DNA from: Clostridia bacterium
GTDB lineage: Bacteria; Bacillota; Clostridia; Oscillospirales; Acutalibacteraceae
Length of the DNA stretch: 34,392 nucleotides
NCBI GenBank assembly: GCA_017436815.1
Contig: JAFSCI010000044.1
Location: forward strand, 1-34,392
Direction: 5' to 3'
The translations under genes were made by a program, and so were the position numbers. Shown one piece after another: positions 1-34,392 of the stretch. How positions within the stretch are numbered: the stretch's first letter is position 1; every line of letters begins with the position of its first letter. The notes beneath the pieces are model-generated. The model worked only from the letters and a program-made list of their open reading frames with translations. It was not told the origin of the DNA and did not search any database.

Positions 1-279
1 CCGGGCAACGTTAAGACCATCTATGCTTATGCATTCCGTGGTTGCGCTAAGCTCGAAACCGTAGTAGTAGAAGAGGGTGTAGATTACATCTCCAGCTACG
101 CATTCGGCTTCACAGCACTGAAGTCCATCACGTTACCCGCATCAATAACCAGAATTAACTCCGGTTTAACCTACCCGACTTCTGCAACGATAACTTACCC
201 TGCAGGCACATACGTAGATACATATCTGCATTCTTCTGCTGCAAGAATTACTAATGAAACGTTAGTACCTATTGCATAA
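1..279 (+). CDS. C-terminal end of a BspA-type leucine-rich-repeat protein (5' truncated by window)
   Basis: Frame 1 is open from the window edge to TAA at 277-279 (92 residues). It contains two recognisable LRR_5 (BspA/TpLRR) repeats: YAYAFRGCAKLETVVVEEGV followed by YISSYAFGFTALKSITLPAS. The Y-AF-x-C/F-x-x-L-x-x-I/V spacing is typical of this family. A short non-repeat tail ending in LVPIA follows. Such repeats occur in secreted or cell-surface proteins of gut Firmicutes and are thought to mediate adhesion or protein binding. The N-terminus, signal peptide and any anchor lie outside the window, so total length and partner are unknown. A strong terminator follows within 30 bases. Confidence 0.8.
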   Translation, partial: PGNVKTIYAYAFRGCAKLETVVVEEGVDYISSYAFGFTALKSITLPASITRINSGLTYPTSATITYPAGTYVDTYLHSSAARITNETLVPIA

Positions 280-308
280 AAACAGATTTTTTAAGCAAAA
301 TAATAAAC

Positions 309-348
309 CGCCCTTTAGGATATTTTTCCTAAGGGGCGATTGTTTTTT
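309..348 (+). terminator. Rho-independent terminator of the LRR gene
   Basis: CGCCCTTTAGGA pairs with TCCTAAGGGGCG across a short T-rich loop, with one G-U pair. A TTTTTT run follows at 343-348. It sits 30 bases after the LRR stop codon. Confidence 0.85.
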
Positions 349-354
349 AGGTAG

Positions 355-383
355 TTGCAATTTCTAAAAATTTATGCTAAAAT
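355..383 (+). promoter_or_regulatory. Sigma-A-type promoter of the endonuclease gene
   Basis: TTGCAA (355-360), a 17-base spacer and TAAAAT (378-383), with an extended -10 TGC just upstream. The predicted start near 390 gives a leader of about 50 bases before the ATG at 441. Confidence 0.6.
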
Positions 384-440
384 GCTATTTGTGAAATTTT
401 GTGTCGAAAGATATAAAAAAACAAATATGGAGATGTTACA

Positions 441-1913
441 ATGAAGAATTTTGCAAAGCGTTCAATTAGCATTACTATGGCACTTATGCTATGTATCAGC
501 TTATTGTTCAGTATCAGCCTTAGCACAAGCGCTGCTACGGTAGATTACGTTTATTCGGGCAGTTACATTAAAAACTGGGGCACACGTGAAGTGGAAGCCA
601 CCTTCCTTTCCCCTAAGGCAGAATCTTTTTACAGCAAAAACAACACTTCTTATAGCCAGTTATCAAGCCTTTCGGGCAGCTCTAACACAAGCCAGGTTAT
701 GTCGAGTGCTTTATACAAAGAGCTTCAGAGAATAATGAAGTCCAACCACAAAAAAATAACCTCTTATAACGATACAAGATATATGTTCCAACATACCGAC
801 TGCGAGAACAGCGGTAAAACAAGCAACAAAATATCTTCCTTCTATTCGGGCGTAGCAATTGGTCCGTCCTGGGATGGCGGCAGTACTTGGAACCGCGAAC
901 ACACCTGGCCCAACAGTAAGGGTGACGGTGACGGTGAGAATGATATTATGATGCTTCGCCCCACCTCTTCGAGCGAGAACTCAAGCCGCGGTAATAAAGC
1001 ATACGGAAAAAGCAGTAATTTTTATAATCCTAATAAAGAATCCAACAACAGCCATGACCTTAGAGGTGACGTTGCACGTATCGTTCTTTATCAGCACGTT
1101 CGCTGGGCTCAGACCAAATTATTCGGCGCATCGGGCGTTATAGAAAGCAAGGCTGTTTTGCTCGAGTGGATTGAAGCTGACCCTGTTGATACATGGGAGC
1201 TTGGCAGAAACGACTCGGTAGAGTCTATTACAGGCACACGTAATATTTTTGTTGACTACCCCGAGCTTGCATTTATTTTATTTGGCGAGCAGGTACCCGC
1301 ACACACTACCCCCTCGGGTATAGCCAAAAACGGTACCGCAAACAACAATAACAACAATAATAACAATACAACATCAACACCCAGCAACAACCAAAATAAC
1401 AACAATACACAGAGCAATACACAAAACTCTAACCAAAACAATAACACTCAGAGCAAGCCCGCAAATACCTCTTGTCAGCACCCTAACGCACAGACGGTTG
1501 CTGCCGAAGAGCCACGTTGCGGCTTAGAGGGCTACACCGAGGGTAAGTATTGCCCCGACTGTAAAAAGTACATAAGCGGTCACCAGGCTATTGCCGCCAT
1601 AGAACACGTTTACGGCGGTGAGTGTGATGACACCTGTGATAACTGCGGTGCCAAACGCGAAGTTTTACTCGCCCACAACTTTGACGATACCGCAACCTGC
1701 ACAGTTTGCGGCGCACAAGGCGAGCGTCAGCCGGATACCACAAGCAGCGAGATTACTTCCGACTTAACACAAAGCGATAGTAACGATGATACAGAAAAAT
1801 CCGGATTTAAATGGTGGATAGTGCTCGTAGCCGCAGGCGCAGTTGCGGTTATTGGCGGAGTAGTAGTTATAATCGTTTTCCGCGAAAAAATCTGGCCTAA
1901 AAAAGAACAGTAA
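441..1913 (+). CDS. Secreted, membrane-anchored endonuclease I family nuclease
   Basis: This 490-residue protein has an N-terminal signal peptide (about residues 1-32, cleavage near STSAA). An endonuclease I (EndA/NucM/Bsn-type) domain follows at about 85-285. It carries the family's hallmark REHTWPNS (152-159) and a downstream NSSRGNKAYG segment (180-189); the HTWP histidine is the expected catalytic base. This family cleaves DNA/RNA non-specifically with Mg2+/Ca2+. After the domain come an Asn/Gln/Ser-rich linker (about 299-345), a Cys-rich tail (345-425) with C-x2-C pairs resembling zinc ribbons, an acidic stretch, one transmembrane helix (about 457-480) and a short basic cytoplasmic end. 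It probably acts outside the cell tethered to the membrane, possibly for nucleotide scavenging; that role is inferred. GGAG at 429-432 supports this ATG. Confidence 0.85.
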   Translation: MKNFAKRSISITMALMLCISLLFSISLSTSAATVDYVYSGSYIKNWGTREVEATFLSPKAESFYSKNNTSYSQLSSLSGSSNTSQVMSSALYKELQRIMKSNHKKITSYNDTRYMFQHTDCENSGKTSNKISSFYSGVAIGPSWDGGSTWNREHTWPNSKGDGDGENDIMMLRPTSSSENSSRGNKAYGKSSNFYNPNKESNNSHDLRGDVARIVLYQHVRWAQTKLFGASGVIESKAVLLEWIEADPVDTWELGRNDSVESITGTRNIFVDYPELAFILFGEQVPAHTTPSGIAKNGTANNNNNNNNNTTSTPSNNQNNNNTQSNTQNSNQNNNTQSKPANTSCQHPNAQTVAAEEPRCGLEGYTEGKYCPDCKKYISGHQAIAAIEHVYGGECDDTCDNCGAKREVLLAHNFDDTATCTVCGAQGERQPDTTSSEITSDLTQSDSNDDTEKSGFKWWIVLVAAGAVAVIGGVVVIIVFREKIWPKKEQ

Positions 1914-1933
1914 ATAATTAAAAAGCAAAAAAG

Positions 1934-1960
1934 CACAAGGCAAACGCCTTGTGTTTTTTT
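1934..1960. terminator. Terminator between the endonuclease gene and the end of the his operon
   Basis: Perfect 8-bp stem CACAAGGC / GCCTTGTG with an AAAC loop, followed by seven T on the plus strand. An A-rich tract precedes it (1921-1932), so it probably also stops the convergent his operon. Confidence 0.85.
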
Positions 1961-2726
1961 ATTGCTTATTTTTAATTTCTTCCAAAACTGCAGACCATTT
2001 ATCAAACTGAAAACATAAATTTTCGCTCGAATGCGCATCACTCGTAAGCACAAAACTGCCGCCGTTTTCGGCTATATATTTAAGCAATGGAATATCGGGG
2101 TACGGATGGTCTATATACCCACGTGAAATTCCGCCCGTATTAACCTCAAAAACCTTGCCCGTTTTAAGCAGTACGTCTGCGGTCGACTTTGCGGCTTTAA
2201 GGTAGCGCTCATTTTTTTGGTCGAACAAATCGCCCTTGCCGTTTAGCTTGGTTATTAAATCAAAATGACCTATAATGTCGGCATTCGTGTTGGCAATGCC
2301 GGCCACGAGAGCATAATAATCCTCGCAAAAAGCATAGAAATCGCCATTATAATGAACATCTATTTTTTCTTTCAGCAATTCCTTTTTTAAATCTACCGTT
2401 ATATATTCGTTATTTTTCTTAACGTAATGCACCGAGCCGATTATATAGTCGTACCCTTCGGGCTTTATGGTAGTGTACACGTCTTGCTCAATGCCGCAAA
2501 GAACCTCTATTTTGTCCTTATATTTTTCTTTTAAAGCGGCTATAGTGGCTTTGTATTCATCTATTCGGGCAGGGTCTATGCAACACTCGGTATCAAAATC
2601 GGTAAAAGAATGCACCGTTATGCCAATTCGTGTCATACCGAGGCTTATTGCGGCCTTAACCATTTGCTCGGGTGTGTGTTTACCGTCGCAAAAGGTGGTG
2701 TGAAGATGATAGTCTTCTAAAATCAT
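1959..2726 (-). CDS. hisK: PHP-family histidinol-phosphatase
   Basis: 255 residues with the PHP metal-binding signature at the N-terminus ([11 protein letters not shown], giving HxH), then GITVHS, CGIEQDV and IGSVHYV, and near the C-terminus SDAHS. These supply the trinuclear metal site used to hydrolyse L-histidinol phosphate, the penultimate step of histidine synthesis. It is the last gene of the his operon, and its ATG overlaps the hisIE stop as ATGA. GGAG lies 11 bases upstream. The operon's hisB lacks a phosphatase domain, so this gene fills that step. Naming as HisK/HisJ type rests on context plus motifs; some PHP proteins have other substrates. Confidence 0.88.
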
Positions 2727-3373
2727 TTTGTCATTTTCTCCTGCTTGACCTTATGATCTATAACGTGGCGGCTGGATAGCTCTTTGTGTATATCCTCGAG
2801 CGAAATTCCCATTTCGATCATAAGCACAAGCAAATGATATGCTAAATCGGATATTTCGTAAATGGTTTCCTTTTTATCCTCAGCCTTGGCGGCAATTATA
2901 ACCTCGGTAGACTCCTCGCCAACCTTTTTGAGAATTTTATCGAGTCCCTTATCGAAAAGGTAGTTTGTATACGAGCCCTCTTTGGGATTTAACTTTCTGT
3001 CGGTTATAAGGTCCTTTAAGCTGCTGAGCGAGAAGCTTTGCTTGCCCGAAGCAGTAAACAACTCGTTTTCAAAGCAAGAGAACGTACCCTTATGGCAAGC
3101 GGGACCGTCGGGCTCAACCTCTACTACTAAAGCATCGTAATCACAGTCGGCGGTAATGGATACTATATGCTGATAATTTCCGCTGGTTTCCCCTTTTAGC
3201 CAAAGTTCCTGTCTTGAGCGGCTGAAAAAGCAGGTTAACTCCTTTTCCATAGATATTTTAAGGCTTTCCTTATTCATATAAGCCAAGGTCAAAACCTTTT
3301 TGGAAACACTGTCTACCACTACGGCAGGAATAAGACCTTTATCATCAAACTTTAAATCATCAATATTTAACAT
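2723..3373 (-). CDS. hisIE: Bifunctional phosphoribosyl-AMP cyclohydrolase / phosphoribosyl-ATP pyrophosphatase
   Basis: 216 residues. The N-terminal half is HisI (cyclohydrolase), with the metal-binding [11 protein letters not shown] and CHKGTFSCF elements. The C-terminal half (about 120-216) is HisE (pyrophosphatase), with [20 protein letters not shown] followed by EVIIAAK. The enzyme performs steps 2 and 3 of histidine synthesis in the cytoplasm. The length is normal for the fused enzyme. AAGGAG eight bases upstream of the ATG fixes the start. It lies 11 bases after hisF and overlaps the PHP phosphatase gene by 4 bases. Confidence 0.95.
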
Positions 3374-3384
3374 TTTTATTCTCC

Positions 3385-4143
3385 TTATATTCTAACCGAA
3401 ATATCGTTATTTTTAAGTGTTGTTTTAAGGTCCGATATTTTAACCTGACCAAAATGGAATATTGATGCGGCAAGACCTGCATCAACCTTAGGCAGCGTTT
3501 TAAAAAGCTGTACAAAGTGCTCTATATTACCCGCGCCACCCGAGGCTATTACGGGAACGTTTACAACGCTGCAAACCTTATCTAACATCTCTAAATCAAA
3601 GCCGCCCTTAACACCGTCGGTATCTATGGAGTTGAGTACAACTTCGCCGGCTCCCAGATCTACACAATGCTTTATCCAGCCAATTGCCTCCATACCCGTG
3701 TTTTCTCTGCCGCCCTTGGCAAAGACCTTAAACTCGCCGTCTACACGCTTTACGTCGGCCGAAATAACTACGCATTGGTCCCCGTAACGCTTTGCGGCAT
3801 CGGCAATAAGCTGCGGATTTTTTATTGCGCCCGAATTTACGCTGACCTTATCGGCTCCGCATTTTAGAACCCTGTCAAAATCGTCAAGAGTGTTTATTCC
3901 GCCGCCAACCGTAAGGGGTATAAAAATCGTACTTGCTACCTGGCATAAAATGTCGGTAAAAAGCCTTCTGCCCTCACTCGATGCGGTAATATCGTAAAAT
4001 ACAAGCTCATCGGCGCCGTTTTCGGAGTAGTATTTTGCAAGCTCAACCGGAGACGAAACATCGTTTAAGCCCTTAAAGTTTACACCCTTTACTACCCTGC
4101 CGTCTTTAACGTCTAAGCAAGGAATTATTCGTTTGGTTATCAT
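3385..4143 (-). CDS. hisF: Imidazole glycerol phosphate synthase, cyclase subunit
   Basis: 252-residue (beta/alpha)8 barrel. The start [20 protein letters not shown] supplies the catalytic Asp of CLDVKDGR. The second catalytic Asp lies in VISADVKR, and phosphate-binding loops are at LTVGGGI and IASGGAG. With HisH it converts PRFAR and ammonia to IGP and AICAR. The ATG overlaps the hisA TGA (ATGA), and GAGGTG precedes it. Confidence 0.97.
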
Positions 4144-4853
4144 TTTGCCACCTCTATTGCCTCACTTAAATTTATGGCGCCAATATAATAAGCTCTACCG
4201 ATTATTGCGCCGTAAAGAGAAAGCTTGCGAAGAGAAATAATATCTTCCAAATCACTCACTCCGCCCGAGGCTATTATGTTGATATTCATAGAATCGCTCA
4301 TTTTTTTATAAAGCTCACGGTTTGTGCCCTGCATAGCGCCGTCCTTTGAAATATCGGTACAAATAACGGTTTTAACACCTTTTTTCTGCAGGTCTGCCAA
4401 AAAGTCATCGGCATTTATTTCGGTTACCTCAACCCAGCCCCTTATGGCCACCTTGCCGTCTTTAATATCTACACCGACGGCTATTTTTTCACCGTATTTT
4501 TCTATAGCGGCATTTAAAAATTCGGGATTTGTAAGTGCAGCGGTGCCTAAAATAACCCTGTCTACACCTATCGATAAATATTTATCTATAACATCCATAC
4601 TGCGTATGCCGCCGCCAACCTCTATAAAAAGAGAGGTGTTATCGGCTATCTGCTTTATAACGCTTAAGTTTTCAGTTGTGCCGTCTTTAGCGCCCTGTAA
4701 ATCAACAAGGTGAATGCATTTTGCGCCCTGCTTTTCGAAATCCTTTGCAACATCCAGGGGATTTTCGCTGTAAACGGTCATTTTATTATAATCGCCGTGT
4801 AAAAGGCGAACTGCTTTTTTATCGAACAAATCTATAGCAGGAAAAATTAACAT
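4140..4853 (-). CDS. hisA: ProFAR isomerase
   Basis: 237 residues, full length for HisA, the barrel paralogue of HisF. The N-terminus FPAIDLFDKKAVRLLHGDY carries the catalytic Asp. IEVGGGIRS and IIASGGVSD are the two phosphate grippers, and VICTDISKDGAMQGTN holds the second catalytic Asp. It catalyses the Amadori rearrangement of ProFAR to PRFAR. Start ATG follows GGGGGAG and overlaps the end of hisH by 7 bases. Confidence 0.97.
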   Translation of the reverse strand: MLIFPAIDLFDKKAVRLLHGDYNKMTVYSENPLDVAKDFEKQGAKCIHLVDLQGAKDGTTENLSVIKQIADNTSLFIEVGGGIRSMDVIDKYLSIGVDRVILGTAALTNPEFLNAAIEKYGEKIAVGVDIKDGKVAIRGWVEVTEINADDFLADLQKKGVKTVICTDISKDGAMQGTNRELYKKMSDSMNINIIASGGVSDLEDIISLRKLSLYGAIIGRAYYIGAINLSEAIEVAK

Positions 4854-5470
4854 TCGTTCTCCCCCATTTCACAAAAGGCTTTTAAGATATTAAGTCCTAC
4901 CTCACCGCTTTTCTCGGGGTGGAACTGACAACCGAAAACGTTTTTATTTGCCGCCGCCGCACAAAGCTCATTGCCGTAATGGGTAGTAGCAATAATGTTT
5001 TCATCACACTCACTCGCATAAAAGGAGTGAACGAAATATACGAAGTCACCGTCTTTTAAATATTTAAAAATGGGGCTTTTTTGACCCTTGAACTTTAAAG
5101 AATTCCAACCAATATGCGGAATTTTCAGGTTATCTTTTGTAGGGTCAATCGGGCATACAGAACCCTTTATAAGACCAAGGCCGTCGTGCTCGCCGTACTC
5201 ATAGCTTTTATCGAACAACAGCTGCATACCAAGGCATATACCCATAAGCAGCTTGCCGCCCTGAGCCTCGCCGGTTATAACCTTATCGAGCCCGCTTTCT
5301 TTAAGACGCTTTATGGCATCGCCAAAAGCACCAACACCCGGCAGAATTATTTTATCGGCTTTTTTTATTACTGACGGGTCGCTTGTAACAACGGTATCTA
5401 CCCCTAAAAACGCCAAAGAGCTTTTTAAGGAAAACAGGTTACCTACGCCGTAATCTATAATGGCAACCAT
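4847..5470 (-). CDS. hisH: Imidazole glycerol phosphate synthase, glutamine amidotransferase subunit
   Basis: 207 residues with a class I amidotransferase triad: nucleophile Cys in MGICLGMQLLF, and His and Glu in GCQFHPEKSG. PGVGAFGDA near residue 50 is the oxyanion strand typical of HisH. It feeds ammonia from glutamine to HisF. The ATG overlaps the hisB stop (TAATG), with GGGAG upstream. hisA and hisF follow directly, so all subunits of this step are co-expressed. Confidence 0.96.
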   Translation of the reverse strand: MVAIIDYGVGNLFSLKSSLAFLGVDTVVTSDPSVIKKADKIILPGVGAFGDAIKRLKESGLDKVITGEAQGGKLLMGICLGMQLLFDKSYEYGEHDGLGLIKGSVCPIDPTKDNLKIPHIGWNSLKFKGQKSPIFKYLKDGDFVYFVHSFYASECDENIIATTHYGNELCAAAANKNVFGCQFHPEKSGEVGLNILKAFCEMGENEC

Positions 5471-6057
5471 TATAAAACTCCCTTCGTGGACGGTAGGCTA
5501 TCGGCAAAATCGGCATCAATTTTAACCGCTTTTCTTAACGCTCTTGCTACTGCTTTAAAGGCGCCCTCAATTATGTGGTGAGAATTTGAACCGCTGAGCT
5601 GTTTTATGTGAAGAGTTATTTTGGCCTCTCTTACAAACCCTGAGAAAAACTCCTCTACAAGCTCGGTATCAAAATCGCCAACCTTAAAGGACGGAATATT
5701 AAGCGCGTAGCCAAGATACGCTCTGCCCGAAATATCGGTTGCGGCCAAAATTAAGGATTCATCCATAGGCAGAGTAATATCGCCATAACGGCAAATACCC
5801 TTTTTATCGCCAATAGCTTCCAAAAAAGCCATTCCAAGACATATTCCGATATCCTCTGCGGTGTGGTGATAATCGACAAAGGTATCACCCTTGCAGGTAA
5901 TATTAAGGTCCATTCCGCCGTGGCGGGCAAAGAGGGTTAGCATATGGTCTAAAAATCCGCAACCCGTATTTATATCGGACTCGCCCTTGCCGTCAAGAGT
6001 AAGGGTAAGCGATATATCGGTTTCATAAGTTTTGCGATTTACTGTAGCTGTTCTCAT
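5470..6057 (-). CDS. hisB: Imidazoleglycerol-phosphate dehydratase
   Basis: 195 residues from MRTATVNRKTYETDIS. Two duplicated metal-binding motifs are present, DYHHTAEDIGI and SNSHHIIEGAFKA, which hold the two Mn2+ ions that dehydrate IGP to imidazole acetol phosphate. It is the monofunctional form, without the HAD phosphatase domain found in enteric HisB. I place the start at the ATG at 6057 because AAGGAG lies seven bases upstream and the ATG overlaps the hisC TGA. The in-frame ATG at 6075 lacks a ribosome site and would add MPRRFK. Confidence 0.95.
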   Translation of the reverse strand: MRTATVNRKTYETDISLTLTLDGKGESDINTGCGFLDHMLTLFARHGGMDLNITCKGDTFVDYHHTAEDIGICLGMAFLEAIGDKKGICRYGDITLPMDESLILAATDISGRAYLGYALNIPSFKVGDFDTELVEEFFSGFVREAKITLHIKQLSGSNSHHIIEGAFKAVARALRKAVKIDADFADSLPSTKGVL

Positions 6058-7121
6058 TTTAAATCTCCTTGGCAAATTTTATCTAAAATTTTAAAGAAGG
6101 CCTGCATCTGTGATTTTGTGCCTATGGTAATTCGGTTGTAGTCTTTTATGCGCTCTAAAGTAAAGTGGCGCACCAAAACCGAGTTTTCTTTAAGCTTTAA
6201 ATAAAGCTCGTTCGCATCTAGCTTCGGGTGGGTTGCAAAAACAAAGTTTGATAATGAATCCAACACGCTAAAGCCACGTTTTTTAAGTTCATTCGTAGTA
6301 TAAAGTCTGTTTTCCATTATGGTTTTGCAGTTTGCTTTTGTATATTGCTCATCTGCAAGCGAGCCAATGCCTGCGGCAAGGGTCATAGAATTTACGTTAT
6401 ACGGATTTGTAGAATATCTGACTGTGTTAAGGTCGTTTATAATATCCTTGTTGCCTATACCAAAGCCGAGTCTTGCGCCCGCCATTGAGCGAGTTTTGGA
6501 AAAGGTCATTGTAACAAGCAGATTATCGTATCTTTCTACAAGCGATACCGCGCTCTGCGCGCCGAGGCCTGTATAGGCTTCATCGATAACAACTATGTTG
6601 TTGGGGTTGGAAATAAGTATTTTTTCTATATCCTCAAGCGTCAGAGCGATGCCCGTAGGCGCATTGGGATTAGCAATAAAAATGGTTTTGTTTATACCGC
6701 AGTAATCGTTAACGTTTATTGTAAAATCTTCGTTTAAAGGAATTTCTACAAAAGGTACGTTATTGACTGCGGCAAAAACCTTGTAAAAACCGTAGGTAAT
6801 ATCGGCAAAGGCGGCAGGAGTGTTTTCGTCGCAAAAAGTCATAAAAGCAAAATTCAAAACCTCGTCCGAGCCGTTTGTAACTATTACCTGCTCTTTTTTA
6901 GCACCGTAAATCTCGGCAAGTTTTTCTCTTAAAGCAAGACACTCGGGGTCGGAATAAAGCTGTAATTTTTTTGCCGCTTTTTTTGCCGCCGCTATTGCCT
7001 TTTTAGAGGGGGCAAAGGGTGACTCATTGGTATTAAGCTTTATATATTTATTGTCCTTGGGTTGCTCGCCGGGAGTATATGGTACCAGCTTTTCAAAGGA
7101 CGGTTTTAAAAATCTGCTCAT
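6054..7121 (-). CDS. hisC: Histidinol-phosphate aminotransferase
   Basis: 355-residue fold-type I PLP enzyme. The PLP lysine is in TMTFSKTRSMAGARLG. The substrate-binding segment NPNAPTG and VVIDEAYTG (cofactor Asp) are present, as is KLNTNESPFAPS at the N-terminus. It transaminates imidazole acetol phosphate with glutamate. The ATG overlaps the hisD stop as TAATG; AGAGGAAA upstream is the ribosome site. Confidence 0.95.
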   Translation of the reverse strand: MSRFLKPSFEKLVPYTPGEQPKDNKYIKLNTNESPFAPSKKAIAAAKKAAKKLQLYSDPECLALREKLAEIYGAKKEQVIVTNGSDEVLNFAFMTFCDENTPAAFADITYGFYKVFAAVNNVPFVEIPLNEDFTINVNDYCGINKTIFIANPNAPTGIALTLEDIEKILISNPNNIVVIDEAYTGLGAQSAVSLVERYDNLLVTMTFSKTRSMAGARLGFGIGNKDIINDLNTVRYSTNPYNVNSMTLAAGIGSLADEQYTKANCKTIMENRLYTTNELKKRGFSVLDSLSNFVFATHPKLDANELYLKLKENSVLVRHFTLERIKDYNRITIGTKSQMQAFFKILDKICQGDLK

Positions 7122-8401
7122 TACTTGTTTTCCTCTAATCTACTTAAAGCGCTTTTTGCGTGAGCCTGTAAACCCTCACGCTCGGCAAAATATGCCACCT
7201 TTTTTGCAACCGACTTAAATGCATCGGCCGTGTAATAGGTGTACTGTGTTTTCTTTATAAAATCATCTACCGAAAGCGGACTTGAAAATCTTGCAGTACC
7301 GCTTGTGGGTAAGGTGTGGTTAGGACCTGCAAGATAATCTCCCAAAGCCTCGGGGCAGTTGCGGCCCATAAATACAGAACCCGCATTGGTTACTGCATCT
7401 AAATAGTCAAACGGATTATCGAGCATCAGCTCCAGGTGTTCGGGTGCGATTGCGTTCGAAAGCTCGATTGCCTCTTTTATGCTTGGCACGATAATAATTT
7501 TACCGTTGTTGTCTATAGAGGTTCTGGCTATTTCCTTGCGTGATAAAAGCGGTATCTGCTTTTCCAACTCATCACTTACCTTTTTAGCTAAATCTTCAGA
7601 TTCGGTTACCAAAACTGCCGATGCTAATTTGTCGTGTTCGGCCTGAGATAATAAATCGGCCGCCAAATGAGCGGGGTTGGAGTTTTTGTCTGCCACAATT
7701 AAAATCTCACTCGGACCTGCTATCATATCAATAGAAACGGTACCGAAAACCTGCTTTTTGGCTTCGGCAACGTATGCATTACCGGGACCTACTATTTTAT
7801 CGACCTTAGGTACGCTCTCGGTTCCGTAAGCTAAAGCGGCTATTGCCTGCGCGCCGCCGATTTTATAGATTTTATCAATTCCTGCAATTTTTGCGGCTGC
7901 TAAAATGTGCTTGTTTACGCTACCGTCTTTAGACGGAGGAGTAACCATAACTACTTGCTTTACGCCTGCAATTTTTGCGGGAATTGCATCCATTAAAACG
8001 GTTGACGGATATGCGGCCGTACCACCCGGCACGTAAAGGCCCGCCTTACCAACGGGAATTACCTTCTGGCCTACAACAACACCGTTTGTATCGTTTATAA
8101 TAAAGCTGTTTTTAACCTGTCTTGAGTGAAAAGCCCAGATATTATCCCTTGCGGTTTTAAGAATATCGATAAATTCCTCATCTACACCGGCTACAGCCTC
8201 TTCTATTTCCTGCGCGCTTACGAGTAAAGAATCAAGCTCTACGCCGTCAAACCTGCGAGAGTATTCGTATAACGCTGCATCGCCGTTTTGCTTTACGTTT
8301 TTAATTATATCGGCAACAACGTCTTCAACGTTTACCGTATTTTCTGCGCGGGCAAAAACTTCGCACTCCGAAACCTCGCCGTATTTTAATATTTTAATCA
8401 T
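7121..8401 (-). CDS. hisD: Histidinol dehydrogenase
   Basis: 426 residues, the normal HisD length. Seen are VPGGTAAYPSTVLM, VDKIVGPGNAYVAEAKK, the zinc-site region DMIAGPSEILIVAD and QAEHDKLASAVLVT, and LGDYLAGPNHTLPTSG near the C-terminus. It oxidises histidinol to histidine with two NAD+ and Zn2+. AGGAG ends about nine bases before the ATG and overlaps the end of hisG, so the genes are translationally close. Confidence 0.97.
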   Translation of the reverse strand: MIKILKYGEVSECEVFARAENTVNVEDVVADIIKNVKQNGDAALYEYSRRFDGVELDSLLVSAQEIEEAVAGVDEEFIDILKTARDNIWAFHSRQVKNSFIINDTNGVVVGQKVIPVGKAGLYVPGGTAAYPSTVLMDAIPAKIAGVKQVVMVTPPSKDGSVNKHILAAAKIAGIDKIYKIGGAQAIAALAYGTESVPKVDKIVGPGNAYVAEAKKQVFGTVSIDMIAGPSEILIVADKNSNPAHLAADLLSQAEHDKLASAVLVTESEDLAKKVSDELEKQIPLLSRKEIARTSIDNNGKIIIVPSIKEAIELSNAIAPEHLELMLDNPFDYLDAVTNAGSVFMGRNCPEALGDYLAGPNHTLPTSGTARFSSPLSVDDFIKKTQYTYYTADAFKSVAKKVAYFAEREGLQAHAKSALSRLEENK

Positions 8402-8402
8402 T

Positions 8403-9041
8403 TTACTTCTCCTGTGCTACCTGACTTGCAAGACTTTTTAAAAGCTTTTCGATTGGCTCGTTTTTAAATTTAAAGCTTGATTTATTGCAAATAAGTCTTG
8501 CGCTTATGGGTACTATTGTTTCAAATACCTCAAGATTATTTTCCTTTAATGTAGTGCCCGTTTCAACAATATCGACTATAACGTCACTTAAATTTAAAAT
8601 CGGCGCAATTTCTATAGAACCGTTAAGATGAATTATATCTATATCGCGGCCGACAGATGTATAATAATTCTTTGCAATATTGGTAAACTTGGTTGCAACC
8701 TTTAAAGGACGCTGTAAATTGTCACGAAAATCCTTTTTGGCCGCAACTGCCATTCGGCAAATGCCCGTTTTAAGATCCAAAAGTTCGTAAACGTCGGGGG
8801 TGTATTCAAGTAAAATATCCTTACCCGCAACACCTATATCCGCCGCGCCGCGCTCAACGTAAATTGCAACGTCGCTGGGTTTAACCCAAAAGTAACGAAC
8901 TGCACATTCCTCGTTTTCAAAAATAAGTTTACGGTTGTTTTCTTTTATAGACGGGCAGTCAAAGCCTGCCTTTTCAAACATATTGTAAACCTTTTCACCA
9001 AGACGGCCCTTTGGCAGAGCCACATTAAGCATTGTCTTCAA
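8403..9041 (-). CDS. hisG: ATP phosphoribosyltransferase, short catalytic form
   Basis: About 212 residues. The N-terminus contains LNVALPKGRLGE, the middle has ERGAADIGVAGKDILLE, and VDIVETGTTLKEN is the PRPP-binding segment. There is no C-terminal regulatory domain, so this is the short HisG that needs HisZ, encoded just upstream. It starts histidine synthesis from ATP and PRPP. Start choice: a strong GGAGG ends at 9051. The TTG at 9041 has good spacing (9 bases), the TTG at 9050 touches the site, and the ATG at 9032 is 18 bases away. I therefore favour TTG 9041, but ATG 9032, which overlaps the hisZ stop, is possible. Confidence 0.93.
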   Translation of the reverse strand: MKTMLNVALPKGRLGEKVYNMFEKAGFDCPSIKENNRKLIFENEECAVRYFWVKPSDVAIYVERGAADIGVAGKDILLEYTPDVYELLDLKTGICRMAVAAKKDFRDNLQRPLKVATKFTNIAKNYYTSVGRDIDIIHLNGSIEIAPILNLSDVIVDIVETGTTLKENNLEVFETIVPISARLICNKSSFKFKNEPIEKLLKSLASQVAQEK

Positions 9042-10140
9042 TGAGCTCAACCTCCTTGCCGCTTAATTTATATAGCTTTTTATATTTAAGTCTTTTTGGA
9101 ATTATCTTTAGCGCGCTGACGCTTATGCCGGTTTGTCTTAAAGCGTTTAGCTGTTCATTAAGCGCTGTGTAGTCACAGTTTTCATCATATAAAACTACTG
9201 CGTCTATATCGAACTTTTCGGGCTCTTTTGAAAGCTCGCTTAATAAATCCAAATACACCGCAAAGCCAATTGCCGAAAATTCGGCGCCCATCTTCTTTAT
9301 AAGCGGGTCGTATCGTCCACCGCTTAAAACGCTTGTGGGAATACCGTTTATAAAGCCCTTGAAAACTATGCCGTTGTAGTAATTTACGTCGTTAATCTCA
9401 GAAAAATCGAGCCTTATTTTATCACTCGGTAAAGAGGACAAAACATCTGCCAAATTGTCTATTAAATCATTTAAAACTGCGTCATCACTTAAGTTCTTTA
9501 AGTTTTCCAACACCTGCTTGGGCTCACCGTAGCTTTTAACGAGAGCATTTAATACTTCGCAGGCCTTAGAGCATTTGTTCTGAGCAGTTAAAATACCGTT
9601 TATTTCATCGGCGTTTTTCTCGGAGATCAGTTTTATAAGCGTTGTTTTAGTATTATCGGATACCTCTAACAAATCTAAAACCCGTAAAACTATGCTCTGG
9701 TCGGATACCTCTAAAATAAAACCCTCAGAAATTGCGGCAAGGCTTTTAAGGGCTAACTCCAATACCTCTGCAATAAGGAAATTATCTATACTGCCTATGC
9801 ATTCGAGTCCTGTCTGCATAATTTCTTTGAACGAGTTATCGCCACGTTTTACTCTGTAAACGTTTTCGTTATAATAAACCTTTTTAACCTCATTTTCGGA
9901 AAGGTTAGCATTTTTAACGATAGACAAAGTAACGTCGGGCTTTAATGCCAGAAGCTTTCCGCCTATGTCGGTAAATGTTATTATGTTTTCCGATATTAAA
10001 AAGTCTTTATTTTTGGCGTAAAAATCATACTCTTCAAACTTGCTCATCTTATACTGAGCGTAGCCGTAAGAATTATAAAGAGCGCGCAGCGCAAAGACCG
10101 CCTTTTCGCCGTTTTGTAGTAATGTATTATTTATTTGCAT
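9025..10140 (-). CDS. hisZ: ATP phosphoribosyltransferase regulatory subunit
   Basis: 371-residue histidyl-tRNA synthetase-like protein without aminoacylation motifs expected of HisS. It has LKPDVTLSIVKN, VYYNENVYR (class II motif 2-like), GLECIG and LSGGRYDPLIKKMG. It forms the hetero-octamer with short HisG and carries histidine feedback control. It is somewhat short and ends in a brief C-terminal domain. The ATG lies inside the end of the upstream regulator gene (14-base overlap), with GGAG six bases before it. Confidence 0.93.
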   Translation of the reverse strand: MQINNTLLQNGEKAVFALRALYNSYGYAQYKMSKFEEYDFYAKNKDFLISENIITFTDIGGKLLALKPDVTLSIVKNANLSENEVKKVYYNENVYRVKRGDNSFKEIMQTGLECIGSIDNFLIAEVLELALKSLAAISEGFILEVSDQSIVLRVLDLLEVSDNTKTTLIKLISEKNADEINGILTAQNKCSKACEVLNALVKSYGEPKQVLENLKNLSDDAVLNDLIDNLADVLSSLPSDKIRLDFSEINDVNYYNGIVFKGFINGIPTSVLSGGRYDPLIKKMGAEFSAIGFAVYLDLLSELSKEPEKFDIDAVVLYDENCDYTALNEQLNALRQTGISVSALKIIPKRLKYKKLYKLSGKEVELIEDNA

Positions 10141-10432
10141 CGTTTTCTCCGCCGTTTAATCTTTCAAGAATATTGTTATATCCGTTACTGCCGTACATAA
10201 GGCACTTGTTAACCCTGCTTATTGTTGCAGTGCTGGCCCCTGTTGCCTTGCAGACTTCCTGGTAATTTGCGCCGTCCTTTAACATTTTTGCAACGGCAAA
10301 GCGCTGTGTTAAATCCTGGATTTCCTTAATTGTGCATAAGTCGTCAAAAAGATTGCTGCACTCCTCTACAGTTTCCAAGGAAAGTATTGCCTTATATAAA
10401 TCTTGCGGATTTAAAATGTCGTTTTTATTCAC
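10127..10432 (-). CDS. yerC: YerC/TrpR-family regulator, probable repressor of the his operon
   Basis: About 101 residues, all-helical, TrpR-superfamily (YerC/YecD type). Its helix-turn-helix lies in YQEVCKATGASTATISRVNK, preceded by DLTQRFAVAKMLKDG. It is the first gene of the his operon, 14 bases overlapping hisZ. This fits the histidine-responsive TrpR-like regulators inferred in Firmicutes by comparative genomics. The GTG at 10432 is chosen because GAGG lies eight bases upstream; the GTG at 10441 overlaps that ribosome site. DNA binding with histidine or its tRNA/precursor as effector is inferred, not shown. Confidence 0.85.
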   Translation of the reverse strand: MNKNDILNPQDLYKAILSLETVEECSNLFDDLCTIKEIQDLTQRFAVAKMLKDGANYQEVCKATGASTATISRVNKCLMYGSNGYNNILERLNGGENDANK

Positions 10433-10444
10433 AAAATTCACCTC

Positions 10445-10482
10445 TTACTTTATTTCTTTACCATTTTAACATAATAAAGTGA
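10445..10482. promoter_or_regulatory. Candidate operator: inverted repeat around the his promoter
   Basis: ACTTTATT (10447-10454) and AATAAAGT (10473-10480) are perfect inverted copies 18 bases apart. The match extends two more bases with one mismatch. One arm lies in the -35/-10 spacer and the other just downstream of the -10. That is a suitable place for autorepression by the YerC-type protein encoded first in the operon. The binding assignment is inference. Confidence 0.45.
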
Positions 10483-10491
10483 TAAAGTCAA
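10463..10491 (-). promoter_or_regulatory. Promoter of the his operon
   Basis: On the minus strand TTGACT (10486-10491), a 17-base spacer and TAAAAT (10463-10468). It is the only strong promoter seen upstream of the eleven-gene run and lies about 30 bases before the yerC start. Confidence 0.75.
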
Positions 10492-10513
10492 TAACCGAAT
10501 ACGAATTTTTTTA

Positions 10514-10574
10514 CAAAAAAATTCAAGCGGCACTTCCGCCACGCCCTAAGGGTCGTGGGCGAAAGTGCCGCTTG
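10514..10574 (-). terminator. Strong terminator after the URO-D/RACo cluster
   Basis: Minus-strand stem CAAGCGGCACTT pairing with AAGTGCCGCTTG (outer arms 10524-10535 and 10563-10574). An inner GCCCACGACCC/GGGCGTGGC region can pair further. It is followed by an AATTTTTTT tract. It separates the cluster from the his promoter. Confidence 0.85.
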
Positions 10575-10584
10575 TTAGACTTTA

Positions 10585-11676
10585 CTAAAGCTTAAGCCAG
10601 TTTTTTAAGCAGAGTTCTATAAGCTCATCTGCCTGCTTTCTTGAGCCGCAGTCGGTATGCATAAACACACCGTCAGAGCCGATTTCGTTAAATACGGTTT
10701 CGATCTGATTTGCGGGAATACCCATAATATAAAGCTTTTTGCCCGCCGCTAAAATTCGCTTGAATACACCAATAGACTGCTCCGATGCAAAATTATAAAC
10801 AAAACTGCCGTCGGGCTGTTTTAAATCGGGCAGAGGTACCCACTGTATTGCGTGAATGTTGGGGAGTGATAAAATCATATCGAGGTGATTTATCTGCTCG
10901 GGTCCGTCTAAATGGTACACCGCTTGGCCCAATGCCTTAGATACCTTATCGAGCGAGGGCAAAACAAACTCCTCAAACATTGCGGGAGATATCATAACCG
11001 AAAAGTCGCACTGAATAGGATACCAGGGCTTGTTGTGCACAAGGGGTATCCAGGTAGTGTAGCCCAAATTATACGGCTCGATAATAGAGCTTTGGTGCTT
11101 ATAGTACTTTAAAAATTCGTCGTCTATCTGATTTATGGCGGCTAAAACCTCATCGGGATAATCCAATAAATCCATTAAAAGCTCCTGACCGCGAAGCGAG
11201 AACAAAACATCTAACGTTCCGCCAATATCGGTTACAGATACGGCATATCTGCCTCCCGAGTTTTTACAAAGCGCATCGGTTTGCTCATCTATAACCTTGT
11301 AAAGCTTGCTGTCAGTATCGGTCTTAAAGCTAAGAGGCTGAGAAAAATCCTTTATTATGGGGTGACGGTCAAACCAGACGCTATCCCAGTTAAGTTCATA
11401 CGGTGCGCCAAAAAACGATGCCTGCACGCCAGGGCCTAAATTTACAAATTCACGCTGAATTGCATCTTGACCGTGGAAAACTGCGGCAGTTGTATGCTCT
11501 GCGCGCTCAACACGGTACTCGGTATTCAGCCAATAGTCCTCTAAATCGGTAGGTTTTCTTATAAAGGGCGGCTTTTCGGTATCGGACATAGGAGAAGTAA
11601 CGTATAAATAGCCTCCCTCACCCTTTTCCAAAGGTTGCCAGAACCTTTGGTGGCGTTCGAGTTTTTCTGCGTCCAT
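10585..11676 (-). CDS. URO-D superfamily protein (putative corrinoid-linked methyltransferase), paralogue 1
   Basis: 363 residues with a uroporphyrinogen-decarboxylase/cobalamin-methyltransferase TIM-barrel pattern. Features are VTDIGGTLDVLFSLRG, MISPAMFEEFVLPSLDKVSK, VYHLDGPEQINH (252-264) and FMHTDCGS (338-345) near the end. True heme URO-D is unlikely given sequence and context. MtaA/MtbA-type enzymes use a His-x-Cys and a later Cys to bind Zn. Here HLDG carries Asp in place of the first Cys, while Cys343 is present. It follows the RACo gene by 10 bases with AGGAG before its ATG, so it is probably the last gene of that transcript. Substrate unknown. Confidence 0.75.
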   Translation of the reverse strand: MDAEKLERHQRFWQPLEKGEGGYLYVTSPMSDTEKPPFIRKPTDLEDYWLNTEYRVERAEHTTAAVFHGQDAIQREFVNLGPGVQASFFGAPYELNWDSVWFDRHPIIKDFSQPLSFKTDTDSKLYKVIDEQTDALCKNSGGRYAVSVTDIGGTLDVLFSLRGQELLMDLLDYPDEVLAAINQIDDEFLKYYKHQSSIIEPYNLGYTTWIPLVHNKPWYPIQCDFSVMISPAMFEEFVLPSLDKVSKALGQAVYHLDGPEQINHLDMILSLPNIHAIQWVPLPDLKQPDGSFVYNFASEQSIGVFKRILAAGKKLYIMGIPANQIETVFNEIGSDGVFMHTDCGSRKQADELIELCLKNWLKL

Positions 11677-11686
11677 TTTGTTACTC

Positions 11687-13156
11687 CTAAAAATACATAT
11701 GTTCTATAAAGGCATTGTTAAAAGTTTCGGATTTATTCAGCTCAATGGTGGTAATCTTATTGCAGATTTCAGATAATATTTCTCTTTTTTCGGGGGCCAA
11801 TATATACTCTGCCGCTCCCAGAAGCGAGGTATTACCCATTGGTTTGATTTTGTCTGCCACGCTTTGCGGGAACAGACCTATTTTGGCGGCATTTTGCGGG
11901 TTTAAGTAATAACCTATTCCGCCCGAGAGATAGATTTTTTCAATTTTAGCGTAATCAAAACCGTTATCAAAAAGCAAGGTATCGAGCGCCGCTCTTATGG
12001 CGCTTTTTGCAAGCTGAATGGAACGGATATCGTCTTGGTTAACATAAACGGTTGTATTATTGTTAGCATAAATATCAAATTGCTCACACTCTAAATATCC
12101 CGTTTCATCAAGCATTCCGTTTTGCAACAAGGCGGCAATAAGGTCTATTAAACCGCTTGTGCAAATGCCTGTTGGAGCAGCGTTATTTATGGTGCTGAAC
12201 TTAAAACTGCCGTTTTTTAGCTCTACCTCATTTATGGCGCCCGTTACTCCGCCTGAGCCACATGAAACTCCAACGCCCTCAAGGGCGGGGCCCGCTGCAG
12301 ATGACGTTGCAAAAAGCTTTGAGCCGTTATCAGTGCCCGTAAAAAGCACCATTTCACCGTTTGTGCCAATATCCAAAAGCACGCAAGGCTCTTTTTGCTC
12401 TAATATATCGAGATAAATAAGCGCCGATGTAACGTCACTGCCGATAAAGGCCGATGCACTGGGCAAAACGTAAATTTTTTCTGCGTTTAAATTAAGTTCG
12501 CTACCGCTAAAATGCTTTAGCTCTAAAAACTCGGGAGTAAACGGGTAGGTGCCCATTTTTAAGGGTGATACACCACAAAACAAATGCAGCATTGTGGTAT
12601 TGCCCGTAACGGCAAGCATTTTTATCGGACCGGTTGTTAGGTCCGAAATCATATTGCGGATTTTACTGAGCAAAACGCTTTGTAAATCACTAAGATTTTC
12701 TTTTGAAGCGGTAATGCGGCTCATAACGTCGGCTCCGAAATTCTTTTGCGGATTTAAGGCCGATACGGTTTTAACCACCGCTTTTTTGTCTGAATCTATA
12801 AGTGCGGCGCAGAGCGTGGTTGTGCCGATATCGAGCGCAACGCTCAAATTGTCTACCGATAAGCTTTTATCTGTGCTTTTTACAAAAGCATTGTCGCTAC
12901 ACGCATCAAACGGCACTTCAATTACGGCTTCTTCACTTCTCAAAACCGCTTTACAAGAAAGAATAAAGCCGTATTCATCAGGCAAATACGGCTCGTTTGT
13001 GTTAACGTAAACAAACTCACCCGAAATAACCTTTACCTTGCATTTGCCGCAAGTACCCAGCCCCGCACAGTCGGCCGAAACGGTTATGCCGAGCTTTGTG
13101 AGGTGTTTTAGTAGGGTTATGTTTTCGGTTGGTTTAGTTATGGTTAATGCTTTCAT
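11687..13156 (-). CDS. RACo-type reductive activator of corrinoid proteins (2Fe-2S ferredoxin + ASKHA domain)
   Basis: 489 residues from MKALTITK. The N-terminal 2Fe-2S ferredoxin domain has Cys30, Cys36, Cys39 and Cys68 (CAGLGTCGKC and LSCKA). The rest is the DUF4445/RACo ASKHA ATPase: nucleotide loops DIGTTT (109-114), LLDIGTNGEM, AAGPALEGVGVSCG and YLSGGIGYYL. Family members use ATP and a low-potential electron to reduce inactive cob(II)alamin to cob(I)alamin on corrinoid methyl carriers. Its presence argues that the neighbouring URO-D proteins act in corrinoid-dependent methyl transfer. The ATG at 13156 follows AAGAG at seven bases; an in-frame TTG at 13171 overlaps the upstream gene. No corrinoid protein is seen in this window. 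Confidence 0.88.
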   Translation of the reverse strand: MKALTITKPTENITLLKHLTKLGITVSADCAGLGTCGKCKVKVISGEFVYVNTNEPYLPDEYGFILSCKAVLRSEEAVIEVPFDACSDNAFVKSTDKSLSVDNLSVALDIGTTTLCAALIDSDKKAVVKTVSALNPQKNFGADVMSRITASKENLSDLQSVLLSKIRNMISDLTTGPIKMLAVTGNTTMLHLFCGVSPLKMGTYPFTPEFLELKHFSGSELNLNAEKIYVLPSASAFIGSDVTSALIYLDILEQKEPCVLLDIGTNGEMVLFTGTDNGSKLFATSSAAGPALEGVGVSCGSGGVTGAINEVELKNGSFKFSTINNAAPTGICTSGLIDLIAALLQNGMLDETGYLECEQFDIYANNNTTVYVNQDDIRSIQLAKSAIRAALDTLLFDNGFDYAKIEKIYLSGGIGYYLNPQNAAKIGLFPQSVADKIKPMGNTSLLGAAEYILAPEKREILSEICNKITTIELNKSETFNNAFIEHMYF

Positions 13157-13160
13157 ATTG

Positions 13161-14213
13161 TTACTCTTCAAAAACCTTGCAGGGTTTAATATCTTTATTA
13201 GTATGGGTTACCTTGGCCGCGTATTCTTTAAATAAGCGGATATAGGTGCGGTAGTTTTCTACCGATACGTCCGGCGGGGTCTGATGGTCTACCGATGAAA
13301 TGAGCTTGCCGTTTTGCATAGATGGCAAAACACGCTCAAACTCGGCACGAATAGCCTCCTCACCATACTTTAAGCACATTTTATCAAAATGGCCTATAAA
13401 TGCCATTTGAGGTTGCTTATTTATATAAACCGATACGTCGGTACCCGCCTGACGTTCAAGCGGTAACATACCGTCGGCTCCAACGCCCGCATACCAGTCA
13501 ACAGCAAGGGTGATATCACCGTCGGAATCTATAATAACGGGAACCTTGTATTTATGAATTACGGGAATAACCTTATTGTAATATGGCGCCAAGAATTCAT
13601 CAAAAATATCCTTAGAAACCATAGGGCCGTTGTTATAGCTCATATCCTCGGCAAAGGTCATAAAGTCAAACCTAAAGCGAGAGAACAGATACTCGAACAC
13701 CTCTATAAGCCAGTTGGCGTAATCTTCACACATAAGCTTATAAAGGTCGGGATAATCGTAAAAGCTGTAAAGATGATTTTCTATACCGAGCATCATTCTC
13801 GGGTACCAGAAAAAGCCTTCAACCGAGAAAAACTGCAGAGTGTCACCGCGCTCACGGTTGGCCCTTAAATTTGCAAAAAATTCTTCGGAAAACAGTTTTT
13901 CGGGCGGTGTGAACAAAAGCGGCTTTAATTTATTATGGTAATCGTCCTCATTTTCAATTATGCTGCCGCCGTATTCTACGGTATCTAAAATATCGTGCGG
14001 ATAGGCCGCAACGGCACTTTGTATGCATTTATCGAGTCCGAAATATTCCTGCAAGGCTTCATACCCTGCCTTTTCGGCGGGTACGCCCTCGTCTATCCAG
14101 CGGGCAACGGTTAAATGCCACCACGGAGCCCACTCTATAATAGGAGCTCTGTCTACGGGCTTGCCGGCTAAAAAATTTTCAAAGCGCTCAGATGCAGTCA
14201 TCGGCTTACACAT
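13161..14213 (-). CDS. URO-D superfamily protein (putative methyltransferase), paralogue 2
   Basis: 350 residues. It begins MTASERFENFLAGKPVDRAP, the usual URO-D-family opening. FAEDMSYNNGPMVSKDIFDE (187-206), IIDSDGD (227-233), and SVDHQTPPDVSVENY (307-321) follow. The position of the zinc-binding His-x-Cys of MtaA/MtbA is occupied by D-x-D-G, and no late Cys lies in the DH-P-V motif. A standard Zn-thiolate chemistry is therefore doubtful. ATG with AGGTGA five bases upstream. The RACo gene follows immediately, and a separate promoter may sit in the 119-base gap upstream. Substrate unknown. Confidence 0.75.
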   Translation of the reverse strand: MCKPMTASERFENFLAGKPVDRAPIIEWAPWWHLTVARWIDEGVPAEKAGYEALQEYFGLDKCIQSAVAAYPHDILDTVEYGGSIIENEDDYHNKLKPLLFTPPEKLFSEEFFANLRANRERGDTLQFFSVEGFFWYPRMMLGIENHLYSFYDYPDLYKLMCEDYANWLIEVFEYLFSRFRFDFMTFAEDMSYNNGPMVSKDIFDEFLAPYYNKVIPVIHKYKVPVIIDSDGDITLAVDWYAGVGADGMLPLERQAGTDVSVYINKQPQMAFIGHFDKMCLKYGEEAIRAEFERVLPSMQNGKLISSVDHQTPPDVSVENYRTYIRLFKEYAAKVTHTNKDIKPCKVFEE

Positions 14214-14246
14214 ACAATCACCTAAAAAGCATTTTGTTTTAAGTTC

Positions 14247-14275
14247 ATTGTACTTATATATTTGTCAAAAATCAA
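14247..14275 (-). promoter_or_regulatory. Possible promoter of URO-D paralogue 2
   Basis: Minus-strand TTGATT (14270-14275), 17-base spacer, TACAAT (14247-14252) in the 119-base gap between paralogues 3 and 2. A 6-bp inverted repeat, TCTACT-TAT-AGTAGA, lies just upstream at 14286-14300. The site is plausible but not strong. Confidence 0.35.
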
Positions 14276-14332
14276 GCCGTTTTTTTCTACTTATAGTAGA
14301 TAAAATATAACTGCAAAATCACGTATACACAT

Positions 14333-15490
14333 TTAGCCGCAATATTCGTTCATCAGTTTTCTGTAAAGCATATAGTTTTCAAAGGACACTTCTTCGGGAA
14401 CACCGTGGTCACAGGTAGGTATATATCCCCCTCTCTTTCTCATAAAGGGCATTATGTAATCGAGATGTCGCTTAATATCATCGCCGCCCTTGGCAATTAT
14501 TCGTTTATCAATACCTCCGCTAATTAAAAGGTCGGGATATTTTTTGGCAATTTGGACGACGTCGCACCCTGCGGCAACCTCGAACGGACTCATATAATCG
14601 CATCCTACCGAGCGGTAAATATCTATAACGTCATTGCAATATCCGTCGGTATCTATCTGAAAATGCAGCTTGCGCCCACGGTTTCGTTTTTTCATATTTT
14701 CGTATAGCTGGGTGTAATACGGCATTAAAAATTCCCTCATCATGTCGGGCGAAATCAAAGCGCCGCTATTGTAGCAGATATCCTCGGCTAAGAACAGTTC
14801 GTCAAACGAGATTTCCGTCTGATGTCGCGCAATAACGGTATCGGCCAAATCGAACCAGGTTTTCATACATTCGTGAATAAGCTGTGGGTCATCGTAAAAG
14901 GTATACAGCAAACGCTCGGGACCTATAAGGCTGCGCAAATACATATATCCGCCTATTAAACACTGAACCGCCGCATTGCCTTGTCTTTGACCTTCTATGG
15001 CATCGTTTAAAGACTTACGTGAAAGGGTATCTCGGTTTTCGGTATCGGCATTAAGGCGCCACTTTATGTTTTTCTCAAAAGACTCAATATCGGTAACGGG
15101 GTGGTCTATATATTCGGGCATAAAGCCTTGACGTCTGTTTTTGAATACCAAAAGAGTTCTGCCCGCAAAATCACGGATAAGCTCGTGAGCTCCTCTGTCC
15201 TCTAAAACCTCTTCTTCAAAAGCGGGGAAAAGCGCGGCCTCGCACCAACCGAGTCCGTACACACTGTTAATTGCAGGCTCATCAAACCCAAAAACACTGC
15301 GCAGATATGCATCGTAATCGGACACTTCGTTCATAGGTTTTAAGTGTCCCTCTTTAATCCAGCGTTCAAGTACGTACCAGCCGAACTCACGCTTGTATAT
15401 TGGAGCATCTGCTTTTAAATCATAAAAATCTCTTATTTTCTGTGCCGACGGGTTTATAGTCTGATTTGAAAAATTATTTATATCGCTCAT
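14333..15490 (-). CDS. URO-D superfamily protein (putative methyltransferase), paralogue 3
   Basis: 385 residues of the same superfamily as the two downstream proteins and closest in motif layout to paralogue 2. Motifs: LAEDICYNSGALISPDMMRE (234-253), FQIDTDGYCND (277-287), SPFEVAAGCD and PTCDHGVPEEVSFENY (358-373). The D-x-D-G again replaces His-x-Cys; Cys360 precedes the DH pair. A GGAGG seven bases before the ATG gives a confident start. It is transcribed divergently from an AraC regulator across a 104-base gap containing a palindrome, so it is probably the regulated first gene. Substrate not predictable from sequence. Confidence 0.75.
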   Translation of the reverse strand: MSDINNFSNQTINPSAQKIRDFYDLKADAPIYKREFGWYVLERWIKEGHLKPMNEVSDYDAYLRSVFGFDEPAINSVYGLGWCEAALFPAFEEEVLEDRGAHELIRDFAGRTLLVFKNRRQGFMPEYIDHPVTDIESFEKNIKWRLNADTENRDTLSRKSLNDAIEGQRQGNAAVQCLIGGYMYLRSLIGPERLLYTFYDDPQLIHECMKTWFDLADTVIARHQTEISFDELFLAEDICYNSGALISPDMMREFLMPYYTQLYENMKKRNRGRKLHFQIDTDGYCNDVIDIYRSVGCDYMSPFEVAAGCDVVQIAKKYPDLLISGGIDKRIIAKGGDDIKRHLDYIMPFMRKRGGYIPTCDHGVPEEVSFENYMLYRKLMNEYCG

Positions 15491-15510
15491 TGAAAAACCT
15501 CCGATTATGT

Positions 15511-15532
15511 TGTATTATAAATATATAATACA
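15511..15532. promoter_or_regulatory. Palindrome in the divergent URO-D/AraC intergenic region
   Basis: TGTATTAT (15511-15518) and ATAATACA (15525-15532) are perfect inverted copies around AAATAT. TG/CA bases one position further out also pair. It lies just upstream of the ribosome site of paralogue 3 and about 60 bases before the AraC gene. It is a candidate operator or promoter core shared by both directions. Confidence 0.4.
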
Positions 15533-15594
15533 GCAAAAAAATTCAATATACATAGCATTTTCGGTGAATTTTATATATTTTTCGGAGGTTTATT

Positions 15595-16383
15595 ATGTTT
15601 GTACAGCAAGCTATGTGCTTTAAGGATATATGGTCGGATTCGGTTAAGCTGGTACGCGCTTTTAAAGTAGAGGCCGACAGTTCTTATACCGTTCACCATC
15701 AACCGTTAAAATTTGATGAAAATATTCTTATTGTTGTTACGGAAGGTAACGGACATTTTGAATTTGACGGATTTTCCGATAATCTTACGGCGGGCGATAT
15801 TGTCGTTTTAAACACCGATGGCAAACCTTTTAATTACAACACGATTGGTGACGTGTGGAATTTTTGGTGGTTTGAGTTTTCGGGTAATGCAGAACGTATA
15901 CAAAAAAATATATCACTTTTACAAAATCGGCACCTGCTCGACCTCTGCAGTAAATGTCTTGATTTTGCGACGATAGGCGATCAAAAAGCCGCATCTTCGG
16001 TGTTGGGCGCCCTGCTATCGTTAATAAAGTTTGCCTTAAGCGAACCGACGACCGAAAACGAGCATACGGTATTTAGTAATGCAGTCGGAATAATAAACGC
16101 AAACCTTAAAACAATAAACGTATCTACGCTTTCTAAAAAGCTACATATTAGCGAGCGAACCCTACACGATGTTTTTGTTTTGAATACATCTTGTTCTCCG
16201 AAACAATATATTTTAAACCTGAAATTTAATACCGCCTGTTTTTTACTCAAAAATACCAATAAAACAATAGGCGAAATTTCTGAGCATCTCGGTTTTTCGA
16301 GCCCGTTTCATTTTAGCAGATTTTTCAGCAGCAAAACAAACGCCTCGCCGTTAAAATGGAGAAAAAAAGACAGATTTGATTAG
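15595..16383 (+). CDS. AraC-family transcriptional regulator with cupin sensor domain
   Basis: 262 residues. The N-terminal half (about 20-100) is an AraC-binding cupin with VVTEGNGHFEFDGFSDNLTAGDIV. The C-terminal 95 residues hold two helix-turn-helix motifs: INVSTLSKKLHISERTLHDV and IGEISEHLGFSSPFHFSRFF, the second being the AraC signature. GGAGG six bases before the ATG fixes the start. Divergent orientation to URO-D paralogue 3 suggests that it senses the substrate of that cluster and controls it. The ligand is unknown. Its last codons form the left arm of the downstream terminator. Confidence 0.92.
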   Translation: MFVQQAMCFKDIWSDSVKLVRAFKVEADSSYTVHHQPLKFDENILIVVTEGNGHFEFDGFSDNLTAGDIVVLNTDGKPFNYNTIGDVWNFWWFEFSGNAERIQKNISLLQNRHLLDLCSKCLDFATIGDQKAASSVLGALLSLIKFALSEPTTENEHTVFSNAVGIINANLKTINVSTLSKKLHISERTLHDVFVLNTSCSPKQYILNLKFNTACFLLKNTNKTIGEISEHLGFSSPFHFSRFFSSKTNASPLKWRKKDRFD

Positions 16384-16413
16384 GTCCTAATCAAATCTGT
16401 CTTTTGGTTTTTA
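16362..16413. terminator. Bidirectional terminator between the araC-like gene and argF
   Basis: Perfect 20-bp arms (16365-16384 and 16386-16405) around a single central T. Seven A lie on the left side and GGTTTTT on the right, so it can terminate both convergent genes. The AraC stop codon TAG (16381-16383) lies inside the left arm. Confidence 0.88.
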
Positions 16414-17394
16414 AAGTGTTGCGGCCATTACGGCTTTTATTGTGTGCATACGGTTTTCAGCTTCTTCGAAAACAATTGACTGCTTGCTTTCGAAGGCCTC
16501 GTTTGTAACCTCCATACAGTCAATGCCGAACTTTTCGTAAATTTCTTTACCTATTGTTGTATTAAGGTCGTGGAATGCAGGCAGACAGTGCATAAATACG
16601 GCAGTTTCCTTAGCGTATGACAAAAGCTTGGTGTTTACCTGATAAGGCATCAGCTTCTTTATTCTTTCTTCCCAAACGCTATCGGGCTCGCCCATAGATA
16701 CCCAGACGTCTGTATAAATAACGTCGGCGCCGAGGGCAGCCTCGGCAGGATTTTCGTTAAACTCCAAGACAGCGCCTGTTTGCTTTGCAATTTGGTTGCA
16801 CTCGTTTATTAAAGCCTCGCTCGGCCAGAATTCCTTAGGTGCGCAGGCTACAAAATGCATACCCATTTTTGCGCAGCCTACCATTAAAGAATTGCCCATA
16901 TTATATCTGGCATCGCCCATATATACAAGCTTTATGCCCTTTAATTTTTGGAACTGCTCCTTTATGGTTAAAAAGTCGGCCAGGATTTGTGTTGGGTGGA
17001 ACTCGTTAGTAAGTCCGTTCCATACGGGAACGCCTGCATATTTTGCTAATTCTTCAACGATTTCCTGTCCAAAACCACGGTACTCTATACCATCAAACAT
17101 TCTGCCCAGAACCCTTGCGGTGTCGGCAATGCTTTCTTTTTTGCCTATTTGCGAGCCGGTTGGGTCTAAATATACCGGGTGCATACCAAGGTCTGCGGCG
17201 GCTACTTCAAATGCGCAGCGTGTACGTGTGCTTGTTTTCTCAAAAATAAGCGCAATATTTTTACCGCTGAACTGCTTATGCTCTACCCCTGCCTTTTTCT
17301 TAGCCTTATAATCGGCGGCAAGGTCTATAAGATATGCAATTTCCTCGGGTGTAAAATCTAAAAGCTTTAAAAAGTTTTTTCCCTTCAGGTTCAT
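16411..17394 (-). CDS. argF: Ornithine carbamoyltransferase
   Basis: 327 residues from [18 protein letters not shown]. The carbamoyl-phosphate loop STRTR is at 55-59. Also seen are HPTQILADF, the ornithine-side VSMGEPD, and MHCLPAFHD with the catalytic Cys. It makes citrulline from ornithine and carbamoyl phosphate. AAGGAAA five bases before the ATG at 17394 decides the start; an in-frame ATG at 17424 overlaps argD and lacks a ribosome site. It is the last gene of the arginine operon. No carAB is in the window. Confidence 0.96.
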
Positions 17395-17407
17395 AAACGT
17401 TTCCTTT

Positions 17408-18574
17408 CTAACATTCGCAGGCATTTTTTATAATTTCGACTGCTTTTTTAAGAGTATCAAACGGAATATTTAAAGCGGGCAAAAGGCGTACCTTGGTTTT
17501 TGCGGTAAGGCAAAGAACACCGTTTTCTATACACTTATTAACTATTTCCTTTGCCGGCTTTTCGGTCTCAATACCAATCATAAGACCCATACCGCTAACA
17601 CTCTTTACTCCCTTAGCGTTTTTGAGCTCACTGAATATATATTTACTCTTTTCATTAACCGCATCTAAAAGCTTATTGTCTATGCGGTTAACTATGCTTA
17701 GTGCTCCTGCCGAAGCTATAGGGTTACCGCCAAAGGTTGAGCCGTGGTCAGAAAAGCCCAAAACGTTCTCTACTTTTACATTCAGAAGTGTTGCGCCTAT
17801 GGGGAGTCCTCCGCCAAGACCCTTTGCGGTTGTTACAATATCGGGCATAATGCCAAAATGCTCGTAAGCGTACATTTTACCCGTTCTGCCGTTGCCCGTT
17901 TGAACCTCATCGACAATAAGAATAATATCGTTTTTCTTACAAAGCTCGGCAGTTTGCTTTACAAAATCAAAGTCCAGCGCATTAACGCCGCCCTCACCCT
18001 GAACACATTCAATCATAATAGCGGCGGTTTTTGTGCTTGTGGCCAGTTTTTCCAAAGCGGCAAAATCGTTAGCAGGAGTATGCACAAAGCCCTCGGTTAA
18101 GGGGGTGAAATCCTTATGAAATACGTCTTGACCTGTTGCGGCAAGCGTGGTAAGCGTTCTGCCGTGAAAGCTGTTATTAAGGGTGATTATTGTGTAATAA
18201 TCGCTTCCCTTTTTTAAAGCAGCGTATTTTCTTGCGACCTTAATGGCGCACTCGTTAGACTCGGCGCCCGAGTTTGAGAAAAACACCTTTTTAAAGCCCG
18301 TTTTATTGCATAAAGCCTCGGCCAAATCGGCACAAGGATTTGTGTAATAAAGGTTAGAGGTATGCTGCAAGGTGCCAAGCTGTTTTGTTACGGCCTTTAC
18401 CCATTCGTCATCGCAAAAACCGAAGCTTGTAACACCAATGCCAGAGCCCATATCTATGTACTCTTTGCCGTTATTATCGACAGCTACCGATCCCTTGCCC
18501 GATACAATATTTATTGAAAAACGTGCATAGGTATTTGCGACAAATTGTTTATCTTTTGCGAAAATATCAGTCAT
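17408..18574 (-). CDS. argD: Acetylornithine aminotransferase
   Basis: 388-residue class III PLP aminotransferase. Motifs: [52 protein letters not shown] and the PLP lysine in [14 protein letters not shown]. It converts N-acetylglutamate semialdehyde to N-acetylornithine. The ATG overlaps the end of argB by 8 bases, with GGAG upstream. Confidence 0.94.
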
Positions 18575-19439
18575 TTTTATCTCCTACGACCATAGTACCT
18601 GCACCTTCATCGGTTAACAACTCCATTAGTATGGAGTGAGGTACTCTGCCGTCCATTATAATTACGTTTTTAACGCCCTGCTCTATTGCGTTTATGCAGC
18701 AGTCAATTTTGGGAATCATACCGCCTGAGATTACGCCCTGCGCCTTTAACTGCTCGGCCTCGGTTACGGTAACCTCGGGGATAAGTGTAGAAATATCGTC
18801 CTTGTCTTTGAGTAGACCTGCTATGTCGGTCATCATAATTAAACGTGATGCATTTAAGGCACCTGCAATAGCCGCTGCGGCGGTATCACCGTTTATGTTA
18901 TAGCTATTACCCATTTTATCGCAACCGACGGTTGAAATTACGGGAATATAGCCCTTTTCCAACAAATCGTTAACGGGACGGATGTGTATTTTTGTTATTT
19001 CACCAACGTAGCCCAAGCGCTCGTCTTTAATCTCGGCCTCAATGAGTCTGCCGTCCATACCCGATATACCCATTGCCTTGCCGCCCATCATCTCTAAGAG
19101 ATTTACGAGGGTTTTATTAACCTTACCGGCTAATACCATCTGAACGATATCGACAGTTTCCTTGTCGGTAACTCTGAGTCCGTCTACAAACTCAGCCTTT
19201 TTGCCAAGTTTAGCCATAATTTCGTTAATTTCAGGGCCGCCGCCGTGAACCAGTACTATTTTTACACCAATGAGCCAGAGCAAAACGATGTCTTGCATAA
19301 CCTGCTCTTTTAACTGCTCGTTTATCATAGCGTTGCCGCCGTATTTTACAACAACTACCTTACCTGTGTAGCGTTTTATGTATGGCAGCGCCTCGGTTAA
19401 AACCTCGGCTCGCTGTAAATTTGAAAAATCTGTTGTCAT
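18567..19439 (-). CDS. argB: Acetylglutamate kinase
   Basis: 290 residues of the amino-acid kinase fold. VVVKYGGNAM (ATP loop), VLVHGGGPEIN (acetylglutamate loop), NINGDTAAAAIAGAL and GGMIPKIDCCINAIEQGV are all present. It phosphorylates N-acetylglutamate. The N-terminal extension before VVVKYGG is of the kind seen in arginine-sensitive hexameric enzymes, so feedback inhibition is possible but not proven here. AGAGGAA precedes the ATG. Confidence 0.96.
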   Translation of the reverse strand: MTTDFSNLQRAEVLTEALPYIKRYTGKVVVVKYGGNAMINEQLKEQVMQDIVLLWLIGVKIVLVHGGGPEINEIMAKLGKKAEFVDGLRVTDKETVDIVQMVLAGKVNKTLVNLLEMMGGKAMGISGMDGRLIEAEIKDERLGYVGEITKIHIRPVNDLLEKGYIPVISTVGCDKMGNSYNINGDTAAAAIAGALNASRLIMMTDIAGLLKDKDDISTLIPEVTVTEAEQLKAQGVISGGMIPKIDCCINAIEQGVKNVIIMDGRVPHSILMELLTDEGAGTMVVGDKND

Positions 19440-19450
19440 AAATAATTCCT

Positions 19451-20665
19451 CTATGTTCTGTAGTCACCGTTGATTTTTACGTAATCATAGGTCAAATCGC
19501 ATCCCCAAGCGGTTGCAGAGTATTCACCGTCGCCCACGCTTACTAAGATTTCGATTTCTTTTTCAAGCAGAATTTCCTTCGCCTTTTCTTCAGAAAATTC
19601 TATGCCTGCTCCGTTTTTGCAAACGTCAATAATGCCCTTGCCGCTTTTAAACGAAACGTCAATTTTGTTTACGTTGAGCTTTGCGCCCGAATAACCTAAA
19701 GCGCACAGCACTCTGCCCCAGTTGGCATCGGCGCCAAACATAGCGGCTTTTAAAAGTGATGAACAAATAACGCTTTTAGCTGCCATTTTTGCGGTTTGTA
19801 AATCGCAAGCGCCCGAAACCTTGCACTCTAACAGCTTGGTTGCGCCCTCACCGTCACCCGCAATCATACGGGAAAGGTGAACTGTAACTGTGTTTAGAGC
19901 CTTCATAAAGATGGCAAAATCGTCACCGTCGGAGTCGATAAGCTTATTCTCTGCCAGGCCGTTTGCGAGCACGCAAACCATATCGTTAGTAGAGGTATCA
20001 CCGTCAACACTCAGCATATTAAAGGTATTTTGAATATCGCTTGATAGCGCCTTTTGAAGCATATCGGCCGATATATTAACGTCGGTAGTTATGAACACAA
20101 GCATTGTTGCCATATTGGGATGTATCATACCGCTGCCCTTGGCAATACCGCCTATGCGACAGGTTTTATCGCCAATTTTAAACTCAACGGCAACTTCCTT
20201 CTTTACGGTATCGGTAGTCATAATGCCCTGCGCGGCATCATCAGAGCCGTCTGAGTTCAGTCCGCTTACAAGCGAATCAATACCGTTGGCTATGGGCTCA
20301 ATCTCCAAAGGCTGACCTATAACACCGGTAGATGCTACTATAATGTCGGTTTTGCTTATATTAAGCTTCTCGGCCGCTAAAGCGCACATTTGCTCGGCAA
20401 TTTCCATTCCGTTTGCATTGCAGGTGTTGGCGTTGCCCGAGTTACAAATAATTGCACTTGCCTTGCCGTCGGCCAGATTGGCCTTATTAACAATAAGCGG
20501 TGCGCCCTTTACAAGATTTGTAGTATAAACAGCCGCCGCAGTTGCGGGGTGTGAAGAATATATTAAAGATAAATCTTTTTTCTCTCTGTTTTTTCTTATA
20601 CCGCAGTGTATACCGTTTGCGGTAAAGCCTTTTGCGGCACATACGCCGCCCGAAATTATTTGCAT
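19451..20665 (-). CDS. argJ: Bifunctional glutamate N-acetyltransferase / ornithine acetyltransferase
   Basis: 404 residues. The self-cleavage and catalytic region reads AKGSGMIHPNMATML, the nucleophilic Thr being the T of ATML, which splits the protein into alpha and beta chains. ICNSGNANTCNA and GADANWGRVLCALGYSG are also characteristic. It recycles the acetyl group from acetylornithine to glutamate and may also use acetyl-CoA. No argA or argE is present nearby, which fits. The ATG at 20665 has AAGGTGG at suitable spacing; an in-frame GTG at 20674 overlaps that site. Confidence 0.95.
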   Translation of the reverse strand: MQIISGGVCAAKGFTANGIHCGIRKNREKKDLSLIYSSHPATAAAVYTTNLVKGAPLIVNKANLADGKASAIICNSGNANTCNANGMEIAEQMCALAAEKLNISKTDIIVASTGVIGQPLEIEPIANGIDSLVSGLNSDGSDDAAQGIMTTDTVKKEVAVEFKIGDKTCRIGGIAKGSGMIHPNMATMLVFITTDVNISADMLQKALSSDIQNTFNMLSVDGDTSTNDMVCVLANGLAENKLIDSDGDDFAIFMKALNTVTVHLSRMIAGDGEGATKLLECKVSGACDLQTAKMAAKSVICSSLLKAAMFGADANWGRVLCALGYSGAKLNVNKIDVSFKSGKGIIDVCKNGAGIEFSEEKAKEILLEKEIEILVSVGDGEYSATAWGCDLTYDYVKINGDYRT

Positions 20666-20675
20666 TTTTTCCACC

Positions 20676-21599
20676 TTAAATATTAAGTCCTTCTTCTATT
20701 TTTGCGCCAAGCAGAATGTTCATATTCTCAATAGCACTGCCCGATGCGCCTTTTCCTAAATTATCGTAACGAGCAACCAGTACTATTCGTTCATCGTTAC
20801 CCGTAACGGTTATCTGCATATCGTCGCGACCGCTGAATGCTGCGGCAGATAAAAAGCCGCTCTCGTCGGCCGAATCGACAAATTTTACAATCTCGCCGTT
20901 ATAATAATTTTTGTATATTTGCTTTATATCGCTTATATTAGCCTTTATATCACTCTTAAACAGCGGAACGCTTACCTGCATACCGGCATAATAATCGGCA
21001 ACTATCGGAGCAAATACCGGAGCATTTTCAAGTCCGCAAACCTTAACCATTTCGGCAAGGTGTTTATGCTGTTGGGGTAATGCGTACATTCTCGGAGCGT
21101 CTAATAAAGGATCTCTGTCGGCTGCCCTGTACTGAGCAATCATCTGCTTGCCGCCGCCCGAGTAACCCGTTAGAGAAAAGCAGGAAAGCTTTGCATCGGT
21201 TTTTAAAGCGCCGCCGGCAATAAGAGGCTTTACCAAAGCTATAAAGCCGCTTGCGTGACAACCCGGATTCGCTATGCGTTTGGAGTTTTGAATTTTGGCG
21301 AAGTTATTATCTATTTCGGCAAAGCCGTACTGCCAGTCATCACTGGTGCGGTGCGCAGTTGAGGTGTCGATAATAGCGGTGTTTTTATTGTTTACAAGAC
21401 CTACCGCTTCAACCGCTGCGGCATCGGGCAGACAAAGAAAGGCAATGTCGGCGCTGTTTATGCTCTCAGCGCGGGCAGACGTATCTTTACGAAGCTCATC
21501 GGGCAAGATAATTAAATTTATATCTTCCCTGCTGTTTAAACGCTCGTATATTCTCAGTCCCGTTGTTCCCGCCGAGCCGTCTATAAAAACTTTAGTCAT
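20676..21599 (-). CDS. argC: N-acetyl-gamma-glutamyl-phosphate reductase, short type
   Basis: 307 residues, the short (type 2) ArgC form. KVFIDGSAGTTGLRIYERL is the NADP-binding glycine loop, NPGCHASGFIALVKPL holds the catalytic Cys, and SLTGYSGGGKQMI follows. The enzyme reduces acetylglutamyl phosphate to the semialdehyde. Its ATG overlaps the argH stop by 8 bases. Confidence 0.95.
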   Translation of the reverse strand: MTKVFIDGSAGTTGLRIYERLNSREDINLIILPDELRKDTSARAESINSADIAFLCLPDAAAVEAVGLVNNKNTAIIDTSTAHRTSDDWQYGFAEIDNNFAKIQNSKRIANPGCHASGFIALVKPLIAGGALKTDAKLSCFSLTGYSGGGKQMIAQYRAADRDPLLDAPRMYALPQQHKHLAEMVKVCGLENAPVFAPIVADYYAGMQVSVPLFKSDIKANISDIKQIYKNYYNGEIVKFVDSADESGFLSAAAFSGRDDMQITVTGNDERIVLVARYDNLGKGASGSAIENMNILLGAKIEEGLNI

Positions 21600-22971
21600 T
21601 GTTTAGTTCCTTTTTTACAAAATCTATTTGTTGCTCTACGCATTTTAGCGAGGTTCCGCCCTCGGAAATACGACGCTCTACGCAGGTAGTTAAATCAACC
21701 GCAGTAAATACGTCTTCATCGAACAGTTCGCTGAACTGCTTATATTCATCTAAGGTTAAGGTTTCCAAAACCTTGTCGTTCTTTATACATTCACTTACTA
21801 TCTGACCCGAAATTTTATATGCCGCTCTGAAAGGCAAGCCTTTATTTACCAAATAATCGGCAAGGTCGGTAGCATTTATAAAGCCTTTTTGTGCGGCTTT
21901 AAGCATATTTGCAGAGTTTACGTTCATGGTGTTGAGCATACCCTCTAACACCTTAAGGCACATTATTACGGTATCTACCGCATCGAAAACGCCTTCCTTG
22001 TCTTCTTGCATATCTTTGTTATATGCAAGCGGCAGACCCTTCATTGTGGTAAGCAGAGCCATTAAATCGCCGTATACTCTGCCCGTTTTACCGCGTATAA
22101 GCTCGGCCATATCGGGATTTTTCTTTTGCGGCATTATTGACGAGCCCGTGGTGTAGCTGTCGGACAGCTCTATGAATTTGAATTCCCAGCTCGACCAGAG
22201 TATGATTTCTTCGCTCAGTCTTGATAAATGCATCATTAAAACGCTTAAATCCGACAATAGCTCCAAACAAAAATCACGGTCTGATACGCCGTCTATGGAG
22301 TTAAGACAAATACCCTCAAACCCGAGCTGAGCCGCTTCAAAACGGCGGTCGGTATTAAAGGTTGTGCCCGCTAATGCGCAGCTGCCGATAGGAGAAATAT
22401 TAGTACGCTTTTTGCAGTCTTTTAGTCTGTCGATATCGCGCAGCAGCATCATAGCATACGCTAAAAGATGATGTCCAAAGGTTATGGGTTGGGCGCGCTG
22501 AAGATGTGTGTAACCGGGCATTATTACCGATTTGTTTTCCTCGGCCTTGTTAACGAGTACGCTTACTACCTTCTTTAAAAGAGCGGTAATTTCATCGTTT
22601 TGCTCGAGTAAATACATACGCATATCCAGTGCTACCTGATCGTTACGGCTTCTGGCTGTATGAAGCTTTTTACCAACGTCGCCAATACGCTCGGTTAATA
22701 CCTGTTCTACGAACATATGTATATCTTCGCAATCCATATTAAAAGCAAGACTGCCGTTCTCGATATCATCGAGAACGGTCTTGAGTCCGTCTATTAATAT
22801 GTCTGCCTCGGCCTTGGTTATAATACCCTGGGCGCCAAGCATTAAGGCGTGCGCCATACTTCCCCTTATATCCTGCTTGTACATTCTGCTATCAAAATGT
22901 ATCGACGAATTAAAGTCGTCGGCTATTTTTTCGGTTTTGCCGTCGGTGCGGCCTGCCCACATTTTAGACAT
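21592..22971 (-). CDS. argH: Argininosuccinate lyase
   Basis: 459 residues of the fumarase/aspartase superfamily. MWAGRTDGK, HTARSRNDQVALDMRMYL, MPGYTHLQRAQPITFGHHL and the signature GSSIMPQKKNPD with the catalytic Ser are all present. It releases arginine and fumarate. AAGGGAAG precedes the ATG at 22971; a second in-frame ATG at 22962 is less well placed. It lies 23 bases after argG. Confidence 0.96.
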   Translation of the reverse strand: MSKMWAGRTDGKTEKIADDFNSSIHFDSRMYKQDIRGSMAHALMLGAQGIITKAEADILIDGLKTVLDDIENGSLAFNMDCEDIHMFVEQVLTERIGDVGKKLHTARSRNDQVALDMRMYLLEQNDEITALLKKVVSVLVNKAEENKSVIMPGYTHLQRAQPITFGHHLLAYAMMLLRDIDRLKDCKKRTNISPIGSCALAGTTFNTDRRFEAAQLGFEGICLNSIDGVSDRDFCLELLSDLSVLMMHLSRLSEEIILWSSWEFKFIELSDSYTTGSSIMPQKKNPDMAELIRGKTGRVYGDLMALLTTMKGLPLAYNKDMQEDKEGVFDAVDTVIMCLKVLEGMLNTMNVNSANMLKAAQKGFINATDLADYLVNKGLPFRAAYKISGQIVSECIKNDKVLETLTLDEYKQFSELFDEDVFTAVDLTTCVERRISEGGTSLKCVEQQIDFVKKELNND

Positions 22972-22994
22972 CTGATATTCTTCCCTTGAATTTA

Positions 22995-24212
22995 TTATTT
23001 CTTGCCGTCTACTATGGCCTGAACCTTTATGGGTAGACCGTAAAGGTTAATAAAGCCTTCGGAATCCTTTTGGTTGTAGTCGCTCTCTCCGAACGTTGCG
23101 ATTTCTTCGCTGTAGAGTGAATACGGACTCCAAACACCTGCGTTTATAATGTTACCCTTGTAAAGCTTTAATTTAACTGTACCTGTAACGTTTTCCTGAG
23201 TTTTGTCTACGAAAGCCGAAAGAGCTTCTCTTAAAGGAGTAAACCACTGACCGTTGTAAACGAGCTCTGCAAAGGTAATGGAAAGCTTTTGCTTTTCATG
23301 CATTGTCATTTTATCAAGACAAAGTGTTTCTAAAACGTTGTGTGCTTTATAGAGAATGGTACCGCCGGGAGTTTCGTATACGCCACGGCACTTCATACCA
23401 ACAAGTCTGTTTTCTACAATATCTATAATACCAATACCGTTTTTGCCGCCAAGCTCGTTTAACTTTAAGATAATGTTCTTAGCGGTCATTTTCTCGCCGT
23501 TTAATGCAACCGGAACACCCTTCTCAAAATCTAAGGTTACGTACTCGGGAACGTCGGGAGCAGCTATGGGAGAAACACCCATCTCTAAGAAGCCGGGCTT
23601 TTCGTACATAGGCTCATTGCCGGTATCCTCTAAATCCATACCCTCGTGAGATAAGTGCCAGAGGTTTTTATCCTTAGAATAGTTGGTTTCACGGTTTATC
23701 TTTAGCGGAATATTGTGTGCCTCGGCATATTCGATTTCTTCATCACGAGATTTAATATCCCACTCTCTCCAGGGAGCAATAATGGGCATATTGGGTGCAA
23801 AATGCTTTATTGCAAGCTCAAAACGTACCTGGTCGTTACCCTTACCCGTACAACCGTGGCAGATAGCGTCTGCATTTTCTTTGATTGCTATTTCAACAAG
23901 TCCCTTAGCAATGCAAGGACGTGCGTGAGAAGTACCTAAAAGATAATCCTCGTAAACGGCGCCCGCCTTCATTGTGGGGATAATATAATCGTCTACGTAT
24001 TCCTCAGTTAAGTCTAAAACGTAAAGCTTAGATGCGCCTGTTTTTATTGCCTTTTCCTCTAAGCCTTCGAGCTCGTCGGCCTGACCAACGTTACCCGATA
24101 CTGCAATAACCTCGCAGTTGTTGTAATTTTCTTTAAGCCAGGGGATGATAATTGATGTATCAAGTCCGCCCGAATAAGCTAAAACTACCTTTTTAATGTT
24201 TTCTTTGTTCAT
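22995..24212 (-). CDS. argG: Argininosuccinate synthase
   Basis: 405 residues. The PP-loop [20 protein letters not shown] starts near residue 10, with [17 protein letters not shown] and APWREW downstream. It condenses citrulline and aspartate with ATP. It is the first gene of the operon argG-argH-argC-argJ-argB-argD-argF, which covers every step from glutamate except carbamoyl phosphate synthesis. GGAGGA sits about nine bases before the ATG. A consensus promoter and several ATGCAT motifs lie upstream. Confidence 0.97.
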
Positions 24213-24258
24213 TTTATGTTCCTCCGTTATTTTAGGATTATTTTAATCAACGTTGACA

Positions 24259-24286
24259 ATTATACCACTTAATATGCATATGTCAA
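24259..24286 (-). promoter_or_regulatory. Promoter of the arginine operon
   Basis: Minus strand: perfect TTGACA (24281-24286), 16-base spacer, perfect TATAAT (24259-24264). An ATGCAT motif lies inside the spacer (24274-24279). A TCAACGTTGA palindrome at 24247-24256 lies around the expected start point. Confidence 0.85.
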
Positions 24287-24303
24287 GCGTATTTTTACAT
24301 AAA

Positions 24304-24352
24304 TATTCATTTTTATGCATACTATACCGAATATCTGCATAAATTATGCATA
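24304..24352. promoter_or_regulatory. Candidate ARG boxes (ArgR/AhrC operators) upstream of argG
   Basis: The site at 24304-24321 (TATTCATTTTTATGCATA) differs at one position from the 18-bp ARG-box consensus TNTGNATWWWWATNCANA. The site at 24334-24352 is a palindrome, TGCATAA-A-TTATGCA at its core, one base longer than a standard box. Further ATGCAT motifs occur at 24274-24279 (promoter spacer) and 24377-24382. Repression by arginine-bound ArgR is the likely reading; no argR gene is in the window. Confidence 0.6.
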
Positions 24353-24374
24353 TTTAGTGAATTTTCACAACTAT

Positions 24375-24908
24375 TTATGCATTTTTCTTAATTAACCGCT
24401 TTATATATGCAAAGGTTTTGTCCTCACCCTGCTCTTTGAGCATTACAAGCCACTGCTCTAAAAGGTCCGAGGTTTTTGCATTTATAAACCTGTTTGGCTT
24501 GCCTCGCATAAAGTAGTCGAGCGGGTGCGAATCGGTATAATTTTTACCCTGATATATCTTGCTGGCGGCTACCCTGTCGCAAAACATCTCGACAACGTAA
24601 TTTATAGGCATCTCTACCGGCGCTACCTTGCGTTCTTTCGGGTTATAGTCGGTCCAGTATTCAAAGTGATGCTTATTTCTGCCCTTGTGGTGCAGCCACG
24701 CGGCCGAATAGCCCTTGTCCTCACGCTCGGCTTCATTTGGACTTCGCTTGCCGTTCTGATAAAACCTACAGCCCGTAAAAAACTCTATGGGTGTGTATTT
24801 TGACAAATCGTGAAAGAGTCCCTGAAAGCCTATTCCCGCCTTAAAGCAATGCCGTATTACTGTATGTCGGTGTCGGGTTATGGTCTTAAAATGCTTATAT
24901 ATGTACAT
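24375..24908 (-). CDS. DUF5662 family protein
   Basis: 177 residues from MYIYKHFKTITRHRHTVIRH. It resembles DUF5662 proteins of Clostridia, whose function is unknown. Conserved-looking His/Asp positions include FHDLSKYTPIEF (reminiscent of a metal-binding HD pair) and WLHHKGRNKHHFEYW. These could form a metal site, but this is inference. There is no signal peptide or membrane segment. The ATG at 24908 is chosen as the conserved N-terminus; a longer frame reaches a TTG at 24959. The ribosome site is weak. No terminator separates it from argG, and its last codons overlap one ATGCAT motif of the arg regulatory region. Confidence 0.7.
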   Translation of the reverse strand: MYIYKHFKTITRHRHTVIRHCFKAGIGFQGLFHDLSKYTPIEFFTGCRFYQNGKRSPNEAEREDKGYSAAWLHHKGRNKHHFEYWTDYNPKERKVAPVEMPINYVVEMFCDRVAASKIYQGKNYTDSHPLDYFMRGKPNRFINAKTSDLLEQWLVMLKEQGEDKTFAYIKRLIKKNA

Positions 24909-24979
24909 TATATCTATCCCATTATATAAAATATATAAGATTATATCACCTACCGCCAATTAAATCAATTATATTTTTA

Positions 24980-25008
24980 TTGACTTGAAGATAAAAATGC
25001 ATTATACT
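24980..25008 (+). promoter_or_regulatory. Promoter of the zur-znu operon
   Basis: TTGACT (24980-24985), 17-base spacer, TATACT (25003-25008). The expected start point near 25015 falls at the edge of a Fur-family palindrome. Confidence 0.75.
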
Positions 25009-25016
25009 TGCAAATA

Positions 25017-25031
25017 TGAGAATAATTCTCA
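25017..25031. promoter_or_regulatory. Fur-family operator (7-1-7 inverted repeat)
   Basis: TGAGAAT-A-ATTCTCA is a perfect 7-1-7 inverted repeat, the classic Fur/Zur/PerR box architecture. It overlaps the predicted transcription start and lies 26 bases before the regulator's ATG. Autoregulation by the encoded repressor is the natural inference. Confidence 0.7.
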
Positions 25032-25056
25032 ATTTCAAATTCCGAGGTGCAGGTAT

Positions 25057-25467
25057 ATGGAATATAAAACCGAACAAAAAAATGCCGTTTTATGCTTTTT
25101 AAAGCAAAACTGCGAGCATCACTTTACGGCAAGCCAGATTGTCCAGGCACTAAAGACAAATCAAAACGCGCCCGGAAAAAGCTCTGTATACCGAATTATA
25201 AGCAATTTGGTTAAACAAGGAAAGGTTAAAAGGTTCGAGAGCAACAGTGAGAACAGCTTTGTGTACCAGTATGCGCATCTTAGCGATTCGTGTGAGAATC
25301 ATTACCACCTAAAGTGTACCGACTGCGGCAAGCTTATTCATATGGAGTGCGAACATTTATCCGACGTTTGCCGTCACATTGCAAGCGAGCACGGCTTTGT
25401 GGTTGGTACGGGAAAATCGGTTATATACGGTCAATGCAAAGAATGTTTAAAGGAAAAACAAATATGA
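25057..25467 (+). CDS. Fur-family metalloregulator, probably zinc-responsive (Zur-like)
   Basis: 136 residues. A winged-helix domain (about 1-75) has ASQIVQALKTNQNAPGKSSV then YRIISNLVKQGKVKRF. A dimerisation/metal domain follows with NHYHLKCTDCGKLIHMECEH (81-100) and a C-terminal CKEC. Cys87/Cys90 and Cys127/Cys130 form the structural Zn site; His74, His82, His84 and His112 are candidate sensor ligands. The zinc assignment comes from the downstream importer, not from the protein alone; Fur or PerR specificity cannot be excluded. GAGGTG precedes the ATG at 25057. The stop overlaps the next gene as ATGA. Confidence 0.85.
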   Translation: MEYKTEQKNAVLCFLKQNCEHHFTASQIVQALKTNQNAPGKSSVYRIISNLVKQGKVKRFESNSENSFVYQYAHLSDSCENHYHLKCTDCGKLIHMECEHLSDVCRHIASEHGFVVGTGKSVIYGQCKECLKEKQI

Positions 25468-26381
25468 AAAGATTTTTTATAATTTTGCTCTGCCTGGGTC
25501 TTTTGTTGGGTCTTGTGGGTTGCAAAAATGAAAATACACAAGATGAAAAATTAAATATTGTTACCTCCGTTTTCCCTGCTTTTGATTTTGCAAGAGAAAT
25601 TGCGGGGGAAAAAGCCAACGTGCAAATGCTTTTGCCGCCGGGCACCGAGAGTCATTTTTATGAGCCGAGTCTTAGCGACATTGCCAAAATTGAGCAGTGC
25701 GATCTGTTTATTTATGCGGGCGGTGATATTGATGCCTGGGCAGACGACGTTATAAAAGCGCTCGGCAAAGAAATTAACGTAATTTGTATGAGCTCGTTAG
25801 TAGAGCCGCTACACGCAGAGCACGGGCACGAGCACCAAGACAGCGGTTACGACAGCCACGTTTGGACTTCTCCCAAAAACGCAAAGGCTATATGCGAAAA
25901 AATAACCGAGCGTTTGTGCTCGCAAGACACCTTGAACCGTGAGTATTATAACAGCCGTCTTGTGTATTATTCGGCGCAGTTGGATTTTCTTGACAGCGAG
26001 CTTAAAAGCATATCCGAAACTAAAACGCGCAACACCCTTGTATTTGCCGACCGTTTTCCGTTTTTATATTTAGCCAAAGATTACGGCTTTGAATACCTGG
26101 CGGCAATTGAGGGTTGCTCGAGCGAGACCGAACCGACACTGACAGCCGTTTCTGCCATTATAGACACTGTAAATAAGCAAAATATAAAAACGGTTTTTTA
26201 TATTGAATTTTCCTCTCAAAAAACCGCCGACATTGTTTGCTCAAAAACGGGTGCGAATAAGAAGCTTTTGCACTCTTGCCACAATGTATCGAGCGAAGAA
26301 TTTGGGTCTGAAACATACGTTTCTCTGATGCTTCAAAACGTTAAAAATATAAAGGAGGCATTGTGCGATGGAGCTTATTAG
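25464..26381 (+). CDS. znuA: Zinc (metal) ABC transporter substrate-binding lipoprotein
   Basis: 305 residues. The signal peptide ends in lipobox LVGC (Cys20), so it is a membrane-anchored lipoprotein. It belongs to the cluster A-I (TroA/ZnuA) family: PGTESHFYEPS gives the first ligand His64. A His-rich loop, HAEHGHEH (117-124), is typical of zinc rather than manganese binders. SHVWTSPKNA gives His132. The usual third ligand region reads VFADRFPF (193-200) with Ala where many ZnuA proteins have His, as in a known clostridial subgroup. It delivers metal to the ZnuB/ZnuC proteins encoded next. The ATG overlaps the regulator stop (ATGA). Confidence 0.88.
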   Translation: MKRFFIILLCLGLLLGLVGCKNENTQDEKLNIVTSVFPAFDFAREIAGEKANVQMLLPPGTESHFYEPSLSDIAKIEQCDLFIYAGGDIDAWADDVIKALGKEINVICMSSLVEPLHAEHGHEHQDSGYDSHVWTSPKNAKAICEKITERLCSQDTLNREYYNSRLVYYSAQLDFLDSELKSISETKTRNTLVFADRFPFLYLAKDYGFEYLAAIEGCSSETEPTLTAVSAIIDTVNKQNIKTVFYIEFSSQKTADIVCSKTGANKKLLHSCHNVSSEEFGSETYVSLMLQNVKNIKEALCDGAY

Positions 26382-27066
26382 TTGCCAAAACGTAGCACTT
26401 AAATATCAGTCATACACAGTTTGCGATAATTTAAACTTTGTTGTTAATGACGGCGATTATTTGTGCATTGTCGGCGAAAACGGCTCGGGCAAAAGCACCC
26501 TTGTGAACGCACTTTTATCACTAAAGGAATGCAGCGAGGGTAAAATCACCTTTGCCGACGGCTTTGACGTTTCGCAAATAGGTTATCTGCCGCAGACCAC
26601 CCAGATTGAAAAAGATTTTCCGGCAAGCGTTTTTGAGGTTGTGTTATCGGGTTGCTTAGCACACACAAAGGGTTCGTTTTATAAGGCTGAGCAAAAAAAG
26701 CAGGCGCAAAATGCGATAGACCTGCTAAATATTAACGACATAAAAAAGAAGAGTTTTTCTTCCCTTTCGGGCGGACAAAAGCAACGCGTTTTACTGGCCC
26801 GTGCTTTGTGCGCCGCAAAAAAGGTGTTGCTTTTAGACGAGCCAATTTCGGGTCTTGACCCAAAAGCCTCGGCCAATATGTACGATATTATAAACACCCT
26901 AAACCGTGAGCACAAAATGACCGTAATTGTTGTTTCTCACGATTTAGATGCCGCCTTTAAATATGCAACACACATTTTGCATATAAATCACTCGAGCTCG
27001 TTTTTCGGCACTACCGAGGAGTACAAGGCGTCAAGTATTTCTAAAAACTATATAGGGGGACACTAA
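26368..27066 (+). CDS. znuC: Zinc ABC transporter ATP-binding protein
   Basis: 232 residues with Walker A GENGSGKST (about 37-45), Q-loop LPQTTQ, signature LSGGQKQR, Walker B KVLLLDEP and switch VSHD. It belongs to the ABC class that pairs with metal permeases of the ZnuB/MntB type. It powers uptake of metal from the ZnuA lipoprotein. GGAGG sits nine bases before the ATG, which overlaps the end of znuA by 14 bases. Confidence 0.92.
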   Translation: MELISCQNVALKYQSYTVCDNLNFVVNDGDYLCIVGENGSGKSTLVNALLSLKECSEGKITFADGFDVSQIGYLPQTTQIEKDFPASVFEVVLSGCLAHTKGSFYKAEQKKQAQNAIDLLNINDIKKKSFSSLSGGQKQRVLLARALCAAKKVLLLDEPISGLDPKASANMYDIINTLNREHKMTVIVVSHDLDAAFKYATHILHINHSSSFFGTTEEYKASSISKNYIGGH

Positions 27067-27067
27067 A

Positions 27068-27907
27068 ATGAGCTTATCCGAAATTTTTACAAACCCCTTT
27101 ATATGCAAAATAGTAATGCGCGCGCTTATTGTAGGCGTGCTTGTCAGCCTGTCGGCCGCGCTGCTGGGCGTTGGTCTTGTGCTAAAACGCTTTTCTATGA
27201 TCGGTGACGGACTCTCCCACGTGGGCTTTTTAGCGGTGGCTATTCCTACGGTATTTGCTTCTTTAGTTAATTTCTCGCTGGAGATATCGCTTATAATCGT
27301 TGTTCTGGCATCGTTTTTAATAATGAGAATATCGCAAAGCACAAAAATCAACGGCGACTCGGCAATTGCGCTTATATCTACAAGCGCCGTTGCAATAGGC
27401 GTTATTATTTTTGATTTCACAACCGGTATGACAACCGATATCTGCAACAATATGTTCGGCTCATCATCGGTGCTTACCCTTACAGACAAAGACCTTTATA
27501 TAAGCATTGCATTATCGCTTATATGCATTGGCACATTTGTATTTTTGTACAACAAAATTTTCTGCTACACCTTTGACGAAAGCTTTGCGGCATCGCAGGG
27601 AATAAAAATCAAAAGATGTCAGGCGGCAGTGTCGCTTATGATATCGGTCACAATAGTTATTGGAATGCGACTGCTCGGCGCTATAATGATATCGGCGCTT
27701 ACCATCTTCCCCGCCCTTACAGCTATGATGCTTTGCAAAACCTACAAATCGGCGGTGGTATCCTCGGCCATTATTTCGGTTATCTGCTTTGTAATCGGAT
27801 TTTTTGCGGCCTGTATGTTATCGTTACAAACAGGCCCCGCAGTTATAATAGTAAACCTTTTGGCCTTTGCGGCATCGGTTATTATTAAAAAATTAAAAAG
27901 AGCATAA
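27068..27907 (+). CDS. znuB: Zinc ABC transporter permease
   Basis: 279 residues, strongly hydrophobic with about eight predicted membrane helices. The ABC-3 family hallmarks are MIGDGLSHVGFLAVAI near residue 40 and GMRLLGAIMISALTIFPALT around 195-215. It forms the membrane channel of the metal importer. GGGGGA precedes the ATG, one base after the znuC stop. It is the last gene of the operon, and a terminator follows. Confidence 0.92.
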   Translation: MSLSEIFTNPFICKIVMRALIVGVLVSLSAALLGVGLVLKRFSMIGDGLSHVGFLAVAIPTVFASLVNFSLEISLIIVVLASFLIMRISQSTKINGDSAIALISTSAVAIGVIIFDFTTGMTTDICNNMFGSSSVLTLTDKDLYISIALSLICIGTFVFLYNKIFCYTFDESFAASQGIKIKRCQAAVSLMISVTIVIGMRLLGAIMISALTIFPALTAMMLCKTYKSAVVSSAIISVICFVIGFFAACMLSLQTGPAVIIVNLLAFAASVIIKKLKRA

Positions 27908-27948
27908 AAACACAAGCACTCAGGCGTTGGCTTAAGTGCTTGTGTTTT
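27907..27948. terminator. Terminator between znuB and the glycoside hydrolase gene
   Basis: AAAACACAAGCACT (27907-27920) pairs with AGTGCTTGTGTTTT (27935-27948), a perfect 14-bp stem. T-runs arise at both ends, so it can serve both convergent genes. Confidence 0.82.
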
Positions 27949-27949
27949 G

Positions 27950-29596
27950 TTATCTTATTTTTATAAAATATCCGTACTTAAAGGGTGGCAGAGTAAAAGT
28001 ATCTGCGCTCAGAGCGATTTCTGTGTATTTTGCATCCTCACTGAAAACCGGATATACTCTTGCGGTTTTACCCGAAAATGACGGCAGGCTTATGCCACGT
28101 ATCACACCTGTGCGTTTTGGGTCATTTAAAAGCTTTTGCCATTCGTCATCTTTTGCCCTTACAAATATAAGGGTTGTGCTTCTTCCCTTTAAAACGTAAA
28201 CCTTGGCCTTTTTTCTGGTGATTTCCATAGGCTTAAAATATTGCTTGTGTATTTTAACGTTATGCAACATTTGTGCAAAGGGTTTAAAGCAACCGTATAA
28301 ATTAAGCGGCTCTATATATTCGGCTACGTGCGATAAAATTCCCACACCTGCAGCGCCCTTAAAGAAAGGCGTAAAAGCGCAGTCGTTTAGTATGGTTGCA
28401 CGGTAATCTATGCTGTAAAGCCCAAAGGTTTTTTTGCTATAGGGGTTAATGGCTCCCGTTTCGGCCAACAATAAGGGTTTATCTTTAGTAGCCATACGCT
28501 CTATGGCAGAGCCCGACATTTTCTGCAAATTTTCTCTGCACTCCGAAAGCTCGGCGGTGTGATTTAAAAATCTTTTGGTCTGCAAAAATGAAACGTCTAT
28601 ATTTCCAAAAATTTCTTTTTGCTTTTTTATATCCGACTCGCTATAAAGCGTTCCTACTCCGACAGTTACCATATTTTCAGGCGATATTTCCTTTATTTTT
28701 TCTACCGCCTTTTTTATAAAACGTAAAACGTCTTCCCTGGGCGCATCTATAAGGTCAATTTCATCCCACACCTCAAAGGCCATTATTACGGGATCGTTTT
28801 TGTAGTGAAGCAGATACTTATGTATCTGGTCAAACCATTCGTCAAAACATTTAGGGTCATTAAGCCATTCTTTAATGTCATAAATGCGTCTTGCAGACTG
28901 AGCATCTTTAATTACTCTGCAATCCCTTTTGGCAAACGATGGGTCATTTTTAAGCGTTTTAAAGCTTTCTAAAGTAAGCTTAACCTTTACGTTGTTTTCT
29001 CTGCAGCATTCAATAACGTGCCACAAATTGTAAAAAGCCTCGTGGCGCGTAATGCTGCTGTACTCGGTGCGAATGTTGAACAACGGGTCGGTAAGAGAAA
29101 GACAAACAAGGTTACCTCCGCTCTCGGCAAAACGCTTTATTCGGCGTGTGTATTCCCTTATGCCCAGGCTGATTTCATCAGATGAATAATAATCCGAGCT
29201 TTTAGCCCTGAGGGTTATTCCAACCGGCACAAAGCTGTGCGAAGATGAAAGCATAAAATACCTGGGGTCATCGCCTTTTAAAACGTAACCTGCGGGCTTG
29301 TTATCGTCATAGACCTCAAACTCACCCGACTCTATGCCTTCTTTGCCGCTCAGCGCAAGCCAGGTATAGCGTCCGGGCGCAGTAGGTATGAATTTGCCGA
29401 TTGTGATAATTTTTTCCACCGTTTTAATATGATAATACCCGTATTTGTCGTAGTTTGCCAAAACACCCATTTGTTTATAGGTCTGCTCGGTTATCACAGA
29501 GCCGTCGGGCAAAGTAAATTCTATACGGTCAACATTCTTTTTTGAATCAAACGAAAAATTTATACGTGAAAAAACAGAAAAACGAGTCAAATTCAT
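27950..29596 (-). CDS. Cytoplasmic glycoside-hydrolase-like protein (clan A barrel, DUF5060-like N-domain)
   Basis: About 548 residues with no signal peptide. Residues 1-100 look like the beta-sandwich (DUF5060-like) domain that precedes some GH barrels (FTLPDGSVI, PGRYTWLALSG). A TIM-barrel-like region follows with FVPVGITLR, RIKRFAESGGNLVCLSL and MAFEVWDEIDL. Glu281 (numbered from the upstream TTG) is a candidate acid/base and PLLLAETGAINPY contributes Glu391 as candidate nucleophile. Clan A enzymes usually have Asn before the acid/base; here it is Asp. A C-terminal beta domain ends the protein. Substrate unknown. The ATG at 29596 has only GGTG directly against it, so the start is uncertain. 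Confidence 0.7.
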   Translation of the reverse strand: MNLTRFSVFSRINFSFDSKKNVDRIEFTLPDGSVITEQTYKQMGVLANYDKYGYYHIKTVEKIITIGKFIPTAPGRYTWLALSGKEGIESGEFEVYDDNKPAGYVLKGDDPRYFMLSSSHSFVPVGITLRAKSSDYYSSDEISLGIREYTRRIKRFAESGGNLVCLSLTDPLFNIRTEYSSITRHEAFYNLWHVIECCRENNVKVKLTLESFKTLKNDPSFAKRDCRVIKDAQSARRIYDIKEWLNDPKCFDEWFDQIHKYLLHYKNDPVIMAFEVWDEIDLIDAPREDVLRFIKKAVEKIKEISPENMVTVGVGTLYSESDIKKQKEIFGNIDVSFLQTKRFLNHTAELSECRENLQKMSGSAIERMATKDKPLLLAETGAINPYSKKTFGLYSIDYRATILNDCAFTPFFKGAAGVGILSHVAEYIEPLNLYGCFKPFAQMLHNVKIHKQYFKPMEITRKKAKVYVLKGRSTTLIFVRAKDDEWQKLLNDPKRTGVIRGISLPSFSGKTARVYPVFSEDAKYTEIALSADTFTLPPFKYGYFIKIR

Positions 29597-29619
29597 CACC
29601 AATTTTTGATTTTTTAAAA

Positions 29620-29647
29620 ATTATACCATAAATCAGTGCTTATTCAA
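29620..29647 (-). promoter_or_regulatory. Promoter of the glycoside hydrolase gene
   Basis: Minus-strand TTGAAT (29642-29647), 16-base spacer, TATAAT (29620-29625) with an extended -10 TGG. The start codon is only about 24 bases below the -10, so the leader is very short. Confidence 0.65.
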
Positions 29648-29689
29648 CTTAAAATTTTAATATTTTTTACGTTTTAATGATTTTTTAAG

Positions 29690-29722
29690 AAAAAATGGCG
29701 TGTTTTTAAATGAAAACACGCC
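29690..29722 (-). terminator. Terminator of rarA
   Basis: Perfect 10-bp stem GGCGTGTTTT / AAAACACGCC (29697-29706, 29713-29722) with a 6-base loop. On the minus strand it is followed by ATTTTTT. It begins 13 bases after the rarA stop. TTTTTT also follows on the plus strand, so it could work both ways. Confidence 0.85.
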
Positions 29723-29734
29723 GTTTTTTGTATT

Positions 29735-31006
29735 TTATTTGTTTTTAGGCTTAATCTGGTCCCAATATTCTTTGTAGCGCTGCTCGTTTTTGTTATCACC
29801 AAACTGATAATAGGTTTTATTTTTAAAGCTATCGGGCAGATATTGCTGATATACGTAATGGTTTTTATAGTCGTGCGGATATTTGTAAAACTGACCCTTA
29901 ACAGTAGCATCTTCCCCATCGAAATGCTTGTTTTTAAGGGCGCGGGGAATATCGGCAGGGGCAGAGGTCTGAACGTCGTTAACCGCCGCATTTATAGCGT
30001 TATAAACCGAGTTGGATTTTGGCGAAATACAAACCAGCACAACTGCATCAGCAAGAGGGATTCTTGCTTCCGGCAGACCCACCATAAGCGCAGTATCTAC
30101 CGCCGCCTTTACAATGGGAATTATTTGCGGATAGGCAAGTCCTACGTCCTCACATGCGCACACCAGAAGACGTCTGCAGGCCGAGGGTAAGTCGCCTGCC
30201 TCAAGTAACCTTGCAAGGTAATGCAGGGCCGCATCGGCATCGGACCCGCGCATAGATTTCTGATAGGCCGAGATTATATCGTAATGGTCATCACCGTTTT
30301 TATCGTAGCGCATAGATTTGCCAATAGTCAGCTCCGACACGATCTCATCATTTATAGTAACCTTGCCATCTACCTCGGGTACTGAAAGTATGCACATCTC
30401 TAAAATATTAAGCGCTTTTCTTACGTCACCGCCCGCACCGCTGCAAATATTCAGAAGTATTCTTTGCTCGGCTTCAATCTGAATTGAGCGCTCCTCAGAC
30501 AAAATGCCTATGGCTCTTTTAAGCGCCGGAACAATGTCGGCAGGCTCCAGCATTTTAAACTCAAAAACTGTGCTGCGGCTAAGTACTGCATTGTATACGT
30601 AAAAATACGGGTTTTCGGTTGTAGAGGCTATTAAGGTTATGTCACCGCTCTCTATGTACTCGAGCAAAATTTGCTGCTGCTTTTTATTGAAATACTGAAT
30701 TTCATCTAAATACAGCAAAATGCCGTTGGGAGCATCTATTGCCGAAATGCCGCTTATAATCTCTTTAATATCAGACACCGAAGCGGTAGTGGCGTTTAAT
30801 CTGTAAAGCTTTTTATTGCACTTCTTGGCAATAATGTTAGCAATGGTGGTCTTGCCTACGCCCGACGGTCCGTAAAATATAAGATTCGTTATTTGTCCCG
30901 ACTCTATTATTCTGCGCAGAGGCTTGTTTGGTCCTAATAAATGTTTTTGACCAAAAACCTCGTCTATATTGCTTGGGCGAAGTCGGTCGGCTAAAGGTCT
31001 TGACAT
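29735..31006 (-). CDS. rarA: Replication-associated recombination ATPase RarA/MgsA
   Basis: 423-residue AAA+ clamp-loader-related ATPase. The N-terminus MSRPLADRLRPSNIDEVFGQ is diagnostic. Walker A is GPSGVGKTT, Walker B LYLDEIQYF, and STTENPYF is the sensor region. The C-terminal half contains the MgsA oligomerisation segment (RGSDADAALHYLARLLEAGD, then CACEDVGLA). It acts at stalled replication forks with SSB. GGAGG lies seven bases before the ATG. It is transcribed alone, divergent from the flippase gene. Confidence 0.95.
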   Translation of the reverse strand: MSRPLADRLRPSNIDEVFGQKHLLGPNKPLRRIIESGQITNLIFYGPSGVGKTTIANIIAKKCNKKLYRLNATTASVSDIKEIISGISAIDAPNGILLYLDEIQYFNKKQQQILLEYIESGDITLIASTTENPYFYVYNAVLSRSTVFEFKMLEPADIVPALKRAIGILSEERSIQIEAEQRILLNICSGAGGDVRKALNILEMCILSVPEVDGKVTINDEIVSELTIGKSMRYDKNGDDHYDIISAYQKSMRGSDADAALHYLARLLEAGDLPSACRRLLVCACEDVGLAYPQIIPIVKAAVDTALMVGLPEARIPLADAVVLVCISPKSNSVYNAINAAVNDVQTSAPADIPRALKNKHFDGEDATVKGQFYKYPHDYKNHYVYQQYLPDSFKNKTYYQFGDNKNEQRYKEYWDQIKPKNK

Positions 31007-31036
31007 AAAGCACCTCCATACAACAATACTAACTAT

Positions 31037-31065
31037 ATTTTACACTATTTTTTTGAGTTTTGCAA
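31037..31065 (-). promoter_or_regulatory. Promoter of rarA
   Basis: Minus-strand TTGCAA (31060-31065), 17-base spacer, TAAAAT (31037-31042) preceded by TG one base away, an extended -10. Confidence 0.55.
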
Positions 31066-31110
31066 TGTTATATTGCCGCCTTTTTCATCATAATCTTAAA
31101 AAGAGAGGCG

Positions 31111-32646
31111 GTGTCCAAAATAAAAAAGGTTTTATTCATAAAAAATGCGGCTATATTGACCGCAACCACCCTGCTGCTCAGAGTGGCAGGAATATTTTTT
31201 AAGGTCTTTCTGGCCGATAAGTTAAACTCCGAGGGCGTGGGCCTTTATCACCTGGTTTTCTCGGTTTACGTGTTGGCCGCCACCTTTGCAACGTCGGGTA
31301 TTTGCACCGCCGTAACCCGACTTATTACCGATGAATTTGCCGTATCAAACTATAAAGCGGCAAAAAATATTTTAAAAAAAGCTACTCTCTTAACCCTTGC
31401 AATCGCCTTTGTAAGCATGGGTGTTATTTTTATGTTTGCCGAGCCGATCGCCGTACTGTTTTTGGGTGATGCCCGCGCCACACTCTCGCTTAAAATAATG
31501 TGTCTTAGCCTGCCGTTTATGGGGCTTAGCTCTTGTTTTAGAGGATATTTTATTGCATCACGCAAAACCCTGCCACCCTCTACCGCCCAAATAATAGAAC
31601 AGATAACAAGAATTACGGTCGTTGTGTTTTTGCTTGTGAACTTTTCCGACAAAAGCTTAGAGTTTTCCTGCGCGGCAGTCATTATTGGTGACACCGTAGC
31701 CGAAACTCTTTCGTGCCTTATTTTATACATAATGTACAGGTGCAATTTTGCTAAACTGAGCGCAAATCGAGGTACACAGGGCACTCCTCTAAAAGTAACA
31801 AAAAAGCTGCTGAGAATTTCTGTTCCGATTACGTCGGGCAGATATTTAAACAGTCTGTTGCGCACGGTAGAAAACATACTGGTACCAAAAGCCCTGCAAA
31901 AAAGCCGACTTTCTTCGTCGGCAGCTCTAAGTGTTTTTGGAAACATAAAGGGTATGGCTCTGCCTATTTTACTCTTTCCGTCATCACTGCTTAACGCCGT
32001 TTCTACCCTGCTCATACCCGAAATGAGCGAGGCCACCGCTAAGCATCAGACCGCCACAATACAGCGTGTTACCGATAAACTGATGTGCATAACCTCATAC
32101 TTTGGCTTTATAATAGGCGGGGTGTTTTTATGTGTCGGCAATGAGCTCGGCAGCATTATTTACAAAAACAACCAGGTCGGCGCGCTAATATGCGCCTTAG
32201 CTCCGTTAGTACCGGTTATGTATATAGACAGCGTTGCCGACGGTATGCTAAAGGGACTGGACCAACAACTTATATGCTTCAGAAACTGTATTTTAGATTC
32301 ATCGGTAAGAATAATTTTAATTATGCTTTTTGTATCAAAATTTGCAATTTCGGGCTTTATTGGAATTATGTATTTCAGCAATCTTTTAACCGCATCTTTA
32401 AATACATACCGACTACTGAAAGTGGCAAAATTAAAGATAAAATTCAAAAAATGGTTTTTAAAGCCCCTGGCTTGCTCGGCGGCTGCGTGCGGCGCTACAT
32501 ACATACTGGCAAAATATATAAGTATTTTAAATGTTTATGTAAAAACACCGTTATTTATCGTGCTAAGCATACTATTATACGCAGTTTTTATGGGCTTTTT
32601 AAAAACCGATAATGTGAAAAACTTAAAATATTTAAAAACCAAATAA
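31111..32646 (+). CDS. SpoVB/MATE-type polysaccharide (lipid-linked) flippase
   Basis: About 511 residues with some 13-14 predicted membrane helices, of the MOP/SpoVB-like oligosaccharide flippase family. The N-terminus SKIKKVLFIKNAAILTATTL then RVAGIFFKVFLADKL, GLYHLVFSVYVLAATFATSG and CFRGYFIASRKTLPPSTAQI match SpoVB/YkvU-type proteins. SpoVB acts in spore cortex synthesis and relatives move lipid-linked wall precursors. Its presence hints at a sporulating lineage but does not prove it. The start is uncertain: GTG at 31111 follows AGAGAGG closely and matches the usual N-terminus; an in-frame ATG at 31060 adds a hydrophobic stretch with no ribosome site. Confidence 0.8.
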   Translation: MSKIKKVLFIKNAAILTATTLLLRVAGIFFKVFLADKLNSEGVGLYHLVFSVYVLAATFATSGICTAVTRLITDEFAVSNYKAAKNILKKATLLTLAIAFVSMGVIFMFAEPIAVLFLGDARATLSLKIMCLSLPFMGLSSCFRGYFIASRKTLPPSTAQIIEQITRITVVVFLLVNFSDKSLEFSCAAVIIGDTVAETLSCLILYIMYRCNFAKLSANRGTQGTPLKVTKKLLRISVPITSGRYLNSLLRTVENILVPKALQKSRLSSSAALSVFGNIKGMALPILLFPSSLLNAVSTLLIPEMSEATAKHQTATIQRVTDKLMCITSYFGFIIGGVFLCVGNELGSIIYKNNQVGALICALAPLVPVMYIDSVADGMLKGLDQQLICFRNCILDSSVRIILIMLFVSKFAISGFIGIMYFSNLLTASLNTYRLLKVAKLKIKFKKWFLKPLACSAAACGATYILAKYISILNVYVKTPLFIVLSILLYAVFMGFLKTDNVKNLKYLKTK

Positions 32647-32984
32647 TATTAAAGTCTGTTTTTTGGCGTAAAATCCGCTTGTGTTTTTCCGTGAATTTAT
32701 ATAAAATCGCAGATTTTTAGCATTTTTCAAAAAATCCACATAATAAAATACAGATATATTCAATATTTTTTAATATTATCAAATAATTTTAAAATTAAAT
32801 CTCGTTATTTTTAAGTTTTTTCTTTATTTTCTTGTATTTTAAGCGTTTTTAATTGTATTTTTTGAATATTTATTCTCAAAATTTCAATTTATTACGTATA
32901 ATTTGACATTTATACGATATTTGTTATAATATTACCGTAAACCAAACACTTTCGTAATATCACAGACTCTATAGGTAATTTAAT
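32647..32984. other. AT-rich intergenic region upstream of the DUF6514 gene
   Basis: 338 bases with no plausible gene on either strand. The middle is extremely A/T-rich with phased T and A tracts (about 32740-32890), which could be UP-element-like or bent DNA. The only clear signal is the promoter at 32903-32930. No convincing terminator for the flippase gene was found here. Confidence 0.6.
32903..32930 (+). promoter_or_regulatory. Consensus promoter of the DUF6514 gene
   Basis: Perfect TTGACA (32903-32908), 16-base spacer, perfect TATAAT (32925-32930), with TGT before the -10. The leader to the ATG at 32985 is about 48 bases. Confidence 0.8.
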
Positions 32985-33197
32985 ATGCGTAAAGAAAAAT
33001 ACAAATTAATATGCAGCTTGTCTGAGGATGAACAAGGCCGAAGTATAAAAACATACGGCATTGTTGTAAATGACAAAACCGAAATACCCGACATTTCTTG
33101 TAATAAACAAACCGTTTTAGAGTTAATAGAACGCCTGGGCGATGAAGACCTTTCTATGCAGCAGTTGTTTTATATAATTGAAGACAGTATAATATAA
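32985..33197 (+). CDS. DUF6514 family small protein
   Basis: 70 residues with the DUF6514 pattern: an N-terminal beta section (YGIVVNDKTEIPDISCNKQT) and a helical end (VLELIERLGDEDLSMQQLFYIIEDSI). Function is unknown. It is soluble, with no signal peptide and no visible nucleic-acid-binding motif. The gene is full length for the family. A weak AGGTAA lies about ten bases before the ATG, while the promoter is near consensus. The transcript would run directly into the stem-loop array that begins six bases after the stop codon, which may act as its 3' end. Confidence 0.75.
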   Translation: MRKEKYKLICSLSEDEQGRSIKTYGIVVNDKTEIPDISCNKQTVLELIERLGDEDLSMQQLFYIIEDSII

Positions 33198-33202
33198 TGA
33201 CG

Positions 33203-33301
33203 AGGAAAGCAAACAAATTCCAAAAGATTTGTTTGCCTGAAAGCTGATTTATCAGCTTTTGTGGAAACGCAAAGCGTTTCCACACACTACAATCATTATA
33301 A
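33203..33301 (+). repeat. 99-bp three-hairpin repeat, copy A
   Basis: Contains three back-to-back perfect stems: GCAAACAAAT/ATTTGTTTGC (33209-33218, 33227-33236), AAAGCTGAT/ATCAGCTTT (33240-33248, 33251-33259) and TGTGGAAACGC/GCGTTTCCACA (33260-33270, 33274-33284) with an AAA loop. A 14-bp palindrome, ATCATTATAATGAT (33292-33305), overlaps the end. Copy B at 33409-33507 has 94 of 99 bases identical. Confidence 0.9.
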
Positions 33302-33311
33302 TGATAATTGA

Positions 33312-33346
33312 ACGTTGAAATAGTGCTAAAAGTACTATTTCAACGT
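33312..33346. repeat. Stem-loop between the two repeat copies
   Basis: ACGTTGAAATAGT (33312-33324) and ACTATTTCAACGT (33334-33346) form a perfect 13-bp stem with a 9-base loop. No T-run follows, so it does not look like a terminator. Confidence 0.85.
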
Positions 33347-33404
33347 CAAATCAAAGATTTGGCAACAAATTTTCAAAGAAAATTTGACAACGACCATTGC
33401 AATG
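33347..33404. repeat. Three further consecutive inverted repeats
   Basis: CAAATC-AAA-GATTTG (33347-33361), CAAATTTTC-AAA-GAAAATTTG (33366-33386) and the palindrome CATTGCAATG (33395-33404). The first abuts the preceding stem-loop with no spacer. The first two close a C-AAA-G triloop, as does the third hairpin of both 99-bp copies. Confidence 0.85.
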
Positions 33405-33408
33405 ATGT

Positions 33409-33507
33409 AGGAAAGCAAACAAATTCCAAAAAATTTGTTTGCTTGAAAGCTGATTTATCAGCTTTTGTGAAAACGCAAAGCGTTTTCACATACTACAATC
33501 ATTATAA
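33409..33507 (+). repeat. 99-bp three-hairpin repeat, copy B
   Basis: Second copy, 206 bp downstream of copy A and of identical length. Stems: AAGCAAACAAATT/AATTTGTTTGCTT (33413-33425, 33432-33444), AAAGCTGAT/ATCAGCTTT (33446-33454, 33457-33465) and TGTGAAAACGC/GCGTTTTCACA (33466-33476, 33480-33490). Five substitutions relative to copy A, all G/C in A to A/T in B. Two of them form one compensatory base pair. Confidence 0.9.
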
Positions 33508-33517
33508 AATAACAGCA

Positions 33518-33546
33518 TTGACAAACCGTAACTTTTGGGTTATAAT
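33518..33546 (+). promoter_or_regulatory. Consensus promoter of the tRNA-Pro locus
   Basis: Perfect TTGACA (33518-33523), 17-base spacer, perfect TATAAT (33541-33546). It lies 19 bases before a 5' tRNA-Pro half and starts ten bases after repeat copy B. Confidence 0.85.
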
Positions 33547-33565
33547 ATCTGTACTTTCGACAATT

Positions 33566-33602
33566 CGAGGTGTCGCCCAGTTGGTAGGGCGCTAGTTTTG
33601 GG
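33566..33602 (+). pseudogene. 5'-half copy of tRNA-Pro (nucleotides 1-37)
   Basis: 37 bases identical to nucleotides 1-37 of the intact tRNA-Pro 199 bp downstream: acceptor 5' strand, D arm, anticodon stem 5' strand and the UGG anticodon. The identity also covers two bases upstream (33564-33602, 39 bp). It ends exactly after position 37 in the anticodon loop; the 3' half is absent. It is therefore not a functional tRNA. Confidence 0.88.
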
Positions 33603-33764
33603 TGAGGTCGCGAGCGCTCACGGTGTGAGAAAAAGCGAGCGTAACGAAGCGCCGCGGTCAACAAGCGAGATACGGCAGTATCGAGTCGTTGGGTACCGCA
33701 AGAGGGTTACCAAAACCGCTCTCATTTTAAACAGCATATACAAACAATTGAATAATAAAAATTT
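33603..33764 (+). other. 162-bp insert between the tRNA half and the intact tRNA
   Basis: Not recognised. The first ~120 bases are clearly richer in G+C than the surroundings and fold readily. Examples are CTCAC-GGT-GTGAG (33617-33629) and GATAC-GGCA-GTATC (33669-33682), the latter bracketed by CAAC/GTTG. The last ~40 bases are A/T-rich and lead into the intact tRNA without a recognisable promoter. No credible gene is present; the open frame crossing it runs through tRNA sequence. Confidence 0.6.
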
Positions 33765-33840
33765 CGAGGTGTCGCCCAGTTGGTAGGGCGCTAGTTTTGG
33801 GAACTAGATGCCGCAGGTTCGAGTCCTGTCACCTCGACCA
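33765..33840 (+). tRNA. tRNA-Pro (anticodon UGG)
   Basis: 76 bases including encoded CCA. The acceptor stem is CGAGGTG/CACCTCG with discriminator A. The D stem is GCCC/GGGC. The anticodon stem is CTAGT/ACTAG with loop TTTGGGA (anticodon TGG). The five-base variable loop is ATGCC. The T arm is GCAGG-TTCGAGT-CCTGT with one G-T pair. All canonical positions are intact. The UGG isoacceptor can read all proline codons, so it may be essential. Confidence 0.97.
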
Positions 33841-33845
33841 GTATT

Positions 33846-33893
33846 AGTGTTCTTACAGGATTTCAGTTTCCTGTAAGAACACTTTTCTTTTTT
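33846..33893 (+). terminator. Terminator of the tRNA-Pro transcript
   Basis: AGTGTTCTTACAGG pairs with CCTGTAAGAACACT (14-bp perfect stem, 10-base loop), followed by TTTCTTTTTT. It begins five bases after the tRNA CCA. Confidence 0.88.
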
Positions 33894-33908
33894 ATTTGAT
33901 TATTCGTT

Positions 33909-34392
33909 TTAAGTTGTTGCTAATCCGCCGTAGTTTGTTGTTACACCCTTTCTTGTTTGCAGATGTATATCAGGTATCGGCGGAGATGTGTCTTCGGGTA
34001 AATAAATCGAACCGATGCAAGTGTAATAGATCACAAGCTTTTGTTCTTTGCCGTGCTCGGTCTTTTCTGCCTGATGCACTTCAATACGTTCAATAAGTTC
34101 ATTAAGTATATTCGGAGTAAGTTTCTTGATCCGGGTATACTTTTTTAATGCCTGTCTGAATGTATCGGCATTAGTGAATTTGGCTTGGGCTTCCTCAAAA
34201 GCAGATTTAAGTTCATCTATTTTCTTGGATATAGTCTTTTGCTCATCTTCGTATTTTGCGGCAAGTTTAACGAATCTTTCATCAGAAATCTTGCCCATAG
34301 CGTTATCTTCATAAATCTTTTCATAAAGGAAATCCAAATCCTTATGCCTTGCGATCAGACTTTTAAGTTCATTTTGCCGTGCATTCTGCTCG
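33909..34392 (-). CDS. Large serine recombinase, C-terminal part (TnpX-like, DUF4368), truncated by window
   Basis: About 160 residues open to the window edge, so the catalytic resolvase domain lies outside. The visible part reads FLYEKIYEDNAMGKISDERF, then a coiled-coil-like helix (YEDEQKTISKKIDELKSAFE) and ELIERIEVHQAEKTEHGKEQ followed by KLVIYYTCIGSI. This is the DUF4368 C-terminal pattern of Tn4451/TnpX-type site-specific recombinases, which excise and integrate conjugative or mobilisable elements. The C-terminus is 68 bases from tRNA-Pro, which suggests that an element or its remnant begins here. Whether the gene is intact cannot be judged. Confidence 0.85.
   Translation of the reverse strand, partial: EQNARQNELKSLIARHKDLDFLYEKIYEDNAMGKISDERFVKLAAKYEDEQKTISKKIDELKSAFEEAQAKFTNADTFRQALKKYTRIKKLTPNILNELIERIEVHQAEKTEHGKEQKLVIYYTCIGSIYLPEDTSPPIPDIHLQTRKGVTTNYGGLATT

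Follow-up and report, generated by a model that had tools for sequence, protein, structure and literature searches.

A non-coding hairpin array in a Clostridia genome comprises one and a half copies of a dispersed, probably mobile DNA element with a conserved double-cloverleaf fold

The window analysed here, a stretch of 34,392 nucleotides from a Clostridia bacterium, carries a dense array of hairpins between an open reading frame encoding a DUF6514 protein (PF20124, stop at 33197) and a tRNA promoter (TTGACA from 33518). The original prediction described at least nine consecutive inverted repeats, starting six bases after the stop and ending ten bases before the promoter, in which two 99-base copies of a three-hairpin block flank four other inverted repeats. 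Nine hairpins could indeed be placed, in three modules (M1 to M3), and both distances hold with the above coordinates of the stop and of TTGACA. The two blocks (33203–33301 and 33409–33507) are 95% (94/99) identical and correspond to M1 and M3, which share type and orientation, M2 lying between them in inverted relative orientation; the fourth of the intervening inverted repeats is probably the palindrome CATTGCAATG. In line with the original remark that none of the stems is followed by a terminator T-run, no terminator-like site was found within the array, and the three such sites detected are all located downstream of it. Its limits had to be corrected to a natural extent of 33195–33504, the outer stems of the modules having been overlooked (Table 1).

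Table 1. Components of the hairpin array in the window
Feature	Position	Strand	Remarks
Module M1, solo B-type, three hairpins	33195..33298	-	nhmmer match 33298-33216, minus strand; outer end at 33298; inner end a degenerate TAATG (33195-33199) coinciding with the DUF6514 stop codon
M1 hairpin, GCAAACAAAT stem	33209..33236		inverted repeat
M1 hairpin, AAAGCTGAT/ATCAGCTTT	33240..33259		inverted repeat
M1 hairpin, TGTGGAAACGC/GCGTTTCCACA	33260..33284		one pair altered two-sidedly in M3, G-C to A-T
Outer-outer junction M1/M2, CATTATAATG	33294..33303		AT core 33298-33299
Complete inverted-dimer element M2+M3, 206 bp	33299..33504	-	nhmmer 33504-33331, E 9.3e-19; aligned in A1
Module M2, A-type	33299..33398		hairpins 33312-33346, 33347-33361, 33366-33386
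Inner junction, CATTGCAATG	33395..33404		conserved, with variants between subfamilies
Module M3, B-type, 95% identical to M1	33401..33504	-	hairpins 33413-33444, 33446-33465, 33466-33490
Outer end, CATTATAA	33500..33507		conserved terminus and preferred target half

The segment 33198–33515 folds far below shuffled sequences, both as RNA (−123.9 kcal/mol against −53.1 ± 4.8 in 100 shuffles, z = −14.6) and as DNA (z = −16.3), and one hairpin differs between M1 and M3 by a paired change (GTGGAAAC...GTTTCCAC against GTGAAAAC...GTTTTCAC). That the two 99-base copies are local duplicates would suit an origin by chance or by simple local tandem duplication of a hairpin-rich intergenic stretch; the same unit, however, occurs with fixed ends in many other genomes, which refutes this explanation and leaves it a negligible probability.

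The neighbouring tRNA region is itself partly repeated. The 5′ half of tRNA-Pro(TGG) is present twice (39 identical bases, 33564–33602 and 33763–33801), the first half being truncated at TTTTGGG and followed by a G+C-rich stretch at about 33603–33720, the second belonging to an intact gene (33765–33840). Just past it lies the C-terminal part of a DUF4368 protein (PF14287; 33909–34391, minus strand, open to the contig end), a domain which we take to be the tail of large serine recombinases. This fragment together with the tRNA repeat looks like an integrative-element attachment site. Matches to the DUF6514 neighbourhood on the other side of the array were found in 4 of 120 genomes of the family, own genome included.

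As determined by comparison with related copies, the array represents one and a half copies of a dispersed element, M2 and M3 forming a complete copy and M1 an additional half. The full unit encodes no protein, measures about 190–255 bp and consists of an inverted pair of cloverleaf modules, each with an outer stem and three hairpins (the M1 outer stem being degenerate on its inner side); the modules are joined by CATTGCAATG and the element is bounded by TTATAATG...CATTATAA. The B-A-B order of the window largely recurs in another genome (G235, L125), and an A-B-A′ array is found in the window's own genome (L008, contig C60).

Further copies were numerous in this genome (1.33 Mb in 65 contigs, 69% complete). 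BLAST returned 65 matches at E ≤ 10; of these, 16 rows reach E ≤ 1e-5, among which are the window itself, one reverse-strand palindrome and two rows of one compound copy. Scanning with the terminal 24 bases, allowing up to two mismatches, yielded 28 places here, and 29 and 32 places in G238 and G069, respectively; the reversed pattern, used as a control, yielded no match. Twelve contig ends of the genome fall inside a copy, indicating that the repeat breaks assemblies, as is expected of recent repeats. The unit is thus short, non-coding, multi-copy and equipped with inverted terminal repeats, its left and right ends pairing in 78.8% of alignment cells, as is characteristic of bacterial miniature inverted-repeat transposable elements (MITEs) in the broad sense.

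Several derivatives accompany the full copies. L110 and L113 (and L069) are minimal forms in which both ends are fused round a single hairpin, as if slippage between hairpin arms had removed the interior. Solo modules flanked by TAATG and CATTATA occur at L216 (1501–1606) and L196 (about 2398–2500), and L213 holds a partial copy of the A side; these may possibly have arisen by deletion between CATT repeats, or be mobile separately. A 255-bp subfamily carries an extra hairpin-rich stretch within module A (L130 at about 1640–1710, G238). Other G+C-rich, hairpin-like sequence adjoins copies in the own genome (L010 at about 1420–1500, L021 at about 190–330).

Outside this genome the element is widely and patchily distributed. 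Carriers comprise 15 sampled genomes of one order, own genome included (G348 being counted, as are G004, G048 and G056 from the DNA search), and one genome of another order (G659). A single copy used as DNA query matched 6 of 98 relatives, again with the own genome, in three families, and the 24-base end pattern matched 54 stretches in genome_contigs. Of these, 53 have Clostridia or Oscillospiraceae in their titles and the remaining one is called ‘uncultured bacterium’; where a title names an animal host, it is a ruminant. Within the order, a covariance model (R1), built on 61 copies, detected the element in 11 of 295 genomes, the own one among them (families f1, f10, f11, f17, f19, f21, f22 and f26), and within the class in 3 of 391, namely the own genome, G659 with six scored copies, and G836, whose match may be contamination (77% complete, 5% contaminated). 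Since only the best 8 (order) or 6 (class) candidates per genome were scored under strict filters, these R1 counts are lower bounds. No match was found in viral contigs with three patterns, nor in plasmids and phages with one main-subfamily copy as query.

Copy number can be high. In G238 the 255-bp subfamily occupies 20 places at 88–100% identity, 16 of them at 97–100%, several being contig-end fragments so that the true number may be lower; one of six searched genus-mates (57–96% complete) had a match, G295, and five had none. Overall, the element is spread through many gut Clostridia and, judging from its sequences, has recently been active in at least one species.

We analyzed the insertion sites of 64 full copies for which 14 or more flanking bases were available, a set that includes the 158-bp copy L075 and the minus-strand copy at L083, whose right edge is imprecise. 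The base preceding TAATG is A in all 64 copies and the base following CATTA is T in 63; T is found at −2 and −3 in 45 and 46 copies, and A at +2 and +3 in 50 and 53 copies, respectively. Direct repeats across the element beyond AT did not exceed those in re-paired or shuffled flanks at any length.

Besides the pair L093/L104, empty sites were sought at a set of seven loci, three of which gave a spanning match and four of which (L155, L157, L159 and L133) gave no empty site. Compared with the empty L104, the left flank of the occupied L093 agrees up to its final base (89% over 601); on the right side, aligned by hand only, both read AT, 18 bases and TTAGTAT, whereas BLAST picks up the alignment again only 38 bases further downstream, the two lengths differing by 2 bases. 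The empty counterpart of L130, L167, reads TTATAATG (82.5%). L132 reads CTA[element]TAAGC and its empty counterparts L162 and L168 read CTGTTAGC (95.7% and 93.7%). Insertion was accordingly precise or nearly so at three sites, one of them hand-aligned and one with GT for AT: in the closest pair (L132/L162, 95.7%) the empty site is CTG^TTAG in both relatives, which counts against a strict AT core unless this position mutated later. For the L127 site, five relatives without the element, at 70–74% identity, are uncertain at base level, and for copy L040 of G048 no empty site was obtained, only the right flank being conserved in G348. The flanks of L132, L162 and L168 (G168, G142 and G136) are 94–96% identical across genera (G142) and even in another family (G136); this locus itself therefore seems to have been horizontally transferred.

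Taken together, flanks and empty sites indicate that insertion is precise and centred on AT, preferably within TTA^TAA, the AT being shared or duplicated. Insertion at an AT core is quite probable, and that the unit is a mobile element at all is highly probable. Among the original guesses, ‘MITE-like’ is the best supported, given that the copies are dispersed and patchily distributed, that their ends are conserved and that empty sites are precise; ‘recombinase target’ stands in the one sense that an AT core inside TTATAA is common to the target and the element ends. A TA-duplicating MITE of the IS630/Tc1 type was considered and rejected, as T at −2 occurs in only 45 of the 64 copies, left-right matches of two bases number 34 against 34.6 in shuffled flanks, and the L104 empty site reads CA^TC.

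A DDE enzyme that duplicated 2 bp of AT would leave sites indistinguishable from such an AT core. Insertion sequences of the IS30 type duplicate 2 bp of their target, and the array could represent a classical MITE derived from such an IS30-like DDE element. Its hairpins would then be incidental, their perfection being due to hairpin-templated (quasi-palindrome) repair at replication forks and not to selection. The similar ends of about 24 bp, the 2-bp AT and the adjoining of copies by copies are all compatible with this origin, and minicircles and tandem dimers have been described for IS30 (PMC9333248). A freely targeted duplication should vary, however, and AT is the core in nearly every copy; moreover, no insertion sequence with these ends was seen in the end-pattern scan, of which the solitary ends were partly read.

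Sixty of the 62 distinct full copies and the window copy were aligned (A1, 61 rows), leaving out the internally deleted L075 and L083:6259–6463. RNAalifold proposed 45 pairs on this alignment, 29 of them with two-sided changes. When the two cloverleafs were specified explicitly (77 pairs in eight helices), 94.9% of cells were paired, and two-sided changes affected 45 of the 77 pairs in all eight helices, both outer stems included (3/10 and 8/10 pairs in helices 1 and 5). Two-sided cells amounted to 262 against 64.8 in shuffles, none of 500 shuffles reaching as high, and when partners were slid by one to three columns, no more than 46.7% of cells remained paired. Cells are non-independent events, and copies of one subfamily inherit their paired changes. 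The secondary structure is thus conserved beyond both controls. For pairing of the left with the right end, only 4 cells were two-sided, where shuffles gave 4.6. As covariation resides in the cloverleafs and does not exceed chance end to end, we conclude that the local cloverleafs are what is maintained.

The architecture is also kept in distant subfamilies in which many stems have changed, subfamily identity over the whole length being 54–75% against 51–61% with shuffled partners. The G659 copies retain the TAATG/CATTA ends and the middle CATTGCAATG and differ in the outer stems and several hairpins; with the main subfamily they have in common the GTCGAAA with which the first hairpin begins, and a CAAAATC...GATTTTG hairpin. 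Exceptions are L132, whose B module has one hairpin, and L130, whose A module has an extra stretch. In minimum-energy folds of divergent copies, with brackets read by eye, both modules were closed in 7/10 and 6/7 cases; two closed three-hairpin cloverleafs are lacking in the folds predicted for L130, L132 and the window copy, and the outer stems are not both closed as drawn in L130, the window copy and the cut L279 segment. For the window copy (M2+M3), all six hairpins are predicted, but the minimum-energy fold partly pairs the two ends.

Three explanations may be offered for the conservation of the fold: either folded DNA is recognised, or a transcript matters, or hairpin-templated repair maintains the stems in the absence of selection. 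Repair would likewise give two-sided stem changes. The arms of the outer stems, however, lie about 70–90 bases apart and covary too, and the module architecture persists over large divergence, which favours a requirement over repair, although it does not prove one; a MITE of DDE origin with incidental hairpins is in our view an unlikely source of the array. The folded shape itself may matter to how the element spreads, and the chance that it is needed at the DNA level, as cruciform or single strand, for recognition or copying is a little short of even.

That the array is a structured RNA had also been suggested originally. The copies would then have spread as a by-product, the transcript (a regulatory leader, small RNA or decoy) being under selection. 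In favour of this stand the very strong fold, the presence of two-sided changes in every helix, and a TATAAT that points inward at either end and resembles a −10 box. Over the 77 pairs and one further H1 column, G-U combinations of one strand filled 123 cells (45 pairs) and A-C combinations 79 cells (34 pairs, with 23 of the cells in one column), the remaining cells being Watson-Crick (4321), other (184) or gapped (51). This G-U excess is mild and does not clearly indicate single-stranded RNA on one strand, and the A-C cells mean that the opposite strand folds nearly as well. For 54 of the 64 copies, genes could be called to the left and right; they were oriented (− −) in 21, (+ +) in 16, (− +) in 12 and (+ −) in 5, relative to the element and by simple ORF calls that are sometimes overextended, so that neither an orientation rule nor a bias towards convergent genes was seen. 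Since, furthermore, the empty sites show gain of the whole unit, and since only tRNA reached the Rfam gathering score, in agreement with the original failure to name a family (permissive E-values gave weak matches below gathering), selection on a transcript appears quite improbable as the driving principle. Neither of the outcomes named originally as refuting the prediction occurred, given this Rfam result and the presence of the unit in relatives.

A third candidate source of mobility was the RAYT-driven REPIN or BIME, a Y1 transposase system. We considered it because REPINs share the inverted doublet and the paired changes and because a RAYT-like gene lies near the A-B-A′ copy of the own genome, at a distance of about 1.3 kb; it encodes 224 aa with a PNHVHL motif (L227 3500–4174, minus strand; G000:C60 14002–14673). 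According to PMC3116915, REPINs display inverted doublets and hairpins, undergo paired changes and form tandem clusters. Five further short RAYT-like fragments, partly stop-bearing, were noted elsewhere in this genome.

Clear RAYT hits (E ≤ 1e-14) were obtained in only 4 of 15 carriers compared with 3 of 20 non-carriers, and in 7 of 15 compared with 3 of 20 when weak fragments were counted. With the one query protein used, eight carriers (G056, G069, G168, G186, G238, G295, G324 and G332) had no hit at E ≤ 0.001, G069 being 97% complete; G056 has a Y1_Tnp match which this query missed. Y1_Tnp matched 25 of 62 genomes of the own family and was absent from carriers G004 and G048, and some Y1 or RAYT signal was present in 8 of 15 carriers. 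There is, in sum, no clear association of RAYT with the element, bearing in mind that a diverged RAYT could be missed. Targeting by IS200/IS605 elements is one-sided, to which the symmetrical AT-core insertion seen here is unlike. We therefore regard RAYT-driven spread as very unlikely, and the original ‘BIME’ label is unsupported in its strict, RAYT-driven sense.

The most likely reading is a MITE-like element moved by an enzyme acting in trans that exchanges a 2-bp AT core. In such a model, the enzyme would join or hold both element ends, and a head-to-tail circle junction would read CATT-AT-AATG, which itself contains TTATAA, the preferred target. The AT core would then be exchanged between this junction and a TTATAA target, as by a serine recombinase, which would yield exactly the observed product, and the cloverleafs may act as folded DNA (cruciform or single strand) in recognition or copying. 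Insertion at the end of a resident copy would create CATTATAATG or similar junctions and hence B-A-B and A-B-A arrays; the CATTATAATG junction of the window is the product to be expected of insertion beside, or joining of, element ends.

Neither a mobilising enzyme nor an autonomous copy was found, and the end-pattern scan of three genomes, with solitary ends partly read, gave no evident autonomous element. The region of G069:C17 at 35.5–37.0 kb was examined as a candidate autonomous element and rejected, as it contains only solo or partial modules around a host-type ATPase gene. An exchange of the serine type, and not of the DDE type, is suggested by analogy and is a tentative proposal with somewhat less than even prospects, given that an identical sequence would result from a DDE enzyme cutting with a 2-bp stagger. 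As a whole, the interpretation of the array as one complete and one half copy of a non-autonomous mobile DNA element, served in trans by an AT-core enzyme and conserved in its folds, appears reasonably probable.

Analogies for the core come from serine recombinases: for IS607, recombination between a circle with a GG overlap and a matching dinucleotide has been proposed (PMC4058570), and site I of the Tn3 resolvase has a central AT within TTTATAAA (PMC4499144). Under the proposed model, our element would be similar to both in a 2-bp overlap dinucleotide, and to IS607 also in the joining of its ends in a circle. In contrast, IS607 has a GG core and encodes TnpA and TnpB, whereas no enzyme was found for the present element, and Tn3 resolvase sites are not mobile elements.

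Bacterial MITEs such as Correia/NEMIS, ERIC, RUP and CIR are, according to PMC2229807, similarly about 100–250 bp long, A+T-rich, gene-less and intergenic, with conserved inverted ends and long stem-loops, CIR being two-armed. The elements other than CIR are said there to form a stem-loop by pairing of the 5′ with the 3′ end, whereas end pairing in our element lacks covariation and two local cloverleafs are present instead; MITEs also duplicate TA, whereas the AT core here lies inside TTATAA. REPINs and BIMEs, as described in PMC3116915, share inverted palindromic units, paired changes, singlets, ordered clusters and within-genome amplification. The present modules, in contrast, are much larger, have no clear RAYT link and insert symmetrically at an AT core. 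To judge from these descriptions, the element belongs beside bacterial MITEs and REPINs and is set apart by its conserved double cloverleaf and AT core. No description of such an element was found in the titles and abstract beginnings of the open-access papers surveyed, and one may exist elsewhere.

Integron attC sites keep their structure, are free in sequence and recombine. Our element resembles them in placing structure over sequence and in its putative recombination, and differs in the insertion core. More speculatively, and with odds that we place clearly below even, the element could represent a distinct class of mobile DNA in which shape is the heritable feature, namely two inverted cloverleafs, the TAATG/CATTA ends being fixed and the middle CATTGCAATG nearly so, the arms free as long as they pair, and the folded DNA moved by a recombinase acting in trans, with exchange of an AT core at TTATAA.

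Bacterial MITEs are commonly viewed as shrunken insertion sequences whose interior is baggage. The present element contrasts with this view in that, across families of Clostridia, it is the structure of the interior that is conserved, and in that an AT core is common to its ends and its target. For annotation, model R1 and the end motif allow this assembly-breaking repeat to be marked in genomes. If the fold is required for movement, the element would, beside integron attC sites, allow structure-directed mobility of DNA to be put to the test.
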